A stretch of DNA of 61,787 bases, taken from positions 1 to 61,787 of the forward strand of contig MFXT01000022.1 in NCBI GenBank assembly GCA_001788955.1, written 5' to 3'. The notes beneath the pieces were generated by a model. The model had not been told where the DNA came from, did not search any database, and saw nothing but the letters and a program-made list of their open reading frames with translations. The stretch's first letter is position 1. Each line of letters starts with the position of its first letter. Positions 1-61,787 of this stretch are shown here, one piece after another. A program made the position numbers and the translations under genes. This DNA is from Candidatus Peribacteria bacterium RIFCSPHIGHO2_02_FULL_49_16. Lineage in GTDB: Bacteria > Patescibacteriota > Gracilibacteria > Peribacterales > Peribacteraceae.

Positions 1-51
1 GTACATGGTCAACCAGCCCTTCGTGCCCTTGAGAATGTTGAATTGCTTCAT
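1..51 (-). CDS. 5' end of an unidentified gene cut by the window edge
   Basis: Seventeen codons are visible, reading MKQFNILKGTKGWLTMY and running off the left edge. The ATG follows an AGGAG only 2 nt upstream, which is too close for an ideal ribosome site. A 7-bp inverted repeat (CTCCTCA, gtta, TGAGGAG) at 55-72 lies just before the start. The gene would be downstream of the WecA-like gene on the same strand. Too little is visible to name a family. Confidence 0.4.
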   Translation of the reverse strand, partial: MKQFNILKGTKGWLTMY

Positions 52-103
52 TGCTCCTCAGTTATGAGGAGTGCCAAATGTTTCTGAACTTATGCACGGT
101 GCT

Positions 104-1147
104 TTACAAAGACGTTCTCGCGTAGCGCGAAAGCATAAGAACAATTGCAATAAATATGAGGGCTGCGATAAATTTTTGACCGGTGCTCAAAAAGAGGGCT
201 GTCACGCCAAATCCCGATCCAAGTACGGCTGTGAGAGTGATTATTTGGCTTTCCGACCATCCTTTTTCGAGAAGGAGGTGATGCAGATGTTCACCATGGC
301 GGCTTCCCAGAAATGGGCTTTTTCTCTTGAGTATTCGCCACATCGACACGATCAGACAGTCGATGAGAGGCAGGCCGAGGACGAGGAATCCGGTTGCCAC
401 TTTTCCTCCTGCAAAGATTGTGAGAATACCGAGCATAAGACCGAAAAACATCGCTCCTGTGTCACCCATGAGCATACGCGCTGGAGGAAAATCGAAGAGA
501 AGACATGAGAAGCTGATTCCTGCGAGAGAGAATGTAAGGAGTGCAAGTTGCGATTGATCAACTCGCGTACTTAAAGCCAAAAAACCAATTGTCAGAAAGC
601 CGATGGTGGTGAGTGAACTTACTTGCCCCGCAATGCCGTCGAACCAGTTGAGAGCATTGATGGTAAACACAATCCAGCCGATCGTGAAGAGTCCGCTAAG
701 GAATGGCAATGTACCAAAATAGGGGAGTGTGATGTCGATGATATCCAGAGGAATAAGAGGAATGCCGGTCATGGATTCCAGAGGATTTGTGAGTGTGTAG
801 ATGTGTGTTCCCGTGAGAAAGAGAATCAAGCCGATCATGACATGAACACCCAAACGCGTCACTGGTGCAACCGTAAAGCGATCATCGAGAAATGTGACAA
901 TAAGAAGAAGAATAATGCTTATGGCAATGCCAATAATTTGTCGATTCCAGAACTCATTGCCAAGAAGAACAATGAGGAAGACACCGACAGGAATCATTCC
1001 GGTGGGGTAGGGGAGTGGCCTTCTCTTTAAACCATACTTTTTTGGTGAGTCAACAAGTCCGATGCGTGGAAATACTTTCTGTGCAAACAGGAGAAGTATG
1101 ATGCAACTGCTTGCGGCAAGGAGGGGAGTGATGAGGAGGGGAGACAT
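104..1147 (-). CDS. WecA/TagO-like polyprenyl-phosphate sugar-1-phosphate transferase
   Basis: An integral membrane protein of 347 residues, hydrophobic throughout. It carries the polyprenyl-phosphate HexNAc-1-P transferase signature: D88-D89 after a membrane segment, N164-ALNWFDGIAG, RMLMGDTGA with D229, and the cytosolic HGEHLHHLLL histidine motif near 284-293. Members move a sugar-1-phosphate from a UDP-sugar onto undecaprenyl phosphate, starting surface polysaccharide or teichoic-acid-like synthesis. A separate mraY is at 20824, so this one is probably not the peptidoglycan enzyme. It diverges from pgk with 17 bp between start codons. The substrate cannot be read from the sequence. Confidence 0.88.
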   Translation of the reverse strand: MSPLLITPLLAASSCIILLLFAQKVFPRIGLVDSPKKYGLKRRPLPYPTGMIPVGVFLIVLLGNEFWNRQIIGIAISIILLLIVTFLDDRFTVAPVTRLGVHVMIGLILFLTGTHIYTLTNPLESMTGIPLIPLDIIDITLPYFGTLPFLSGLFTIGWIVFTINALNWFDGIAGQVSSLTTIGFLTIGFLALSTRVDQSQLALLTFSLAGISFSCLLFDFPPARMLMGDTGAMFFGLMLGILTIFAGGKVATGFLVLGLPLIDCLIVSMWRILKRKSPFLGSRHGEHLHHLLLEKGWSESQIITLTAVLGSGFGVTALFLSTGQKFIAALIFIAIVLMLSRYARTSL

Positions 1148-1151
1148 AAGC

Positions 1152-1157
1152 TACATT
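1152..1157 (+). promoter_or_regulatory. -10 element of pgk (leaderless start)
   Basis: TACATT ends 7 nt before the pgk ATG at 1165. There is no Shine-Dalgarno sequence, so transcription probably begins at or next to the start codon. The opposite strand has a weaker TACTAA 8 nt before the WecA-like start, so the 17-bp spacer would serve both genes. Confidence 0.5.
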
Positions 1158-1164
1158 AGTATGC

Positions 1165-2364
1165 ATGACGCAGTATAGAACATTGGATCAGATGGAATTA
1201 GAGGGAAAGCGCGTGCTGCTTCGAGCGGGGTTTGATGTGCCGATTGAAGGAGGCGTTGTTATCGATACAAAGCGCATTGAAGCCATTCTTCCCACAATGC
1301 GCTTCATTCTCGATCACGGTGCGTCACTCATTTTACTTGCGCATCAGGGGCGACCGAAAGGTACCGGATACGAAAAGGAATTCAGCCAGAAACCGCTTAT
1401 TGCTGTGTTGGAAAGTTTGCTTCACACTTCCGTCCGATTCGCGCCATCGTGCATAGGAGAGGAAACGAAGAAACTTGCGCAGCACCTTTTGCCGGGTGAG
1501 GTTGTTCTCCTCGAAAATCTGCGTTTCGACGAACGGGAGAAGAAAAACGATGAGAGTTTTGCGAAGGAACTTTCGGTTTTTGGTGATGTGTATGTCAATG
1601 ATGCATTTCCTAATTGCCATCGTGAACATGCGAGTGTCGTCGCATTGGCGAAGATGTTGCCTTCTTGTATGGGTCTGCATTTACATCAAGAGATCAAGCA
1701 TCTTTCACAGGTGAACGAAGATCCACGTCGTCCATTGGTACTCATTATCAGTGGTGCGAAGATGGAAACAAAAGTCCCTGTCATTGAACGTTTTCTTCAG
1801 ATCGGTGACGATATTCTCTTGGGTGGAGGAATTGCGAATACTTTTATTGCGGCACGGGGATTCCATGTGGGACATTCCTTATATGAATCGGATTTTCTCT
1901 CTAAAGCGCAAGAACTGATGCTTGAGGGAGAAAAAGAAGAAAAGGCGAATATTCATGTGCCCCGGGATGTGGTGATTGCCGATAGCCCCGATACAGAAGT
2001 GATACTTGATCTTCCTCTCGAAGACGTCGAGGGTGATGTTGGCATTTATGACATCGGACATGTTACGGCAGAAAGATACGGTGATATGTGCAGACGTGCC
2101 GGTATGGTGATCTGGAATGGTCCGCTTGGCATGTATGAACGTGAAATATTTTCCGGTGCTTCACAGTTACTTGCGCATACGCTGACTTCGGCATCACGTG
2201 AGCACGGTGTGCAGGTGATTGTCGGCGGCGGTGATACAATTGATATGCATCGAAGATTCGCATGTGGCATGCAGTCCTACGCATTCGTCAGCACCGGAGG
2301 AGGAGCCATGCTAGAATTTCTTGCCGGTAAGCCCTTTGCCTCGTTGGAGGCGTTACAGGTGTAG
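1165..2364 (+). CDS. pgk: phosphoglycerate kinase
   Basis: Full-length PGK (399 aa), converting 1,3-bisphosphoglycerate + ADP to 3-phosphoglycerate + ATP in glycolysis, or the reverse. Visible family blocks are RAGFDVPI near 20, HQGRPKGTG near 60, LLENLRF, the nucleotide-binding GGGIANTF, and the C-terminal VGGGDTIDM and STGGGAMLEFLAG. The ATG is chosen because a TACATT -10 element lies 7 nt upstream. The downstream anchored protein starts 19 bp after the stop. Unlike in many bacteria it is not next to gap, which is 20 kb away. Confidence 0.97.
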   Translation: MTQYRTLDQMELEGKRVLLRAGFDVPIEGGVVIDTKRIEAILPTMRFILDHGASLILLAHQGRPKGTGYEKEFSQKPLIAVLESLLHTSVRFAPSCIGEETKKLAQHLLPGEVVLLENLRFDEREKKNDESFAKELSVFGDVYVNDAFPNCHREHASVVALAKMLPSCMGLHLHQEIKHLSQVNEDPRRPLVLIISGAKMETKVPVIERFLQIGDDILLGGGIANTFIAARGFHVGHSLYESDFLSKAQELMLEGEKEEKANIHVPRDVVIADSPDTEVILDLPLEDVEGDVGIYDIGHVTAERYGDMCRRAGMVIWNGPLGMYEREIFSGASQLLAHTLTSASREHGVQVIVGGGDTIDMHRRFACGMQSYAFVSTGGGAMLEFLAGKPFASLEALQV

Positions 2365-2382
2365 AGATCACGCGGTATTCTC

Positions 2383-3660
2383 ATGGTGTCTTTTATGACA
2401 GAGTCCGATGTTCCACCACAGAAATCGGTCTTGCGGAGCCTGAAAAGGTTACCACTCCCGCGCATTCGGATTTTCTTTCTCTGCGGTTTTAGCGTGCTTC
2501 TCTTTCTCTTTGTCATGTTGCATTTGCTCCCATCTGCACAGATTCGTATCTGGCCGCGGGAAGATACGATCAGTCAGACGGCAAATATTTTTCTTGTATC
2601 TTCCGGTGCGCTTGCAACGATACCGCCACGCGTGCGTATGATGCAGTTGACGCCGATTGTCGTGACAGCAGATCGTGCCATGACCTTTGATCAGATCAGT
2701 AAGAAATTTATCGGTGAATCCGCGGTGCTCGATATGACGGTGATCAATACATCGTTGGAAGAATATGCCCTTCGCAAGGGAACACGGTTTGTGAATCAGG
2801 CGGGAACGGTATTTCGTATTCAGGATCCGGTATTTATTTCTGCCACAGGAGAGGTTACCGTTCGTGCACAGGCGGATGATCTCGATATCTATAAGGAGAT
2901 TATCGGTGATCGTGGAAATGTTCCGGCGGGCTTAAAATGGGAAATGTATGGACTTTCTGCAGAGGAGCGGAAATTGGTCTACGGAGAAAATCGGGTTGCG
3001 GGAACCGGTGGTATAACGGCGTACACGACGATTCTGCAAGAAGAAGATTTGGAGGGTGCGAAACGACTTTTAGAGCAGGAACTTCTTGCGACGGCAAAGC
3101 AATTAGTCGAAGAGGAGCGTTTGTTACGAAACACCAATTCTCCCGAAAAGTTCTATGATATCCTTTATTACCCGGAACTCACACGGGCGGAATTTTCTGA
3201 TTTTCAACTTCAGCGACAGTTTCTTGGCGAAGAAGTGCGTTCCATTCCGATAAAAGGAGAGATGACCTATACCGTTTACACGTATGACGCACAGGAAATT
3301 CTCGATCTTCTTACGGAAGAACTGCGCTCTCATATACAACCGGGAAAAGAACTTCTCACAGAGACATTGTCCTTAGAACGACTTGTCGTACATGTAATTG
3401 ACTATGAGGATGATTTATCGTGGATTAAACTTACTGTCGATTTAAGCGGGAAGGAGCGATATGTGCTCGATTCGTTCTCGCCATTGGGTGTGCGTTTTGG
3501 AAAGCGGGTGAGAGGGGAGGTGGCGGGACTTTTGAAAGACGATGCGCTGCGCATCATCGGTAATATGCCTGAAGTAAAAAAAACAGAAATATCACTATGG
3601 CCACCATGGACCGCATCGATTTCTGCGATTCCATCACATATTTCGGTTGTCCCACAGTGA
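2383..3660 (+). CDS. membrane-anchored protein with baseplate-J-like middle region
   Basis: 425 residues. A basic N-terminus (about 1-28) precedes one membrane segment (about 29-48, FFLCGFSVLLFLFVMLHLL); the rest is predicted outside the membrane. Residues about 140-215 (GTVFRIQDPVFISATGEVTV, then GDRGNVPAG and a VAGTGG motif) resemble the central part of baseplate J-like proteins that are often annotated in CPR genomes. That similarity is from memory and is weak. A charged helical stretch follows near 225-250. It lies between pgk and xer. No function is assigned. Confidence 0.7.
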   Translation: MVSFMTESDVPPQKSVLRSLKRLPLPRIRIFFLCGFSVLLFLFVMLHLLPSAQIRIWPREDTISQTANIFLVSSGALATIPPRVRMMQLTPIVVTADRAMTFDQISKKFIGESAVLDMTVINTSLEEYALRKGTRFVNQAGTVFRIQDPVFISATGEVTVRAQADDLDIYKEIIGDRGNVPAGLKWEMYGLSAEERKLVYGENRVAGTGGITAYTTILQEEDLEGAKRLLEQELLATAKQLVEEERLLRNTNSPEKFYDILYYPELTRAEFSDFQLQRQFLGEEVRSIPIKGEMTYTVYTYDAQEILDLLTEELRSHIQPGKELLTETLSLERLVVHVIDYEDDLSWIKLTVDLSGKERYVLDSFSPLGVRFGKRVRGEVAGLLKDDALRIIGNMPEVKKTEISLWPPWTASISAIPSHISVVPQ

Positions 3661-3679
3661 TGATATCTGTCAATTGAAT

Positions 3680-3707
3680 ATTCAAGATAAAATGTATTAT
3701 CTTGAAT
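3680..3707. other. dif: dif-like Xer recombination site
   Basis: A perfect inverted repeat of 11-bp arms, ATTCAAGATAA and TTATCTTGAAT, flanks a 6-bp centre AATGTA. Pairing extends to 12 bp (3679-3708). This is the layout of bacterial dif: two 11-bp Xer-binding arms with inner ends ATAA and TTAT around a 6-bp crossover region. The right arm matches the usual XerD half-site TTATGTTAAAT at 9 of 11 positions. It ends 3 bp before the ATG of the Xer gene. There is no T tract or GC-rich stem, so it is not an ordinary terminator. An operator role is possible in addition. Confidence 0.75.
3695..3700 (+). promoter_or_regulatory. -10 element of xer inside the dif-like site
   Basis: TATTAT spans the junction of the 6-bp centre and the right arm of the dif-like palindrome and ends 10 nt before the ATG at 3711. 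Recombinase bound at the site would cover this promoter, so negative autoregulation is a reasonable inference. Confidence 0.5.
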
Positions 3708-3710
3708 ACG

Positions 3711-4655
3711 ATGAATCGACAGATCGAAGCCACCTCCACTCCACTCTCGGATGCAATTGAGCGGTACCTTACATTTTTACAGTCTGAAGAAAATAAATCT
3801 CCCCTCACTATGAAAAGTTACCGCGAATCGCTTGCTCTTCTTACAATCCTCTTCTGCGGATCAGCTCCGAAAGATTTTTCCAAGGAAACAGTGCGCACCT
3901 ATAAGCAAAATTTGCACAATTACCGGACGAAATCCGGCAAAGAACTCTCTATTCGCAGCAAGAATCATCATATTACGATTCTACGTGCATTCTTGCGCTA
4001 CCTTGCACAGGAGGAAGAACTGAAGATCTACCCGCCGGACTGTGTCAAACGTTTCAAAGAAGATCAACGAAAAGTGAAGGTGCTCTTTACGGATGAATTG
4101 CAGAGACTCTTTGCAGAGCCGAATATGGCAATGCGTGCTGGCAAACGGGATCGTGCGATCCTCGAACTGTTCTTTTCAACGGGATTGCGACTTGCGGAAC
4201 TCTGTTCCCTGAATCGCAAGGATATCAACTTCAAAACACGCGAAATCAGCGTGCGGGGAAAGCGCGGCAAGGTGCGCGTCGTTTTTCTTTCAGACGGTGC
4301 TGTCGAGTATGTGCGCTTGTATATGGATTCCCGCATTGATTATTTGGAACCGCTTTTCATCGGCACTATCGATCGTGCGGCGAATGCCATGCCGCCTGGT
4401 GAGGGTTTTCGACTCACGAGCAATAGCGTGTACCGATTGGTCAAGAAATATGCGCTCGCCGCAGGTATTGTTTCCGATCCTTCTCCTCATACGTTACGCC
4501 ATTCCTTTGCAACGGATCTGCTGCGTAACGGTGCGGATCTGCGCTCGGTGCAGGAACTCCTTGGTCATAAAGATCTCTCTACAACGCAAATCTATACTCA
4601 CGTGACCAATCCCCAATTGAAAGAGGTTCACAAAAAATATCACGCGGCGTCATAA
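3711..4655 (+). CDS. xer: tyrosine recombinase XerC/XerD type
   Basis: 314 residues. An N-terminal SAM-like core-binding domain (about 5-100) is followed by a catalytic domain with the tyrosine-recombinase residues in order: R160 in STGLRLAEL, Lys in the GKRGK beta-hairpin (184-187), H260-xx-R263 in HTLRHSF, H286 in LLGHKD, and nucleophile Y295 in TQIYTH. Length and motifs match housekeeping Xer proteins that resolve chromosome dimers rather than phage integrases. A TTG at 3702 would extend the frame into the dif-like arm. The ATG at 3711 fits the TATTAT -10 better. It is the only Xer gene in the window, so a single-recombinase system is possible. Confidence 0.93.
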   Translation: MNRQIEATSTPLSDAIERYLTFLQSEENKSPLTMKSYRESLALLTILFCGSAPKDFSKETVRTYKQNLHNYRTKSGKELSIRSKNHHITILRAFLRYLAQEEELKIYPPDCVKRFKEDQRKVKVLFTDELQRLFAEPNMAMRAGKRDRAILELFFSTGLRLAELCSLNRKDINFKTREISVRGKRGKVRVVFLSDGAVEYVRLYMDSRIDYLEPLFIGTIDRAANAMPPGEGFRLTSNSVYRLVKKYALAAGIVSDPSPHTLRHSFATDLLRNGADLRSVQELLGHKDLSTTQIYTHVTNPQLKEVHKKYHAAS

Positions 4656-4762
4656 CATCTGTCTCGTGCAAGAAGAAATATGTGTGATGCCTTTGTTCTG
4701 CGAAAATTTCACTCTTGTTTTTATAGGTGTACGAGCGTACACTTATCTACGTGCTTTCATCC

Positions 4763-4966
4763 ATGCACCAGAACCGGCCGCGAGTTATTCTCGATTGGAC
4801 ACAGGTTTCTGATCACACCCACACAGATTCTCTTCTCGACTGGGTCCGCACGGTACCGGAGACAAGCAGTGTGCACGTCTATTTGTCACCTATGGTGCGA
4901 GGCGTACGCCACACGCTCTTGTCTCTGGGCTGCACGGTCACTACAAGAACCGCATTGTGTCTGTAA
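4763..4966 (+). CDS. small hypothetical protein (67 aa), uncertain
   Basis: This frame lies in the 425-bp gap between xer and the pterin dehydratase gene. The deduced protein has alternating predicted strands and helices (RPRVILDW, DSLLDWVRTV, SSVHVYLS, VRGVRHTLLSLG, CTVTT), which looks more protein-like than a random frame. No family is recognised. It overlaps the next frame by 10 bp. The region may instead hold a decayed gene. Confidence 0.35.
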   Translation: MHQNRPRVILDWTQVSDHTHTDSLLDWVRTVPETSSVHVYLSPMVRGVRHTLLSLGCTVTTRTALCL

Positions 4967-5097
4967 CAGAAATCTGCTTTCTTCGTTTATATCATCCTCT
5001 GTCACGCGATACCCGCAATTTCGGCTACGCTTTTCTGCTCTCGGTCATCATAGTGACTGCGGTCGCCAGTGTGCCGTGGTTACTGGGAATTGGATAA
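4957..5097 (+). CDS. small membrane protein (46 aa), uncertain
   Basis: A GTG-initiated frame overlaps the end of the preceding small frame by 10 bp, an arrangement typical of translational coupling. It ends in one predicted membrane segment (GYAFLLSVIIVTAVASVPWL). The 3' end overlaps the convergent pterin dehydratase gene by 18 bp. The frame is open back to 4813 without an ATG, so it could also be the tail of a frameshifted version of the upstream frame. Confidence 0.3.
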   Translation: MSVTEICFLRLYHPLSRDTRNFGYAFLLSVIIVTAVASVPWLLGIG

Positions 5098-5421
5098 TTC
5101 GTTGATCTTTGCAGCCATGATGAAATCATTTTCCGATAATCCCTTAATCACGTGGGTCCAGAGTGTGATCGTAACTTTGCGATACTTGTGTAGAAAAATA
5201 TCGGGATGATGATTTTCTTTTTCTGCCAACTCCCCTACTTCATTGACAAACATCAGCGCTTCTTTGAAGTCTTTGAACTTCCACATCCGTTTGATGGAAC
5301 TTGACTTTTCATCTATTTCCCATTCTGAAACCTCTTGGAGCATTTTTTTGACTTCCTCTTGCGATAAAGAATCCCCTATTCCTTCGCAGGGTTGACAGGA
5401 TTTGGAAGTTAAATTATTCAT
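5080..5421 (-). CDS. pterin-4a-carbinolamine dehydratase
   Basis: 113 residues of the PCD/DCoH family, which dehydrates 4a-hydroxytetrahydropterin. Visible are the ENHHPDI active-site motif, the WKFKDFKEALMFVNEVGELAE helix and the VTITLWTH strand. The N-terminus CEGIGDSLSQEEVKKML is typical. No aromatic amino-acid hydroxylase is visible, so the substrate context is unknown; some family members act in other roles. The ATG at 5421 is used because it overlaps the tyrS stop by 8 bp, indicating coupling within a tyrS operon. Confidence 0.9.
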   Translation of the reverse strand: MNNLTSKSCQPCEGIGDSLSQEEVKKMLQEVSEWEIDEKSSSIKRMWKFKDFKEALMFVNEVGELAEKENHHPDIFLHKYRKVTITLWTHVIKGLSENDFIMAAKINELSNSQ

Positions 5422-6619
5422 TAAAAATGATCGGTGGATTTTTTGTATAGCGCAAGAATTTTCTTTTACCAATTTTTACAATATTGCCTAACCCTTTTGC
5501 CATTATTTCAACTATTTCCGCTTCTGATTCTGCTGTTAAAACAGTATCACCTTTTTCATTCAAAACCTTAATCCCCTTCTCTGTAAGAAGTCTTCTCGCA
5601 TCTGATTTTGAAGATACCAATCCACTGCTTACAAGATCGCCAAGGAGATCTTTTTCTGGAAAGGGCCGTTCTGGTATGTCCTTTGGAGTCCCCTTCTCTG
5701 TGAAGACTTTTATGAACTCTTCTTCGGCTTTTTTGGCTTTCTCTTGTCCGTGATAGAGCGTTACGATTTCTGATGCGAGACGGGCTTTGGCAACTCGCAG
5801 ACTTCCTTTTAAAAGTTCTTTGTATTCTTTTGTTGATACATCGGTACAGCATTCGAAATACATGTCCATACACTCATCTTTTAGAGACATCATTTTGCCG
5901 AACATGTCATTGGGTTCATCTTCCAAGTAGATGCAATTGTTATAGGTCTTGCTCATAAGGCGACAATCCGTTCCTTCGATGAGCTTCGTTGTGAGGATAA
6001 ATTTTTCACGTGTACCGTATGCTTTCTGCAGTGATCGTCCGGCGAGCATATTGAACTCCTGGTCTGTGCCGCCGATTTCGCAGTCAACATCGAGCATCAC
6101 AGAGTCGTATCCCTGGAGGAGCGGATAGCTTAATTCATGAAATGCAATCGGCTTCCCTTCCTTTTCGCGTCTACGGAACATATCCCGTTGTTCGATTTGT
6201 TGTTTCGTAAAATGACTGGCGATTTCTAAATATGTTTCCAATCCCATTTTTTCATGCCATTCATGGTTAAAACGAATTTCTACTTTAGAGAAATCGAGCA
6301 CTTTTGATGCTTGAGTCTGGTAGGAATGAAAATTCTTTTTCACCTCCTCCTGTGTGAGCTTTTTGCGTACGGCTTCCTTATCCGATGGATCCCCTATCAT
6401 GGCTGTGAAACTGCCGACAAGAAAGATGGCATGATGCCCGGCTTCTGCAAATTGTTGCAGTTTTCGCAGTGGAATCGTGTGACCGATGTGGAGTTTTGTC
6501 CCTGTCGGATCAATTCCGAGATAGACGCGAAGCTTCTTTTTGGATTTCAGTTTTTGTTCCGCGAGTTCTTTGGGAATCACGCTGGCTACGCCGCGAGTAA
6601 GAAGTTCCGAGTTGGACAC
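5414..6619 (-). CDS. tyrS: tyrosyl-tRNA synthetase
   Basis: A class I aminoacyl-tRNA synthetase (401 aa) charging tRNA-Tyr. It has YLGIDPTGTKLHIGHTIPLRKL with the HIGH motif, the tyrosine-site block DVDCEIGGTDQEFNMLAGR, and RLMSKTYNN in the KMSKS position. A C-terminal S4 RNA-binding domain runs from about 330 to the end (SSGLVSSKSDARRLLTEKGIKV). The frame is open much further upstream, but a GTG at 6619 is chosen: TACACT on this strand ends 7 nt before it, and sequence before it is not conserved-looking and overlaps the divergent gene. The pterin dehydratase gene follows with overlap. Confidence 0.95.
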   Translation of the reverse strand: MSNSELLTRGVASVIPKELAEQKLKSKKKLRVYLGIDPTGTKLHIGHTIPLRKLQQFAEAGHHAIFLVGSFTAMIGDPSDKEAVRKKLTQEEVKKNFHSYQTQASKVLDFSKVEIRFNHEWHEKMGLETYLEIASHFTKQQIEQRDMFRRREKEGKPIAFHELSYPLLQGYDSVMLDVDCEIGGTDQEFNMLAGRSLQKAYGTREKFILTTKLIEGTDCRLMSKTYNNCIYLEDEPNDMFGKMMSLKDECMDMYFECCTDVSTKEYKELLKGSLRVAKARLASEIVTLYHGQEKAKKAEEEFIKVFTEKGTPKDIPERPFPEKDLLGDLVSSGLVSSKSDARRLLTEKGIKVLNEKGDTVLTAESEAEIVEIMAKGLGNIVKIGKRKFLRYTKNPPIIFNE

Positions 6620-6626
6620 AGGGAGA

Positions 6627-6643
6627 AGTGTATCGCGTATACT
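6627..6643. promoter_or_regulatory. divergent leaderless promoters of tyrS and rluA-like
   Basis: Within the 30-bp spacer the minus strand has TACACT (6632-6627) 7 nt before the tyrS GTG, and the plus strand has TATACT (6638-6643) 6 nt before the rluA-like ATG. Neither gene has a Shine-Dalgarno site. Each -35 region must lie in or next to the opposite coding sequence. Confidence 0.6.
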
Positions 6644-6649
6644 CCTCCC

Positions 6650-7390
6650 ATGCCAGAATGGATCAACCCGGAGTCGCACGACCTTTCTCTCTCCATTCTC
6701 TATGAGGATGATGCATGCCTTGTGATTGATAAACCCGCGGGCATTTCGGTACATCCCGGATCCGGTATGGCAGAGAATGAAAAAACACTCCTTCATGGTG
6801 TGGCGTATCTTTTTGAGGAAAGATCACTTCCATTTTCTTCTCACGATGTTCTTGCACATCGTCTCGATAAAGAGACGACAGGATGCCTTCTTGTTGCAAA
6901 AAATCCTGAAGTACATGCACAGCTGCAGAAGCAATTTTCAGAAAGAACAATACAAAAAATATATCTTGCTCTGGTTTTCGGTATTCCAAAGCATCCGCAA
7001 GCAGTCATTGATGCACCGATTGGCAGGAGTATGAAAAATACGGTGAAAATGGGTGTCATTGGCGTGCGTAAAGGACGATCATCACAGACAACATATCGTG
7101 TGCGGGGGCAGGGAGATGCATGTGCTCTTCTTGAATGCGATCTGCATACCGGAAGGACCCATCAAGTACGTGTACATCTTTCGAGCATCGGTCATCCTGT
7201 TCTTGGGGATAGAAAATATGGAAATCGGGCGAGTCAGGAGTTTTCGAAAAAAATGGGGATCGAAAATCTCTGCCTCCACGCCCGAAAACTCGGCTTCACC
7301 TCTCCTGCCGATAACGTGTGGCACGAAATTGAAGCTCCAATTTCAGAATTGTTCCATAAGGCGCTTCGATTATGCAGGATAGCTCCATAA
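6650..7390 (+). CDS. RluA-family pseudouridine synthase
   Basis: 246 residues. The catalytic motif is AHRLDKETTGCLLVAK, whose Asp is the nucleophile in RluA/RluC/RluD enzymes that isomerise uridine in rRNA or tRNA. The N-terminal block VIDKPAGISVHPG and the later CDLHTGRTHQVRVHLSSIGHPVLGD are characteristic. No N-terminal S4 domain is present. The ATG at 6650 is chosen from the TATACT element 6 nt upstream; the longer open frame upstream is the antisense of tyrS. The specific RNA target cannot be inferred. Confidence 0.93.
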   Translation: MPEWINPESHDLSLSILYEDDACLVIDKPAGISVHPGSGMAENEKTLLHGVAYLFEERSLPFSSHDVLAHRLDKETTGCLLVAKNPEVHAQLQKQFSERTIQKIYLALVFGIPKHPQAVIDAPIGRSMKNTVKMGVIGVRKGRSSQTTYRVRGQGDACALLECDLHTGRTHQVRVHLSSIGHPVLGDRKYGNRASQEFSKKMGIENLCLHARKLGFTSPADNVWHEIEAPISELFHKALRLCRIAP

Positions 7391-7394
7391 ATAT

Positions 7395-7439
7395 TTGACA
7401 ATGTTAGACAAAGAATTTTACTCTCCAATAAGATAACAA
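7395..7439 (+). promoter_or_regulatory. candidate promoter of the rimI-like gene
   Basis: The AT-rich spacer contains TTGACA at 7395-7400 and a second TAGACA at 7405-7410 followed 18 nt later by TAAGAT. Either could be the -35 of the acetyltransferase gene. With the Shine-Dalgarno GGAGG 8 nt before the ATG, this gives a leadered mRNA, unlike most genes here. Confidence 0.4.
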
Positions 7440-7463
7440 ACTTGTTCTTTCGGAGGACTGTCC

Positions 7464-7937
7464 ATGAGCACTTTGAAGAAGCAGAATCGCATCCACATTC
7501 GCTGGATGATTCGCCGCGACATGCCCGAAGTTCTACACATCGAAGACTTGAGCTTCAAGTATACGATGTGCGAAGAAGATTTTCTGTGGTGCCTGCGTCA
7601 GAGAAACTGCATCGGTATGGTTGCAGAGATGGGCGAAACAATTGTCGGCTTCATGATCTATGAACTGTATACATCGAAACTGCACATTGTGAACCTCGCC
7701 GTTCTGCCATCCATGCGTCATGGTGGCGTGGGCAGCCAGATGATCACCCAACTGGTTAGTAAACTCTCCAGTCACCGTCGTACTCGCGTCAGCATTAATG
7801 TGCCCGAAACGAATCTTGCTGCCCAGCTGTTCTTTCGCACCAATGGATTCGAGGCCATCAACGTTCTTCGTGACTATTACGAAGATAGAGGAGAGGATGC
7901 GTACCACATGGTCTATCGCTTCAGAGAATACTCTTAG
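7464..7937 (+). CDS. GNAT acetyltransferase, RimI-like
   Basis: 157 residues with the GNAT fold: MIRRDMPEVLHIE at the N-terminus, the acetyl-CoA loop VLPSMRHGGVGSQMI, and NLAAQLFFRTNGFEAINVLRDYYED near the end, as in RimI N-alpha-acetyltransferases that modify ribosomal protein S18. The wording EEDFLWCLRQRNCIGMVAE closely recalls RimI homologues of Planctomycetes as I remember them, hinting at horizontal transfer. The gene has a strong Shine-Dalgarno (CGGAGG) and an intrinsic terminator, which its neighbours lack. No tsaB/tsaD is adjacent. The protein target is inferred, not seen. Confidence 0.82.
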   Translation: MSTLKKQNRIHIRWMIRRDMPEVLHIEDLSFKYTMCEEDFLWCLRQRNCIGMVAEMGETIVGFMIYELYTSKLHIVNLAVLPSMRHGGVGSQMITQLVSKLSSHRRTRVSINVPETNLAAQLFFRTNGFEAINVLRDYYEDRGEDAYHMVYRFREYS

Positions 7938-7951
7938 CTCATGGCAATAGA

Positions 7952-7981
7952 GTGGCTGTCTCTTAGACAGCCACTTTTTTA
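7952..7981 (+). terminator. intrinsic terminator after the rimI-like gene
   Basis: A 10-bp perfect stem, GTGGCTGTCT and AGACAGCCAC, with a 3-nt loop (ctt) is followed by a run of six or more T. It starts 14 nt after the acetyltransferase stop. It is the clearest plus-strand Rho-independent terminator in the window. Confidence 0.9.
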
Positions 7982-7997
7982 TCATGCTCATTTCACA

Positions 7998-9740
7998 TTA
8001 TGGCCTCCAGATCACCGTGTACTGCGTCTTATCCAAAATCTCTCCTTTGCGATTGCGCGTGATGATCGTGTAGACATTATTTCCGCGGTTCATCGTGCCA
8101 AGTTCATGGCTCGCTATATAATTCCAGAAGTCTTTTTCCGGTTCATACAAGCGGAGTTTATACTCGTTGATCCACACACTGTACGTCTCCGGCGATGTGA
8201 AGCCTTCTATGAGTAATTGGCTTCCTGTTGCATAATGGATATCGCCGGCCGTTGGTGCATGCACACGAAGACTTCCCGGGTCCAAGGGGCGATTATCCGG
8301 AAGATTGCGTAATTCTGGTTCTTTGTCTCCTTCGCTCTGATTGTCTGTCCTTTGTGCTTCGATGACCCCTTCTTCCCCTTCTCCCATGACGATGGTGATG
8401 CGTACTGGTGCACTCTGATTTCCGGCATCATCAATTGCAACAATGCTGTAAACATTCGTCCCACTTTGCAGGTTGCCAAGCAGAGCACTTGCAAGATAAC
8501 TCCATACGGTGTCGCCCGGTTGAAAGAGTTGAAGACGATAATCATTGACACGAATACCCATTGTCCCTTTCGCGGCCTTCCCCCGGATTTCCAGCTCGCG
8601 GCTGTTTGTACGATAGATGGTTCCGGAACCAGATGGCGTGACAATTGTGGGCGACGGTGGCGGCTGGAGATCCCGCTGCACAGACCGGGACAGTTCTGTC
8701 ATGATGAGACCGCGCTCATCGAGTGCGGTGACAATAAGTTTGAATTCCTCCTCATTCGGCAGAGACACTTCCTGCAAAAACGATCGATCTTTTTCGTCAA
8801 TGATTGCTTTGTAGCCGTTGACGCGAATTACCGAAACAGCGGGACCGGCTGTGCCGCGCACTTCTATAGTGTTGCCATGTACCTGCTGACCTTCAATCGG
8901 GTATGCAAGAGTAATAAGATCATCGGAGAGTGAAGGAAGAGAGAGATCTTTTTGTTGTCGGATCTTCTCGAATTCCTCTACAGACAGCCGACTCTCCCAA
9001 ACAGCGGCGAGGAGAGGCGAATCCTGTTTCAGAGGTGTGCGTACATCGTACCAATCTGCAGGAATGATATCTTCTGTCATGGCAAATTGCTGTCCTTCTC
9101 CAATGAAAATGGGCCCCGATGCTCCCTTGTGTAACAAAGTTGTAATACCGATGCCTGCTGCTTGAAGGACAGCGAAACTGTCGTGGGTGATAACCGCTTC
9201 TGTCCGCGGCGGGAGATCGAGAGTGAATGAAGCTGTCTGTATGGTGCGCGTAACGCTGCCGGAAAATGCCGCTGCATATCCTTCGCGTGTACTTTCCGGC
9301 GGGACGCGAATCCAGAGTGTGCCCGAAGCGAGGGTGAATGCATATTCGGAATTCTCGCTTCCGTACTCGCTTTCCTCGATCTGCAAGTTTGTATTTTCCT
9401 GCACATGAATCCGTGTTCCATCAAAAAGCAGCAACATAGCGCGTCCGACAGCGTTGGTGATAACGCGGTCTCCTGAAAAAAGTTTAATTTCTCCCTGTAT
9501 CTGCTGCGCATCTCCGTCCTGCAGGGCTATGCGAACGATACCCCGATCTTCCGCATGGAGCGTAATTGCCGCTCCTCGCAGTGCATTATTCGTAAAGAGG
9601 TGTGTCATACGCCATCCGCCAAACAGAATGAGTCCACTGCCGAGAATAAGAAGGATTCGGGATGCGCTAAGCGTGTATCTCGGATTGTGTGATTCAAATC
9701 CGTACGGCCGATGTTCTCTGCGGCGTCGTCGGGAAAACAT
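7998..9740 (-). CDS. membrane-anchored FecR-domain protein with three Ig-like repeats
   Basis: 580 residues. A basic N-terminus (SRRRRREHR) precedes one membrane segment (about 28-48). A FecR-like domain follows at about 65-170 (LFSGDRVITNAVGRAMLLLFDGTRIHV, then SGTLWIRV). The C-terminal half holds three related Ig-like repeats near 270-345, 355-445 and 490-578; the last two share the pattern 'VNDYRLQLFxPGxxxW-YxAS-LGxxxxGxNVYxI'. These are folds of extracellular adhesive or scaffold proteins. No FecA receptor or sigma factor is adjacent, so iron signalling is unlikely. It is followed on the plus side by a convergent terminator. Confidence 0.75.
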   Translation of the reverse strand: MFSRRRRREHRPYGFESHNPRYTLSASRILLILGSGLILFGGWRMTHLFTNNALRGAAITLHAEDRGIVRIALQDGDAQQIQGEIKLFSGDRVITNAVGRAMLLLFDGTRIHVQENTNLQIEESEYGSENSEYAFTLASGTLWIRVPPESTREGYAAAFSGSVTRTIQTASFTLDLPPRTEAVITHDSFAVLQAAGIGITTLLHKGASGPIFIGEGQQFAMTEDIIPADWYDVRTPLKQDSPLLAAVWESRLSVEEFEKIRQQKDLSLPSLSDDLITLAYPIEGQQVHGNTIEVRGTAGPAVSVIRVNGYKAIIDEKDRSFLQEVSLPNEEEFKLIVTALDERGLIMTELSRSVQRDLQPPPSPTIVTPSGSGTIYRTNSRELEIRGKAAKGTMGIRVNDYRLQLFQPGDTVWSYLASALLGNLQSGTNVYSIVAIDDAGNQSAPVRITIVMGEGEEGVIEAQRTDNQSEGDKEPELRNLPDNRPLDPGSLRVHAPTAGDIHYATGSQLLIEGFTSPETYSVWINEYKLRLYEPEKDFWNYIASHELGTMNRGNNVYTIITRNRKGEILDKTQYTVIWRP

Positions 9741-9795
9741 AAGAAGCCTTCATACTACGGAATGTATTGCATGATACGCAAGTATGTTCATTGCT

Positions 9796-10911
9796 TTACA
9801 TCGTTACTCGTTCGATTTCTTCCTGAAGAGTAATCCCGTCTTTCACCCATGTATCTCCCCATTGTTTCATGGTGATGTATCCTTCCTTCTTCGCCTTGTC
9901 GAGCACGGTTGATTCGCGTTCCTGTTGAAGAATAAGTTCGCGAATCGATGGCGTTATGATGAGAAGTTCCGGCATCGCGCGCCGTCCCGTATAGATATCC
10001 GGATTACTGGGATCGCATTTTTCTTTATTTTTTTTCGCTTCATCGGAGAGTGTACGCACAAGCCTCTGTGCAAGAATTGCCCGAAGAGATGGAGCGAATG
10101 TATACGGACTGACACCCATTGAAAGCAGTCTTGTCACCGCTTCGACTGCGGAATTCGTGTGCAAAGTTCCCAGAACCAAATGTCCGGTCAGCGAGGCATC
10201 GATGGCCGTTTGTGCGGTTTCGCGATCACGAATTTCTCCCACAAGAACAACGTCGGGGTCATGACGCAGAATCGAGCGCAATCCCGAGGCGAAGGTGAAG
10301 TCGTGGTCGACGTCGATTTCACTCTGTACAATTCCATTGATTTCGTACTCGATGGGATCCTCCAGTGTAATGATATTCCGCTGTTTTCCGATAATGGTGT
10401 GGAGTAATGCATAGAGTGTTGTTGTTTTTCCCGATCCGGTCGGACCAGTCACAAGAATGAGTCCGTTGGGAAGTTTGATAAGCTCTCCGAGCTTGTTATG
10501 AATTTCCTCTGGAAATCCAAGTTCCGGAAGTGGTTTGATGCCGCGGGATGGATCCAGAAGACGCAGTGTGAATGTTTCTCCAAAACGAGACGGGAGTGAG
10601 GCAACACGGATGTTGATGGTTCTCCGGCCCGTTTCGTCTGCAGTATCGAACGTGTATTGACCGTCTTGTGGTATGTTGGTGATATTCAGTTTGAGTTTGG
10701 AGAGGAATTTCACACGGCGGATGTAATCGGTATAGACCGCATGTGAAACGGATGACAACTCTTGCAGAATGCCATGCAGACGAATCTCCAATCGCACATG
10801 TTCTTTTTCCGGTGAAGTGTGGATATCAGACACGCCCATTTTTGCACAGTACTCCTGCAGCGCCTGCAGCAACTGATCTCCATTCTGCGAAGAAAAATCC
10901 GGATGTTGCAT
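9796..10911 (-). CDS. PilB/GspE-type secretion or pilus ATPase, short form
   Basis: 371 residues of the type II secretion/type IV pilus assembly ATPase family. Seen are Walker A (LVTGPTGSGKTTT), the Asp box (ITLEDPIEYE), Walker B (DPDVVLVGEIRD) and the His box (TGHLVLGTLHTN). It begins in the N2 domain and lacks the usual N1 domain, and the tetracysteine zinc motif is also missing (only one Cys in the corresponding stretch), so it could be PilT- or PilB-like. The ATG at 10911 is preferred over 10917 because TATAAT on this strand ends 6 nt before it. No pilin or PilC gene is adjacent. Confidence 0.87.
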   Translation of the reverse strand: MQHPDFSSQNGDQLLQALQEYCAKMGVSDIHTSPEKEHVRLEIRLHGILQELSSVSHAVYTDYIRRVKFLSKLKLNITNIPQDGQYTFDTADETGRRTINIRVASLPSRFGETFTLRLLDPSRGIKPLPELGFPEEIHNKLGELIKLPNGLILVTGPTGSGKTTTLYALLHTIIGKQRNIITLEDPIEYEINGIVQSEIDVDHDFTFASGLRSILRHDPDVVLVGEIRDRETAQTAIDASLTGHLVLGTLHTNSAVEAVTRLLSMGVSPYTFAPSLRAILAQRLVRTLSDEAKKNKEKCDPSNPDIYTGRRAMPELLIITPSIRELILQQERESTVLDKAKKEGYITMKQWGDTWVKDGITLQEEIERVTM

Positions 10912-10967
10912 CTTCATATTATAGCACTTTTAATGCAGTTTTGCTACGATCTTCTCGACCTTCACTT

Positions 10968-13502
10968 ATGCGATTTTCCAAAACGGAAACACAGAAGAAG
11001 CGCTTGCTTCTGCGGCGTATGGGAATACTTCATGGAGTTCTTCTGGTGGGTGCACTCTTTATCATCGCACGTCTTGTCGAATTACAGCTGATAAAAGTAG
11101 AATCATACCATAATGCTGCGCGTTCTCAACATTATGGTGGCGTTGTTCTCCCTGCGCGGCGCGGAGAGATTTTGGGAATGAGCAGCAAGACGGGAGAAAC
11201 GAGTGTTATGGCAACGAATACAACATTGGATATGGTGTATGTCGATCCGCTCATTGTCGATGATCCGTCTGAAATCGCCCGTTTGCTTGCAGATGTGCTC
11301 ATCACCGATGCGTTTTATGACTATTGCAAAAACGGTGATCGACGATGTCCGCGGGAATTGGTGAAGTTTTTTAAGGCGGCATTCGATCCTCTCTTTCGGG
11401 CGCGAGAGCTGCAATCCGGTGCACTGCTCGAACCGTTATCTTCTTCCGCTTTGGCAACGCGCACACTGCAGGAAGATATTGTGCCGACTATCACAGAAGT
11501 ACGTCGACAATTCATGCTTGATATTGAGAAACGTATTTCCACGGATCACGTGAACTTTGTTCCCATTAAATATAGTGCGACAAAAATGGAGATGAACGCC
11601 GTAGAGGAGTTGAACATTCCCGGCATCTCTGTGTCGTTTAATCAGTATCTCATTTTTGCGGATCCCGAGAGCGTTTCCCAGTCACGTCTTGCAAATATAT
11701 CCCGTGTGCTTGCAGATGTCCTCGATCTCGATCCATCACTTCTGGAATATACTCTGCGTTCCAGGCCGCTTCGTTATGTTCCGATAATGCGTCGTCTTCC
11801 ACCCGCGCTTTCACTGAAGATCAAAGAACTGAAGGTGCAGTCATATAAAGATACGCAGGCGCGCAAGGCCGCTGCGCCGACACGACAAGAAGCGGATCGC
11901 ATTCAGGAACCGCTGCGGAATATCGCGCTGCTCGGCGAACATTGGCGATACTATCCCGACGGCGTCATTGCCTCGCAGGTTGTGGGTTTTTTGAACACAA
12001 ATCAGGAGCCACAGTACGGCATTGAACGTACATTTCATATGCAGTTGTATGGTCAGGAGGGATACATTCGCACAGTGAATGATTTAAAAGGAGGGCGTGT
12101 TTTTACTTCAGAACAGAAGATTGTGGATCCTGAAGACGGCGATACCATCGTGCTCACGATTGATCCTGCTGTGCAACGGGAAGTGGAACACATTGTTGCC
12201 GAAGGCAGAGAGTTGTATAAAGCGAATAGTATTCAGGCGATTGTTATGGATCCTGCGACCGGGCGCATTATTGCACTTGTGAATACTCCTCTGTTTAATC
12301 GCAATAGTTATGGAGATGTCTTTGAAAAAGAGCCAGTTCTGCTTTCTTCGCAGGATGAGCGAAATATTGTTGTAGAAGTATTCCATTACGAAACGAATAC
12401 GCGTGTCGTGAAAGCGTATTTTCTGGATATATTTAGTCAGGATGGCCGTGAGATATTGACGGAGAAGACCCGACAAACACTCGACGCTTTGGAAGAATCT
12501 TTTGATTTGGCAGATTTAACGCGGTACTACGTCTATACAGGAGAAAATAATCGATTTGAAATATTTCCCACCGATATTTCGGGCGTGTGGTTGAAATATA
12601 AGAATTCCATTGGTGTTGGAGCATATCTTAATCGTGTCGTGCAAGAAATTTATGAGCCGGGTTCGGTGCTAAAGCCTATTACAATGGCGATTGCGATTGA
12701 TCAAGGAGAAGTCACCCCTTCCGATATCTATCATGACGACGGTCCGGTGGAAGTGGATGAATATACCATTAAAAATGCCCTGCGTACGTATTATGGCGAT
12801 GTCACAATGACTCGATGCCTTGAATTATCGATTAATACATGCATGACAAGTGTTTCGGAAAAACTCGGACCAAAACTTTTTCATCATATGCTTGATCGAT
12901 TCGGTTTCGGAAAGATTACCGGCATTGCTTTGGAGGATGAGCTTCCCGGCGAAATTCTCCCATGGCGAAAATGGAGCCGTGCGCTTCTTGCAACGGCGTC
13001 TTTCGGTCAAGGTATTTCTGTTACGCCACTGCAGATGACGACGGCATTTTCTGTACTTGCCAATGAAGGAAAACTGATGCAGCCGTATATTATTGATCAT
13101 ATACGTCATGCGAATGGAGAAAGAGAGATGACAGAGCCACAGATACTCGATCAGGTCATTACTCCGGAAGCGTCCGATACGATCACGGCGATGCTCGTAA
13201 GTGCCGTGGAGAATGGATTTGCAAAATCCGGCAAGGTTCCCGGCTACCACATTGCAGGTAAGACGGGAACGAGTCAGATTGCGGGCCCGGGAGGCAAGTA
13301 TGAATCTGGAACGGGTTCCACGGTTGCTTCTTTTATAGGATATGCCCCTGTGAATCGGCCGCGCTTCGTTGTACTCGTCAAAGTTGATCGGCCGAAATTT
13401 GCAGAAGAAGTCCACGGCGCTGCCGCAGCCGCTCCCATTTTTAGGGATATTGCCGGATTTCTTTTGAAATATTATGGTGTGCAGCCGGATGATGCAGGAT
13501 GA
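10968..13502 (+). CDS. class B penicillin-binding protein (PBP2/FtsI family transpeptidase)
   Basis: 844 residues. One N-terminal membrane anchor (about 18-38) is followed by the dimerisation/pedestal domain beginning ARRGEILG and a transpeptidase domain. Active-site motifs are S566-VLK569, S621-IN623 and K765-TG. Class B PBPs crosslink peptidoglycan peptides during elongation or division. The protein is longer than usual (about 600-700) because of extra sequence between about 110 and 300. The ATG at 10968 is chosen because it directly precedes the cytoplasmic basic tail; TACGAT ends 17 nt upstream. No SEDS partner (FtsW/RodA) is in the window. Confidence 0.93.
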   Translation: MRFSKTETQKKRLLLRRMGILHGVLLVGALFIIARLVELQLIKVESYHNAARSQHYGGVVLPARRGEILGMSSKTGETSVMATNTTLDMVYVDPLIVDDPSEIARLLADVLITDAFYDYCKNGDRRCPRELVKFFKAAFDPLFRARELQSGALLEPLSSSALATRTLQEDIVPTITEVRRQFMLDIEKRISTDHVNFVPIKYSATKMEMNAVEELNIPGISVSFNQYLIFADPESVSQSRLANISRVLADVLDLDPSLLEYTLRSRPLRYVPIMRRLPPALSLKIKELKVQSYKDTQARKAAAPTRQEADRIQEPLRNIALLGEHWRYYPDGVIASQVVGFLNTNQEPQYGIERTFHMQLYGQEGYIRTVNDLKGGRVFTSEQKIVDPEDGDTIVLTIDPAVQREVEHIVAEGRELYKANSIQAIVMDPATGRIIALVNTPLFNRNSYGDVFEKEPVLLSSQDERNIVVEVFHYETNTRVVKAYFLDIFSQDGREILTEKTRQTLDALEESFDLADLTRYYVYTGENNRFEIFPTDISGVWLKYKNSIGVGAYLNRVVQEIYEPGSVLKPITMAIAIDQGEVTPSDIYHDDGPVEVDEYTIKNALRTYYGDVTMTRCLELSINTCMTSVSEKLGPKLFHHMLDRFGFGKITGIALEDELPGEILPWRKWSRALLATASFGQGISVTPLQMTTAFSVLANEGKLMQPYIIDHIRHANGEREMTEPQILDQVITPEASDTITAMLVSAVENGFAKSGKVPGYHIAGKTGTSQIAGPGGKYESGTGSTVASFIGYAPVNRPRFVVLVKVDRPKFAEEVHGAAAAAPIFRDIAGFLLKYYGVQPDDAG

Positions 13503-13515
13503 TCGCCGCCTTTCT

Positions 13516-15291
13516 TTATTTTACTGTAACGGACTTCGCCAAATTCCTTGGCAGATCGGGATTCTTCCCTCGTTCCACTGCCAGGTAATATGCGAGAATC
13601 TGAATGGGAATGATGTTACAAATCGCTTGAGCGGGGCCGACATCAGGAACTTTTAACCATTCGTCGAAGACGGCATGCCTGGCGGGTCCGACGCCGATGA
13701 TCTTCGCGCCGCGGGCTTTGAGCTCTATGGCATTATTGATGATGTCGACAGTGACTTCGTCGTTTCCGACAAGAACGAGACATGGTGTATTTTCCTCTAT
13801 AAGCGCGATGGGTCCGTGCTTCAATTCTGCTGCGGCGAATCCTTCGGCGTGAATGTAGCTTACTTCCTGAATCTTAATCGCACTTTCAAGAGCCATGGGG
13901 AAATTCCAGCTCTTGCCGATAATGTAACAGTCCTCTTCTTCTTTCAATGTCTGTGCGAGGGCTTTGATGCGTTCGAGGTATCGCGGGTTCAACATATCAT
14001 TAATCATGGATCCTGTTTCAAGGAGCAGCGTCTTTCCTTCGTGAAGTTTCCCGGCGAGTGTGTAGGCGATCAACATCAGAACAGCCATTTGTCCCGTGAG
14101 CGCTTTGGTCGATGCGACCGCGCGTTCGGGTCCGGCGTTGATCGAAAGCGTGAAATCCGCTTCGCGATCGATGGTGGATCCTTCGTTATTCACAATGGCA
14201 AGAACTTTAGCTCCTTTCAATTTTGCAATATGCATGGCCTCGAGGACATCAGCTGTCTCTCCACTCTGACTGACAACAATTAAGAGGCTCTCTGGCTTCA
14301 GGAAGTGATGAAAGAGTTTGAATTCTCCGGCAGAGGCAACATTCACATGATGCTGGACAATAACAGAAAAGAAGTATTCTGCAGCCATGCAGGCTTTATG
14401 AGCAGTACCACAGGCGGCAAGAAATGTTCCCTGTGCATTTTTGATGGCATCGGCGATCGTACGAATTTGTTCCTCATTCTGATTGACAGCTCTCGCGATG
14501 GTTTCCTTTTGCTCCATGATTTCTTTAAGCATGAAGTGATCGAAATCTCCTTTCTGTGTCTCTTCCACTGTTCGAGTAATTTTGATGTGTCTTTTCGGAT
14601 GCTCTTTTCCACTTTCGAGGTCGGCAAAGAGGATGGATGATCCATCGGTGACGAGCATTTCTCCATCGTCAAGATAGTGTACTGTGCGTGTGTAATTCAG
14701 GAATGCGGGAATATCGGATGCGATGAAGTATCCCTGATCTTTCGCCACGCCAACGATGAGTGGTGAACCTTTTCGTGCAGCGACGAGTGAACCGGATTTG
14801 GTATTCATGGCAAGGATGGCGTACCGGCCTTCGAGTTTTTTGCAGGCTCTTTGAAAAGCTGAAGCAAAATCGGATGAGATCTTCTGTTCTTCTTCAATGA
14901 GATGCGGGATCACTTCCGTATCCGTATCCGATAAGAATATATGCCCCTTTTCCTGCAGATTCTTGCGCAGAAGTTCATTATTTTCAATGATTCCGTTATG
15001 TACGACAGCGATATGCATGTCGCTGCTTGTGTGAGGATGAGCATTCAACTGCGTTACGCCGCCGTGCGTTGCCCAACGTGTATGCGCAATGGCAGCAGAA
15101 CATTCCTGATGGAAGCGGGCAGTATCCACGTCGCTAATTTTCCCCGTATTCTTTTCGACGATAATAAGATTCCCTTGTCTTTGAGCGATCCCCCACGAGT
15201 CATATCCCCGGTATTCCAGGTTTTTAATTCCGTCGATGACAATGGTACCCGCATCTGTTCGTTTCCCTATATATCCAAAAATCCCACACAT
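13516..15291 (-). CDS. glmS: glutamine--fructose-6-phosphate aminotransferase (isomerizing)
   Basis: 591 residues with both GlmS parts. The N-terminal Ntn glutaminase begins MCGIFGYIG with catalytic Cys2. Two SIS domains follow (ACGTAHKACMAAEYF, SQSGETADVLEAM, then GKSWNFPMALESAIKIQEVSYIHAEGFAAAELKHGPIALI). It ends in the canonical LAKSVTVK. It makes glucosamine-6-phosphate for UDP-GlcNAc and peptidoglycan. TACAAT ends 9 nt before the ATG on this strand, so there is no room for a glmS ribozyme leader. It converges with the PBP gene (13 bp apart) and diverges from rpsT. Confidence 0.97.
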   Translation of the reverse strand: MCGIFGYIGKRTDAGTIVIDGIKNLEYRGYDSWGIAQRQGNLIIVEKNTGKISDVDTARFHQECSAAIAHTRWATHGGVTQLNAHPHTSSDMHIAVVHNGIIENNELLRKNLQEKGHIFLSDTDTEVIPHLIEEEQKISSDFASAFQRACKKLEGRYAILAMNTKSGSLVAARKGSPLIVGVAKDQGYFIASDIPAFLNYTRTVHYLDDGEMLVTDGSSILFADLESGKEHPKRHIKITRTVEETQKGDFDHFMLKEIMEQKETIARAVNQNEEQIRTIADAIKNAQGTFLAACGTAHKACMAAEYFFSVIVQHHVNVASAGEFKLFHHFLKPESLLIVVSQSGETADVLEAMHIAKLKGAKVLAIVNNEGSTIDREADFTLSINAGPERAVASTKALTGQMAVLMLIAYTLAGKLHEGKTLLLETGSMINDMLNPRYLERIKALAQTLKEEEDCYIIGKSWNFPMALESAIKIQEVSYIHAEGFAAAELKHGPIALIEENTPCLVLVGNDEVTVDIINNAIELKARGAKIIGVGPARHAVFDEWLKVPDVGPAQAICNIIPIQILAYYLAVERGKNPDLPRNLAKSVTVK

Positions 15292-15340
15292 ATAGCGAAT
15301 ATTGTACTCTTGGGGCAGTATGGGTCAATATGGCTTTTTC

Positions 15341-15370
15341 TTGACCAGATGTCTGATTTTCTCTTATCAT
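15341..15370 (+). promoter_or_regulatory. promoter of rpsT
   Basis: TTGACC (15341-15346) and TATCAT (15365-15370) are separated by 18 bp. The -10 ends 7 nt before the rpsT ATG at 15378, again predicting a leaderless or nearly leaderless mRNA. Confidence 0.6.
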
Positions 15371-15377
15371 TTCCACA

Positions 15378-15632
15378 ATGTCCCAAATGAAATCTGCCAA
15401 GAAGGCCATGAAACAAAGCGAAAATCGCCGTATCCGGCGTCGCGCTTCTTCACGATATATGAAGACGATCGTGCGCAAACTGTCCAATGCCGTGGCCGAA
15501 GGAAACAAAGAACAGGCTCGCGCTCTCCTTCCGCTCGTTTTTTCAGCACTTGATATGTCCACGAAGAAAAACATCCTGCACTGGCGCACGGCTGCGCGAA
15601 GGAAATCCGCACTCTCAAAATTGTGTCAATAG
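15378..15632 (+). CDS. rpsT: 30S ribosomal protein S20
   Basis: An 84-residue, strongly basic helical protein with the S20 pattern MKSAKKAMKQSENRRIRRRASSR and the C-terminal KKNILHWRTAARRKSALSK. S20 binds 16S rRNA early in small-subunit assembly. The ATG follows a TATCAT -10 by 7 nt. The stop overlaps the GTG start of ruvX by 10 bp. Confidence 0.95.
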   Translation: MSQMKSAKKAMKQSENRRIRRRASSRYMKTIVRKLSNAVAEGNKEQARALLPLVFSALDMSTKKNILHWRTAARRKSALSKLCQ

Positions 15633-16021
15633 AGAACAGCACACATCAGCGAATTCTTGCTCTGGATATCGGGACGCGAAAAACCGGTCTCGCTTTTTTT
15701 GATCCCCGCACGCAGTGCACCGTGCCTCTGCCCACACTGTCGCATTCTTCTTCTGAAGAGTGTGTGCAGGCGGTGTGTTCTGTCATTCGGGATCGGGATG
15801 CCGAGCTTCTTGTTATCGGGATGCCTTATCTGCCGGATGGATCCGAAGGACGGCAGGTGCGTCATACGCGGGATGTTGTCAGAAATCTTCAGAAATACAG
15901 TGCTCTTCCTCTCGAATGGTGGGATGAACGATACACGTCATGGAAAGAGCATGTGGGAGATTCTCATGCGGCTGCAGCATGCACTATTTTGTCCTGCTGG
16001 CTCGAACAGCAGACTCAATAA
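15623..16021 (+). CDS. ruvX: Holliday junction resolvase-like RuvX/YqgF
   Basis: 132 residues of the YqgF/RuvX RNase-H-like family. Visible are ILALDIGTRKTGLAF with the first catalytic Asp, AELLVIGMPYLPDGSEG, and the DERYTSW block. Homologues process the 5' end of pre-16S rRNA and have been proposed as junction resolvases. The start is a GTG inside the last codons of rpsT (10-bp overlap), indicating translational coupling. The 258-bp spacer after it holds the next gene's promoter. Confidence 0.92.
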   Translation: MSIENSTHQRILALDIGTRKTGLAFFDPRTQCTVPLPTLSHSSSEECVQAVCSVIRDRDAELLVIGMPYLPDGSEGRQVRHTRDVVRNLQKYSALPLEWWDERYTSWKEHVGDSHAAAACTILSCWLEQQTQ

Positions 16022-16093
16022 GTCCTTTGTTCCATAACATGCGTGTTTTTTCATGAATTTCCCCTAGTACATATTTTCTGTTCAGAATATAAC

Positions 16094-16123
16094 TTGACAA
16101 TTTTACAAAAAAATCCGTATTAT
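16094..16123 (+). promoter_or_regulatory. strong sigma-70 type promoter with a long 5' leader
   Basis: TTGACA (16094-16099) and TATTAT (16118-16123), spaced 18 bp, form the best consensus promoter seen in the window. Predicted transcription starts near 16130, leaving a leader of about 150 nt before the ATG at 16280. The leader contains a small hairpin (GAAGG, ttaat, CCTTC at 16253-16267) and the motif pair CACGTG/ACGTACGTG near 16202-16218. No known riboswitch was recognised in it. Confidence 0.75.
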
Positions 16124-16279
16124 TAAATGCGATCTTTTCTCTTCCTGAAGAGTATCGGTAATGCGGTATTTCTTAGGACACAATATCCTTTGAAATTCGT
16201 CCACGTGAAACGTACGTGTACTTTTTACTCCCTGTCAATGTTCTGGTAGAACGAAGGTTAATCCTTCCCCTTTCGCTCA

Positions 16280-17407
16280 ATGGCTGATTATCGATCTTCC
16301 CTATCTTCATCTACCTCGTCCGGCTCTGTCACTTCTCTGAAACAAAAGAAAGTAGGTGTGGCTGTCTCCCTCGAAAATCTTTTGCAAGATCTCTTTCTGG
16401 TTCTGACAGAAAAAGAATCCGGCGTTATTAAGAAACGTTTTGCACTTCTTGGACAGTCCAAGCAGACGCTCGAAAAGATCGGAAGACAATATAAAGTAAC
16501 ACGGGAACGGATTCGTCAGATTGAGAGTATTGCCCTTTCCAAACTTCGCCGGACGGTACGGACAACACGTCTTAATGATGTCAATGACATGGCAAAAGAA
16601 TGTATACAGACGTACGGGGGTGTTCTTCTGGAGGAAACTCTCCTGTCGCAGATGATGATCATGACAAAAGGCAATACCGATATCGATGGCGCAATTCTGC
16701 GTTTGTCGTTTTCCATTGATGCGGATATGGATAACGGAAGCAAAAATGGTTCGTATGCGCCTTTTTGGCGTCTGTCTGCTCTGGCAATGGAAGATGTTTC
16801 TCTGATCACCGATACGGTGGTGAAAATTCTCAAGAAACGAAAATCCTGTATGGGAGAAGAGAATCTTGTGACAGCAGTGCAGGCAATGCAACTTTTTAAA
16901 GATCGTATTCCCAGTAAAGAACTTATTGCCAGTTGCTTAACAATTGATGAGCGTTTGCGGAATATTGATGAAGGATGGGGGCTCACGGAATGGCGCTTTG
17001 TGCGTCCGCGCAGTATTCGCGACAAGGTGGAAATCGTGCTGAAAAAATCCGGTCATCCTCTTCATTTCATGGAAATCGCCAACCGCATTCGTGACATGAG
17101 GTTTGATCATAAGAATGTCACCGTACAGGCTGTGCATAACGAACTCATTCGTTATGAACAATTTGTTCTTGTTGGTCGTGGTTTATATGCACTCAAGGAA
17201 TGGGGGTATGAGCCGGGAACGGTTGCAGATGTGATCGAAAATATTCTCAAGGAGAAAGGTCCTTTAAGTAAAAAGGAAATTATTGCCGAAGTGGCAAAGC
17301 AGCGTACGGTGAAGGTTGGAACAATTTCTCTTAATCTCCAAAAAATGCCATTTTTCGTCCGTGTAGGACGTGCTGTATATGCATTTGATGATACAAAGAA
17401 GAGGTAG
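16280..17407 (+). CDS. sigma-70 region 4-like protein with C-terminal HARE-HTH domains
   Basis: 375 residues. About 30-85 reads as a sigma region 4 helix-turn-helix (LTEKESGVIKKRFAL, then TLEKIGRQYKVTRERIRQIE and ALSKLRR), the part that contacts the -35 element and the beta flap. There is no region 2, so it cannot be a complete sigma factor. Two HARE/RpoE-delta-like winged helices follow near 250-305 (HFMEIANRIRD to VGRGLYALKEWG) and 312-370 (SKKEIIAEVAKQR to [11 protein letters not shown]). The combination suggests an RNA-polymerase-associated regulator. It has its own strong promoter and long leader. The lipoprotein gene overlaps its 3' end by 20 bp. Confidence 0.8.
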   Translation: MADYRSSLSSSTSSGSVTSLKQKKVGVAVSLENLLQDLFLVLTEKESGVIKKRFALLGQSKQTLEKIGRQYKVTRERIRQIESIALSKLRRTVRTTRLNDVNDMAKECIQTYGGVLLEETLLSQMMIMTKGNTDIDGAILRLSFSIDADMDNGSKNGSYAPFWRLSALAMEDVSLITDTVVKILKKRKSCMGEENLVTAVQAMQLFKDRIPSKELIASCLTIDERLRNIDEGWGLTEWRFVRPRSIRDKVEIVLKKSGHPLHFMEIANRIRDMRFDHKNVTVQAVHNELIRYEQFVLVGRGLYALKEWGYEPGTVADVIENILKEKGPLSKKEIIAEVAKQRTVKVGTISLNLQKMPFFVRVGRAVYAFDDTKKR

Positions 17408-18230
17408 TAAAAAACAGTCCTTGATACTGCTCTGCATTTGGACTGCCTGCATGCTTTTTTTAGAAGGATGTCAAATGGGCTTTCCCGAGCATCTTTTTTC
17501 CGAAGGCGATGCAGAGGTGAAAGGAATCCTGCGACGAGCACATCTTTCTGCGGTGCGTCGCGGTACGCATGTTCTGGAGAAGGATGGTTCCACGATTCTC
17601 TATGTCGAAAGTCCAACCGTACGTCTGCAGCCGTATGAAGATCAGGAAGTGTTGCTCATGGGAACAGTGGAACGGAATGTCGATCCGAAGGATCTTTCTG
17701 TTCTCGTTGTGTCTCATGTGGAGGGACGGATTGAACAGGAAAAGCAATGGAATGTATCGGCATTTTCTCTGCGCTTCCATGCGCCATCTTGGTGGGTGCG
17801 GCATGAAGATGCTTCACGTGTTTTTTTCACAGTATCTGGTTCTTTTCTGCCGATTGTCGGCATTGATCGAAGCAGTGATCCCCTACCGGCCAGCGGTGAT
17901 TTTCTTGTTGTCGATGGCATTCCTGCGATACGTCTCTTTTATGAAACGCATGGTGGACAGCAAGTGTTTCTCAAACGGGATTCAGAAACAGTCATTCTGA
18001 CGCTCACGCAGGATGGTGCGGAAGATCCCTCCGTGCGTTCCGGATTTTTACGGATGCTGCGCACAATGAAGTTTATGGAACAGGATTCTGTTGTCGTACA
18101 GAGTTCGGGAAGTTTGCTTCCGTGTGGTGGTCCTCGCGGATTGCTCTGTTTAGAAGATGAGTATTGTGCCTTCCCTTCTTTAAAAGCAGAAACCGGTGTG
18201 TGCGTTCATCACACGACAACTTCTCCATAA
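17388..18230 (+). CDS. lipoprotein with OB-like segment (paralogue of the one at 55273)
   Basis: 280 residues starting with a basic stretch and hydrophobic segment ending in the lipobox LEGC (Cys28), so probably exported and lipid-anchored. A short beta-rich region ([16 protein letters not shown], then [14 protein letters not shown]) resembles the corresponding region of the lipoprotein at 55273. A C-terminal domain begins near [11 protein letters not shown]. The ATG at 17388 is chosen because the hydrophobic segment then has typical signal-peptide length; it overlaps the preceding gene by 20 bp. Function unknown. Confidence 0.7.
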
Positions 18231-18315
18231 GAGCAACAGGTTGTTCCTTGACTGCTTTCTGTTACACTTTCAAAGTGGGTGTACGTTCGTTTACCTATTT
18301 TCTCTTCTTCCTACT

Positions 18316-19386
18316 ATGATGAAAAATGCCACTGTTTCACAATCTTCTACTGATCAACAGAAAGAGAATCGCTCTGATGCGCTCAAGGCAGCGATTGCCC
18401 AGATTGAAAAACAATACGGTGTGGGTTCGATTATTACGATGGGTGATGGACCGGGAACGCGAATCCCCACATTTTCTTCCGGATCCATTTCATTGGATAT
18501 CGCTCTTGGAGGTGGAATTCCCCGTGGACGTATTATCGAAGTGTTTGGCCCGGAAGCCTCGGGCAAGACAACTCTCACGCTCCATGCGATTGCTGAAGCA
18601 CAGCGTCTTGGTGGAAAAGCGGCATTCATCGATGCGGAGCATGCTCTGGATATACATTACGCAAAACGTATTGGTGTAGATATAGATGCGCTTCTTCTAT
18701 CGCAACCGGATACGGGAGAACAGGCTCTGGAGATCGTTGAGGCGCTCGTACGGTCCGGAGGAGTCGATGTCATTGTGATCGATTCCGTTGCCGCCCTCAC
18801 GCCACGAGCGGAGATTGAAGGGATGATGGGAGACAGTCATATGGGGCTTCAGGCGCGACTTATGAGTCAGGCGCTTCGCAAGCTCACGGCTATTGTGAGT
18901 AAAACACACTGCTCGGTGATTTTTATTAATCAGATTCGCATGAAGATTGGCGTGATGTTCGGTAATCCCGAAACCACAACTGGCGGGAATGCACTGAAGT
19001 TCTACTCCTCTATGCGATTGGATGTACGCAGGATCGAGAAAATTCTTGATAAGAATGAGCAGGGCGAGCAAGTCATTGTCGGGAGCCGCACGCGTGTAAA
19101 AGTGGTAAAGAATAAAGTGGCTCCTCCGTTTCGTCAGGCGGAATTTGATATTCTTCATAGCGAAGGTGTGAGTCGTTCCGGCGATATTCTCGATTCAGGT
19201 GTAAAGTACGGCTTTGTGAAGAGGTCCGGGAGTTATTATCAGTATGGAGAGGAAACGATCGGACAAGGACGGGAACAGGCGCGATGTTTTCTTCGTGCGA
19301 ATCCGAAATTCATGAAAGAAATCGAAACGAAGGTGCGCAAAGAAGCAAAGGTGGACTTATCCAACGAAGTTTCGTCCAAAAAATAA
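18316..19386 (+). CDS. recA: recombinase A
   Basis: 356 residues, the strand-exchange ATPase of homologous recombination. Walker [10 protein letters not shown] (78-86), Walker B region [20 protein letters not shown], the L2 region [16 protein letters not shown] and the C-terminal [17 protein letters not shown] are all canonical. The ATG at 18316 gives a normal N-terminus; longer frames upstream are not RecA-like. A candidate promoter TTGTTC...TACACT (18241-18278) would give a leader of about 30 nt. No LexA box was recognised. dnaB follows 37 bp later with its own -10. Confidence 0.98.
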
Positions 19387-19409
19387 ATGTCTCTCATAAG
19401 ATTTGAGGA

Positions 19410-19415
19410 TATGAT
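19410..19415 (+). promoter_or_regulatory. -10 element of dnaB
   Basis: TATGAT ends 8 nt before the dnaB ATG at 19424. No Shine-Dalgarno is present, so the mRNA is probably leaderless. Confidence 0.55.
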
Positions 19416-19423
19416 ATCTGTCT

Positions 19424-20791
19424 ATGGTGACGTCATCGATTCCGGCATTAGATTCTCCCCCCCATTCCCCGGAAGCGGAACGGACGGTTCTTGGGGCTCT
19501 TCTTGTAGATCCGGAAGCGATTATTCGCGTATCCGATTTCCTGCGTCCTGAAGATTTCTACGATCCAAAATATCGTCTGGTCTTTCAGACGATGATGGAT
19601 TTATATCAGAAGCACGAACTCATTGATTTCGTCACGATTGCGGATCAATTAAGTGACCATAAGCAAATTGAAGAGATTGGCGGAAGCGCATTTTTGGCAG
19701 AATTGGCATCTTCAGTGCCCACGGCATCTCATGTCTATCAATATGGACAGATTGTTAAAGAGAAGGCCGTACATCGACGTATTATCGAAGCAGGACGAAC
19801 AATCGTGGGTTTGGGATTCCATCTGGATACACCGGTTATCGAGCTTCTTGATGCAGTGGAGCGCGAAGTTTTTCAGGTGACGAATACGTTTCTAAAAGAG
19901 AAATTCATTCATATTCGCGATATTCTTTCAGAACGCTACGAGCGTTTTGCCGAAATGCATGAAACGGAAGACAAGGAGGCAGTGAAGGGAGTGCCGACAG
20001 GATTTCAGGCATTGGATAGGAAACTTTCCGGACTGCAACCGAGTGATCTTATCATTGTTGCAGCGCGTCCCAGCATGGGAAAGACGAGCTTTGCCTTAAA
20101 TGTTGCCCAAAATGCCGCTGTCCGTTTTGGAAAATCGGTCGGAATATTTTCTTTGGAGATGAGTAAGGAACAATTAGTCGATCGTTTGTTTTCTTCTATG
20201 CTTGGCGTGGATTCGTGGAAGTTGCAACGTGGAAAGCTGGATGATAGTGATTTTCAGAATATGGGTCCGATTATGGATGAACTTGGGAAAGCGAATATTT
20301 TTATTGATGATGCCGTCGCTTCTTCTCTGACAGAACTGCGAACGAAGGCGCGTCGACTTCAGATGGAACATGGTTTGGATCTGATCGTCGTCGACTATAT
20401 ACAACTTTTGACAACGGGAAATGCGAGTTATGCCGGGAACCGCGTGCAGGAAATTTCAGAAATTTCCCGTTCGTTAAAGCAAATTGCCCGTGAACTTCAT
20501 ATACCTGTCATGGCATTGTCGCAGCTTTCACGGGCTGTGGAAAGTCGACCGGGAAACATCCCGGCGCTTTCTGATCTGCGTGATTCCGGTTCGATTGAGC
20601 AGGATGCGGATGTGGTTCTGATGATGTATCGCGAGGATTATTATGACGAGGATAGCGATCGTCCCGGCATGACAGATCTCTACATTCGTAAACACAGAAA
20701 CGGCCCCACGGGTCGTACGGAACTTCTCTTCAAAAAAGAACAGATGCGTTTTTACGACGTCGATACGATCCATAGTTTGGACGAGATGTAA
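19424..20791 (+). CDS. dnaB: replicative DNA helicase DnaB
   Basis: 455 residues. The N-terminal DnaB domain (PHSPEAERTVLGALLVDPEAI) and linker are followed by the RecA-like helicase core with Walker A ARPSMGKTS (214-222), DLIVVDYIQLL (Walker B), and the ALSQLSRAVESRPGNIPALSDLRDSGSIEQDAD block. It is the hexameric 5'-3' helicase at the replication fork. No intein interrupts the Walker A region. It sits between recA and mraY on the same strand. Confidence 0.97.
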   Translation: MVTSSIPALDSPPHSPEAERTVLGALLVDPEAIIRVSDFLRPEDFYDPKYRLVFQTMMDLYQKHELIDFVTIADQLSDHKQIEEIGGSAFLAELASSVPTASHVYQYGQIVKEKAVHRRIIEAGRTIVGLGFHLDTPVIELLDAVEREVFQVTNTFLKEKFIHIRDILSERYERFAEMHETEDKEAVKGVPTGFQALDRKLSGLQPSDLIIVAARPSMGKTSFALNVAQNAAVRFGKSVGIFSLEMSKEQLVDRLFSSMLGVDSWKLQRGKLDDSDFQNMGPIMDELGKANIFIDDAVASSLTELRTKARRLQMEHGLDLIVVDYIQLLTTGNASYAGNRVQEISEISRSLKQIARELHIPVMALSQLSRAVESRPGNIPALSDLRDSGSIEQDADVVLMMYREDYYDEDSDRPGMTDLYIRKHRNGPTGRTELLFKKEQMRFYDVDTIHSLDEM

Positions 20792-20809
20792 TATATGATC
20801 TTCCTCATG

Positions 20810-20815
20810 TACTCT
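20810..20815 (+). promoter_or_regulatory. -10 element of mraY
   Basis: TACTCT ends 8 nt before the mraY ATG at 20824, with only T/C-rich sequence and no Shine-Dalgarno between them. Confidence 0.5.
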
Positions 20816-20823
20816 TTTTTCGC

Positions 20824-21873
20824 ATGATTTTACCTCGTCCCGATATTCCCTTACTTTCTGTTCTTGGCTACATGCTTTTCGCATTCCTTTTAGGATTGCT
20901 TGTTACACCGTGGTTTGTAGCGTTTCTGCGCAGAAATCGACTTGGAAAACAACTACGGGTGGAAACGGTGGATGGCCGTGAGCCGAGTATTTTTCGTAAA
21001 TATCATAAAGATAAATTCGGTACGCCGACGATGGGAGGCATGCTCATCTGGAGTGCAATTCTTTTGACCGTTCTTTTTTCACGAGGACTCTCCTTCATGG
21101 GTATTGTCGAGCACTCGCTTCTGCAGAGGGGTGAAGTGTATCTCCCGCTCTTTACGCTCGTCTCGATGGCGGTTTTGGGTGGGATCGATGATTATCTCAA
21201 TATATTGGGTATAGGGAAAAAGAAGGGATTGGATGTGCTTCCAAAACTGTCCTTTTTATTCCTTATTAGTATTCTTGGTGCTCTCTGGTTTCACACAAAA
21301 CTTGGCTACGATCAGATCCATATTCCTTTTTATGGAAATTTTATAGTCGGAGGGTGGTATGTGCCGATTTTTATGTTTGTCCTTATTGGAACGGCGAACG
21401 CGGTGAATGTCACGGATGGGCTCGATGGCCTTGCCGGCGGTCTTCTTGTAATTGCTTTTGGATCTTTTAGCGTTCTTGCTTACATTCACGGATTTTCCGT
21501 TCTTGCGGCATTCTGTGCCGTGTGTGTTGGTGCGATTGTGGCTTTCCTTTGGAATAATGTGCCACCGGCGCTTTTTTTTATGGGAGATACCGGTTCGCTC
21601 GCCCTCGGAGGAACGTTGGCGGTGATTGCGCTTATGATCGATAGTGTGCTTATTCTTCCTCTTATCGGATTTGTTTTCGTAATCGAGATGCTCTCGGTCA
21701 TTGTTCAGCTCACGAGTAAGAAATTCCGTGGCGGCAAAAAAGTCTTCAAAGCTGCCCCTATTCATCATCACTTTGAGGCTCTCGACTGGGGCGAATCCAA
21801 AGTCACCATGCGCCTCTGGATCATCGGCGGCTTCTGCTCTCTTCTTGGCGTGATTATCGGGGCTGTTGGATAA
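20824..21873 (+). CDS. mraY: phospho-N-acetylmuramoyl-pentapeptide-transferase
   Basis: A 349-residue multi-spanning protein that makes lipid I from UDP-MurNAc-pentapeptide. Family motifs are HKDKFGTPTMGGMLIW, the GGIDDYLNI aspartates, NAVNVTDGLDGLAGG, VPPALFFMGDTGSLALGG and the His motif KAAPIHHHFEALDWGESKV. It is separated from other dcw genes: rsmH is at 47.9 kb on the opposite strand. GapB-like gap begins 29 bp later. Confidence 0.97.
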   Translation: MILPRPDIPLLSVLGYMLFAFLLGLLVTPWFVAFLRRNRLGKQLRVETVDGREPSIFRKYHKDKFGTPTMGGMLIWSAILLTVLFSRGLSFMGIVEHSLLQRGEVYLPLFTLVSMAVLGGIDDYLNILGIGKKKGLDVLPKLSFLFLISILGALWFHTKLGYDQIHIPFYGNFIVGGWYVPIFMFVLIGTANAVNVTDGLDGLAGGLLVIAFGSFSVLAYIHGFSVLAAFCAVCVGAIVAFLWNNVPPALFFMGDTGSLALGGTLAVIALMIDSVLILPLIGFVFVIEMLSVIVQLTSKKFRGGKKVFKAAPIHHHFEALDWGESKVTMRLWIIGGFCSLLGVIIGAVG

Positions 21874-21889
21874 TCAATCCTCTTTCCTT

Positions 21890-21895
21890 TACACT
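21890..21895 (+). promoter_or_regulatory. -10 element of gap
   Basis: TACACT ends 7 nt before the GTG start codon of gap at 21903; no ribosome-binding site is visible. This spacing supports the GTG as the true start. Confidence 0.55.
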
Positions 21896-21902
21896 ACCTC
21901 TC

Positions 21903-22973
21903 GTGATCCGGATTGCAATTAATGGGTATGGCCGTATCGGGCGCAATGTCCATCGGCAGCTTATACAACATTTCAGAAAAGAAGTGGAAGTGGTGGCGGT
22001 GAATGCATCGTCTGATGCGACGATGCGTGCGTATCTTTTGAAGTATGATTCTCTTCACGGTCGTTTTCCTTTTGACGTAGAAGTGCAAGGAAATGATTTT
22101 ATCGTTGGTGGTTCTTTGGTACGGGTCGTGTGTGAGCCGGATCCGGGAAAGTGCCCCTGGAAAGAACTCCATATCGATATTGTCGTCGAATCGACGGGAA
22201 AATTCATACATGCAGAGGCAGTGCGACCACATCTGACTGCCGGAGCAAAGCGCGTGATTGTGACGGCTCCAATGAAAGATGATACGCCGATGGTTGTTCT
22301 TGGTGTGAATGATGAGGTTGTGGATGCAGATCATCTGATTCTTTCGAACGCCTCCTGTACGACAAATTGCATTGCACCGGTAATTAAAGTGCTTGATACC
22401 GCATTCGGAATTGAGCACCTTTTGGTCAATTCTGTTCATGCATATACGGCAACCCAGAACCTTCTTGACAATAAATCACAAGAAGGAGGCGAGCTGCGAC
22501 GAGCCCGGGCTGCGACACTTTCCATGATCCCGACAAAAACCGGAGCCGTGAAAGCATGTGCAAATATTTTTCCGCATCTAAAAGGTAAAATCGATGGCAT
22601 GGCATTTCGTGTTCCTGTGCCAACAGTGAGTTGCGCGTATATGGCATTTGCCTTTAAAAAGGCTGTGACGGCAGATGGTATTCACGCAGTCCTTCGGGAA
22701 GCGACAAGCGATGAATATATGGGTGGGATACTGTCACTCTGCGATGATCAATGTGTTTCGATTGATTTTCAGACTGATCCACATTCCTCCATTGTGGATA
22801 TGCCATCCACAAAAGTTGTGGGTGATCATGCGGCGCAAATACTTGCGTGGTATGATAACGAATGGGGATATGCGATGCGGGTGACCGAACTTGTGATGCG
22901 GATTGGCAATTTTCTGAATTCATCCGACGAATCAGACTCTCTTCCAAAAGTAAAAGCGCATGTTGCTTCGTGA
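21903..22973 (+). CDS. gap: glyceraldehyde-3-phosphate dehydrogenase, probably GapB-like (NADP)
   Basis: 356 residues, full length, with INGYGRIGR for dinucleotide binding, SNASCTTNC (catalytic C152) and the SVHAYTATQ histidine. In NAD-specific GapA enzymes an Asp follows the Asn of 'VAIND'; here the sequence is VAVNAS (A35, S36), as I recall for Bacillus GapB, which prefers NADP and works in gluconeogenesis. The loop DNKSQEGGELRRARAA is longer than usual. It overlaps fbp by 14 bp, which supports a gluconeogenic or anabolic role. The cofactor choice is inferred. Confidence 0.93.
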   Translation: MIRIAINGYGRIGRNVHRQLIQHFRKEVEVVAVNASSDATMRAYLLKYDSLHGRFPFDVEVQGNDFIVGGSLVRVVCEPDPGKCPWKELHIDIVVESTGKFIHAEAVRPHLTAGAKRVIVTAPMKDDTPMVVLGVNDEVVDADHLILSNASCTTNCIAPVIKVLDTAFGIEHLLVNSVHAYTATQNLLDNKSQEGGELRRARAATLSMIPTKTGAVKACANIFPHLKGKIDGMAFRVPVPTVSCAYMAFAFKKAVTADGIHAVLREATSDEYMGGILSLCDDQCVSIDFQTDPHSSIVDMPSTKVVGDHAAQILAWYDNEWGYAMRVTELVMRIGNFLNSSDESDSLPKVKAHVAS

Positions 22974-23868
22974 TCACCTTCATTGCTCTGACATTCCTGA
23001 TGACCTGCAACAGGTCATTCTTTGTTTGTCGCGCATTGGACAGGCCATTCATACGGAATTTCAGACACTGGAAACCGGGCAAGCCGGTTCCACTAATCAG
23101 TTTGGTGAAGAGCAGCTCAAACTGGATGTATTGAGTGATTCTCTGATTCAGGATCATTTGAAGAAGAGCGGTGTCGCTCTTCAGTGCGCGTCCGAAGAGC
23201 AGGATGATTTTGTAGAGCTTTCTTCCGACGCTCTCTATACCGTTACGTACGATCCTCTCGACGGATCATCACTCGTCGATGCCAATTTTGCCATTGGTTC
23301 CATCTTTGGTATCTACAAGGGAAAAGATGTGCTTGGAAAAACGCCACGCGAGCAAGTTGGCGCTGCATATGTTCTCTATGGTCCACGAACGATTCTTGTC
23401 TATTCCGTCGGAAAAAGAGTCCATGAGTTCGCCATTGATGATAACGGTGAAAGCACGATGCTATCGGAGAATCTGCATATCACGGATGAAGCAAAAAATT
23501 ATAGCCCGGGGAATTTACGTGCGATATCGGATAATGCGGCATATGCCGCGGTAGTACAGGATTGGCTGAAGCGAACGCTGACACTTCGCTATTCCGGTTG
23601 TATGGTGGCGGATGTGCATCATATCCTCAAGAAGGGTCAGGGTATTTTTACAAATATCGGTGGTAACAAGTATCCGCATGGAAAACTGCGTCTTCTTTAT
23701 GAATGTGGACCATTTGCGTATCTCATTGAGGAAGCTGGCGGAAAAACATCAGATGGGACGCGATCAATCCTCGATATTCCGATCGAAGCCATTGATCAAA
23801 GGACACCTATCATTGCGGGTTCATCCGAAGAAGTGAAGCACGTATGTGAGATGTTGAAAATCGATTAA
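22960..23868 (+). CDS. fbp: fructose-1,6-bisphosphatase class I
   Basis: 302 residues. The metal-binding D98-PLDGSS motif with the preceding SSDALYTVTYDPL, the GASCVN-equivalent AIGSIFGIYKG, the sugar-phosphate part YPHGKLRLLYECGPFAYLIEEAGG and the tail are those of class I FBPase, which removes the 1-phosphate from fructose-1,6-bisphosphate in gluconeogenesis. The ATG lies inside gap (14-bp overlap). The 3' end overlaps the convergent small gene by 4 bp through shared stop codons. Confidence 0.95.
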   Translation: MLLRDHLHCSDIPDDLQQVILCLSRIGQAIHTEFQTLETGQAGSTNQFGEEQLKLDVLSDSLIQDHLKKSGVALQCASEEQDDFVELSSDALYTVTYDPLDGSSLVDANFAIGSIFGIYKGKDVLGKTPREQVGAAYVLYGPRTILVYSVGKRVHEFAIDDNGESTMLSENLHITDEAKNYSPGNLRAISDNAAYAAVVQDWLKRTLTLRYSGCMVADVHHILKKGQGIFTNIGGNKYPHGKLRLLYECGPFAYLIEEAGGKTSDGTRSILDIPIEAIDQRTPIIAGSSEEVKHVCEMLKID

Positions 23869-24158
23869 TCCCAGTACGGTTCTTGTAGCGCTTTCGCCAT
23901 CGCATCGTCGAAGGGCATGGGAGGACGAGGAGCGATGGTCCCGCTGATTTTCCAGATACGTTTTGCAGCTTTTACCGTGCAGATAGGAAAGAATTTTCTC
24001 CTTCGTACGCGCGTTTCCTCTCCTGTTTCTTTTTTGGGGATGGGAAAAGATTTCAATTTTCCATTGCGGCCCCATTCTATGGGGCCGACGATTGTTTTTT
24101 GTTCTGGATCGACGTAGACGAGTTCGTGATCCGGCAAATTGTTCTCCTTTTCGGTCAT
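23865..24158 (-). CDS. hypothetical protein, 97 aa
   Basis: A soluble, charged protein with a basic middle (ETRVRRRKFFP) and a Pro-rich end; no family recognised. Its ATG overlaps the stop of the upstream membrane-protein gene (ATGA, 4 bp), so the two are translationally coupled. Its stop codon overlaps that of fbp on the other strand. Confidence 0.65.
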   Translation of the reverse strand: MTEKENNLPDHELVYVDPEQKTIVGPIEWGRNGKLKSFPIPKKETGEETRVRRRKFFPICTVKAAKRIWKISGTIAPRPPMPFDDAMAKALQEPYWD

Positions 24159-24784
24159 AGATGTTGAGAAAATGAATGAATTCTATGCTCTTCGACAGGT
24201 GGAGGTGGCGGCGGCGGGAGAGCGGAGACGTCGTACTTTCGTGGATTATCGATTTTTTTGCCATCTTGTACAGGTTCTTTTGGTAAAGGTATTGTCCATG
24301 CTGGTTGCTCTTTCCATTTACAAAATGATTCAAATGTTACAAAAAGACTCCCGAATAAGGCAACATAAATACCGAAACGCACGTCAAGTCTGGAGAATTC
24401 GAAAGTGAATTTTGTGAGGATGGAGAGGGCGGCAAGAAGGAGAATACTTGACTGGAGAGCACAAAGGAGGCGTATAAGGTCTTTTTTTTGCAGGCGCCAG
24501 GCGCCATTTTTTATGAGTGGCACAGCGGTGATACTGAAAATAAAGGTGTTGAGTACAAACACGCTCCAGCCGATAGAAGAGGTGTAAAAATGCAATCCGG
24601 AGTAGCGAATAGATTCTCCCCCAAGCCACTGTCCGGATATCCATGGGAGAAAAATTCCGATGATACTGACAAGAGCAGCAGAGTTGAGCATGCGCTCTCC
24701 AATATCCAGATTTCGGATATTTCGCAGAAAAGACATATTCATAGTATGTTCATGTAGCATAGAGGAAAATTGATCATTGAACAT
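24155..24784 (-). CDS. four-helix membrane protein, hypothetical
   Basis: 209 residues with about four predicted membrane segments (AALVSIIGIFLPWIS, WSVFVLNTFIFSITAVPL, LLCALQSSILLLAALSIL, RFGIYVALFGSLFVTF) and a cytosolic tail containing eight consecutive prolines before EEHRIHS. The start could also be an internal ATG at 24763 or 24742. The ATG at 24784 stands 13 bp from the divergent glycosyltransferase start. Function unknown. Confidence 0.65.
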   Translation of the reverse strand: MFNDQFSSMLHEHTMNMSFLRNIRNLDIGERMLNSAALVSIIGIFLPWISGQWLGGESIRYSGLHFYTSSIGWSVFVLNTFIFSITAVPLIKNGAWRLQKKDLIRLLCALQSSILLLAALSILTKFTFEFSRLDVRFGIYVALFGSLFVTFESFCKWKEQPAWTIPLPKEPVQDGKKIDNPRKYDVSALPPPPPPPVEEHRIHSFSQHL

Positions 24785-24797
24785 TGATAATTGTCAT

Positions 24798-25862
24798 ATG
24801 AATTCACTCATTATAGATGTGCGTGAGGCAGGTGTTTCCTCCCCAACCGGGAAGGGGCTTTGGACGTATCATTGCATTTCGGAACTTATCAAAAAGGAAA
24901 TTCCTCTTCTTTTGCTTACAGATCGACCGCTTGCACGAGAGTGGAATACTGCTGCCCATGTTCGCATCCGGCAATTTTCCCGTGGCATTCTGTGGCACGT
25001 CGCTGTTTGGTTTTTTCTCTGCAGGCAGAAACCGGGAACGAAATATATCAGTCCGACGAGTTTCATTGTTCCGGCATTCTTGCCGTGCCGTATTCGCTGC
25101 TTTCCCGTTGTGCATGATCTCATTGCATTTCACGATGAGCCGCATAATAGGAAAGCAACATTCATCGAACGGCTCCTCCTTTCTCGATGTCTGAAAAGAG
25201 CAGCGTTTGTTTTTACAATAAGTGAATCAACGAAGAAGGACTTGATAAAACGATTTCCGTGGATGGATGGAGAAAAGATTTCTATGGTAGGGGCAGGACC
25301 GACAATGATGAAATCAGAAATCAGAAGACAGAGATCAGAAATAAAAAGGAAACACATTCTTTGTATTGGCACACTGTGTCCACGCAAAAATCAATTGCGA
25401 TTGATTGAGGCATTTTCAAAGATTGATACGGATGCACAACTTATTCTTATCGGGTCCCGCGGTTGGCATGATGCGGATATTATTCGGAAAGTGAAAGAGA
25501 CCCCTCGTGTGTGCTGGTTGGGATACGTTTCCGACGAACAATTGCAAGAATTTTTGGAGACGAGTACGTTATTCGCATTTCCCTCTCTGTATGAAGGATT
25601 CGGTTTTCCGGTACTGGATGCGATGATTCTTGGCATTCCCGTACTGACATCAAGACGCGGGAGTCTTGAAGAAGTGGCGGGTGATGCTGCGGTCTTTGTA
25701 GATCCGGAGGATGTGTTTTCGATTGGTGATGGGCTGAAAAAACTGCTTTCTGATGAGAGTCTGCGACGGGAATTGCAGGAAAAAGGTCTGCAGCGTGCTA
25801 AGAGCTTCTCTTGGAAGCATGTGATTGAGAAAATTCTCGACTGTATTACACTCCCTTCATGA
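24798..25862 (+). CDS. GT4-type glycosyltransferase
   Basis: 354 residues with the GT-B fold of family GT4. The N-terminal half begins SLIIDVREAG; the C-terminal half has CIGTLCPRKNQLRLIEAF, LIGSRGWHD and the donor-binding EGFGFPVLDAMILGIPVLTSRRGSLEEVAG with its two Glu. Such enzymes transfer a sugar from a nucleotide sugar onto a surface glycan. Between the two halves is a peptide KSEIRRQRSEIKRK encoded by a heptanucleotide repeat (25311-25345). The ATG at 24798 is preferred: GATAAT lies just upstream. The stop overlaps the nadK start (ATGA). Confidence 0.88.
   Translation: MNSLIIDVREAGVSSPTGKGLWTYHCISELIKKEIPLLLLTDRPLAREWNTAAHVRIRQFSRGILWHVAVWFFLCRQKPGTKYISPTSFIVPAFLPCRIRCFPVVHDLIAFHDEPHNRKATFIERLLLSRCLKRAAFVFTISESTKKDLIKRFPWMDGEKISMVGAGPTMMKSEIRRQRSEIKRKHILCIGTLCPRKNQLRLIEAFSKIDTDAQLILIGSRGWHDADIIRKVKETPRVCWLGYVSDEQLQEFLETSTLFAFPSLYEGFGFPVLDAMILGIPVLTSRRGSLEEVAGDAAVFVDPEDVFSIGDGLKKLLSDESLRRELQEKGLQRAKSFSWKHVIEKILDCITLPS
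25311..25345. repeat. heptanucleotide tandem repeat (AAATCAG family) inside a glycosyltransferase gene
   Basis: Units AAATCAG, AAATCAG, AAGACAG, AGATCAG and AAATAAA follow one another in the interdomain linker. The reading frame stays open; three units encode seven residues. The same family occurs as four exact units in tkt (54492-54519). Confidence 0.85.
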
Positions 25863-26746
25863 TGAATTATTCACGCGTGGGCCTGACGGTCAAATCAGAT
25901 TTCAATGAGAAGGACAGTGCCGTTTCGGATGTCATGGAAGTGCTCTGCGATTTGGATGTTGATGTTCAGGTAGATGCAGAGCGCATCGGTGAACTTTTCT
26001 GTACGCGCAGATTCGCATCATCAATTGATTATGGCAATATAGATCTTCTTATCGTCATTGGGGGTGATGGAACAATTTTGCGTGCCGTGCGGGATCTCAA
26101 GAACTTTTCTGTGCCAATTGTGAGTATCGACAGAGGTTCTGTGGGTTTTTTGACAGAGATTCATGTAGATGATGTAAAGAAGTCTCTTGCGAAGCTTCTT
26201 CATGGCGATGGCGTTTTCGATGAACGAACATTGCTTCATACCGAAGTGCATCGTGGTTCAGAAATACTCTTCAAAGGATATGTGCTTAACGACGCCGTTA
26301 TTGCTCAAGGCGCCATTGCGCGACTCGTCGATCTTTCTGCGCGCGTGAATGGGGAGGATCTCACAGTATTTCATGCTGACGGTATTATTCTTTCCACACC
26401 GACAGGATCAACGGCATATTCGCTTGCTGCAGGAGGTCCGATTGTGCATCCGCAGCTCGATGCGATGATTCTCACACCACTGAATCCGCATAGTTTCAGT
26501 CAGAAACCGATCGTTATTCCCGGGGATCAGAAAGTCGAAATCGAAGTTCTTCCCCGTCCGAATCGTTTTTTTGATACGCAATTGAGCTTAACGCTCGATG
26601 GACAGGTATATTTTGAACTGCAATATCAGGATCGTGTGACGGCATTCATGAATGGCACAACGATTAAATTCCTGCGCCACAAAAAAGATACATTTTTCCC
26701 GACGCTTCGTTCCAAGCTCAAATGGGGCGAGAGACTGGAGAATTAG
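25859..26746 (+). CDS. nadK: NAD kinase
   Basis: 295 residues of the ATP/polyphosphate NAD kinase family, which makes NADP. The GGDGT motif (IVIGGDGTILRAVRDL), GSVGFLTEI, LNDAVIAQG and the DGIILSTPTGSTAYSLAAGGPIVHP block are all present. The start overlaps the glycosyltransferase stop by 4 bp. The stop overlaps that of a convergent gene by 4 bp. A supply of NADP would fit the GapB-like dehydrogenase and 6-phosphogluconate dehydrogenase in the same segment. Confidence 0.96.
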   Translation: MMNYSRVGLTVKSDFNEKDSAVSDVMEVLCDLDVDVQVDAERIGELFCTRRFASSIDYGNIDLLIVIGGDGTILRAVRDLKNFSVPIVSIDRGSVGFLTEIHVDDVKKSLAKLLHGDGVFDERTLLHTEVHRGSEILFKGYVLNDAVIAQGAIARLVDLSARVNGEDLTVFHADGIILSTPTGSTAYSLAAGGPIVHPQLDAMILTPLNPHSFSQKPIVIPGDQKVEIEVLPRPNRFFDTQLSLTLDGQVYFELQYQDRVTAFMNGTTIKFLRHKKDTFFPTLRSKLKWGERLEN

Positions 26747-27243
26747 TTTGGATACAACAGTGCTTTGGTGGCAATAGCACGCATGCGATCTTCTTCCTGA
26801 AGTTGAATGGTCAGAATCCGTGCAACAGTGCACTCCTGTTTTGTGAAAAGGGGCACTTGATACCGTGCAAAAAATTCGAGTAGCCTGTCACGTTCTTCGA
26901 CGGAAGAAAATCCAATCACTGTACGCATAACGGGGTTATTGCGCATATGTTTTTCGATGTATTCAACGGCATGCGCTTCGGGGTCAACCAAAGTAAGTAC
27001 ATCTGATTCTTTGATCCATCGGGTGTTTCGATGATCAGGAAGAATATCGGTTAACTGATGATCATAAATATGGAGCGGTATGGCATGCGTATGTGCAATG
27101 TCTTCGACCTCGGAACGGAAATAATCAAGCCAATCATTAATGAATGCATTGTATTTTTCAGGATTTTTTAAGAATGTATACCAACTCGTCTCCTGTGGTC
27201 GCAGGATGGTGACATCGCACCCGTGGATGTCAGCCATAGACAT
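26743..27243 (-). CDS. hypothetical protein, 166 aa
   Basis: A soluble protein of mixed alpha/beta composition (MSMADIHGCDVTILRPQETSW at the start; FARYQVPLFTKQECTVARIL near the end). The second half resembles a small Rossmann-like or regulatory domain, but no family was recognised. The frame is open to 27309, which would overlap prmC by 55 bp; the ATG at 27243 has GGAG about 11 nt upstream and is preferred. It appears to be cotranscribed with prmC. Confidence 0.65.
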   Translation of the reverse strand: MSMADIHGCDVTILRPQETSWYTFLKNPEKYNAFINDWLDYFRSEVEDIAHTHAIPLHIYDHQLTDILPDHRNTRWIKESDVLTLVDPEAHAVEYIEKHMRNNPVMRTVIGFSSVEERDRLLEFFARYQVPLFTKQECTVARILTIQLQEEDRMRAIATKALLYPN

Positions 27244-27254
27244 ATCAGAACATA

Positions 27255-28103
27255 CTACTCCATTTGTGACAATTTGTCCATTGCGAATTCTTTTTGATCG
27301 TGTCTGCATTCAATGATTATGCCAAGACAGAATGGATGTTTTTGTGCTTTTTTTATGAGATTTTTGAGGATGTATGTTCCAGCATTTCCGCCAAAGAGCG
27401 CACCGTGCGGCTCGTAATTTTTGATATCCGGAGATACGTTCTCATCATCCGGAATGTATGGCGGATTGGAAATGATGAGAAAAGGCATGTCGAGATCCAT
27501 CATTGGATCGAGCAGACTCCCCTGTCGAAAATCAATGCGCCGATCGACGCCATGCTTCTGTGCATTTTTTTGTGCGACGATCAATGCATCATGGCTGATG
27601 TCTGTGGCAATAATGTTCACGTCGGGTCTTTCACAGGCAAGCGTTACGGCAATGCATCCGGAGCCGCTCCCGACGTCGATGAGGATAGGTTGTACAGAAC
27701 CGGACGAAGTGGGACTGCGTACGAAGAGATGAGCGATGCCGATTATTTCGGAATCGATGAAGCGACAGTGAAAAGTGTTTGCCGATCGTGGGCTCTGCGA
27801 AGGGTGAAGTATTTCGAGGGTGAGATCGATCAATCCCTCTGTGCTTGGTCGTGGAATGAGTACTCGTGGATCGACATCGAACATCCTTCCATAAAATTCT
27901 TTTTCTCCTGTAATATAGGCCACAGGTTCTCCTCCACTTCGTCGCGTGATCCATTCTGCAAACAGCTGCTGCTGATCTGATGTGAGAGCGTGTTCTGGAT
28001 GGGCAAGAATCCAAGATCGGTCTTTGTGCAGAATATGCACTAAAAGAACCTCGCAATCTTCCGTTGCAATGCCTGATTGCTTGACTCCTTGTTCTATTCT
28101 CAT
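27255..28103 (-). CDS. prmC: peptide chain release factor N5-glutamine methyltransferase
   Basis: 282 residues. An N-terminal helical domain is followed by an AdoMet methyltransferase fold with LIDVGSGSGCIAVTLA and the catalytic SNPPYIPDDE. The GGQ glutamine of release factors is the expected substrate. Between the GEKEFYGRMFDVDPRVLIPRPSTEGLI block and the SAM motif there is an insertion of about 30 residues (from SPRSANTF) not usual in the family. The ATG at 28103 is chosen because TATCAT on this strand ends 6 nt before it, within an 18-bp spacer shared with a divergent glycosyltransferase gene. Confidence 0.92.
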   Translation of the reverse strand: MRIEQGVKQSGIATEDCEVLLVHILHKDRSWILAHPEHALTSDQQQLFAEWITRRSGGEPVAYITGEKEFYGRMFDVDPRVLIPRPSTEGLIDLTLEILHPSQSPRSANTFHCRFIDSEIIGIAHLFVRSPTSSGSVQPILIDVGSGSGCIAVTLACERPDVNIIATDISHDALIVAQKNAQKHGVDRRIDFRQGSLLDPMMDLDMPFLIISNPPYIPDDENVSPDIKNYEPHGALFGGNAGTYILKNLIKKAQKHPFCLGIIIECRHDQKEFAMDKLSQME

Positions 28104-28120
28104 TGCTGTATGATACAGCA
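28104..28120. promoter_or_regulatory. palindromic bidirectional -10 promoter between prmC and a glycosyltransferase
   Basis: The whole 18-bp spacer is essentially one palindrome, TGCTGTAT-G-ATACAGCA (8-bp arms). It reads TATGAT on the plus strand (28109-28114), 7 nt before ATG 28122. It reads TATCAT on the minus strand (28115-28110), 6 nt before ATG 28103. Both mRNAs would be leaderless and the two polymerases cannot bind together. Confidence 0.7.
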
Positions 28121-28121
28121 C

Positions 28122-29150
28122 ATGATGCACGTGGGCATTGATTGCCGTTTTGCCAGTACAAAGAGCGGGCTGGGATGCTACACGCGAGAATTGGTAAAAG
28201 CACTCCTTCAACGTGACGATCCTATTCGTTACACACTATTTACACGATTGAAGGATGACGGTTGGTTACGGGCGCTACCGCCTACAACCTACGGCCTACA
28301 ACCTACCGCCTATTCCCATTACTCTCTCGCCGAACAACTCCTCCTTCCCGGAGCCATTCGTCATGCAAAGGTCGATCTGTATTTTGCACCACATTTTAAT
28401 ATTCCCCTCTTATGCCCCGTACCGTTTATTGTGACGATTCACGATCTGATACTTCATCGCTTTCCTAACCACGCATCACTCTTTCGTCAATTTGCATATC
28501 GCACGGTAATGAACCATGCCGTCAAACGTGCAAAACATGTGATTACGGTCAGTAAAACGGTGGCAGATGATCTCATGAAGATGTATAGCCTCGCAGAGGA
28601 TGCGGTTTCGATTATTCACGAAGCAGTGAATCCCCTCTTTTGCCCGCAATCTTTGGAAATACAGAAATCGGTTCGTGAAAAATATTTCCTGAATAAGCCA
28701 TTTTTTCTCTATGTCGGTAACACGAAGCAACACAAGAATATTCCTCTTCTTATCGAAGCATTTACAAAAAGTGATTGCATGGGTACCGAACTTGTTCTTG
28801 TGATTGGTGAGGGTACTCTTCCTAAAGAAGTCGCCGGTGTGCGCGTTTTACAAACTATTCCGACAGATGATCTTCCCGCACTCTACTGTGCGGCGCGTGC
28901 ATTCATCACGGCGACATCCTATGAAGGATTCTGTTTGCCGGTTGCAGAAGCACTTGCATGCGGATGTCCGGTTATCGCGACGCGTACCGGAGCAATTATG
29001 GAGATGATTGGAAATCGTGGAATGTTTATTGAACCAACAGTACATTCACTGATTTCCGCATATAAAAATCCCCCGTTTCATTCGCATGAACGATGGAACC
29101 GGGGGTGGGAAGACGTTGCGCAGCAGACGGTAAAGAACATCAGTCGTTGA
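28122..29150 (+). CDS. GT4-type glycosyltransferase
   Basis: 342 residues, GT-B fold. It begins MHVGIDCRFASTKSGLGCYTREL, a typical GT4 opening; donor-site sequence is SYEGFCLPVAEALACGCPVIATRTGAIMEMIG. VGNTKQHKNIPLLIEAF marks the start of the C-terminal domain. Residues about 52-65 (PTTYGLQPTAYS) are encoded by a heptanucleotide tandem repeat and look like an insertion. The Ala/Pro-rich stretch aside, the protein is complete. It overlaps the convergent SLH/Calx-beta gene by 11 bp. Confidence 0.88.
   Translation: MMHVGIDCRFASTKSGLGCYTRELVKALLQRDDPIRYTLFTRLKDDGWLRALPPTTYGLQPTAYSHYSLAEQLLLPGAIRHAKVDLYFAPHFNIPLLCPVPFIVTIHDLILHRFPNHASLFRQFAYRTVMNHAVKRAKHVITVSKTVADDLMKMYSLAEDAVSIIHEAVNPLFCPQSLEIQKSVREKYFLNKPFFLYVGNTKQHKNIPLLIEAFTKSDCMGTELVLVIGEGTLPKEVAGVRVLQTIPTDDLPALYCAARAFITATSYEGFCLPVAEALACGCPVIATRTGAIMEMIGNRGMFIEPTVHSLISAYKNPPFHSHERWNRGWEDVAQQTVKNISR
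28274..28315. repeat. heptanucleotide tandem repeat (CCTACNN family) inside a glycosyltransferase gene
   Basis: Six consecutive 7-bp units: GCTACCG, CCTACAA, CCTACGG, CCTACAA, CCTACCG and CCTATTC. The 42 bp equal 14 codons, so the frame is preserved. Related units, in inverse orientation, fill a spacer at 56170-56197. Confidence 0.85.
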
Positions 29151-30564
29151 TATTCAGCGTCGCGATGTCCGGAAAAATTGCGACGGCGCCTCCTGTTGGG
29201 TTTTGAAGTGTAAGCGTGACCGTTTCATCGGATTCATTATCAGAATCGGCTTTTGTGGAAACGAAAAATGATTTCTTCATTTCTCCTTCTTTAAATTCCA
29301 TCGTGCCGGAGATATCCGAATAATCCATACTCGGGTTGGCCGTACCGGCGCTGGTTGCGTAGTCCACACTCACGTCTCCTTTTGCTCCTCCGAGACGAAT
29401 AATGACGACTTCCATCTTCTCTCCTTCTTGAACAGAGAAGTTCGAATCTGAAAATTTAAACTTCCCGTTGTCATAAGCAGCTGCTTCGGTGTCAATAATA
29501 GTCAAGATAGATTTTGCGATGACTTTTCCTTCATGTCGCAGATACAGATATGCGGAAACATTTCCGTCAACGACGTCGTTATCCACGAGAGAAATAGTGA
29601 AGTTCTTTTTTTTCTCTCCTTCTGCAAATTCCAGTATTCCTTTGGTCGTTTTAAAGTCCTTTCCTTCAATTGCCGTATTGCTGCCAGCGTCATATTCGAT
29701 GGATGCGGCAACCGTTGCACTGTCTGTGCGATTCACGGTGACGGTGGCTGTTGCTGCGTCTTCGGCAAACGCATATTCGAGCGCACTGAAGGCATACGTT
29801 CCTTGACTGCTTTTGCCTTCCAATGGAACATTTGTTCCCAGTGGATCTTCGTCATCAAGTATGGTGATGGCGGCGCTGCCGATCTCTCCGACAGCTGCAG
29901 AGTTGCCGGGATTACTTAAGACGAGATGAAATAGTTCACTTCCTTCATTCTTTGCATCGTCTTTAATGTATATGACCACTACCAAAGAGGTTTCGCCTTT
30001 GGCGAATTCCAGCGTTTTATGTACGGCGAGAAAATCTTCATTCTCTTTTGCTGTTTCGCTCTCCGTATGAATTTCCACGGTTGCCGCTGACAGATCTCCA
30101 CTGCGTTCTACAAGAAGAGAGATTTGATTTACTTTTTCGGGGAAAGCAAATTTCTCTTTTGAGAAAGAGAAGATGGCTTTTCCGGTGAGATTTGCCGTAA
30201 GATTCGAGCTCGTTTTTACACTGCTGGATGACGAACGCGTTGTAGTTGTTCTCGTCGTGGCACTTGACGACTGGCTGTCATTGGTTGCGACAACCTCTCC
30301 CCCATTCATAAATCTCTGAAACATAACGGCAATTTGTCCACGCGTAACGTAATCGTTCGGATGGAAAGTGCCATCATCATATCCTTTCATAATACCTTTG
30401 TTATAGAGTTCTCCCACTGCGGAGTCGTAGTACATTCCCGATTGGACATCTGGGAATAGTACAGATCCAAGCAGAGTGGCGCTCAATGCAGCGCTTGCAT
30501 TCCCAAGAGTGACTCCAAGGCATACGAGGAGCAAACCCTGAAAAAGCGAAAAACGGATACGCAT
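29140..30564 (-). CDS. secreted SLH / Calx-beta repeat surface protein
   Basis: 474 residues. A signal peptide (about 1-28, FQGLLLVCLGVTLGNASA) is followed by one S-layer-homology domain (about 34-80; FPDVQSGMYYDSAVGELYNKGIMKGYDDGTFHP). A Ser/Thr-rich linker leads to three Calx-beta repeats near 130-235, 250-360 and 370-474, each with 'SVxEG..' strands, a GxDFxxxxGxLxFxxGE motif and acidic Ca-binding stretches. SLH domains bind secondary cell-wall polymers, so this is probably wall-associated and calcium-dependent. The ATG at 30564 gives a proper signal peptide. Confidence 0.85.
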   Translation of the reverse strand: MRIRFSLFQGLLLVCLGVTLGNASAALSATLLGSVLFPDVQSGMYYDSAVGELYNKGIMKGYDDGTFHPNDYVTRGQIAVMFQRFMNGGEVVATNDSQSSSATTRTTTTRSSSSSVKTSSNLTANLTGKAIFSFSKEKFAFPEKVNQISLLVERSGDLSAATVEIHTESETAKENEDFLAVHKTLEFAKGETSLVVVIYIKDDAKNEGSELFHLVLSNPGNSAAVGEIGSAAITILDDEDPLGTNVPLEGKSSQGTYAFSALEYAFAEDAATATVTVNRTDSATVAASIEYDAGSNTAIEGKDFKTTKGILEFAEGEKKKNFTISLVDNDVVDGNVSAYLYLRHEGKVIAKSILTIIDTEAAAYDNGKFKFSDSNFSVQEGEKMEVVIIRLGGAKGDVSVDYATSAGTANPSMDYSDISGTMEFKEGEMKKSFFVSTKADSDNESDETVTLTLQNPTGGAVAIFPDIATLNIND

Positions 30565-30725
30565 ATTTTTAGAGGGAGAAATATGGGGGAAAAGTTCCAA
30601 AATGATGCAGAGAGCATTGGAATAATGCAATAGACAATCAGGACTGATCACAGCATTTTTAGAGATAGAGCTCTTCCAAACGGCTGGTCTTGCCCTTTTG
30701 GCGAAAACTTGTAGACTTTTGCGGA

Positions 30726-31040
30726 ATGCTCATGATTCGTCTTCAGCGAACCGGCAGAAGAGGTATTCCGACCTACCGTCTTGTCGTTGCAGAAAAACGA
30801 CGGGCGGTACAGGGGCGTTTTCTGGAAATTGTGGGTCATTATCTGACCGATCGAAATCCTGCAGTATGGGAAGTAAAGAATGATCGTATCCGGCATTGGT
30901 TGAAGCATGGGGCCGCTCCGAGCAGTACTGTGGCTCGTCTTCTCGTGAAAGGAGGAATGCAGGAAGCCCAACCGTTTGTGAAGAGGTATGTGCATCGGAA
31001 GAAAAAGGGAGCCGAGAAAGAAGAAACCAAGAAATCCTAA
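30726..31040 (+). CDS. rpsP: 30S ribosomal protein S16
   Basis: 104 residues: MIRLQRTGRRGIPTYRLVVAEKRRAVQGRFLEIVGHY and NDRIRHWLKHGAAPSSTVARLL are diagnostic of S16, followed by a Lys/Glu-rich tail. The ATG at 30726 has TAGACT ending 8 nt upstream; an internal ATG at 30732 is the more usual family start. It is followed by khpA, the order also found in Firmicutes. Confidence 0.95.
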   Translation: MLMIRLQRTGRRGIPTYRLVVAEKRRAVQGRFLEIVGHYLTDRNPAVWEVKNDRIRHWLKHGAAPSSTVARLLVKGGMQEAQPFVKRYVHRKKKGAEKEETKKS

Positions 31041-31050
31041 AGCGAAGAAG

Positions 31051-31077
31051 CTATCACTATCACCTATCCCCTATCAT
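31051..31077. repeat. heptanucleotide tandem repeat filling the rpsP-khpA spacer
   Basis: CTATCA, CTATCAC, CTATCCC and CTATCAT run in 7-bp register and end 4 nt before the khpA ATG. This is the same type of short tandem repeat as in the glycosyltransferase gene at 28274. Confidence 0.6.
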
Positions 31078-31081
31078 CTCA

Positions 31082-31339
31082 ATGTCCTCCTCCCTTCCCG
31101 GTTACGACTTTCTCAAGTTTGTCCTCGAATCTCTTGTTGAGGATCATGATCAGTTAGCCATCGAGGCGACGCAGGATTCTTTGGGAATCCTTTTGACCGT
31201 GCGCGTCAGTGATCGTGATATGGGAAAGCTCATTGGAAAGAGCGGACAGACGGTGAAAGCGCTTCGTACGCTCGTTCGTGTTATCGGAGGGAATGAAAAA
31301 CAACGGATTAATCTGAAAATCCTGGAACCGGGTTCATAA
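31082..31339 (+). CDS. khpA: KH-domain RNA-binding protein KhpA
   Basis: 85 residues forming a single KH domain: LLTVRVSDRDMGKLIGKSGQTVKALRTLVRV contains the GxxG loop (GKSG). KhpA-type proteins bind RNA, usually with KhpB/Jag, and are encoded next to rpsP in many bacteria. The ATG at 31082 is 42 bp after the rpsP stop; the longer open frame is rpsP shadow. Confidence 0.92.
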   Translation: MSSSLPGYDFLKFVLESLVEDHDQLAIEATQDSLGILLTVRVSDRDMGKLIGKSGQTVKALRTLVRVIGGNEKQRINLKILEPGS

Positions 31340-31377
31340 AATTGATATAGTGAAACCTCCTTAACTCCTTTTGTATT

Positions 31378-31692
31378 ATGATTCGTGATCTTCTTGAAGG
31401 CGGCAGTATCATTGATGTTGTTGCAACTCTGATCGCTTTGAGCATCATTTTTGCTTCCATTCTTTCGCTTCTCTTTATTATTTGGGGTGGAATTTCTTTC
31501 ATTCTTTCTGCGGGAGATGATGAGAAGATTAAGAAGGCAACAAATACAATCCGTTATGCGATTATCGGACTTGTTATTTCTTTTATCGCCTTTTTCCTGG
31601 TGTCATGGATCAGTCGCCTTCTTGATATCCCCTTTGATCTCAACTTCTCGACGATCGTCGCTTTGATGCAGGAAATCTTCCGAGCGCTGTAA
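31378..31692 (+). CDS. TrbC/VirB2-like small membrane protein
   Basis: 104 residues with two or three membrane segments: ASILSLLFIIWGGISFILSAG and TIRYAIIGLVISFIAFFLVSW, joined by DDEKIKKATN. This pattern is common in CPR genomes and is annotated as TrbC/VirB2 or pilin-like. No other conjugation gene is nearby, so conjugation is not implied. It may belong to the pilus or surface apparatus. Confidence 0.75.
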   Translation: MIRDLLEGGSIIDVVATLIALSIIFASILSLLFIIWGGISFILSAGDDEKIKKATNTIRYAIIGLVISFIAFFLVSWISRLLDIPFDLNFSTIVALMQEIFRAL

Positions 31693-31719
31693 TCATCGTA
31701 AACATAATGAGGATGATGT

Positions 31720-31797
31720 GGGCGGTTAGCTCAGTTGGTCTAGAGCGACTGGTTTACACCCAGTAGGTCACAGGTTCGACTCCTGTACCGCCCACCA
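31720..31797 (+). tRNA. tRNA-Val (TAC)
   Basis: A complete cloverleaf. The acceptor stem is GGGCGGT with ACCGCCC, the D arm GCTCAGTTGGTCTAGAGC, and the anticodon loop TTTACAC gives TAC (Val). The T arm is CAGGTTCGACTCCTG, and CCA is encoded at 31795-31797. Confidence 0.96.
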
Positions 31798-31931
31798 CAC
31801 TTCGCTCTTGTGAACGAACTGAACGAGAGCTACGCGCGGCGCGGTAAGAGAAAATGTAGCGAAAGGTGCCTCGCATAGCTGCAAAGAGCAGAGATTGCCT
31901 TTTTCCCGTTTTCCTGTAGCCTATGCATACT

Positions 31932-32150
31932 ATGAATTTTCTGTTTCTTCTCCAGATTGTTGTCAGTATTTTACTTTCCCTCTGTATTCTTGTACAGCAG
32001 CGGGCATCGGGATTGTCTTCGGTGTTTGGCGGAAGCGGAGAGACTCTCGTTGTACAAAGGCGTGGAGCGGAAAAAGTCCTTTTTCAGGTTACGACTCTGC
32101 TCTGTGCGCTTTTCTTCATTTTGGCAGTGCTGCAGTGGTACATTTTCTAG
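31932..32150 (+). CDS. secG: preprotein translocase subunit SecG
   Basis: 72 residues. Two membrane helices (FLFLLQIVVSILLSLCILVQQR and VLFQVTTLLCALFFILAVLQWYIF) flank the loop GLSSVFGGSGETLVVQRRGAEK, as in SecG. SecG assists SecYE-mediated protein export. The ATG at 31932 is preferred over one at 31923 because TAGCCT ends 9 nt upstream. Confidence 0.92.
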   Translation: MNFLFLLQIVVSILLSLCILVQQRASGLSSVFGGSGETLVVQRRGAEKVLFQVTTLLCALFFILAVLQWYIF

Positions 32151-32164
32151 TATCTTTTTTTTAG

Positions 32165-34360
32165 ATGCATTCGGTTCGACAGCATTTTTTTCGGTGGATA
32201 CGATGGAAACACGCAGTGTTTTCACTGCTGCTCGTTGCATTTTTCGGGAGTGCCGCCATTCTGCAGAGCAGGTTTTACCGTGAGAATACCTTTTTAGTGC
32301 CGCAAGAGGGTGGCACATATATCGAAGGCGCTATCGGAGAATTTCGTCCCTTAAATCCGTGGTTCGTTCTCACAAATGATGTCAATCGCGACATGGTGTC
32401 TCTTATTTTTACGGGACTGCTTCGATACAATCCGCACACAAAGGACATTGAAGAAGATCTTGCTTTATTAGACGTTTCTTCGGATGGGAAAATATACACT
32501 GTCAAATTGAAAGAGAATATTTTCTGGCACGATTCAACAAAAGAACATCTGCATCCGGTCACGTCTGACGATATTCTGTTTACTTTCAAAACCATTCAAA
32601 ATCCGGATTTTCCCAACACGCTTCTTCAGCAGAACTTTCGTGGTGTGGAGATTGTGCAGATTGATGAACGGACCGTGCAGTTCCGGTTGGAGGAATCGTA
32701 TTCCTTCTTTCCGAGTAATCTGACTCTGGGTCTGCTCCCCCGTCGTTCTTTTGAAGGCATTCCTGTGAATCGTCTCAGTGAAGTATTTGACTTTGGATTC
32801 CATCCCATTGGCACCGGTCCCTATCGTTTTAAGAGTTTGATACAGACGGAATTGAGTACGGAGATCACGTTGGAACACTTCATACAGCCTGCCTCCAGTG
32901 AGATCCATCATCTGGAACGAATGGTATTTCGGGTGTTTCCCAATTTTCGCACGCTCCTTTCGGACGTGGGAAATCTGGATGGCATCCGGCTCGTTCCACG
33001 CGAAGATGATGGCACATTTATGATGCCACGACGATTTGATGTGTTGACGTACAGCTTACCACAATATACGGCACTCTTTTTCAATCTCGATCATCCGGTG
33101 CTGCGTGATCCAAAGTTGCGTTTGGGGTTGCAGCTGGGAACGAACAAAGAAGAGATCGCACACATTGCAGGATCATCTCTCATTGTCGACACACCATTTT
33201 TGGAATTGGATACGTCCGACTGGCGATATCAGTTTGATGCGTCTGCTGCACAAGGGGCGCTGTTTGATTCGGAATGGTATTTCCCGGAGAAGCTCCGTTT
33301 GCAACGTCTTTTGGAGGAACAGGAGGCGAACCGGGTCGGCATGCTTCAGATGGATCCGATTGTTCTTCTGGATACGGGAGCGATCGTAACAATTACGGGT
33401 GCTTTCTTGAAAGGAAAAACAGGCCTGACACTGAATGATGTTCTTGTTGAGCAATCATCTACGGGAAGCTGGACTGCATTTGTCCCGACAGATGGTTCCA
33501 CAGGATCTCTTACACTTGGTACCAACCTGCTTCGTTTACGTGATGCAAAAGGTGCGATTATTGATTCGTTTTATCTCTGGCGTACGACCGATCCGCGGGC
33601 ATTTCGAAGAGCTTCTCTGGAGCAGAAGCTCGTTACGGATTTTCTTGCCGTGCGTTCTTCAGAAAAACATCTCACAGCTATGGATTTCTTTCTGGAAGAT
33701 GGACATCTGCGTTCAAGAAGAGACCAAGATCCTCTTGGAACGCGTATCAATGAAAAAGGAGAACTTCTCGATATGGTTCTGCTGACGAGTCCATCTCTGC
33801 CCGTCTATCGCGATATTGCGGAAAATATTGTAAAGCAATGGAAGGAATTGGGCGTACTCATAAAAATCGATATTCCGGACACGCGTGAACAATTTGAAGA
33901 ACGCCTTCTTGCTCGTGATTATGATGTCGTTCTCTTCGGACAATCATTGCTCAATAATCTCGATACCTATCCGTACTGGCACAGCAGTGCCGTGCAACGC
34001 ACGCAGGGAAAGAAAAGTGATTTGCGTCTTGATGCGTATAACCTTTCGCAGTATGCGTCATTTGAAGTGGATGCCTTACTTGAAGTGATTCGCTCTTTTG
34101 TAGCGACGAAGGAACGTGAAGATGCTCTTTTGGAATTGCGTGACGCACTGAAAAAAGACATTCCTGCCGTGTTTCTGTATTCTCCAGAGTATGCGTATGC
34201 CTATCGTCATGACGTGAAGGGTATTGATTTTGGTACGCCGGCATTGCATTCGGATCGCTTTCTGACCGTTGCAAACTGGTATCTGAAACAGGAACGCGTC
34301 TTTAGCGATGGGAAGAGTTGGTGGTCCTTTTTCCCGTGGATTCTTTCATTACTCTCGTAG
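32165..34360 (+). CDS. extracellular solute-binding protein family 5 with an inserted domain
   Basis: 731 residues, anchored by an N-terminal membrane segment (about 18-36). It has the family 5 (peptide/nickel) fold: EGAIGEFRPLNPW, FTGLLRYNPHTKDIEEDLALLDVSSDGKIYTVKL, SDDILFTFKTIQ and GTGPYRFKSL. Residues about 400-473 form an extra beta-rich, Ig- or lamin-tail-like module (ITGAFLKGKTGLTLNDVLVE through FYLWRT), which accounts for the excess over the usual 500-550. No permease or ATPase is next to it. It overlaps the convergent M23 gene by 12 bp. Confidence 0.85.
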   Translation: MHSVRQHFFRWIRWKHAVFSLLLVAFFGSAAILQSRFYRENTFLVPQEGGTYIEGAIGEFRPLNPWFVLTNDVNRDMVSLIFTGLLRYNPHTKDIEEDLALLDVSSDGKIYTVKLKENIFWHDSTKEHLHPVTSDDILFTFKTIQNPDFPNTLLQQNFRGVEIVQIDERTVQFRLEESYSFFPSNLTLGLLPRRSFEGIPVNRLSEVFDFGFHPIGTGPYRFKSLIQTELSTEITLEHFIQPASSEIHHLERMVFRVFPNFRTLLSDVGNLDGIRLVPREDDGTFMMPRRFDVLTYSLPQYTALFFNLDHPVLRDPKLRLGLQLGTNKEEIAHIAGSSLIVDTPFLELDTSDWRYQFDASAAQGALFDSEWYFPEKLRLQRLLEEQEANRVGMLQMDPIVLLDTGAIVTITGAFLKGKTGLTLNDVLVEQSSTGSWTAFVPTDGSTGSLTLGTNLLRLRDAKGAIIDSFYLWRTTDPRAFRRASLEQKLVTDFLAVRSSEKHLTAMDFFLEDGHLRSRRDQDPLGTRINEKGELLDMVLLTSPSLPVYRDIAENIVKQWKELGVLIKIDIPDTREQFEERLLARDYDVVLFGQSLLNNLDTYPYWHSSAVQRTQGKKSDLRLDAYNLSQYASFEVDALLEVIRSFVATKEREDALLELRDALKKDIPAVFLYSPEYAYAYRHDVKGIDFGTPALHSDRFLTVANWYLKQERVFSDGKSWWSFFPWILSLLS

Positions 34361-35746
34361 AAGCGGTTCGCTCAATACATTCATGGGCAAAACATGGAGC
34401 ACCATGGTTTTATTGTCGAGAGACAGAATCTGAATCTTTGCTATGCCACTGCGAAAGTCGTTTGCGGAGAGGGTTGTCGGTTCGATATGTATGTCTCCGT
34501 ATCCGGGACGAAGGAGGTACTTGATATCCGACTGCGGTTGAAGAACGATCTTTCCGTCATCATCAACAAGCGTCAGCACGATGGTTTCGGATTGCCCTGC
34601 GATAAATCGTCCATCGTGGCTGATCTCTACGCCGGCAACTTCCTGCTTTTCTGGTTCTTGCAATCCTTCAATAATCGTATCCGTCATACCGGCTTGTGCC
34701 ATGAGCTTAAGGTCGACAAATGTGCGTCGGGAAAGTCGTTGCTGACGACGCTCTTCGCGTCGGGCCAGAATTTGTTCAATGGGAGACACATATTCTTTTT
34801 TGGATTCTTCTTTCGCTTGTGCAATCAGTGGCGTGCTGATTGCAGGATAATCCGCCTGTACATAGAGCATGGAGTGTACGGTGTGTTTGTATCCGCGTTC
34901 CTGATAAAATCTGCTATTGATTGCTTGTGAGAAAGTGAGGTTCGCACCGACTGCTTCATCTATGGTGAATGGCCAATATGGATGCCATGGAGCACTGTCA
35001 CGATCAATCTGGAAATGCAAGTGCGGCCCGGTGGCAAATCCACTCATTCCAGAGAGGGCTATCTTTTGCCCTTTTATGACACTATCTCCTTCTTGTACAA
35101 GTTGTTCGCTCAAATGCGCATACACGGAATGCAGCACAGTGAGCTTTGATGGATCATCGGGGTCCGGAGCATGGGGATGACGGATCACGACGTACTTTCC
35201 AAATCCAGTGCGATCTTCCTGAACATCTGTGACAATTCCATTGGCAATACTGACGATTGGTGTGCCAATAGGAACGCGAATGTCGACGCCCGGATGGCTT
35301 CCATCCCCTTCACCACCGGTGAGATATGATCCCAAATGTCCGATGGAATAGACATCATGCTGAAAAGATGCATCGTGATATCCCTGTTTCTGATCGAAAC
35401 TGTCATACCATGGCAGTGGCATGAGGAGATTTTCCGGTACGTCCGTATACGACTGTGGCAATGTTTCTTTCCAATTTTTATAATCCGGAATGAGTGTGAC
35501 TGGGGAAACCGTGCCTGTGTACACAATAAGATGATCGTTGTACTCCTTGCCCCAGACGGCATTCCAGAAGGTATACCATCCATGCTGGCCGATCATATTT
35601 CCAGCGATAAATGCAAGAAGGGAAAAGGACGCAATCCAGAAGGACGACTTCTGTCGGAGATACCACACTGTAAAAGATCCATCCTTCTCATGGTAGAGAG
35701 TATCTTTCCTGAAGGGATTTTTTTGATGATATTTTTGTGTGTGCAT
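34349..35746 (-). CDS. M23-family metallopeptidase, membrane-anchored
   Basis: 465 residues. There is one N-terminal membrane helix (about 33-52). The lysostaphin-type domain (about 145-270) carries the zinc ligands H and D in GSHPGVDIRVP, then YAHLSEQ and the GPHLHFQ motif. Such enzymes cut peptidoglycan cross-bridges or activate amidases. After the catalytic domain comes a charged helical part (RREERRQQRLSR) and a beta-rich C-terminal domain (about 370-465). Divergent from the TsaE-HD gene, with a 7-bp palindrome in the spacer. Confidence 0.88.
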   Translation of the reverse strand: MHTQKYHQKNPFRKDTLYHEKDGSFTVWYLRQKSSFWIASFSLLAFIAGNMIGQHGWYTFWNAVWGKEYNDHLIVYTGTVSPVTLIPDYKNWKETLPQSYTDVPENLLMPLPWYDSFDQKQGYHDASFQHDVYSIGHLGSYLTGGEGDGSHPGVDIRVPIGTPIVSIANGIVTDVQEDRTGFGKYVVIRHPHAPDPDDPSKLTVLHSVYAHLSEQLVQEGDSVIKGQKIALSGMSGFATGPHLHFQIDRDSAPWHPYWPFTIDEAVGANLTFSQAINSRFYQERGYKHTVHSMLYVQADYPAISTPLIAQAKEESKKEYVSPIEQILARREERRQQRLSRRTFVDLKLMAQAGMTDTIIEGLQEPEKQEVAGVEISHDGRFIAGQSETIVLTLVDDDGKIVLQPQSDIKYLLRPGYGDIHIEPTTLSANDFRSGIAKIQILSLDNKTMVLHVLPMNVLSEPLLRE

Positions 35747-35804
35747 GAGATAGTGTGTGTATATTCTCCTTATATAATAATAGCATTATTACTTAATTTG
35801 GTCA
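35747..35804. promoter_or_regulatory. AT-rich divergent promoter region between M23 and TsaE-HD genes
   Basis: The 58-bp spacer contains TATAAT and the inverted repeat TAATAAT-agc-ATTATTA near 35775-35795. On the minus strand TATACA lies about 11 nt before the M23 ATG. Either strand's -10 could be inside the palindrome, resembling the 28.1-kb spacer. Confidence 0.4.
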
Positions 35805-36821
35805 ATGAGTGAAACAGTGTCTATTCGGCTTGTAGATGGAGAAAACATGCATTTTGCAGGATCGTCTCTTGCCCGAACAATCTACGAATTTCCCTTGACC
35901 ATCCTTCTTCGCGGAGAACTTGGAGCCGGAAAAACGACGTTTATTCAGGGATTTGCTCAAGGGCTTGGCATCGAGACGCCTGTGACGAGTCCGACGTTTG
36001 CTCTGGAACAACATCATGTTTTTTTTAGGCGGGGAAAAGAGCTGAATTTCCTTCATGTGGATTGTTATCGACTCTCTCCCCGAGACAGTGAAGAACTTCT
36101 CGCCTCGACGGATGATCATCTGGGTATCCGGTGCGTTGAGTGGTCAGATCGGCGTGAGGTACCCTTTGATGGACTGTTTATTTTGATTGACATATGCGAG
36201 AACTCAAACGTACGTACGGCAGAGGTGCAATTTTCTGATGTCGTACTTCCGTCATATGAGCAGATTTGTGAGTGGCGACTGCATGTGATGCTCCCTCCTC
36301 ATATTCAAGAGCATTGTGATACCGTTGGAAGATTCAGTGAGAAGATTGCCAAGCACCTTCTTTTACGAGGACGACTGGTGCGTCCTCTTCTCCTGCGGCG
36401 CGCGGGAGAGCTTCATGATTTACTGCGTTTTGTGGATTTTAAGCCACAGGCGATGCCCGATGATTTTCAGGATTCTCTGCAGGAGATTGCATGTTGGAAG
36501 GAGTGGAAACGGCGATATGCCAACATGCGTCATGAAGAGGCATGTGGGGAATTTCTTCGGGAACAGGGATTTTTTGGTTGTGCAGATATCGTGCAGGCAC
36601 ACGGTGATCAATTTTTTACGACTCCCGATCTGACAATCGAGCAGAAAATTCTGTTCTATGCCGACAAGCGTGTCAAAATCGGTGATGTTGTATCACTGGA
36701 AGAGCGTTTTGCAGATTTAGAGAAACGTTATCCCGATTTTATGTTGAAAAAAGGAGAACAGTGGTGGCACAGCGCACAGGAAGTGGAGAAAGAGCTTTTT
36801 GAAGAGAGAATGCCGTTTTAA
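35805..36821 (+). CDS. TsaE ATPase fused to an HD-type phosphohydrolase domain
   Basis: 338 residues. About 1-150 is TsaE, the P-loop ATPase needed for the t6A modification of tRNAs: RGELGAGKTTF (Walker A, 37-46), SPTFALEQHH, FLHVDCYRL and the GIRCVEWSD block. About 165-335 reads as an HD domain: a leading His near HIQEHCDTVGRF, H204-D205 in GELHDLLRF, a later His (VQAHGD), and ILFYADKRV with the final Asp, then LEERFADLEKRYP. TsaE is normally about 150 residues and single-domain. The junction shows no frameshift. The HD substrate is unknown. Confidence 0.88.
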   Translation: MSETVSIRLVDGENMHFAGSSLARTIYEFPLTILLRGELGAGKTTFIQGFAQGLGIETPVTSPTFALEQHHVFFRRGKELNFLHVDCYRLSPRDSEELLASTDDHLGIRCVEWSDRREVPFDGLFILIDICENSNVRTAEVQFSDVVLPSYEQICEWRLHVMLPPHIQEHCDTVGRFSEKIAKHLLLRGRLVRPLLLRRAGELHDLLRFVDFKPQAMPDDFQDSLQEIACWKEWKRRYANMRHEEACGEFLREQGFFGCADIVQAHGDQFFTTPDLTIEQKILFYADKRVKIGDVVSLEERFADLEKRYPDFMLKKGEQWWHSAQEVEKELFEERMPF

Positions 36822-36830
36822 AAAAACGAG

Positions 36831-37412
36831 CTACATCCTCCATGGAAAAAATTCTTCCATGAGCATTTTCTGGAAGAGCGTAAGTTCGATATTGAGGATT
36901 TCCGGTGCAAGAAATAAAAGAACGATGGATATCCCGATCAACAACCATTCAACTTTCTCACCGCGGGTCCATGATTGTTCGATCGAAATATTCATATAAC
37001 GGATGTGATGGCCGATATGGAAGATCGTATGAAAAAATCGATGGAGGATTTCGAATTTTGGGATGAGTGTTCCAAGACCGCGCGCGATGGTGACTTCCGC
37101 ACGAAGAAGGCCGCTTAGTCCTGCAATGCTCGAAAGAGAATGATGCAGGTAGATGGTGATGACGGTGGCAAGGGCAAGAAGTGTTATATCAAAAAGGCTC
37201 TCTCGCATCACGCCACGGAGTGTCTGACGAAGAGAGTACTTGTGATACTCTCGGTATTTCACATAGTCGAGTGCCATGTGTGTGGCAATCAGAAAGACGA
37301 AAACGCCGAGATTGAGCAGTGCCGCAATAAGAACGGTGATGACGAGATATGCCGCATGAAATGCAGGCAATTCATCGTGTTTATGCGCGAATGTTCGGAG
37401 TGCAGATTGCAT
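36831..37412 (-). CDS. multi-span membrane protein, hypothetical
   Basis: 193 residues with about four membrane segments (AYLVITVLIAALLNLGVFVFLIATHMAL, LFDITLLALATVITIYLHHSL, then WLLIGISIVLLFLAPEIL) and several His/Arg near helices (HKHDELPAFH, LHRFFHTIFHIGHHIRY). The His-rich stretch could bind metal or haem, but no family is recognised. The ATG at 37412 gives a plausible N-terminus. Upstream is an AT-rich region with TATAAT and the palindrome ATACTT-aatc-AAGTAT. Confidence 0.65.
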   Translation of the reverse strand: MQSALRTFAHKHDELPAFHAAYLVITVLIAALLNLGVFVFLIATHMALDYVKYREYHKYSLRQTLRGVMRESLFDITLLALATVITIYLHHSLSSIAGLSGLLRAEVTIARGLGTLIPKFEILHRFFHTIFHIGHHIRYMNISIEQSWTRGEKVEWLLIGISIVLLFLAPEILNIELTLFQKMLMEEFFPWRM

Positions 37413-37447
37413 ATGTGTTTGTATGTATATTATAAAATATATTTGAT

Positions 37448-37463
37448 ACTTAATCAAGTATAT
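37448..37463. promoter_or_regulatory. small palindrome upstream of the membrane-protein gene
   Basis: ATACTT-aatc-AAGTAT lies in the AT-rich spacer 36-51 nt before the minus-strand ATG at 37412, next to a TATAAT. It could be an operator. The evidence is only the symmetry and position. Confidence 0.3.
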
Positions 37464-37529
37464 CTTATTTTGTGTTTGGATGGGTAAAACGGTATCCTGC
37501 TTACATTCACTTTTTTCCCCCATCTTCCT

Positions 37530-37673
37530 ATGACAGATTGTGACTGTGGCACAGAGAAATGTGCAACGTGTGACAAATGTCCGACTTGTGAAGAGTGCGA
37601 ATGTGAAACCGGCGATGCACCTACGGATACGGGTGACGAACTACAGATGAATGAAGAAGAACCGGAAATGTAA
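37530..37673 (+). CDS. 47-aa cysteine-rich, acidic miniprotein
   Basis: A short gene encoding nine Cys in the first 25 residues: CDCGTEKCATCDKCPTCEEC, then CE. The acidic tail is TGDELQMNEEEPEM. The CxC and CxxC pairs resemble metallothionein-like or rubredoxin-like metal ligands; no family was recognised. The ATG follows a T-rich stretch, with TATCCT about 35 nt upstream. The next feature is tRNA-Pro on the opposite strand, so it is monocistronic. Conservation across relatives would decide whether it is real. Confidence 0.6.
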   Translation: MTDCDCGTEKCATCDKCPTCEECECETGDAPTDTGDELQMNEEEPEM

Positions 37674-37679
37674 TGTTTA

Positions 37680-37756
37680 TGGTCGGGGCAGCAGGACTCG
37701 AACCTGCGGCCTCCTGCTCCCAAAGCAGGCGCTCTAGCCAACTGAGCTATGCCCCG
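37680..37756 (-). tRNA. tRNA-Pro (TGG)
   Basis: Read on the minus strand: acceptor CGGGGCA with TGCCCCG, D arm GCTCAGTTGGCTAGAGC, anticodon stem CCTGC/GCAGG with loop TTTGGGA giving anticodon TGG (Pro), T arm GCAGGTTCGAGTCCTGC, and an encoded CCA at 37682-37680. Confidence 0.95.
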
Positions 37757-37926
37757 ATCAGAGAAAAGAATAGCAGATGTTTTGCCGCGTGTATTGTTGG
37801 CTAGAGCGCAGCAGGCGCCATTCTTACACGGCTCGTCCGAAACGGACTCGACCCAACTTAAGCTTGCCCCGATCAGAGAAAAGAATAGCAGATGTTTTGC
37901 CGTGTGTATTGTTGGCTAGAGCGCAG
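37750..37926. repeat. two 62-bp direct repeats with tRNA-Pro fragments
   Basis: 37750-37811 and 37865-37926 are identical except for one base. Each begins with the acceptor-end TGCCCCG of tRNA-Pro and ends with GTTGGCTAGAGCGC, an inverted copy of the tRNA D arm. The 53 bp between them end in CCAACTTAAGCTTGCCCCG, a degenerate version of the tRNA 5' end (CCAACTGAGCTATGCCCCG). This looks like a 115-bp tandem duplication with decay, and no gene is seen in it. Confidence 0.8.
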
Positions 37927-37953
37927 GCAATTCATTTCATAGTGGAGTGGGCA

Positions 37954-37973
37954 CCCCTCCCCTTTGGGAGGGG
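37954..37973. repeat. CCCCTCCC hairpin element
   Basis: CCCCTCCC and GGGAGGGG form a perfect 8-bp stem with the loop cttt. It is one of four GC-rich hairpins of the same style in spacers (also 40589, 48939, 59473). Confidence 0.65.
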
Positions 37974-38004
37974 AACTTCTTTATCTTAAAATGCATAAGG
38001 AATT

Positions 38005-38355
38005 TCACATACGCCTTTGATAATCCGAACGCTGTGCGACGGTGCCGGTCTTCAGTTTTTCCATTTCTTGCTTGTTGATCTCTTGCTCACGATCCCACTT
38101 CACTTTATTGGCGCACCAGTTGCCAAATCGTTGTGCGGTAAAGACTAATTTTCCTTTACTCATACACCAGTCAATACATCGATCTATTTCTCCGGTCATC
38201 CCTTGCACCTTTCCATAAAAACGATGCACAGTAAGGTAAAAATGTTGCGGTTCGCATTTTTGGCATTTTAGACCTACGAGTGCACATGCGTCTTTTGCAT
38301 ATTCGGAGAGCTTATTGGCTAATATTTTCTGTACGGGAGTGAGTTCGATGGACAT
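38005..38355 (-). CDS. hypothetical helical protein with five cysteines, 116 aa
   Basis: A soluble, probably all-helical protein. It has Cys in CALVGLKCQKCEP, RCIDWCMS and NWCANK and a basic/acidic C-terminal helix (DREQEINKQEMEKLKTG). No family recognised; the CxxC might bind metal. The ATG at 38355 is preferred over the open frame to 38442; TATATT lies 12 nt upstream on this strand. Divergent from the next small gene. Confidence 0.6.
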   Translation of the reverse strand: MSIELTPVQKILANKLSEYAKDACALVGLKCQKCEPQHFYLTVHRFYGKVQGMTGEIDRCIDWCMSKGKLVFTAQRFGNWCANKVKWDREQEINKQEMEKLKTGTVAQRSDYQRRM

Positions 38356-38422
38356 AGGCAATGTGCAAATATAGCAAATTCGGATATTGCAAGTATTTAT
38401 AAAATAGTGTATTATATATTTA

Positions 38423-38722
38423 ATGTCAGAACAGCAGAACAAGGATAAAGAATTGGCAGAACGATATTATAAAGAGAGAGTTGAACCACTTGAAGGCAGT
38501 AAAGGTCTGTCATTTTCAGAAAAAATGCTTGAGCAATATAAAGTGCGATACTCGAAATTTTTAGAAGGGGATCCCGAAGCACGGAAAGAAATTGAAGCGG
38601 AATTTGGTGAAGCTTCATCGACGGTGCAGACGGAATTACCCACACGGGAAGGAAAAAGTGCTCTTTCTGACAAAGAGATTGAAAACAGATTTTCCAGGGG
38701 TCGTCTTGAAGGCAACGGTTAG
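38423..38722 (+). CDS. hypothetical polar protein, 99 aa
   Basis: A highly charged, probably helical or disordered protein (KDKELAERYYKERVEPLEGSK at the N-terminus; SALSDKEIENRFSRGRLEGNG at the end). TATTAT ends 7 nt before the ATG, which supports expression. No family recognised. Its stop codon overlaps that of the convergent trmH-like gene by 4 bp. Confidence 0.55.
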   Translation: MSEQQNKDKELAERYYKERVEPLEGSKGLSFSEKMLEQYKVRYSKFLEGDPEARKEIEAEFGEASSTVQTELPTREGKSALSDKEIENRFSRGRLEGNG

Positions 38723-39177
38723 TATGAAAAATTACGAAGCGCATACAACGCAATACCGGTTGCCACAGCCACATTCAATGACTCTTTCTTACCGAGCATA
38801 GGGATTTTAACGGTTGCATTGCAGAGGGAGAGGATGTTTTCTGGAACGCCATCGAGTTCGTGGCCGATGATGAGACAGGTTTTTTTTTGTGGCTGAAATT
38901 TTGTCAAAGGGGTGGCATTTGGAAGAAGTTCGAGAGCAACGATCTGCCATCCGTCTTCTTTTAATTGTTGAAGAAGAGGAATGGGATCTTTGCGATGTTC
39001 CCATGACACAAATTCCTCTGCACCAAGCGCGGTTTTGGTAATTTCCTTGCGAGGTGGATGGCCGGTGTAGCCCGTGAGATAGAGTTTTTCGACTGCAAAT
39101 GCATCACAGGTGCGAAACAACGAACCGACATTCCAGAGAGAACGGATGTTGTGACAGAGAAGACGAATAGGTTGCAT
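38719..39177 (-). CDS. SpoU/TrmH-family RNA 2'-O-methyltransferase
   Basis: 152 residues of the SPOUT fold. It shows motif 1 (NIRSLWNVGSLFRTCDAF), motif 2 (LIIGHELDGVP) and motif 3 (KESLNVAVATGIALY). Members 2'-O-methylate tRNA or rRNA; the short length without an N-terminal extension resembles TrmL or TrmH-like proteins, but the target is not determinable. The ATG at 39177 has TATCAT on its strand 11 nt upstream. Divergent from frr. Confidence 0.9.
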   Translation of the reverse strand: MQPIRLLCHNIRSLWNVGSLFRTCDAFAVEKLYLTGYTGHPPRKEITKTALGAEEFVSWEHRKDPIPLLQQLKEDGWQIVALELLPNATPLTKFQPQKKTCLIIGHELDGVPENILSLCNATVKIPMLGKKESLNVAVATGIALYALRNFSY

Positions 39178-39187
39178 GGGTAAGTTG

Positions 39188-39198
39188 TATGATATCAT
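39188..39198. promoter_or_regulatory. palindromic divergent -10 elements of trmH-like and frr
   Basis: ATGATATCAT (39189-39198) reads TATGAT on the plus strand (39188-39193, 12 nt before the frr ATG) and TATCAT on the minus strand (39194-39189, 11 nt before the trmH-like ATG). Confidence 0.6.
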
Positions 39199-39205
39199 CT
39201 CGCTC

Positions 39206-39745
39206 ATGGATTCTCGTCTTACCGCTTTCACCAAAGAAACCGAGAAAGTTCTGCAATTTCTTCAGAGTGAATTCAGCAAATTACAAACCGGCCGCGCCAA
39301 TGCATCTCTTGTGGAACATCTTGATATCGAGGCCTACGGCCAAAAACAAGAACTGCGCTCGCTCGCAAGCATTGCCATCCAGGACGCGCGCACACTCACG
39401 ATTCAGCCATGGGACCGTTCCATATTGGGAAATATAGAAAAGGCTTTCCATTATCTTGATCTCGGCGCATCTTGCGTCAATGACGGCGTCGTCATTCGCA
39501 TCAATTTGCCGCCGATGACGGAAGAGAGACGGGAACAACTCGTAAAGATTGTGCACACACTCGCCGAAGATGCCCGCGTTTCCGTCAGGCAAGCACGACA
39601 AATGGCTCATGACAGCATCAAACAGGAAAAGGTAGAAGACGTGCGCTACACGCTTGAAGAAGAACTCCAAAAAGCTGTTAATGAAGCAAATGCAACCATT
39701 GACGAAACGCGAGAAAAAAAGGAGAAAGAAGTAATGAACGTATAA
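39206..39745 (+). CDS. frr: ribosome recycling factor
   Basis: 179 residues, two-domain RRF: LQTGRANASLVEHLDIEAYGQKQELRSLASIAIQDARTLTIQPWDRSIL and the helical part with INLPPMTEERREQLVKIVHTLAEDARVSVRQARQ are diagnostic. It splits post-termination ribosomes together with EF-G. pyrH, its usual cotranscribed partner, is here on the opposite strand with 4 bp between the stops, so the classical pyrH-frr operon is inverted tail-to-tail. Confidence 0.96.
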   Translation: MDSRLTAFTKETEKVLQFLQSEFSKLQTGRANASLVEHLDIEAYGQKQELRSLASIAIQDARTLTIQPWDRSILGNIEKAFHYLDLGASCVNDGVVIRINLPPMTEERREQLVKIVHTLAEDARVSVRQARQMAHDSIKQEKVEDVRYTLEEELQKAVNEANATIDETREKKEKEVMNV

Positions 39746-39749
39746 TCTA

Positions 39750-40466
39750 TCATCCCCCACCATCCACCACTGTTCCCGCATCCTCCCCTCTTATTGCTTT
39801 CATAATGGCATCGGTATCTTCCACGTTTACGACACGGATAGGAAGTTTTTGATCTTGGCATAAGCTGAAAGCTGACTGATCCATAATATTTAGGTGTTTT
39901 TCAATAGCTTCCTTATATGTCAATTTCGATAACAGCCCTGCATCTTCATGTTTATTCGGATCCTTATCATAAATACCGTCGACATTTGTTGCTTTGATTA
40001 ATACATCGCAATTCAGCTCTGATGCACGTAGAGCTGCTGCTGAATCTGTGGTGAAGAATGGATTGCCAGTTCCACCGGCACAGATGATGACTCTTCCCTT
40101 CTCCAGATGCCGCAGTGCGCGACGACGGATAAAAGGCTCTGCGACTTGTGGAACTTGGATGGCTGAAAGAACGCGCGTGTCTACCTGAAGAGATTCCAAT
40201 GCCGCCTGAAGTGCGACGCCATTAAGGATGGTGGCAAGCATACCCATGTAATCGCTTGTGGTGCGCTCGATGCCGCTTCCCTGCTGATCGCGATATCGCC
40301 AAAAGTTTCCCCCACCGACAACGATGACGATTTGCACATGCGTGTCGTGGATTTTTTTTACTTTCCCGGCGACCGCGTGAAGGCGATCCTGATTAATCCC
40401 CTGCCCTTTTCCCTCTTTGGAAAAAGTCTCTCCCGATAATTTCAACATGATGCGTTTATATTTCAT
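39750..40466 (-). CDS. pyrH: uridylate kinase
   Basis: 238 residues of the bacterial UMP kinase family: YKRIMLKLSGETFS, IVVGGGNFWRYRDQQGSGIERTTSDYMGMLATILN, ICAGGTGNPFFTTDSAAALRASEL and TNVDGIYDKDP. It phosphorylates UMP to UDP and is normally UTP-inhibited. The ATG at 40466 is chosen because TATGCT ends 7 nt before it. It converges on frr. Confidence 0.96.
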   Translation of the reverse strand: MKYKRIMLKLSGETFSKEGKGQGINQDRLHAVAGKVKKIHDTHVQIVIVVGGGNFWRYRDQQGSGIERTTSDYMGMLATILNGVALQAALESLQVDTRVLSAIQVPQVAEPFIRRRALRHLEKGRVIICAGGTGNPFFTTDSAAALRASELNCDVLIKATNVDGIYDKDPNKHEDAGLLSKLTYKEAIEKHLNIMDQSAFSLCQDQKLPIRVVNVEDTDAIMKAIRGEDAGTVVDGGG

Positions 40467-40588
40467 AATGCATAGCATAATGGGAATATTGATCATTGAC
40501 CACCCGTTGTATCAGTCCATCCATCATTGCACTTTTCTTAGAGTTCTCTTGTTCTTTACTGCATTTTTTTCTTTCGTTAATGAAAACA

Positions 40589-40619
40589 CCTCCCCCGTAG
40601 GGGGAGGGTAAGGAGGGGG
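40589..40619. repeat. CCTCCCCC hairpin element with trailing G tract
   Basis: CCTCCCCC-gta-GGGGGAGG (8-bp stem) is followed by gtaaGGAGGGGGG, which could compete for the same C-rich arm. It belongs with the hairpins at 37954, 48939 and 59473. It lies in the pyrH-tRNA-Arg spacer, which otherwise shows no gene. Confidence 0.65.
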
Positions 40620-40689
40620 GATTATCCTTTTGGTATACTTTCCACTGAATATTCTTCTATCAATAACAAGACGGGTACACTGGTTCTAT

Positions 40690-40767
40690 GCCCCCGTAGC
40701 TCAGCCGGGATAGAGCAGCGGGTTTCTAACCCGTTGGTCGCAGGTTCAAATCCTGCCGGGGGTACCA
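40690..40767 (+). tRNA. tRNA-Arg (TCT)
   Basis: Acceptor GCCCCCG with CGGGGGT (the first pair is a G-U wobble). The anticodon loop TTTCTAA in the stem GCGGG/CCCGT gives TCT. The T arm is GCAGGTTCAAATCCTGC, and the encoded CCA is at 40765-40767. Confidence 0.94.
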
Positions 40768-40770
40768 TAG

Positions 40771-40796
40771 CGTGGGTGAACCAAGGTTCCCCCACG
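40771..40796 (+). other. hairpin just after tRNA-Arg
   Basis: CGTGGG-t-GAACC-aa-GGTTC-c-CCCACG forms a 12-pair stem with one mismatch, starting 4 nt after the tRNA. There is no T tract, so it is a processing or termination hairpin only by position. Confidence 0.45.
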
Positions 40797-40867
40797 GACC
40801 CCCTCCTTCAAAGTATCGCTTAGCGATGGGACCCACAAGACCCATAGCACGCGATTATTTTTGAAAA

Positions 40868-41572
40868 TTACTTTGTATGCGATGCGAATCGTTGTCGAAG
40901 TTTTTCCTTCGCCTTTTTTGGTAACTGAAGTTCTTGAAGAAATCTGTTGGTTTCCTCTGCATTCATATCTGCAAAATATTTATCACCAAAATCTCCGAGC
41001 CCCGGGACAATAAAACCATTTGCATCGAGTTTCTCATCAAGTGCACCGACAATGATTTCCACGGAGGGCGCGAATTTGCGCGCGGCGGCGATACCTTCGG
41101 GGGCGGCGATGATGGTCGTGAGGATAATGTGGTCGGGAGGGATACCTTGTTTTGCCATGCGTTTCATGGAATCCACAGATGTATTCCCCGTTGCAAGCAT
41201 CGGATCGGCGATGATGACGGTATCATCAGGATGTAAATCACCGTTTTCGTAGTCAACCATTGTTTGCAGCGTCTCTTCATCACGTCTCGCGCTTACATGA
41301 TAGAAGCGGTCAATCCCATACTCTCCAAAAGGTTCTGCAAATGCCAATCCCGCACGCCATGGCATAAGGACGACAATGCGATTTTTTGGAAGAGTGGAAA
41401 GTTTTTCAAGAGTCGTCTGTACCAAAGCGTCTGTGATCACGCGGGACGCGGAGCGAAAGGGTTTTCCGTGTGATTGTACGGAGAATGGAAGATCAGGATA
41501 TCCCTTGCGAAGAAGAGAAAAAGCATGATGAAGAGATGTTGTTTGTGGAAGAATGGTGCAGGTTCGAGACAT
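40868..41572 (-). CDS. upp: uracil phosphoribosyltransferase
   Basis: 234 residues, homologous to UPRT, which makes UMP from uracil and PRPP. The PRPP-binding block is VIIADPMLATGNTSVDSM; other conserved parts are VVLMPWRAGLAFAEPF (in the position of 'PILRAG' in the family) and the uracil-binding C-terminal GFIVPGLGDFGDKYF. The ATG at 41572 (MSRTCTIL) is taken. With pyrH nearby it suggests uracil salvage. Confidence 0.93.
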   Translation of the reverse strand: MSRTCTILPQTTSLHHAFSLLRKGYPDLPFSVQSHGKPFRSASRVITDALVQTTLEKLSTLPKNRIVVLMPWRAGLAFAEPFGEYGIDRFYHVSARRDEETLQTMVDYENGDLHPDDTVIIADPMLATGNTSVDSMKRMAKQGIPPDHIILTTIIAAPEGIAAARKFAPSVEIIVGALDEKLDANGFIVPGLGDFGDKYFADMNAEETNRFLQELQLPKKAKEKLRQRFASHTK

Positions 41573-41597
41573 ACGGGAATGATAGATCAAAAAAGTG

Positions 41598-44192
41598 TCA
41601 TTGTGATGTTCTTCTTCTCATCCACGCAAATCCTGCCGCTGCTCCTGTGGCTATTACAGCCAGAAGACCCGGGCCGGTTTCTGTGGTTTTTGCGGGATGG
41701 GGCTGATCCAGAGTGAAAGAAGGGAAGGGTTGCATAAACTGTGCGGTAAATGAGGGAAAGACCGGTTGGAGCGGTCCCAAAGCAACCGTGCAAAGAGAGC
41801 TGCATCCATCTCCGTCTCTTCTATTGCCATCATCACACTGCTCGCCGTCGTCAAGAATGCCATCGCCACATCCGGCATAGGAGCAATCTGTACGGCACCA
41901 CGCATTTGGAATATTGGCATTATTGATCCCAGAATCACACTGCTCGCCGGGATCAAGACTGTTATTTCCGCAGAAAGGCGAAAAGAAGCGACAGTCTCGG
42001 CATTCATAGGGAAGTACAGAATCGTGCAGGTGTGGTTCACACTGTTCTTCAAGCAGACTCTGAACGATGCCATCTCCGCAGATGCCCCTTTCCAAAAAAC
42101 ACTGATCAGTGCAGCCATCAAAGCTGTTCCTGTTACCGTCATCACACTCTTCCATTTCGTCAAGAATGCCATCGCCGCACGACAGAGAAAATGTTTCTTC
42201 ATCAATGCTACCTTGTATTCCTGTTCTAAAACCTCCTGTTGCAAAATCTTCTTTTGTAAGACCTCCTGTTATTACACCTCTTCTGCCCCCCGATACGCAC
42301 CGACAGATGTATGGATTACAGGAATAGCCTACGGAACAAAAGAGGCCAGGTTCACCGCACTGCTCCCCTCCGTCCTGTCGGCCGTTGCCGCAAAGGAATG
42401 CGTAGGAGAAAGAATGTGATGAGTAGCGGCAACGACACTGATTATTATCACAGGTTACACCAACCGGACAAGCAAGACCCGGCTCGTTACATTCTTCCCT
42501 TGCATCAATCTTTCCGTCGCCGCAATCGAAACGTGGAGAAAGAGAGGAGAAGGAAAGAAGCGAGAAAGAGGCGGCTGATGAAGAAAATCCACCAGGAGTT
42601 CCTCCACCAGGAGTTCCTCCCTGTGCAGGCTGCTCGCCACCGACTTCTCCTTGTTGATCTGCAGGTACTCCCTCCGACCCACCGCCAATTCCTACTTCTG
42701 GTCCTCCACCAGGAGTTCCTCCACCAGGAGTTCCTCCACCAGGAGTTCCTCCACCCGGTGCTCCTCCTCCACCCGGAGTTCCTCCACCCGGAGTTCCTCC
42801 ACCAGGTGCTCCTCCTCCACCAGGTGCTCCTCCACCAGGTGCTCCTCCTCCACCAGGTGCTCCTCCACCAGGTGCTCCTCCACCAGGTGCTCCTCCACCA
42901 GGTGCTCCTCCTCCGCCCGGTTGCTCTTCTGTTTCAAGGCTTTGAGGAAGATCGAGCGGCGCATTCCAGCAGGAATCCTGCACCACGCCACACACATCCG
43001 GTGCGACGTAACCATACGGCGACGTTGTTGTGAGCTTATGCGCAAATCGTTGAGCTTCATACGTCATGCGCGGCAGCAAAAATGGCGGATCATAACACCG
43101 CGACACGCGAACGCCAATAATCTCGTACTCATGAGGATCGTTTTTGGGGTTTAATCTTTTCGTCAGAGGAAACACAATAATGCGTTCACTCTGTTTTCTT
43201 TCCGTAGAGACGAGGTTAAAGACCCGATCATCTTTTCCGGGTACCTTTACCCAACTTTTGATAACCAGTGTTTGAATTCTTTCGATGGTATCTTTTTGAA
43301 GAGTGAATTCGTACGAACTACCACCTGCACTCTCTATCCAAATTTTTGATAACACTCTTTCTGGAAATTGTTGATGGATGTGTTCAAGAGTGCCGAATAA
43401 ACCGATCTCCTCCGTGACCTCTTGTCCACTCTTCAGTATTTTTGATACCAAAACTTTTCCTATGTAGTCATTGGGAATACTACATAGATTTTTGCTCCGG
43501 CACATCGGGAGCAAGACGTCTGGCTGTGGAATATTGGTGGAAACACAATAGGTTCTTCCACATTGTTCCGTGCAAGAGTCCTTGTCTCCTTCAAAAAGAT
43601 AACCCGGTCTGCAGCGTGCCCCCGGATCAATCATATCCTGCGATGCATGTTCCTGCTGTGCGAGCACATTACCATATTGAGTACATGCGTCTTGTGGGAA
43701 TGGTGACTGTGGATCACAACAAAAAGTGCATCGGTCCGCTTTTGGAAGACAAGTTTTTGTATCAGGCCACCATGTACAGAATTCTCCACCTCCCAGCTTA
43801 TTTTCACATGTTTCCTTTGTACAAGTCGGACCTTCACACTCCCTGCACCGGGCGCATGATGGAAGTTTGCAAACTTCCGCACAGGCAGAAATACTGCCAA
43901 CGAATGAAGGTGATGCATTGTCTTTTCCTTGAGCTTTTTCTTCACATGCTTGTTTTGTGATTTTTTTTGCGCATTGATCTTCTACATTTTCCAGAGGTTC
44001 TTCAGTCTCTTTATTGCGAAGACAACAAAATCCTTCTCCTCCACGTTCCAAAGGAAGTACCTGAAATTTTCCTAGTTTATCTAGGTCGAATGGCGGCTTT
44101 TGTGCCTGCGCGCCTGCGATTTGCGAAAAACAGAAGGACAAAACGATTGCCAGCAAACCGAGCTGACTGCGCGGGACACAAGAAGACACCAT
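41598..44192 (-). CDS. large secreted Cys-rich protein with a Gly/Pro repeat and TGPG-type C-terminal anchor
   Basis: 864 residues. A signal peptide (about 1-29, LGLLAIVLSFCFSQIAGAQA) is followed by a Cys-rich N-terminal region (about 40-240), a central domain (about 240-420), and a PGGGA/PGGGT pentapeptide tract (about 425-510). Then come several 'CGDGILDxxEECDDGN' repeats of the DUF4215/myxococcal Cys-rich type. It ends with KTTETGPG, a hydrophobic segment and RRR, resembling a sortase-like C-terminal sorting signal. The ATG at 44192 is taken because TAGAGT ends 8 nt before it. Surface adhesin or scaffold is inferred. No sortase gene is in the window. Confidence 0.8.
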   Translation of the reverse strand: MVSSCVPRSQLGLLAIVLSFCFSQIAGAQAQKPPFDLDKLGKFQVLPLERGGEGFCCLRNKETEEPLENVEDQCAKKITKQACEEKAQGKDNASPSFVGSISACAEVCKLPSCARCRECEGPTCTKETCENKLGGGEFCTWWPDTKTCLPKADRCTFCCDPQSPFPQDACTQYGNVLAQQEHASQDMIDPGARCRPGYLFEGDKDSCTEQCGRTYCVSTNIPQPDVLLPMCRSKNLCSIPNDYIGKVLVSKILKSGQEVTEEIGLFGTLEHIHQQFPERVLSKIWIESAGGSSYEFTLQKDTIERIQTLVIKSWVKVPGKDDRVFNLVSTERKQSERIIVFPLTKRLNPKNDPHEYEIIGVRVSRCYDPPFLLPRMTYEAQRFAHKLTTTSPYGYVAPDVCGVVQDSCWNAPLDLPQSLETEEQPGGGGAPGGGAPGGGAPGGGAPGGGGAPGGGAPGGGGAPGGGTPGGGTPGGGGAPGGGTPGGGTPGGGTPGGGPEVGIGGGSEGVPADQQGEVGGEQPAQGGTPGGGTPGGFSSSAASFSLLSFSSLSPRFDCGDGKIDAREECNEPGLACPVGVTCDNNQCRCRYSSHSFSYAFLCGNGRQDGGEQCGEPGLFCSVGYSCNPYICRCVSGGRRGVITGGLTKEDFATGGFRTGIQGSIDEETFSLSCGDGILDEMEECDDGNRNSFDGCTDQCFLERGICGDGIVQSLLEEQCEPHLHDSVLPYECRDCRFFSPFCGNNSLDPGEQCDSGINNANIPNAWCRTDCSYAGCGDGILDDGEQCDDGNRRDGDGCSSLCTVALGPLQPVFPSFTAQFMQPFPSFTLDQPHPAKTTETGPGLLAVIATGAAAGFAWMRRRTSQ
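42704..42920. repeat. tandem repeat encoding the (PGGGA/T) tract
   Basis: On the plus strand the 15-bp unit 'ccaccaggagttcct' or 'ccaccaggtgctcct' recurs in tandem, with some units carrying an extra cct. It encodes five-residue PGGGA or PGGGT units of the surface protein. Near-identical units suggest recent expansion and length variation in steps that keep the frame. A short outlier of two units lies at 42588-42617. Confidence 0.85.
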
Positions 44193-44247
44193 ACGAAAAA
44201 ACTCTAGCACACACTTGAGTGAATACGCATGATGCAGTTCATAGTAA

Positions 44248-45480
44248 CTATATATCCGTCAAGTTGATCAACTTGAACGGCAATGATTGCGGGGCACTTT
44301 TTTTGCAACTTTTCTCACAGGCGTCTTTCCCCAGTGCCTGAAGTACAGAGTTTTGTATAGTCTCCTCAAATTCTGTAATTGGAGCACAATCCCCCACACC
44401 GTAATCCTTAAGTACCTGATTATTATTTTTTACCCAATCAGTCACACAATAGTACCATTCTTCTTTTTCTATTTTGCAATTCGCTTCGCAGCTATTTTGA
44501 TTCGGAAACGTTTGATACCTCTTCCTACTCCAAACACTCTCATTACTGTTAAGAAAGCATAAGGGTAATAATTGTGATTCTTTACAGTTATTGGAACAAC
44601 AATATGCATGCAGGGAAGCGGCTGTAGCCACTTCCTCTTTTTTCTCCTCCTCCTCCTCCTCCTCCTCCTCCTCCTCTATTTTGCAATTCGCTTCGCAGCT
44701 ATTTGCATCCTTAAATGTTTTAAAATTCCCCGTAAACCAGCAGGCGGTTATCAATTTCGATTCACAATCGGGACAACAATATGCATGCAGAATACTGGTT
44801 GTAGCCACGGATGAAGAGGATGAAGAAATGGAAGAAGCAGAAGATATTGAACTGCTTGTTGAGGATGAACTGCTGCTTTTTGGTGGTTTTGATCGAGTTT
44901 TACACATAGGCAAAGACGAAGACGAACTACTTACTGATGAGGAAAAGGAAGCACTACTACTCTCTGATGAAGAGGATGAGGATGAAGAGGATGAGGATGA
45001 TGATAAGGAGGATGAGGATGAGGATGAGGAATCTGAAGATGAAGAGGATGAGGAGTCTGAAGATGAAGAGGAAGAATCTGACAAAGAGGAATCTGAAGAT
45101 GAAAAGGATGATGATTGTGGAGAACGGCAGATATTTTCACAGATATTTTTGGCATCTTGTAATTGGTCCGTCACCCATAAAGCATCCACGGTACATTGAC
45201 AGAAATAGTCAATATCTCCATTGGGATGGATCTTCGTATCGTAAACCTTCAAACGTCCATTATTGATATTGCGGCAGCAATCTCCAAAAGAATTCGTCGT
45301 ATTTCCACAACTTTCTTTTTGTGAATCACAACACCACCCCTGTTCAGTTCCAAGTGATGCACACTCTTGGTCATCAGGAGGAGCACCTTGTGCATAGACC
45401 ATTCCTTTTACAAGCAGTACGCCGAAAAGCAAAAAAAACGTTCCGGTGCTTACCCTAAAAAGAAGAGAAAAATGACGCAT
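44248..45480 (-). CDS. secreted Cys-module protein with poly-Ser and poly-Glu tracts
   Basis: 410 residues. A signal peptide (about 1-30) leads to an N-terminal Cys-rich part (WCCDSQKESCG, DCCRN, CQC, then CENIC). Residues about 120-230 are mostly Ser with scattered Asp. Two copies of a Cys module follow (HAYCCPDCESKLITAC to SCEANCK, about 231-275; HAYCCSNNCKESQLLPLC to SCEANCK, about 293-345). They are separated by a run of Glu encoded by a GAG repeat (44636-44676). No membrane anchor at the C-terminus. Probably an extracellular, disulfide-rich protein, paralogous to the gene upstream on this strand. Confidence 0.75.
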   Translation of the reverse strand: MRHFSLLFRVSTGTFFLLFGVLLVKGMVYAQGAPPDDQECASLGTEQGWCCDSQKESCGNTTNSFGDCCRNINNGRLKVYDTKIHPNGDIDYFCQCTVDALWVTDQLQDAKNICENICRSPQSSSFSSSDSSLSDSSSSSSDSSSSSSSDSSSSSSSSLSSSSSSSSSSSSSESSSASFSSSVSSSSSSLPMCKTRSKPPKSSSSSSTSSSISSASSISSSSSSVATTSILHAYCCPDCESKLITACWFTGNFKTFKDANSCEANCKIEEEEEEEEEEEKKEEVATAASLHAYCCSNNCKESQLLPLCFLNSNESVWSRKRYQTFPNQNSCEANCKIEKEEWYYCVTDWVKNNNQVLKDYGVGDCAPITEFEETIQNSVLQALGKDACEKSCKKSAPQSLPFKLINLTDI

Positions 45481-45534
45481 GCTGCTCGACCTTTATATCA
45501 TAAAAATCCTTTTTATGGAAGAATGGGTATCAGT

Positions 45535-46653
45535 CTATCCATCTCTCGCGGTGCACATTCCGGGGAGGATGCCAAAGAGTCTTTTCGTGTATGTACAGGG
45601 ACCTCGTAGACATTCATTTGCATCACAGATATTGAAGAGACCTTTGCCGCAATTCTCACAAGTTTGAGTATCTTCGGGCACTACTCCTCGGCAGTGCGTC
45701 TTACATTGATCATCGGTAAGTATTGCTCCTCCTTTTGTCACACATGAAGCAATATTGATTTCCTCACACCCATTTGCTCCGGGGAGACAACAATTGACAT
45801 TCAGCATACTGGTTGTAGCCACGGATGAACTGCTGCTTTTTTGTGGTTTAATTAGAGGAGGACACATAAGCAAAAACGAAGACGAACTGCTTCCTGGCGA
45901 GGAGAAGGAAGCACTACTACTCTCTGAAGATGAAGCGGATGAGGATGAGGATGAGGATGAAGAATCTGAAGATGCAAAGGATGAGGAGTCTGAAGATGAA
46001 GCGGATGAGGATGAAGAAGAGGAAGTGGATGAACACGTGACGATTTGCCATGTACAAGTCTGATTACATTGGAATTGGTACCCAAAAACACATGGCGATG
46101 TTAATGGCGGATTACACTCTCCTTTAAAAGGATTAGGAGTGTAGCCCGTTTGACCACATGTAGGACCAGCCGATGATGAGCTTCCGTTTTGCGGTCCGCT
46201 TCCCGGACCTTTAGCTTTGCTACGTGTGCAAGTATTTGGACATGTATCGTCTATACTTGGGTCGCATTCTTCTTCAGGAGATTGAAGTACACCATCTCCA
46301 CAGTATGTACAACAATTATTTGTACATGCTCCACTTCCTGTCGTATTTCGTTCCCGACACACGCCATCAGCAGGATCGGGTTTCCCTGCCGGGATAATGT
46401 AATTTGCACCGGATATTTTATAATCACATGTTTCATCCTGATCGGTGCCGTCTACATTGTTGTCTACTACACCATTTCCGCAGTGATCTATGAGGTCAGA
46501 TTTATGATAACCATACGCAACATTTCCTTTATGTATGTGTACGGAAATGCTCTCGTTTTCTATGGCGATTTCCGCCTGCACAAAAAACAGTATGGTGATG
46601 ACGATACAACTTCCCAGAATCAGCCACGTACGAAGCATAGTCAGTTGATGCAC
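45535..46653 (-). CDS. secreted Cys-module protein with poly-Ser tract
   Basis: 372 residues. An N-terminal signal or anchor (about 8-28) is followed by 'CGNGVVDNN' and 'CGDGVLQSPEEECDPS' repeats of the DUF4215-like type, a Cys-rich part, and a Ser/Ala/Asp tract (about 209-290). One Cys module follows (VNCCLPGANGCEEINIASC to CKTHC), and it ends with CENCGKGLFNICDANEC. Its Ser tract and module are similar at DNA level to the neighbouring gene (45795-45945 versus 44782-44985). An internal ATG at 46638 is an alternative start. Function unknown; surface-exposed is inferred. Confidence 0.75.
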   Translation of the reverse strand: MHQLTMLRTWLILGSCIVITILFFVQAEIAIENESISVHIHKGNVAYGYHKSDLIDHCGNGVVDNNVDGTDQDETCDYKISGANYIIPAGKPDPADGVCRERNTTGSGACTNNCCTYCGDGVLQSPEEECDPSIDDTCPNTCTRSKAKGPGSGPQNGSSSSAGPTCGQTGYTPNPFKGECNPPLTSPCVFGYQFQCNQTCTWQIVTCSSTSSSSSSSASSSDSSSFASSDSSSSSSSSSASSSESSSASFSSPGSSSSSFLLMCPPLIKPQKSSSSSVATTSMLNVNCCLPGANGCEEINIASCVTKGGAILTDDQCKTHCRGVVPEDTQTCENCGKGLFNICDANECLRGPCTYTKRLFGILPGMCTARDG

Positions 46654-46728
46654 GAGCGCAGTATGACGAATACCATCCGTATTTTCACGGAGTCATACAT
46701 GCGTCTTTATAAAAATATGTTGCCGTGA

Positions 46729-47076
46729 TTATTCTTTCGTCATTGCCACTGCATTTTTTTCTTCCGCATAGCCGGTATATTTTGGAGGGATCATCGCCTG
46801 GATGCGTTTGTCTTCTTGAATTTCTTCAAGCGACTGTGCGCCGGCGACGTGCATACGCAACACTTCTTCTTCCAGGAGAAGTTGTGAACGCTCACGTTCG
46901 AGTTGGCGCAACTGATAGCCTTTTGTCGCGTTACGGTTCTGGTGAAGGAGAATGAGGATTGCGAGGATGATAATCAGCGTCCCGATACACACCATGAGCA
47001 TAATCGTGCTATGCGCAATAAGCTGATTCATCGAGAGTTTTCGGGGGGCCGATGAGGATGGAGGAGACGACGACAA
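46729..47076 (-). CDS. FtsL/FtsB-like division protein
   Basis: 115 residues. A short Ser/Pro-rich cytoplasmic tail precedes one membrane helix (about 22-43, TIMLMVCIGTLIIILAILILL) and a short coiled coil (YQLRQLERERSQLLLEEEVLRMHVA). This topology and the position immediately after rsmH (3 bp) match ftsL in the dcw cluster. The sequence is too divergent to be certain. No ftsI follows. Confidence 0.6.
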   Translation of the reverse strand: MSSSPPSSSAPRKLSMNQLIAHSTIMLMVCIGTLIIILAILILLHQNRNATKGYQLRQLERERSQLLLEEEVLRMHVAGAQSLEEIQEDKRIQAMIPPKYTGYAEEKNAVAMTKE

Positions 47077-47079
47077 GAT

Positions 47080-47955
47080 TTAGAATGGAGTGCGCTCTAT
47101 GGCGCGAAGAAGGGCGCTTCGGGAACGAGGATTCTGTTGTACTTCTTTCTCTGACGGTCGAATGGGTTTTTTTGTGAGGAGTGTGAATGGAGCATCATAT
47201 TTCGAAGTTGTACGTGTGCGAAACGCGTGTTTTACTGCACGATCTTCCAATGAATGAAAACTGATGATGCCCATGCGGCCGCCGGGCTTTAAGAGACGAG
47301 GACCTTTTTGCAACAATATCTCGAGTGAGCCGATTTCATCATTCACCACAATGCGCAGTGCCTGAAAGATTTGAGGAAGCACGTGCTTTGCTCTCCAACC
47401 AAAAAGCTTGTGAGCACAGGAGACAACATCTTCATTTGTCTGCACGCTGTTGCTTTTCAGGAGTCGTGCGAGTTTTCTGCTTTGAGTACATTCTCCATAG
47501 TCTTTTAGAATGTGTACGATCTCCTCTAGAGAAGCTTCCCGGATCCACTGCCTTGCCGCAGTCCCCTTCTCTCTATTGAAGCGCAGATCAAGAGGAACAT
47601 TGTGTCGAAAGCTGAATCCGCGCATCGGGTCATCGATATGCATCGAGCTTATTCCAAGATCCGCAAAGATGATATCGAGAGGAGGAAGATCGAGATGGTC
47701 GATGTTGCGAAAATTCTCATGAAAAAATGTGCACTGATGGCTCCATTCCAAAAGATTTTCTCGTGCAATTTTGAAGTTCTCCTGATCGGCATCAAGGCCA
47801 ATAAGCTTTCCTTTTGGACCAATTGTTTGCAAGAAAAGTTTTGCATGTCCTCCTGCACCGAGAGTGCAATCGAGCACGGTTTCCCCTTCCCTTGGAGAAA
47901 GGATCTGAAGCACTTCTTTTTGAAGGACCGGAACATGTCGTGGGTGGTCACCCAT
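47080..47955 (-). CDS. rsmH: 16S rRNA (cytosine-1402-N4)-methyltransferase
   Basis: 291 residues. HVPVLQKEVLQIL, the SAM motif VLDCTLGAGGHAKLFL, DIIFADLGISSMHIDDPMRGFSFRHNVPLDLRF, and the C-terminal GGRMGIISFHSLEDRAVKHAFR are diagnostic of RsmH/MraW, which N4-methylates C1402 of 16S rRNA. The ATG at 47955 (MGDHPRHVP) is the usual family start. The ftsL-like gene follows immediately, a remnant of the division cluster; mraY is elsewhere. Confidence 0.96.
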   Translation of the reverse strand: MGDHPRHVPVLQKEVLQILSPREGETVLDCTLGAGGHAKLFLQTIGPKGKLIGLDADQENFKIARENLLEWSHQCTFFHENFRNIDHLDLPPLDIIFADLGISSMHIDDPMRGFSFRHNVPLDLRFNREKGTAARQWIREASLEEIVHILKDYGECTQSRKLARLLKSNSVQTNEDVVSCAHKLFGWRAKHVLPQIFQALRIVVNDEIGSLEILLQKGPRLLKPGGRMGIISFHSLEDRAVKHAFRTRTTSKYDAPFTLLTKKPIRPSEKEVQQNPRSRSALLRAIERTPF

Positions 47956-48014
47956 GAGCAAATTGAGTGTACAATGATTTTTCCAAAAACACCAAAATTT
48001 GGCACTGTTGAGTA

Positions 48015-48042
48015 TTGACACTCAATTTTAATGTTATAAAAT
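48015..48042 (+). promoter_or_regulatory. promoter of the L,D-transpeptidase gene
   Basis: TTGACA (48015-48020) and TAAAAT (48037-48042) are 16 bp apart, putting the transcription start near the TTG codon at 48051. An inverted repeat TTGAGT-attgac-ACTCAA at 48008-48025 overlaps the -35 and may be an operator. Confidence 0.5.
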
Positions 48043-48050
48043 AGTATGCT

Positions 48051-48584
48051 TTGCGATTGCTCGCCTCCACCCTTCTGGGCTTGGTGCTTTCCATAAGTGT
48101 ACCGACGACCACTCGTCAAAGTTTTGATGAATGGGAGCCGCAGCGCGGGGATGTATTGTACGTCGACACGAAGGTGAATCGCGGGTATATCATCCATCCC
48201 GACGGGGATTTTACCTCATTCCTTTTAGCGACGGGACAGCGTCGCAACGTATCGTATATCGGCCTCTACTATAATGCGACCACTCCCGTGGGTACATGGA
48301 CGGTGAAATCTCTGCACACACAGGGGGATCGTATTACTTATGGAAAAAATGGTCGCTTTATGCGTTTGTATAAGGATGGAGAAGAATGGACTCATTATGG
48401 TATTCATGAGCACTTGTATGGAGATGAAATGATCGCCGGCGAAGATCGGTATCGCAGCATGGGGTGTATCATAGTGAGTCGGGAAGTTTTGGATGTTCTT
48501 ATGGCCACGTATGAGCTCAATTGGCAGTCTTTGGAAGTCGTCACAAGTTATGGGTTGGATGATACGATGTTTGCGAAACTTTGA
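48051..48584 (+). CDS. L,D-transpeptidase (YkuD-like), exported
   Basis: 177 residues starting with TTG and a signal peptide (LLASTLLGLVLSISV). The catalytic segment reads YGIHEHLYGDEMIAGEDRY then RSMGCIIVS; canonical enzymes have HG...S(H)GC(I)R, so the Cys and the preceding Ser are kept but the His and Arg neighbours differ. These enzymes make 3-3 crosslinks or attach proteins to peptidoglycan. The start is uncertain, since no ATG precedes the hydrophobic segment. Divergent from rsmH. Confidence 0.75.
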   Translation: MRLLASTLLGLVLSISVPTTTRQSFDEWEPQRGDVLYVDTKVNRGYIIHPDGDFTSFLLATGQRRNVSYIGLYYNATTPVGTWTVKSLHTQGDRITYGKNGRFMRLYKDGEEWTHYGIHEHLYGDEMIAGEDRYRSMGCIIVSREVLDVLMATYELNWQSLEVVTSYGLDDTMFAKL

Positions 48585-48690
48585 AGAAGTCCATCTTTCA
48601 TTTCTCAATTTTTTAGTTACTGATCAATGGCGGTGTTTTTTGGACGATGTTCGAACATTCTTTTCGTGTCCACTTTTTGGGGTACAGATC

Positions 48691-48783
<93 letters not shown>

Positions 48784-48911
48784 ATCCTTCGCGCAGCGGA
48801 GGAAGCCGACCGTGGCCTCTCGAACCTGCCATAGTATTTGCAAGGAACGATGCTGCGACTACGGATGGCAAGCCATTGTATTATAACTCAAGAAAAAATT
48901 ACAGCAAAAAA

Positions 48912-48935
48912 GTCACTCCAGCATGCTGGAGTGAC
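48912..48935 (-). terminator. intrinsic terminator after deoC
   Basis: A perfect 24-bp palindrome, GTCACTCCAGC-at-GCTGGAGTGAC, is followed on the minus strand by six T. It lies 55 nt downstream of the deoC stop. The adjacent CCTCTCTC/GAGAGAGG hairpin at 48939-48959 lies between the two. Confidence 0.85.
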
Positions 48936-48938
48936 GTG

Positions 48939-48959
48939 CCTCTCTCGTAGGGAGAGAGG
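48939..48959. repeat. CCTCTCTC hairpin element
   Basis: CCTCTCTC and GAGAGAGG flank the loop gtagg; this belongs to the family of C-rich/G-rich hairpins at 37954, 40589 and 59473. It precedes the deoC terminator on the minus strand. Confidence 0.55.
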
Positions 48960-48989
48960 GGGGAAGAAGAGGAGACAAGAGAAAGAACG

Positions 48990-49670
48990 TTACAGTGGTT
49001 TCACTCTCTGTAAGGACTTGCGTTCCTCTTCGAGAATGTGAACGCTTGCGGAGCAACCGAGACGAGTGGCGCCGGCCGCGAGCATAGCAATGGCGTCCTG
49101 ATAGTTGCGGATGCCACCGGCGGCCTTGATGCCCATATTGGGCCCGACAGCTTTCCTCATGAGAGCGATGTCTCGGACGGTGGCACCGCCCTTCGCAAAA
49201 CCTGTGGACGTTTTCACGAATTCTGCACCGCATTCTTTGGCGATTTGGCAAGCGCGCACTTTTTCATCATCCGTGAGCAGGCAGCATTCAATGATCACTT
49301 TGAGGACGATATCCGCAGCGACATCCCGGACGGCCATGATATCACTTTTGACAGAAGTCCAGTTGCCATCCTTGGCATAGCCAATATTCATGACCATGTC
49401 GATTTCCTCTGCGCCGCATTCCCATGCCATCTCTGCCTCTTCTGCCTTTGCAAAACAGAGAGAAGCACCGAGAGGGAAACCGATGACGGAACAAATCTGT
49501 GGACCTCCGATTTGGAGATGCATGGAGCACGCTTGCACTCGAGAAGAATGCACGCATACCGCACCGAATTCATGCTCTTGCGCCTCTTGGCAGAGCTTCA
49601 GAATCTCGCGCAATGTCGCATCGGGCTTCAGGTTTGTGTGGTCGATTCTGTTTGCGATTGTCTTTTTCAT
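48990..49670 (-). CDS. deoC: deoxyribose-phosphate aldolase
   Basis: 226 residues. The Schiff-base lysine is in EFVKTSTGFAKGGAT, the assisting Asp in EEIDMVMNIG, and the second Lys in MGIKAAGGIRNY, all typical of DeoC. It cleaves deoxyribose-5-phosphate to acetaldehyde and glyceraldehyde-3-phosphate. A strong Shine-Dalgarno AGGAGG stands 6 nt before the ATG, the best ribosome site in the window. The leader holds CCCCGAAAATTTTGGGG, a possible hairpin. A clear intrinsic terminator follows. These signals differ from the leaderless neighbours. Confidence 0.96.
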   Translation of the reverse strand: MKKTIANRIDHTNLKPDATLREILKLCQEAQEHEFGAVCVHSSRVQACSMHLQIGGPQICSVIGFPLGASLCFAKAEEAEMAWECGAEEIDMVMNIGYAKDGNWTSVKSDIMAVRDVAADIVLKVIIECCLLTDDEKVRACQIAKECGAEFVKTSTGFAKGGATVRDIALMRKAVGPNMGIKAAGGIRNYQDAIAMLAAGATRLGCSASVHILEEERKSLQRVKPL

Positions 49671-49773
49671 GACAGACCTCCTGTGATGTGAAAGAAAACT
49701 GCCCCAAAATTTTCGGGGAAAGCAAGTCTACATAAAGAAATGATCATTAAAATAAAAAATCTCCATTTTCTGT

Positions 49774-49779
49774 TACAAT
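49774..49779 (+). promoter_or_regulatory. -10 element of the ROK kinase gene
   Basis: TACAAT ends 8 nt before the ATG at 49788; the intervening bases are pyrimidine-rich with no Shine-Dalgarno, again suggesting a leaderless mRNA. Confidence 0.5.
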
Positions 49780-49787
49780 CTTCTTCT

Positions 49788-50648
49788 ATGTCTTCGATAC
49801 TCGGTTGTGATCTTGGAGGGACGAAATGCGCCATAGCCCGCTATAATGCGGACTCTCTTGAGGTGGAAGAACAGAAACAATGGCCGACAAAGGCGGAGAG
49901 AGGATGGCAACATATTTTTGATGATTTGCTGTCATACATTGATTGCCTGCAGAGAGAAGATACGACGACGATTGGCATCGGTGTACCGGGACTTGTGCGG
50001 CAACCGGAAGGAAATGTTGTCAATATGCCCAATATTCCGAATGCCAAGAACATTGCACTCAAAAAGCAGATGGAAGATCATCTTAAGCTTCCGGTGATTG
50101 TCGATAACGATGCGAATTGTTTTGCGCTCGCCGAAGCACGAATGGGAAATGGCAAAGGACACAAGGTTGTTGTTGGTATCACGATGGGAACGGGGGTGGG
50201 AGGCGGGATTGTGATCAATGGCGAGATATTTCACGGTGCTCACGGATTTGCCGGAGAGATCGGGCACATGCTTCTTGTTCCAGGCGATCCGCCGTACTAT
50301 ACGGACTATCTTCGCGGCGAAGTGGAACAATTTCTCTCCGGCACGTCATGGCGAGAGCGATGCAAGAAAGCAAAACGCCCAAAAGATTATCTGGAAGGAG
50401 AAGTCTGTGCATTCATGCATGCAGATGTCTTTAAAGAAGTTGCATGGCTTTGTACGAATCTGACTCACCTTCTTGATCCGGACGTGATTGTTTTTGGCGG
50501 CAGTGCTGGATGGGCGCTCATGCGGCACATTGAACACATTGAAAAAGAACTCGAACAGTGGGTGCTTCCTGGAACACCTTTACCTGAATTAAAAATGGCG
50601 GAGTTGGAACATGCGGCAACATTGGGAGCTGCGCTGTTGGTACAGTAG
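49788..50648 (+). CDS. ROK-family sugar kinase (glucokinase-like)
   Basis: 286 residues. The N-terminal phosphate loop is ILGCDLGGTKCAIARY; GIGVPGLVR, DNDANCFALAE with the catalytic Asp, GITMGTGVGGGIVING and GFAGEIGH are ROK motifs. The usual zinc-binding CxCGxxGCxE segment after GEIGH is absent (GDPPYYTDYLRGEVEQFLSG instead), so structural zinc is probably lacking. It probably phosphorylates glucose or another hexose, feeding the pentose-phosphate genes nearby. Substrate is inferred. Confidence 0.88.
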   Translation: MSSILGCDLGGTKCAIARYNADSLEVEEQKQWPTKAERGWQHIFDDLLSYIDCLQREDTTTIGIGVPGLVRQPEGNVVNMPNIPNAKNIALKKQMEDHLKLPVIVDNDANCFALAEARMGNGKGHKVVVGITMGTGVGGGIVINGEIFHGAHGFAGEIGHMLLVPGDPPYYTDYLRGEVEQFLSGTSWRERCKKAKRPKDYLEGEVCAFMHADVFKEVAWLCTNLTHLLDPDVIVFGGSAGWALMRHIEHIEKELEQWVLPGTPLPELKMAELEHAATLGAALLVQ

Positions 50649-50666
50649 AAAGAATTCCGCGCTCTT

Positions 50667-52058
50667 TTATTCCCACTCCGTATGAAACGTTCCTTCTTTG
50701 TCTATCCGTTCATACGTGTGCGCTCCAAAGAAATCGCGTTGGGCCTGAATGAGATTTTGTGGAAGGTGTTCAGCGCGCATACTGTCGTAGAATGCGAGGC
50801 TTGCAGACAGTGCAGGAAGGGGCACTCCGTGTGCGATGCCATGAGCAACGACTGTGCGCCAGGATTGCTGTGCCTCTTCCTCGAAGTGTTTATGAATTTC
50901 TTTAAGTCCTTTTTCCATATCTTTTCCTGATCCGTAGGCTTTTTGTAGAGTGGGAAGGAGTGTGCTGCGGATGATGCAACCGCCACGCCAGATACGTACC
51001 ACTTCGCCCAGGTCAATATTCCATCCTTCCTCCTGACTCGCATAGGCAATCAGTGTAATACCTTGCATATAGCTCACGATACTTGCGAGCGTGAGTGCGC
51101 TTTTTACATGATCGGTGAAGTGTTCCGGCGTGGGTGTATCAAGAGTCTCATTTGGCATGGTTCGCCACCCTGCACGACAATCGATACAACCCGAAAGGTT
51201 GCGTGCGTCCACGGCTGCGGTGATCGTGGGTATAGGAAAACCGTAGTTCATCGCGGCTTCTGTGGTCCATTTCCCCGTCCCCTTCTGTGCGGCTTTGTCG
51301 AGGATCATGTCAATGAGGTCATTTCCTGTTTCGCTATCTTTCTTTTGAAAAATCTTTCCGGTGATTTCAATGAGAAATGATCGCAGCTCTGGATCGTTGT
51401 TATTCCATTCTGTAAAAAGCTCTGCAAGTTTTGCATTGGAATACTTCCCCACCCTTTTCAGTATGTCGTAACTTTCGGCAATGCATTGCATAATGGCGTA
51501 CTCGATGCCGTTGTGAACCATTTTAACAAAGTGCCCTGCGCCGTCGGGTCCGCAGTACGTGATGCACTTGCCACCGTCGCCATCATCTGCAGCCATTTTT
51601 GTGAGGAGAGGTTTGATGATGCGGTACCCTTCTTCGGATCCACCCGGCATCATGCTGGGACCGTTCAGGGCTCCGGATTCGCCGCCAGAGACGCCCATGC
51701 CGATGAAGTAGATACCCTTTTTCTGTAGCTCCTGTATGCGGCGTCCTGTGTCTTTGTAGTGACTGTTTCCTCCATCAATGAGAATATCGCCAGGTGATAG
51801 GGGCTCCTCAATAACGGCATCAACAGCATCACCAGCTTTGACCATGATGAGAATGGCGCGAGGGGGCTTGAGTGCTGCAAGAAGATCCTCAAATGTTTTG
51901 CAAGGAATAAATTTTCCTTCGCTTCCATGCTCTTTCATAAATTTCGCCGTCTTTTCCGTCGTGCGATTGTACACGGCGACTTCCGCACCATGACGTGCAG
52001 CGTTACGAGCAAGATTTGCCCCCATTGTACCGAGGCCGATGACGCCGAGAGATATCAC
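50667..52058 (-). CDS. gnd: 6-phosphogluconate dehydrogenase (decarboxylating)
   Basis: 463 residues, full length. The dinucleotide site is VIGLGTMGANLARNAA; the substrate-binding block is GVSGGESGALNGPSMMPGG and the catalytic Lys and His are in FVKMVHNGIEYA. It converts 6-phosphogluconate to ribulose-5-phosphate and CO2. It is the second gene of a tal-gnd operon (11-bp spacing). No glucose-6-phosphate dehydrogenase is visible in this window. Confidence 0.97.
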   Translation of the reverse strand: MISLGVIGLGTMGANLARNAARHGAEVAVYNRTTEKTAKFMKEHGSEGKFIPCKTFEDLLAALKPPRAILIMVKAGDAVDAVIEEPLSPGDILIDGGNSHYKDTGRRIQELQKKGIYFIGMGVSGGESGALNGPSMMPGGSEEGYRIIKPLLTKMAADDGDGGKCITYCGPDGAGHFVKMVHNGIEYAIMQCIAESYDILKRVGKYSNAKLAELFTEWNNNDPELRSFLIEITGKIFQKKDSETGNDLIDMILDKAAQKGTGKWTTEAAMNYGFPIPTITAAVDARNLSGCIDCRAGWRTMPNETLDTPTPEHFTDHVKSALTLASIVSYMQGITLIAYASQEEGWNIDLGEVVRIWRGGCIIRSTLLPTLQKAYGSGKDMEKGLKEIHKHFEEEAQQSWRTVVAHGIAHGVPLPALSASLAFYDSMRAEHLPQNLIQAQRDFFGAHTYERIDKEGTFHTEWE

Positions 52059-52069
52059 GAGGTTGTAGG

Positions 52070-52711
52070 TTATTTCTTATATTTCTCCCAATCATCCAAA
52101 AACTTCTTTAATCCCGTATCTGTCAGAGGGTGTTTGGGCAGTTTCAGGAAGACATCGTAGGGGAGGGTGCAGATGTGTGCGCCAAGGATTGCTGCTTCTC
52201 TGATGTGATCAGGATGACGCACGGAAGCAACAAGCACCTCGGTATCAAAATCATAGTGTTTCCATGCTGCCATAATGTCTGCAATAAGATGCATCCCCTC
52301 TTCTCCGGCATCATCGAGTCGTCCAATAAAAGGACTGATGATATTCGCACCGGCTTTTGCGGCAAGAATGGCTTGATTCAGAGAAAAAACAAGTGTCGTA
52401 TTCGTCCGGATTCCTTTTGTGCGAAAAGAGGAAAGCGCTTTGAGCCCTTCCGTCGTCATCGGCACTTTGACGACAATATGTTTGTGCCAGCCGGAATATT
52501 CCTCTCCTTGTTTCTTCATTCCTTCAAAATCTTCTGCTGTCACTTGTGCACTCACACAACCGACAAGATCGCACATGTTCAGAACTGTTTCTTTAAAATC
52601 TTTTCCTTCTTTTGCGATGAGACTCGGATTCGTTGTTACACCGTCGAGGATTCCCCACGAAGCAATTTCTGCAACGTGATCGATGTTGGCTGTATCGAGA
52701 AATAATTTCAT
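52070..52711 (-). CDS. tal: transaldolase
   Basis: 213 residues, the short (TalC/MipB-like) transaldolase form. LFLDTANIDHV, GVTTNPSLIAKEG, IVVKVPMTTEGLKAL with the Schiff-base Lys and ISPFIGRLDD are diagnostic. It exchanges a dihydroxyacetone unit between sedoheptulose-7-phosphate and glyceraldehyde-3-phosphate; some relatives are fructose-6-phosphate aldolases. ATG at 52711 is preferred to an upstream GTG because TAGACT ends 8 nt before it on this strand. Confidence 0.95.
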   Translation of the reverse strand: MKLFLDTANIDHVAEIASWGILDGVTTNPSLIAKEGKDFKETVLNMCDLVGCVSAQVTAEDFEGMKKQGEEYSGWHKHIVVKVPMTTEGLKALSSFRTKGIRTNTTLVFSLNQAILAAKAGANIISPFIGRLDDAGEEGMHLIADIMAAWKHYDFDTEVLVASVRHPDHIREAAILGAHICTLPYDVFLKLPKHPLTDTGLKKFLDDWEKYKK

Positions 52712-52726
52712 ATACACTTAGTCTAC
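52712..52726. promoter_or_regulatory. interleaved divergent promoters of tal-gnd and tkt
   Basis: Only 15 bp separate the two ATGs. TACACT (52713-52718) ends 8 nt before the tkt ATG, and TAGACT on the minus strand (52725-52720) ends 8 nt before the tal ATG. The two -10 elements are back to back, separated by a single base. Confidence 0.65.
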
Positions 52727-55048
52727 ATGCCACGACCTGATCCACAATCTCTCATTGGCAAAAACACCAAGGATGTGCCCATGTCTCTTCAGCGTCTTGC
52801 TGCACATTGGAATGAAAGAGCGGAGTCGATTTGGATTGGCCCGGATGATGCGGTTGATCTTGCACATGATGAGAAACGCGCGTACGAACTTGCACATCAC
52901 ATTCTTTGTCACTTGGCCATTCAGGCGCCGACAAAACACGCATCCGGTCATCCCGGCGGTCCTCTTTCTGCGTTTACATTTGCCTATACTCTTTCGAAGA
53001 TGCGCGATCCGTCGGTGGATCAGCCGCTTCGGATGAGTGCAGGGCATCTTTCTATTTTGGCCTATGGTCTGCAGTGGCTCTTTGGTCGGGAAGGGAACGA
53101 TCTGCGTCTGCAGAGTCCGCAGGCGATTATTGACGCATTTCGCACGACGGACGGACTTGCCGGTCATGCAGAAGCCGGCATCGGCGACATTCCTTTTGGA
53201 GCGGGTCCGCTTGGAAAAGGTGTAAGCAATGGAGTGGGAGCGGCGTTTGGGCTGAAGCATCTGAAGAAAGGTGGATTTGTTGATGTTCTTCTTGCGGATG
53301 GCGATTGCCAGGAAGGGCAAGTCATTGAGGCATTCCGTCTTGCGGCACACTTGCAGCTCGATCATCTTGTCGTGCATGGAGATTGGAATGATATTCAGTT
53401 GAGTGACATGCCCTCGAAAACCGTTGCATCCGACTTCGCATCGATTGCCGAAGCCTCTGGGTGGCAGGTTATTGAAGTGCAGAATGGAAATGATCCTGGA
53501 CAAGTCAAAGCTGCTCTGAATGCAGTAAAGGGTGGTAGACCGACATTCATCTGTTACTACACCACCATGGGCCACGGGGTTCGTGTCATGGAAGAGGGGT
53601 CCGATACGGGAAAAGAGAATTTTCATGGCACGCCACTGAATCAGGAAGTGGCTGATGAAGCATTACAAGATTTGCCTCCACTCGAAGAACTCGTGAAAGA
53701 ATATGAAAAATATCGGAAAGCAGAAAAAAAGAGATATACAGCGAAAGTTCCTGTTTCTACTGATTTGGAGCTTACATTTCAACTTCCAAGCACCAAATTT
53801 CAAAGGATTCTTCTGCAAGAAAAAGGGGCGGCGCGGAAGGATTTCGGCGCGGTGCATCTGAAAAATCTCATGGAGCATGACGAACGGATCGTTGTTCTTC
53901 ATGCAGATCTTGCAGGATCGGGTGGATTCGATGCGGTTGAGAAAGTATTTCCTGATCGGGTGATCAATGTCGGTGTTGCGGAGGCGAATATGGTCATGAT
54001 GGCGGCGGGAATGCGGCAGGTGGGACTTTTACCTGTTACGTATACCTTTGCGGCATTTGGAACGAACGAAGCGCGTGCCAATGCGCGTTTGATCGATATC
54101 AACTGCGGACATACGCGATGTGCGGTGCTCCATGACTGTACGCATTCTGGATTAAGTGTTGGTGAGGATGGTGAAACCCATCAGGAGCAGAATTATTTGA
54201 ATATTCCTTTCCATCACACACAGGTCTGGATGCCTGCAGACAGTAATCAAGCCGGAGCAATGGCGGAACGTAGCCTGGAGCTCATTGCAGAAGGACATAC
54301 GAGTGTGTATGTCTTTTCCGCGCGTACAGGGCATGAGCAGATCAAAAAAGAAGATGGATCACTCTTTTTTGATCGGGAGTACGTTTTCGATGGGAAAGCG
54401 GATATTTTTCGCGGTAATGGTGATACATCAGATGATGTTACGCTTGTTGCGACAGGAATCGCCGTTCATGCTGCATTGGCAGCGTGGACAGAAATCAGAA
54501 ATCAGAAATCAGAAATCAGAATACGAGTGCTCAATGTTCCTTGTATTCGTCCGTTGGATGCGACTGCAGTTATGCAAGCGGCATTCGAAACGGGACATCT
54601 CGTTATTGTGGAAGATCATAACATCGAAGGCGGACTCGCGACGCAGGTCGCCGATGTGATCGCCGATTTCGCGCTTCCCTGCACGTTGCGTCGTTTGGGG
54701 ATTCGCAACTACTTTCCCTCGGGTGCGGCAGAGGATTTGATGAAGATCGCGGGAATCGATAGCCATTCCATTATGGATGCTGTTAAAGATGAAGTGCAAG
54801 GAGAAGTCTGTGGTGGAGAAGATGTGTTCGTTCGTTGCATCAATGACATTATTCATAATATCCAGCATTCACGTTTTCGGGCAACAGCGATGCCATTCGT
54901 GGAAAAACTCCTAAACGAAAAAGAGTATATACATGCGCTTCGTGAGTACCATAAAGGCAGGGCATGTCTGAAAGCAAAACTTCCGTCAAACGAAGAACTA
55001 CAGAGCGTGCTTAAGATGGCTTGCCATGAAGTTGAGCGAACAAAGTGA
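52727..55048 (+). CDS. tkt: transketolase
   Basis: 773 residues. The N-terminal TPP domain has HASGHPGGPLSAF and the GDG motif LADGDCQEGQ with HGDWNDIQ; the central pyrimidine domain has HADLAGSGGFDAVE, VGVAEANMVMMAAG, and the C-terminal domain starts near 560. It moves two-carbon units between pentose and hexose phosphates. About residues 588-600 (TEIRNQKSEIRIRVL) derive from a heptanucleotide repeat and do not look like family sequence. It is longer than typical TKT (about 660), partly at the N-terminus. tRNA-Ser follows 12 bp later. Confidence 0.96.
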   Translation: MPRPDPQSLIGKNTKDVPMSLQRLAAHWNERAESIWIGPDDAVDLAHDEKRAYELAHHILCHLAIQAPTKHASGHPGGPLSAFTFAYTLSKMRDPSVDQPLRMSAGHLSILAYGLQWLFGREGNDLRLQSPQAIIDAFRTTDGLAGHAEAGIGDIPFGAGPLGKGVSNGVGAAFGLKHLKKGGFVDVLLADGDCQEGQVIEAFRLAAHLQLDHLVVHGDWNDIQLSDMPSKTVASDFASIAEASGWQVIEVQNGNDPGQVKAALNAVKGGRPTFICYYTTMGHGVRVMEEGSDTGKENFHGTPLNQEVADEALQDLPPLEELVKEYEKYRKAEKKRYTAKVPVSTDLELTFQLPSTKFQRILLQEKGAARKDFGAVHLKNLMEHDERIVVLHADLAGSGGFDAVEKVFPDRVINVGVAEANMVMMAAGMRQVGLLPVTYTFAAFGTNEARANARLIDINCGHTRCAVLHDCTHSGLSVGEDGETHQEQNYLNIPFHHTQVWMPADSNQAGAMAERSLELIAEGHTSVYVFSARTGHEQIKKEDGSLFFDREYVFDGKADIFRGNGDTSDDVTLVATGIAVHAALAAWTEIRNQKSEIRIRVLNVPCIRPLDATAVMQAAFETGHLVIVEDHNIEGGLATQVADVIADFALPCTLRRLGIRNYFPSGAAEDLMKIAGIDSHSIMDAVKDEVQGEVCGGEDVFVRCINDIIHNIQHSRFRATAMPFVEKLLNEKEYIHALREYHKGRACLKAKLPSNEELQSVLKMACHEVERTK
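54492..54519. repeat. heptanucleotide tandem repeat (AAATCAG x 4) inside tkt
   Basis: Four exact AAATCAG units lie just after the start of the C-terminal domain of transketolase. The partial unit aatacga follows and the frame stays open. It is the cleanest copy of the repeat family also seen at 25311. Confidence 0.88.
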
Positions 55049-55060
55049 GCGAATACTTCA

Positions 55061-55150
55061 TGGCGGAAGGGGAGGGATTCGAACCCTCGAGACCCTTGCG
55101 GGCCTGGCAGTTTTCAAGACTGCTGCCTTCAACCACTCGGCCACCCTTCC
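55061..55150 (-). tRNA. tRNA-Ser (TGA)
   Basis: A 90-nt class II tRNA on the minus strand. The acceptor is GGAAGGG with CCCTTCC, and the anticodon stem GCAGT/ACTGC with loop CTTGAAA gives TGA. A long variable arm and T arm GAGGGTTCGAATCCCTC follow. CCA is encoded at 55063-55061. Confidence 0.95.
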
Positions 55151-55272
55151 ATACTCATTCTACGCCTTTTCCGCATGTTCTCCAGAAAAGAGTTTTTCAT
55201 AGAGAGCGTGCCTGGCAATTGCATTCGGTATAGAGAGGTCTATACTACGCTTCCATTATTTTCTTTGATGTT

Positions 55273-56163
55273 ATGAAGCGCATTATTCTTCTTGTCACAG
55301 TCACGTTAGGATTATCTGCATGTGGTGGAGGAAAACCTGTGGAGTACGGAGACGAAAGTGATAGTAAGAAACTGATGGAAGCAGATACACAGAATAGAGA
55401 GATAGAGGAGGATGAAGTGATGATGGAGACGAAAAATGTGTCCTATGAGGGTATTGTGCGTCCATCGGGGATCAGTATTTACATGCAAGGAACGCATCGG
55501 CTCGAAACCGAAATGGAAACGGTTTTGCTTTTGGAAAGTGAAACTGTTGACCTGGAGACATACGCTGGAAAAGAGGTTCGTGTGTCTGGCTCCGTGCGTC
55601 CGACGGTGGAAGAGGGAGGAATGATTATGCGAGTGGAACGAGTAGAGGTAAAAAACGAGAAGGAAACAAAGGAAGAAACCAAGGAGCCCAACGAAGAGGA
55701 AATCGACATAGAACAGCCGGAAAGCGAGGAGTCCAATGATAGAGAGATGCGTTCGAGTTCTCTTTCATCGACGCCACCGGATAGTGCAAAAATCTCGCTG
55801 ATGATGAATGAGAAATTTGGTGATGAAGAGTGGACGCAACGATACTGTTCTCTGCATATTGGTTTCTGTTTGCCGATCCATCGCAATTGGTGGTACAAGT
55901 CTTTTGGTGCGACTACATCATCACTATGGCACGTAGAAATCGGTCCAGAGCCGCTGGAGGTTCTTGGTGACGGTCCCCTTCTCATCAATCTCTTTTCTGA
56001 TACGGTAGATGAAGTGGGGGCAGAAGATGGAATAATTGTCACGCATGGCAACTTCGTGGTTGGCTATCGCGCATGGTCCGGTGATCGACATATTGAAGTA
56101 AGCGCTCCTCAAGAATTGCGAGAAGCTGTGGAATACATTACGGCTTATATTGAGGAAGGGTAG
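55273..56163 (+). CDS. lipoprotein with OB-like segment and acidic linker
   Basis: 296 residues with a short signal and lipobox LSAC (Cys17). A beta-rich segment (GIVRPSGISIYMQGTHRLETEM, VLLLESETVDLETYAGKEVRVSGSV) resembles OB-fold domains and the lipoprotein at 17388. It is followed by a Glu-rich linker (about 125-165) and a C-terminal domain (CLPIHRNWWYKSFG to the end). Probably exported and lipid-anchored. No partner gene is recognised; the GspF-N-like membrane protein follows. Confidence 0.7.
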   Translation: MKRIILLVTVTLGLSACGGGKPVEYGDESDSKKLMEADTQNREIEEDEVMMETKNVSYEGIVRPSGISIYMQGTHRLETEMETVLLLESETVDLETYAGKEVRVSGSVRPTVEEGGMIMRVERVEVKNEKETKEETKEPNEEEIDIEQPESEESNDREMRSSSLSSTPPDSAKISLMMNEKFGDEEWTQRYCSLHIGFCLPIHRNWWYKSFGATTSSLWHVEIGPEPLEVLGDGPLLINLFSDTVDEVGAEDGIIVTHGNFVVGYRAWSGDRHIEVSAPQELREAVEYITAYIEEG

Positions 56164-56169
56164 ATGAGA

Positions 56170-56197
56170 TTGTAGGTAGTAGGTGATAAGTTGTAGG
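56170..56197. repeat. heptanucleotide tandem repeat in the spacer after the lipoprotein gene
   Basis: TTGTAGG, TAGTAGG, TGATAAG and TTGTAGG are consecutive 7-bp units, the reverse complement of the CCTACNN family at 28274. They end 8 nt before the next start codon. Confidence 0.75.
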
Positions 56198-56205
56198 ATA
56201 CGGCT

Positions 56206-56727
56206 GTGCCACTTTTCTCCTACACAGCTCATCGGGACGGTCACGAGCATCGGGGATGTATCGAGGCCATCAGTCTGCAGGAGGCACGGGATGCGCTGAA
56301 ACAGGCGGGGTTTCTTGTGCAGGAAATTCATGAATCGACTGGAGAAGAGCAAAATGCAGTTCCGCCGTGGGAGAGAGGGTTGGTTATTGAACGAGAGGAG
56401 ATCCCTCGCAGCCACCAACCCTCTTTTTCGATACAAAATAGAGGGATGATCCTTACGACGCTGCGTATCTATGCCGGTTGGTTACTCGCATGGTATGCCC
56501 TTGTTTTTGTGCTCGGAGCATATCAGCTGACAAAGCGACTCCCTTTCGAACTTCCTTATGTCGATTCACTTATTCAATCCCCTCTTCTTCCTCGTTTTGC
56601 TTTTGGTGCATTTCTGTTTTTGTTATTCACAACAATCCATCTTTCATGGAATCGTGGGATCTTCAAAGGCATCCTCCTCACGATGCTGGGAATGGCGGTG
56701 TGGTGGGGGTTTCATGCGAATGTTTAA
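56206..56727 (+). CDS. membrane protein with GspF/PilC-type N-terminal motif
   Basis: 173 residues. The first 40 (MPLFSYTAHRDGHEHRGCIE to ARDALKQAGFLVQEI) match the opening of type II secretion/pilus inner-membrane protein GspF/PilC ('Y-A-D-G---G-I-A-s--eA---L---G'). The remainder is unlike PilC: three membrane helices (about 83-104, 123-146, 150-170). It is therefore not a complete PilC. The start is a GTG. The stop codon overlaps that of the next gene by 4 bp. Confidence 0.65.
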   Translation: MPLFSYTAHRDGHEHRGCIEAISLQEARDALKQAGFLVQEIHESTGEEQNAVPPWERGLVIEREEIPRSHQPSFSIQNRGMILTTLRIYAGWLLAWYALVFVLGAYQLTKRLPFELPYVDSLIQSPLLPRFAFGAFLFLLFTTIHLSWNRGIFKGILLTMLGMAVWWGFHANV

Positions 56728-57404
56728 AGCCCCAAATTTTTCTTGATTTCCTCTGCTTGTTGCTGATCCTCCTGCTTGACGCTCTGTTGCTGTGAGACGG
56801 TTTGAAGATCTTTCCAGTCATCCGCATGCTTCTGTTCCAGTTTTTGCAATTGTGAAAGGTGTTTTGGAGAGAGTTCGCTGAACTTGCGCTTCTCCTCTTC
56901 GAGGATCTTTTGCAGTTCATCCACCTGAAACTGACTCAATTTTGGGATGGCCTGAATAATACGCCATTTTTCATCGCGTGTGAGAGAAATACTTCCACGA
57001 AGAAAGGTGAGAAATTTCTGTTCATCAAATGTCGTTTCAGCATGCAAAGGGACGATGATATTGTCATTGGTCAGCGCATCGACAACATTTCCGAAACGAT
57101 AATCCCCTACCTCCGTAAGAATTTGAAGATCCTCTTCATCGTATCCCATCTCCGTCGTTGCTTGTGTTTTGGGTGGCGGAGGTGGAGGACCCTGATCCTG
57201 CGAAAGTTGCGTCTGGCCGGACGCAGTATCGTCTCCTTGCTTGGTGGCTTGTCCCGAACCGGAGGGTGCGCTTCTGTCATCTTGCGAAGCGCCGGCGCCC
57301 GACGAAAACACTTGTGATGGATCCAATCCTTCCTGTGGCACAGTATCGCCCGGTCGGATCGGCGGTTTTTGTGGCTGTGAAGAGTCTTGTGGATCGTTTG
57401 GCAT
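56724..57404 (-). CDS. hypothetical protein with Pro/Gln-rich N-terminus and coiled-coil C-terminus
   Basis: 226 residues. The N-terminal third (about 1-85) is disordered, rich in Ser, Gln and Pro with a PPPPPP tract. The middle (about 86-140) is folded (VGDYRFGNVVDALTNDNIIVPLHAETTF). The C-terminal part is charged and probably helical (LQKILEEEKRKFSELSPKHLSQLQKLEQKHADDW). No signal peptide. It follows the 628-residue gene by 69 bp on the same strand. Confidence 0.6.
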   Translation of the reverse strand: MPNDPQDSSQPQKPPIRPGDTVPQEGLDPSQVFSSGAGASQDDRSAPSGSGQATKQGDDTASGQTQLSQDQGPPPPPPKTQATTEMGYDEEDLQILTEVGDYRFGNVVDALTNDNIIVPLHAETTFDEQKFLTFLRGSISLTRDEKWRIIQAIPKLSQFQVDELQKILEEEKRKFSELSPKHLSQLQKLEQKHADDWKDLQTVSQQQSVKQEDQQQAEEIKKNLGL

Positions 57405-57473
57405 AAAAAGAAGGGAATCTTTCTTCCAGTGTAACGGTATTTTCCTCTATGAAAAGGGTTTCTAAGTGAAATC

Positions 57474-59360
57474 TCACCCAGCATTTAGCAAGCGCTCTGC
57501 CTTTTTCGACCAAGATATCAAAGGAGCATGTCGGATACATTTTAGTATATCTTGTTCTGAGTACTTCTTCTCCTGCTTCAATTTCACAAAAAAAGCCACT
57601 GCATTTTGAATAATTTTCTTGTCCTCCGCAAGTTTTTGCTTCCATTGTGAATTTCGTATTTTTGTGAGAAAACCACAATCAATGTCTTTGCCGAAGAATA
57701 CTAGTGTATCCAGATTATCTTGTAGGCTTTCCATAGTGTGTCCCTTCTCCAAAAGATTGATAATTTTATTCTTTACCTTATACAATACTTCATTTCTTTT
57801 CTTGTTGAAGAAATCCTTCAATATTTTTTCTCTTTCTTTCTCCTTTTTTTCTTTCTGAAACTCAAGAGCAAAAAGTATATTGGATTGCTCTTTAGTGAGA
57901 TTTCCATTTTTTTCCTTTAGCTTGAGATTTCTGTATTGCTGTTGTTCACGATCTTTATCAGATACGCCTTTTCTATTTTGAATATTCGTTGGCTTCTCGG
58001 GCATCTTTGCTGATTTTTTAGGTGGTGCTGACGATGAAGCGGGAGGAGAAGCGGGAGAAGAAGAGGAAGGAGGAGTTGACGGTTGCACAGGAGGTGCGAC
58101 TGGAGGAGGATTAGCGGCCTGATTTGGCTGCAAGGGTTCAGGAGGTGTTTCTGACGGTTTTCCTAAAATAAGGAGTTGGAATTCGTTTGGCTCTTTAAGT
58201 TCCCATGCAGCCCCTTTCTGTTTCTGTTTCAGACAGATGCGAATGTCGTGCGATGCAACGTAGAGAGATCTGTTCCCTTCTGTAAACGTATAATAGTATG
58301 GACTTTCTGCCGTAGGTGCTGATGCCAGTTTCCAGGTACCGTGTTGGTAGACGGTAATACCCTCTTGCCATGTGTCGAGTATTTCTTTGTTGCGTGCAGC
58401 ATTTTTGTCATCCATACCGACGATTTTCTCCCATGTACGGATCTTGACCTGTTCGTATTTCTTCGATGCGAGTGTGATGCCTTGTGCTTCTGAAACATCT
58501 TCCAGTTTTTTCCATCCTTCTGCAGCATAGAGGGCGTTGCGGGCGTGTGTGAGGAATTCTTTCCAGAATTCAATAGTATTTGTAATGTTCCCGCTTGCTG
58601 TGAACGGTGTGAGGAGTCTCGAAAGTTCTTCGACGAATGCGGCCTTCTCTTCATCTTGTACTTGAAGAGCGCTGGCTGTGTCTTGACACACTGTTTCAAC
58701 AGTGAGTCCTGCAGGGGATTCCAGTGCCGTTTGCCATTGTTCTTTCATGTTGCTTTTCGTGATCTGCTCGCGTCTTGTTGTTGCCCAGCGCTCCTTCCAT
58801 GTTTGGTCATTATCTTCATCAAGGCGGGCTTGTAGGCTAAGTTTTTCGGAGAGGAATTCCGTAAGTAATTCTTCTCCGTCTTTTTGAAGATCTTGTTCAT
58901 ACAGGAAGTTGTAAATGGTTCTTAGTTTTTCAGCATGATCCTGTTCCAGTTTGAGCTGGATGCGTGTGCCTTTGTGATCAATCCACAATCGCTCGTTTCC
59001 ACTTTTTCCGGCGAGGCGTTCGAGCATGTTCTTGCTCTCGCTGCTTTTGAGAATGTCTTTCAGTTCCCGCGAAAAATCGGGAACAACGCGTTCGGATTCG
59101 GAAGGTGGGGGTGATGTGGGATCTTTCTTTTTTTCAAGAATATTTTTCAAGATTTTGTGTATTGAATCAGAAAGTTCTTCGAATGTATCTATTTCTAGTA
59201 ATCGCCCGACATTTTCTAACTCTTTTTGTTTTATTTCTTCCCGTATTCCTTTCCGAATTTGTTCTGCTTCCTCATCAGTCAGATTATGTTTTTGTTTGAG
59301 AAAATTCAACTTTTCTTCAATAGTTTCTTTTTTATTACGATTTTTATCATTTTCCAGCAT
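57474..59360 (-). CDS. hypothetical large helical protein (628 aa)
   Basis: A cytosolic-looking, charged protein without a signal peptide. Long helical or coiled-coil stretches alternate with a Pro-rich linker (PPVAPPVQPSTPPSSSSPAS near 415-440). A basic C-terminal part follows (KNRKGVSDKDREQQQYRNLKLKE) and the end has KDIDCGFLTKIRNSQWKQ. A 'TLYVASHDIRICLKQKQ'-like beta segment near 365-400 may be a small domain. No family recognised. It appears to form a transcription unit with the 226-aa gene downstream and possibly the genes upstream. Confidence 0.6.
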   Translation of the reverse strand: MLENDKNRNKKETIEEKLNFLKQKHNLTDEEAEQIRKGIREEIKQKELENVGRLLEIDTFEELSDSIHKILKNILEKKKDPTSPPPSESERVVPDFSRELKDILKSSESKNMLERLAGKSGNERLWIDHKGTRIQLKLEQDHAEKLRTIYNFLYEQDLQKDGEELLTEFLSEKLSLQARLDEDNDQTWKERWATTRREQITKSNMKEQWQTALESPAGLTVETVCQDTASALQVQDEEKAAFVEELSRLLTPFTASGNITNTIEFWKEFLTHARNALYAAEGWKKLEDVSEAQGITLASKKYEQVKIRTWEKIVGMDDKNAARNKEILDTWQEGITVYQHGTWKLASAPTAESPYYYTFTEGNRSLYVASHDIRICLKQKQKGAAWELKEPNEFQLLILGKPSETPPEPLQPNQAANPPPVAPPVQPSTPPSSSSPASPPASSSAPPKKSAKMPEKPTNIQNRKGVSDKDREQQQYRNLKLKEKNGNLTKEQSNILFALEFQKEKKEKEREKILKDFFNKKRNEVLYKVKNKIINLLEKGHTMESLQDNLDTLVFFGKDIDCGFLTKIRNSQWKQKLAEDKKIIQNAVAFFVKLKQEKKYSEQDILKCIRHAPLISWSKKAERLLNAG

Positions 59361-59472
59361 ATAGATAATTATACAATACTATATAAATATAGTCTAGGAT
59401 CAGTAAATTCATCCAGTAGCGTCCCATACACATTCCTCAATACAACTATGCGCATACGGCAGTAGGCGGAGA

Positions 59473-59500
59473 GGCACCCCTACCTAAAGGGAGGGGTGCC
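59473..59500. repeat. GGCACCCCTACC hairpin element
   Basis: GGCACCCCTACC-taaa-GGGAGGGGTGCC forms an 11-pair stem with one mismatch in the 220-bp spacer between two hypothetical genes. It is the longest member of the family of C/G-rich hairpins at 37954, 40589 and 48939. Confidence 0.7.
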
Positions 59501-59580
59501 TTGCGAGTGAGATCTGCCAGGAAATTAATGGGACGGTACTGAAATCCACCATTGTACTTTTCCTAATGCGATGGGGGTTA

Positions 59581-59988
59581 TTATGGGTGTTTTGATGGTT
59601 CGATGCCGATATATCGAAGCAAATCCTGCGCCATTGTATATTCAGCAACATTGCGTGAGCGTGATCTTGGGGTTCCTTCGTGGATCATTCGAAAAAACGT
59701 GCGAAGGTAGTCGATATAGGCAAAACCGTTTACAACTGCCATTTGTCCGGTTTTGCGTGGAGAGGGCTTCTTGTTTGGCAACGGCTCTGTCAAAAGGGGT
59801 AGCTCTTGAATGCGAAGTCCGAATGCATATGCGTATTTTTCCAGCATGAAACGGATCTGCGCCTTTTGTTCGTGCTGTATGGAATGGAGTATATGCTGCG
59901 TCAGTTCTTCCTGTGAGCATCCCTTCTCCAGGAGTGTATCGATACCATCATCGTTTTCTTCGCTAGTATGTAGCAGAGTTTTCTTCAT
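59581..59988 (-). CDS. hypothetical protein, 135 aa
   Basis: A soluble, mixed helical protein (TLLEKGCSQEELTQHILHSIQ, then a basic linker PNKKPSPRKTG and a C-terminal helix FAYIDYLRTFFRM). No family recognised. Its ATG overlaps the stop of the 561-aa gene by 4 bp (ATGA), showing translational coupling, so the two proteins probably act together. Confidence 0.6.
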   Translation of the reverse strand: MKKTLLHTSEENDDGIDTLLEKGCSQEELTQHILHSIQHEQKAQIRFMLEKYAYAFGLRIQELPLLTEPLPNKKPSPRKTGQMAVVNGFAYIDYLRTFFRMIHEGTPRSRSRNVAEYTMAQDLLRYIGIEPSKHP

Positions 59989-61670
59989 CGGTTTACAACA
60001 GTTTCAGGTTTTTGATAGGAAAGGCATCGAAAAGAATCAAATTTGAATGTTGCCAAAGACATTTCTTCCGATGAATCCAGTCCCATATCTTTCAGTGAAT
60101 TCGGAGAAACGCAAAGCGTGCCATCGTGATCTATGAGATCGAGAACGCAAAGTTTTCCTCTGGTATGCATACAGTGGGCAATGATGCGCCCGCCAGCTTG
60201 TGCTTGCTTGAGAATACTGTTTTTTGCCTGCTCGATATTCATAGACCATGCGTGTACAGCAACGTCACTTCCGGATTCTTCGAGTTCTTTGGCAATGCTC
60301 TGCTCGATATCGTCATCATCTTCATAGGTGGCAAAAGAAATTTCGAGAAGGTAAGGACGAAAGCGAATGATTCTGTTCTCTCCCCATATGTGCGATTGCT
60401 TAAGAATAGTAAGCATGTCTTCTGCATCCTTTTTCGCTGTTTCCACCGTCGCATTTTTGGCGATGTTTTCCAGTGCAGTTCGTTTATCATCTTCGATGTC
60501 GTATCCGATGAGTGCGCGCAATTGCTCTTCTCGCTCGTCGAATTCTTGGCGCAAAGCTGTTATTTCTGCTTTGTTTTCTTCCATTGTTTCTTTTGTATTC
60601 CGTACTGATTCGATCATTCCTGTGCTTGTTGTCACTTCTTTCATTACAGTATCCGAGTGTTCTTGAAGATTGCTAATAGCGACCAAAAGATTTTGTATGG
60701 TTATTCCCATAGTGTGTCTTTCTGCATTTGCCGCCTCTTTTTGTCGCTCTTTTTCCTTTTTGGCATCCAGTGTTTCCCGATTTTTTTTCATTCTTCTTCG
60801 TTTCACTGCCGCAACCTGGTTGAGATATATTTCCGCAGGATCGATGACGGCTGCTTCCTTGATCGACTCAATCACAACATCACCCACTTGATGCTTGATT
60901 TCTTTTAAAACGCTCCCGAATGGCTCTTCACCATAAGCAAGGCGTTCGAATTTTTCCTTTAGAGCATGTTTCTGTTCCTGTTCAATATCAGACATCTCAA
61001 CAATGCTGTCAATGACATTGTCTGTTGCTGTATCCAATGTAATAATCTGTGATTGAAGGTTTCTGATTTGCTCTTCCTTTTTTTCAATATCATTTTGCAA
61101 TGAAGTAATCTGTACTTTGCACTTCACGAGTTCTTCTTGTTCCTGCAGCATGGATTCTTTACCCTCCTTCAGATTTTGTGCTAACCCTTTGTAGAGTTCG
61201 GATTGTTGCGTCTTTTGCTCCTCCAATGTTTCAAGAGTTTGTTTTACTTCATCAAGCTCGTTTTGGAGCCTATGAATCATCGTTTCGCTTGCATACTTTT
61301 CTCGCAGTCCACGAAACAGTTCCAGAATAGAGAGCCGCAGAGTGCGATTTTTCGTATCACGCATGCGCAGGTTATCGATTTGTGTCTTTTGTGCTTCCCG
61401 CAGAACCTGGTGAAGATTTTCACTCTCCCCGCTCTCGTCGTCTTCTCGCATGGTATCGAGTATTTGTTGGAGATCTTCAAGTCGTCGAAATGCATCACGC
61501 GCTTTTTCAGAGATATAGGTGACTTCGGTATCTACGATAGTTAACTCTGCGAGCGTTTTGCATAATTTGTCTGCAATTTCTTTTGGAGAACGCGAAAGGA
61601 GTTCACTCTCTGACGGAGGTTGTATGTCTGCAGATGGAATATTTTTGACGAGTTCTTGACGGGTAGGCAT
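59985..61670 (-). CDS. hypothetical coiled-coil protein (561 aa) with a folded C-terminal domain
   Basis: 561 residues, mostly long coiled coil (about 120-360; e.g. LQNELDEVKQTLETLEEQK, KVQITSLQNDIEKKEEQIRN). A basic patch is at KRRRMKKNR (near 295). The last about 150 residues form a folded alpha/beta domain: YLLEISFATYEDDDDIEQSIAKE, HAWSMNIEQAKNSILKQAQAGGRIIAHCMHTRGKLCVLDLIDHDGTL. No signal peptide or ATPase motif, so it is not an SMC. It overlaps the next gene by 4 bp. Confidence 0.6.
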   Translation of the reverse strand: MPTRQELVKNIPSADIQPPSESELLSRSPKEIADKLCKTLAELTIVDTEVTYISEKARDAFRRLEDLQQILDTMREDDESGESENLHQVLREAQKTQIDNLRMRDTKNRTLRLSILELFRGLREKYASETMIHRLQNELDEVKQTLETLEEQKTQQSELYKGLAQNLKEGKESMLQEQEELVKCKVQITSLQNDIEKKEEQIRNLQSQIITLDTATDNVIDSIVEMSDIEQEQKHALKEKFERLAYGEEPFGSVLKEIKHQVGDVVIESIKEAAVIDPAEIYLNQVAAVKRRRMKKNRETLDAKKEKERQKEAANAERHTMGITIQNLLVAISNLQEHSDTVMKEVTTSTGMIESVRNTKETMEENKAEITALRQEFDEREEQLRALIGYDIEDDKRTALENIAKNATVETAKKDAEDMLTILKQSHIWGENRIIRFRPYLLEISFATYEDDDDIEQSIAKELEESGSDVAVHAWSMNIEQAKNSILKQAQAGGRIIAHCMHTRGKLCVLDLIDHDGTLCVSPNSLKDMGLDSSEEMSLATFKFDSFRCLSYQKPETVVNR

Positions 61671-61787
61671 ATGCGTGGATAATTGATAATAAAAAGGTTT
61701 AGGACGTTATCTTTTTTTGCCTGAAATGTCAATTTTTTGTACGAGTCCAGTACATTTGGCACTCCCTGGTTGGTAATCCAGACACAA
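61671..61787. other. right edge, no gene called
   Basis: The last 117 bp are AT-rich and lie upstream of the 561-aa gene on the minus strand. An open frame on the minus strand passes through but shows no coding features. No tRNA or terminator was seen. Confidence 0.4.

Follow-up and report, generated by a model that had tools for sequence, protein, structure and literature searches.

Bidirectional promoters have so far been recognised mainly through maps of transcription starts. In the accounts of them that are available in PMC10268837 and PMC12825309, both citing Warman et al. (2021), the -10 element is symmetrical, -7T and -11A are reciprocally paired between the strands, and 18 bp is the most frequent distance between the two starts. 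In tests on five bidirectional promoters of E. coli, polymerases did not compete at basal activity; competition arose only once one of the directions had been strongly activated (PMC12825309). Leaderless transcripts are mentioned in neither PMC12825309 nor PMC10268837, and a full-text search for literature joining leaderless and bidirectional promoters returned, by title and abstract, nothing evidently on point. The nearest other case of exclusive sites is found in EcoRV-type restriction-modification systems, where the polymerase sites of two divergent promoters overlap and a C protein exerts control from an operator (PMC5333194). As regards the lineage considered here, Candidatus Peribacter riflensis has been listed among the Shine-Dalgarno (SD)-scarce bacteria (7% SD, without a conserved CCUCC), and the loss of the anti-SD sequence in this lineage is already on record (PMC10783764); the topic of that work is translation signals, and shared promoters are not described there.

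The DNA analysed in this study (the window; 61,787 nucleotides) comes from an uncultured Peribacteraceae bacterium and contains a prmC gene and a glycosyltransferase gene (GT) arranged head-to-head, with 18 bp between their start codons. With a probability of roughly 0.86, this gap is one minimal bidirectional promoter, whose two mRNAs would both be leaderless or nearly so. The following features were distinguished:

27255..28103, minus strand: prmC, encoding release factor N5-glutamine methyltransferase (TIGR03534, E 2.4e-63, above cut-off; PrmC_N), with its ATG at 28103; predicted leaderless
28104..28121, both strands: intergenic gap of 18 bp, TGCTGTATGATACAGCAC, between the ATGs of prmC (minus) and GT (plus), from sequence
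28104..28120, both strands: perfect palindrome of 17 bp (8+1+8), TGCTGTAT-G-ATACAGCA, with a central G, from sequence
28109..28115, both strands: predicted shared symmetrical -10 core TATGATA, 7 bp, from sequence and from conservation in all 29 compact relatives (defined below)
28122..29150, plus strand: GT, encoding a GT4-family glycosyltransferase (Pfam PF00534, Glycos_transf_1; PF13439, Glyco_transf_4), with its ATG at 28122; predicted leaderless or nearly so

The TIGR03534 match and the Pfam GT4 domains bear out the identities given to both genes in the initial annotation. Both start codons are supported, because homology within the family begins at the ATGs 28103 and 28122. Read directly on the plus strand, positions 28101-28124 are CAT TGCTGTATGATACAGCAC ATG. 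Downstream of prmC, on the same strand, lies a further gene (26743-27237), for which Pfam and NCBIfam searches gave no match.

The GT-direction hexamer TATGAT (28109-28114, plus strand) is placed 7 nt before the GT ATG, and the prmC-direction hexamer TATCAT (28115-28110, minus strand) 6 nt before the prmC ATG, just as the initial annotation had read them; both distances are those of leaderless genes, in which the -10 hexamer stands some 6-8 nt before the start. Two base pairs, 28110 and 28114, supply the -11A and -7T of both promoters, i.e., they show the reciprocal pairing that marks a symmetrical bidirectional promoter. Inspection of the 18-bp gap revealed no SD sequence, and a promoter search of the gap region found no -35-like hexamer at 16-18 nt in either direction. 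The locus thus resembles the promoters of Warman et al. (2021), as far as the two accounts cited above present them, in having one -10 element common to both strands, with -7T/-11A reciprocally paired, in its position between divergent genes, and in its expected starts about 18 bp apart. It differs from them in its conservation across a family, in that the starts are here predicted from DNA, and in that leaderless mRNAs are predicted in both directions, so that the whole intergenic region would be the shared core. As judged from these features, it appears to be unusually strongly conserved and a minimal representative of an already known promoter type. The likeness to the EcoRV-type systems (PMC5333194) is that the divergent polymerase sites overlap, and occupancy would therefore be exclusive in both; unlike those systems, with their C protein and operator, the prmC/GT gap shows no conserved operator.

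The palindrome, which had been thought to fill the 18-bp gap, is real but spans only 17 bp, since a single C (28121) follows it. Its perfection is at the level of chance, because 0.95 perfect 8+1+8 palindromes are expected per window from base composition and two were observed; the other one, GAAATTTC-A-GAAATTTC, lies within a coding region (20450-20466). The exact 17-mer of the gap has one occurrence in the 917-kb genome. What goes beyond chance is where the palindrome lies and how well its core is conserved, not its perfection.

We propose that RNA polymerase with the housekeeping sigma factor would bind the TATGATA core in either orientation. One orientation would lead to a start on or beside the A of the GT ATG (28122), the other to a start at the A of the prmC ATG (28103); the symmetrical core thus very probably directs transcription of both genes to begin at their first codons or immediately beside them, and the geometry predicts divergent starts 18-19 bp apart. 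A single 7-bp core could serve both genes because the flipped-out A-11 of each promoter pairs with the flipped-out T-7 of the other. Both mRNAs, leaderless or nearly so, would be translated without SD pairing, as is usual in Peribacteraceae, and two polymerases could not occupy the core simultaneously.

PrmC searches over the Peribacteraceae provided 55 loci for comparison, in 48 of which a GT is divergently adjacent (head-to-head) to prmC. No such GT was found near prmC in 17 loci from other families of the class, and the pair therefore looks family-specific. The compact relatives comprise 29 genomes of 22 genera with the two ATGs 17-23 bp apart, the commonest gap being exactly 18 bp (15/29); the end branches of PrmC measure about 0.5 changes per column, which makes these genomes old relatives. 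With the gap numbered from the prmC side, none of the 29 compact relatives differs in the core letters T6, A7 and T11, and 25 of them have T at position 8 and 27 have A at position 10; position 9 takes all four letters and most of the flanks are variable. The prmC hexamer (NANNNT) ends exactly 6 nt before the prmC start in every case. The GT hexamer TANNNT is likewise present in 29/29, at 6-12 nt before the GT start (7 nt in 15 genomes; 25 genomes fall within 6-9 nt and the remaining four within 10-12 nt), and with the widest spacings some GT messages may have a short leader, about 5 nt at most. At its outer position the core is only partly symmetrical, the -12 base of prmC being T in 11, C in 16 and G in 2 compact relatives. 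A trade between C at -12 and an upstream TG on the prmC side (7/16 vs 1/11) was too weak to claim. In one genome (G014) the prmC start lies further in, and the sequence CAT-ACCCG-TATAGTA-CCTTT-ATG still has a 17-bp gap and a symmetrical core. The conservation of the -10 symmetry, named in the initial annotation as a test, thus held among the compact relatives. Its view of the palindrome as two leaderless promoters is well supported by the comparison as regards one shared symmetrical -10 for two genes that are leaderless or almost so, but the working part is the 7-bp TATNATA/G core, and the palindrome arms are unconserved beyond the genus.

Leaderless -10 boxes are in wide use across these genomes. 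Genome-scale statistics were drawn from a sample of stretches, and in all three sampled family genomes TANNNT peaks 6-8 nt before gene starts. Depending on the class of neighbouring genes, it precedes about 18-40% of starts vs 0.6-2.5% of internal ATGs (rough gene calls), the lowest class being the closely spaced genes of G028, with 3%; SD-like motifs are no commoner at gene starts than at internal ATGs in the sampled genomes. The 16S rRNA 3' end of the present bacterium (L163, G000:C6:34075-35726) is GGAACGTTTCC, not GGATCACCTCC, and is without the CCUCC anti-SD core; with no SD in the gap and this 3' end, the two genes have no usable SD signal. Just 2 of the 18 Peribacteraceae inspected keep CCTCC at the 16S 3' end (16/18 are without it), and most other families of the class retain CACCTCC. 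The altered 16S 3' bases appear to pair with GGGAA/GGGAG just downstream. The locus and its hosts are like the SD-scarce leaderless bacteria of PMC10783764: the lineage is the same, there is little SD signal, the 16S 3' end is altered, and the -10 box of leaderless genes stands 6-8 nt before the start codon. As start codons mark transcription starts in a leaderless lineage, a bidirectional promoter becomes readable from DNA alone, and the evolution of such a promoter could be traced through dozens of uncultured genomes.

The symmetry would be incidental if the core were used by prmC only and GT were transcribed from elsewhere. The rigid spacing of the prmC hexamer, compared with 6 to 12 nt on the GT side, agrees with such use, as does the survival of leaderless prmC promoters after gene separation (e.g., in G004, G013 and G022). 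We rejected this explanation, which we consider quite unlikely, because it is contradicted by the invariance of T6. A7 and T11 each have two roles, as the -7T and -11A of prmC and simultaneously as the -11A and -7T of GT; T6 is the -12T of GT but merely the -6 base of the prmC promoter, and is useful to the GT promoter only. Among ordinary TANNNT leaderless promoters of the three sampled family genomes the -6 base is A in 41/139 (about 30%), whereas at the corresponding place of the prmC promoter all 29 compact gaps have A (T6); the genomes are related, hence no formal probability is attached to this difference, which points to use in the GT direction. Moreover, the ever-present GT hexamer matches better at -12 than the prmC side does, and T6 is replaced by C, with the prmC hexamer retained, both in G022, in which 63 bp separate the genes and the GT start is displaced, and in G009, where GT has no ATG at the usual place. 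It is very unlikely that a dimeric repressor, LexA-like or of another type, uses the palindrome as its operator and acts over both genes. The dyad is perfect over 17 bp in this genome and has one mismatch in the sister species, and its CTGTAT...ATACAG presumably resembles SOS-box half sites. However, the outer arms pair no more than shuffled columns among the 29 relatives, except for a weak outermost pair (p 0.015, uncorrected for relatedness); only one further site within 3 mismatches occurs in the genome, and a palindrome of such length is expected about once per window. The operator was rejected. Since the outer arms are unconserved, no operator is implied, and the conserved dyad symmetry outside the -10 core that characterizes operator-controlled overlapping promoters was, apart from that outermost pair, not found among the 29 relatives.

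An extremely improbable explanation is that the conservation is protein-coding, with prmC or GT starting upstream and the core read as codons. In the window, prmC does have an in-frame GTG 6 codons before its start, GT has an in-frame ATG (28110) 4 codons before its own, and 15/29 relatives have an in-frame GT ATG inside the gap. However, an upstream in-frame prmC start within 7 codons is present in 7/29 only, and the gap length varies between 17 and 23 bp, so the core is not in a fixed frame with respect to GT. When prmC sets the frame, the T at -7, a third codon position, is kept in 29/29 and the base at -9, a first position, takes all four letters, which is the reverse of coding constraint. 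The frame and codon-position patterns thus contradict this explanation, and it was rejected.

For the shared bidirectional promoter, which we prefer, the steric exclusion of polymerases at one -10, proposed in the initial annotation, is sound. The competition between directions that was deduced from it is an inferred effect and the least secure part of that reading, given its absence at basal activity in the five E. coli promoters (PMC12825309); exclusive occupancy probably limits neither gene at ordinary promoter strength. We regard it as unlikely that selection maintains the shared core in order to couple the two genes, in such a way that exclusive polymerase binding would set the ratio, or reduce the noise, of release-factor methylation and a surface-glycan enzyme; if true, such coupling would operate in organisms that have almost no leaders or operators. 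On the PrmC tree, compact and separated states are intermixed, with 11 changes among paired loci, somewhat clustered, and in 16 of the 47 paired loci on the tree the pair is wider-spaced or differently arranged, through repeated changes. Sharing is therefore not obligatory and there is no absolute constraint; since pairs often separate, the shared promoter seems retained but dispensable, which weakens the claim that coupling of both genes is essential. As it occurs in nature in shared, shifted and separated states, the prmC/GT pair could serve to test whether bidirectionality is selected or merely tolerated.

The frequency of such cores was assessed in 57 family genomes with the strict pattern CAT-N5-TANNNTA-N5/6-ATG, the reversed pattern serving as the control. 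About 102 matches vs 79 in the control were obtained for the 18-bp gap, and 49 vs 37 for the 17-bp gap. As this is barely above the control, shared leaderless cores are at most slightly enriched, and prmC/GT is an exception. Two other head-to-head pairs of the window were considered as conserved compact pairs: wecA-like/pgk (1147-1165; 17-bp gap AAGCTACATTAGTATGC, core TACATTA), which was rejected since its gaps are mostly long in relatives, and transaldolase/transketolase (tal/tkt; 52711-52727; 15-bp gap with two non-overlapping -10-like hexamers), rejected since its compactness is not kept in relatives. A further candidate, the TAGTATA core of L048 (7709-7732), was set aside as an apparently one-directional leaderless promoter, located 6 nt before the gene of a surface-like protein with calcium-binding repeats; similar sequence matches are present in several relatives.
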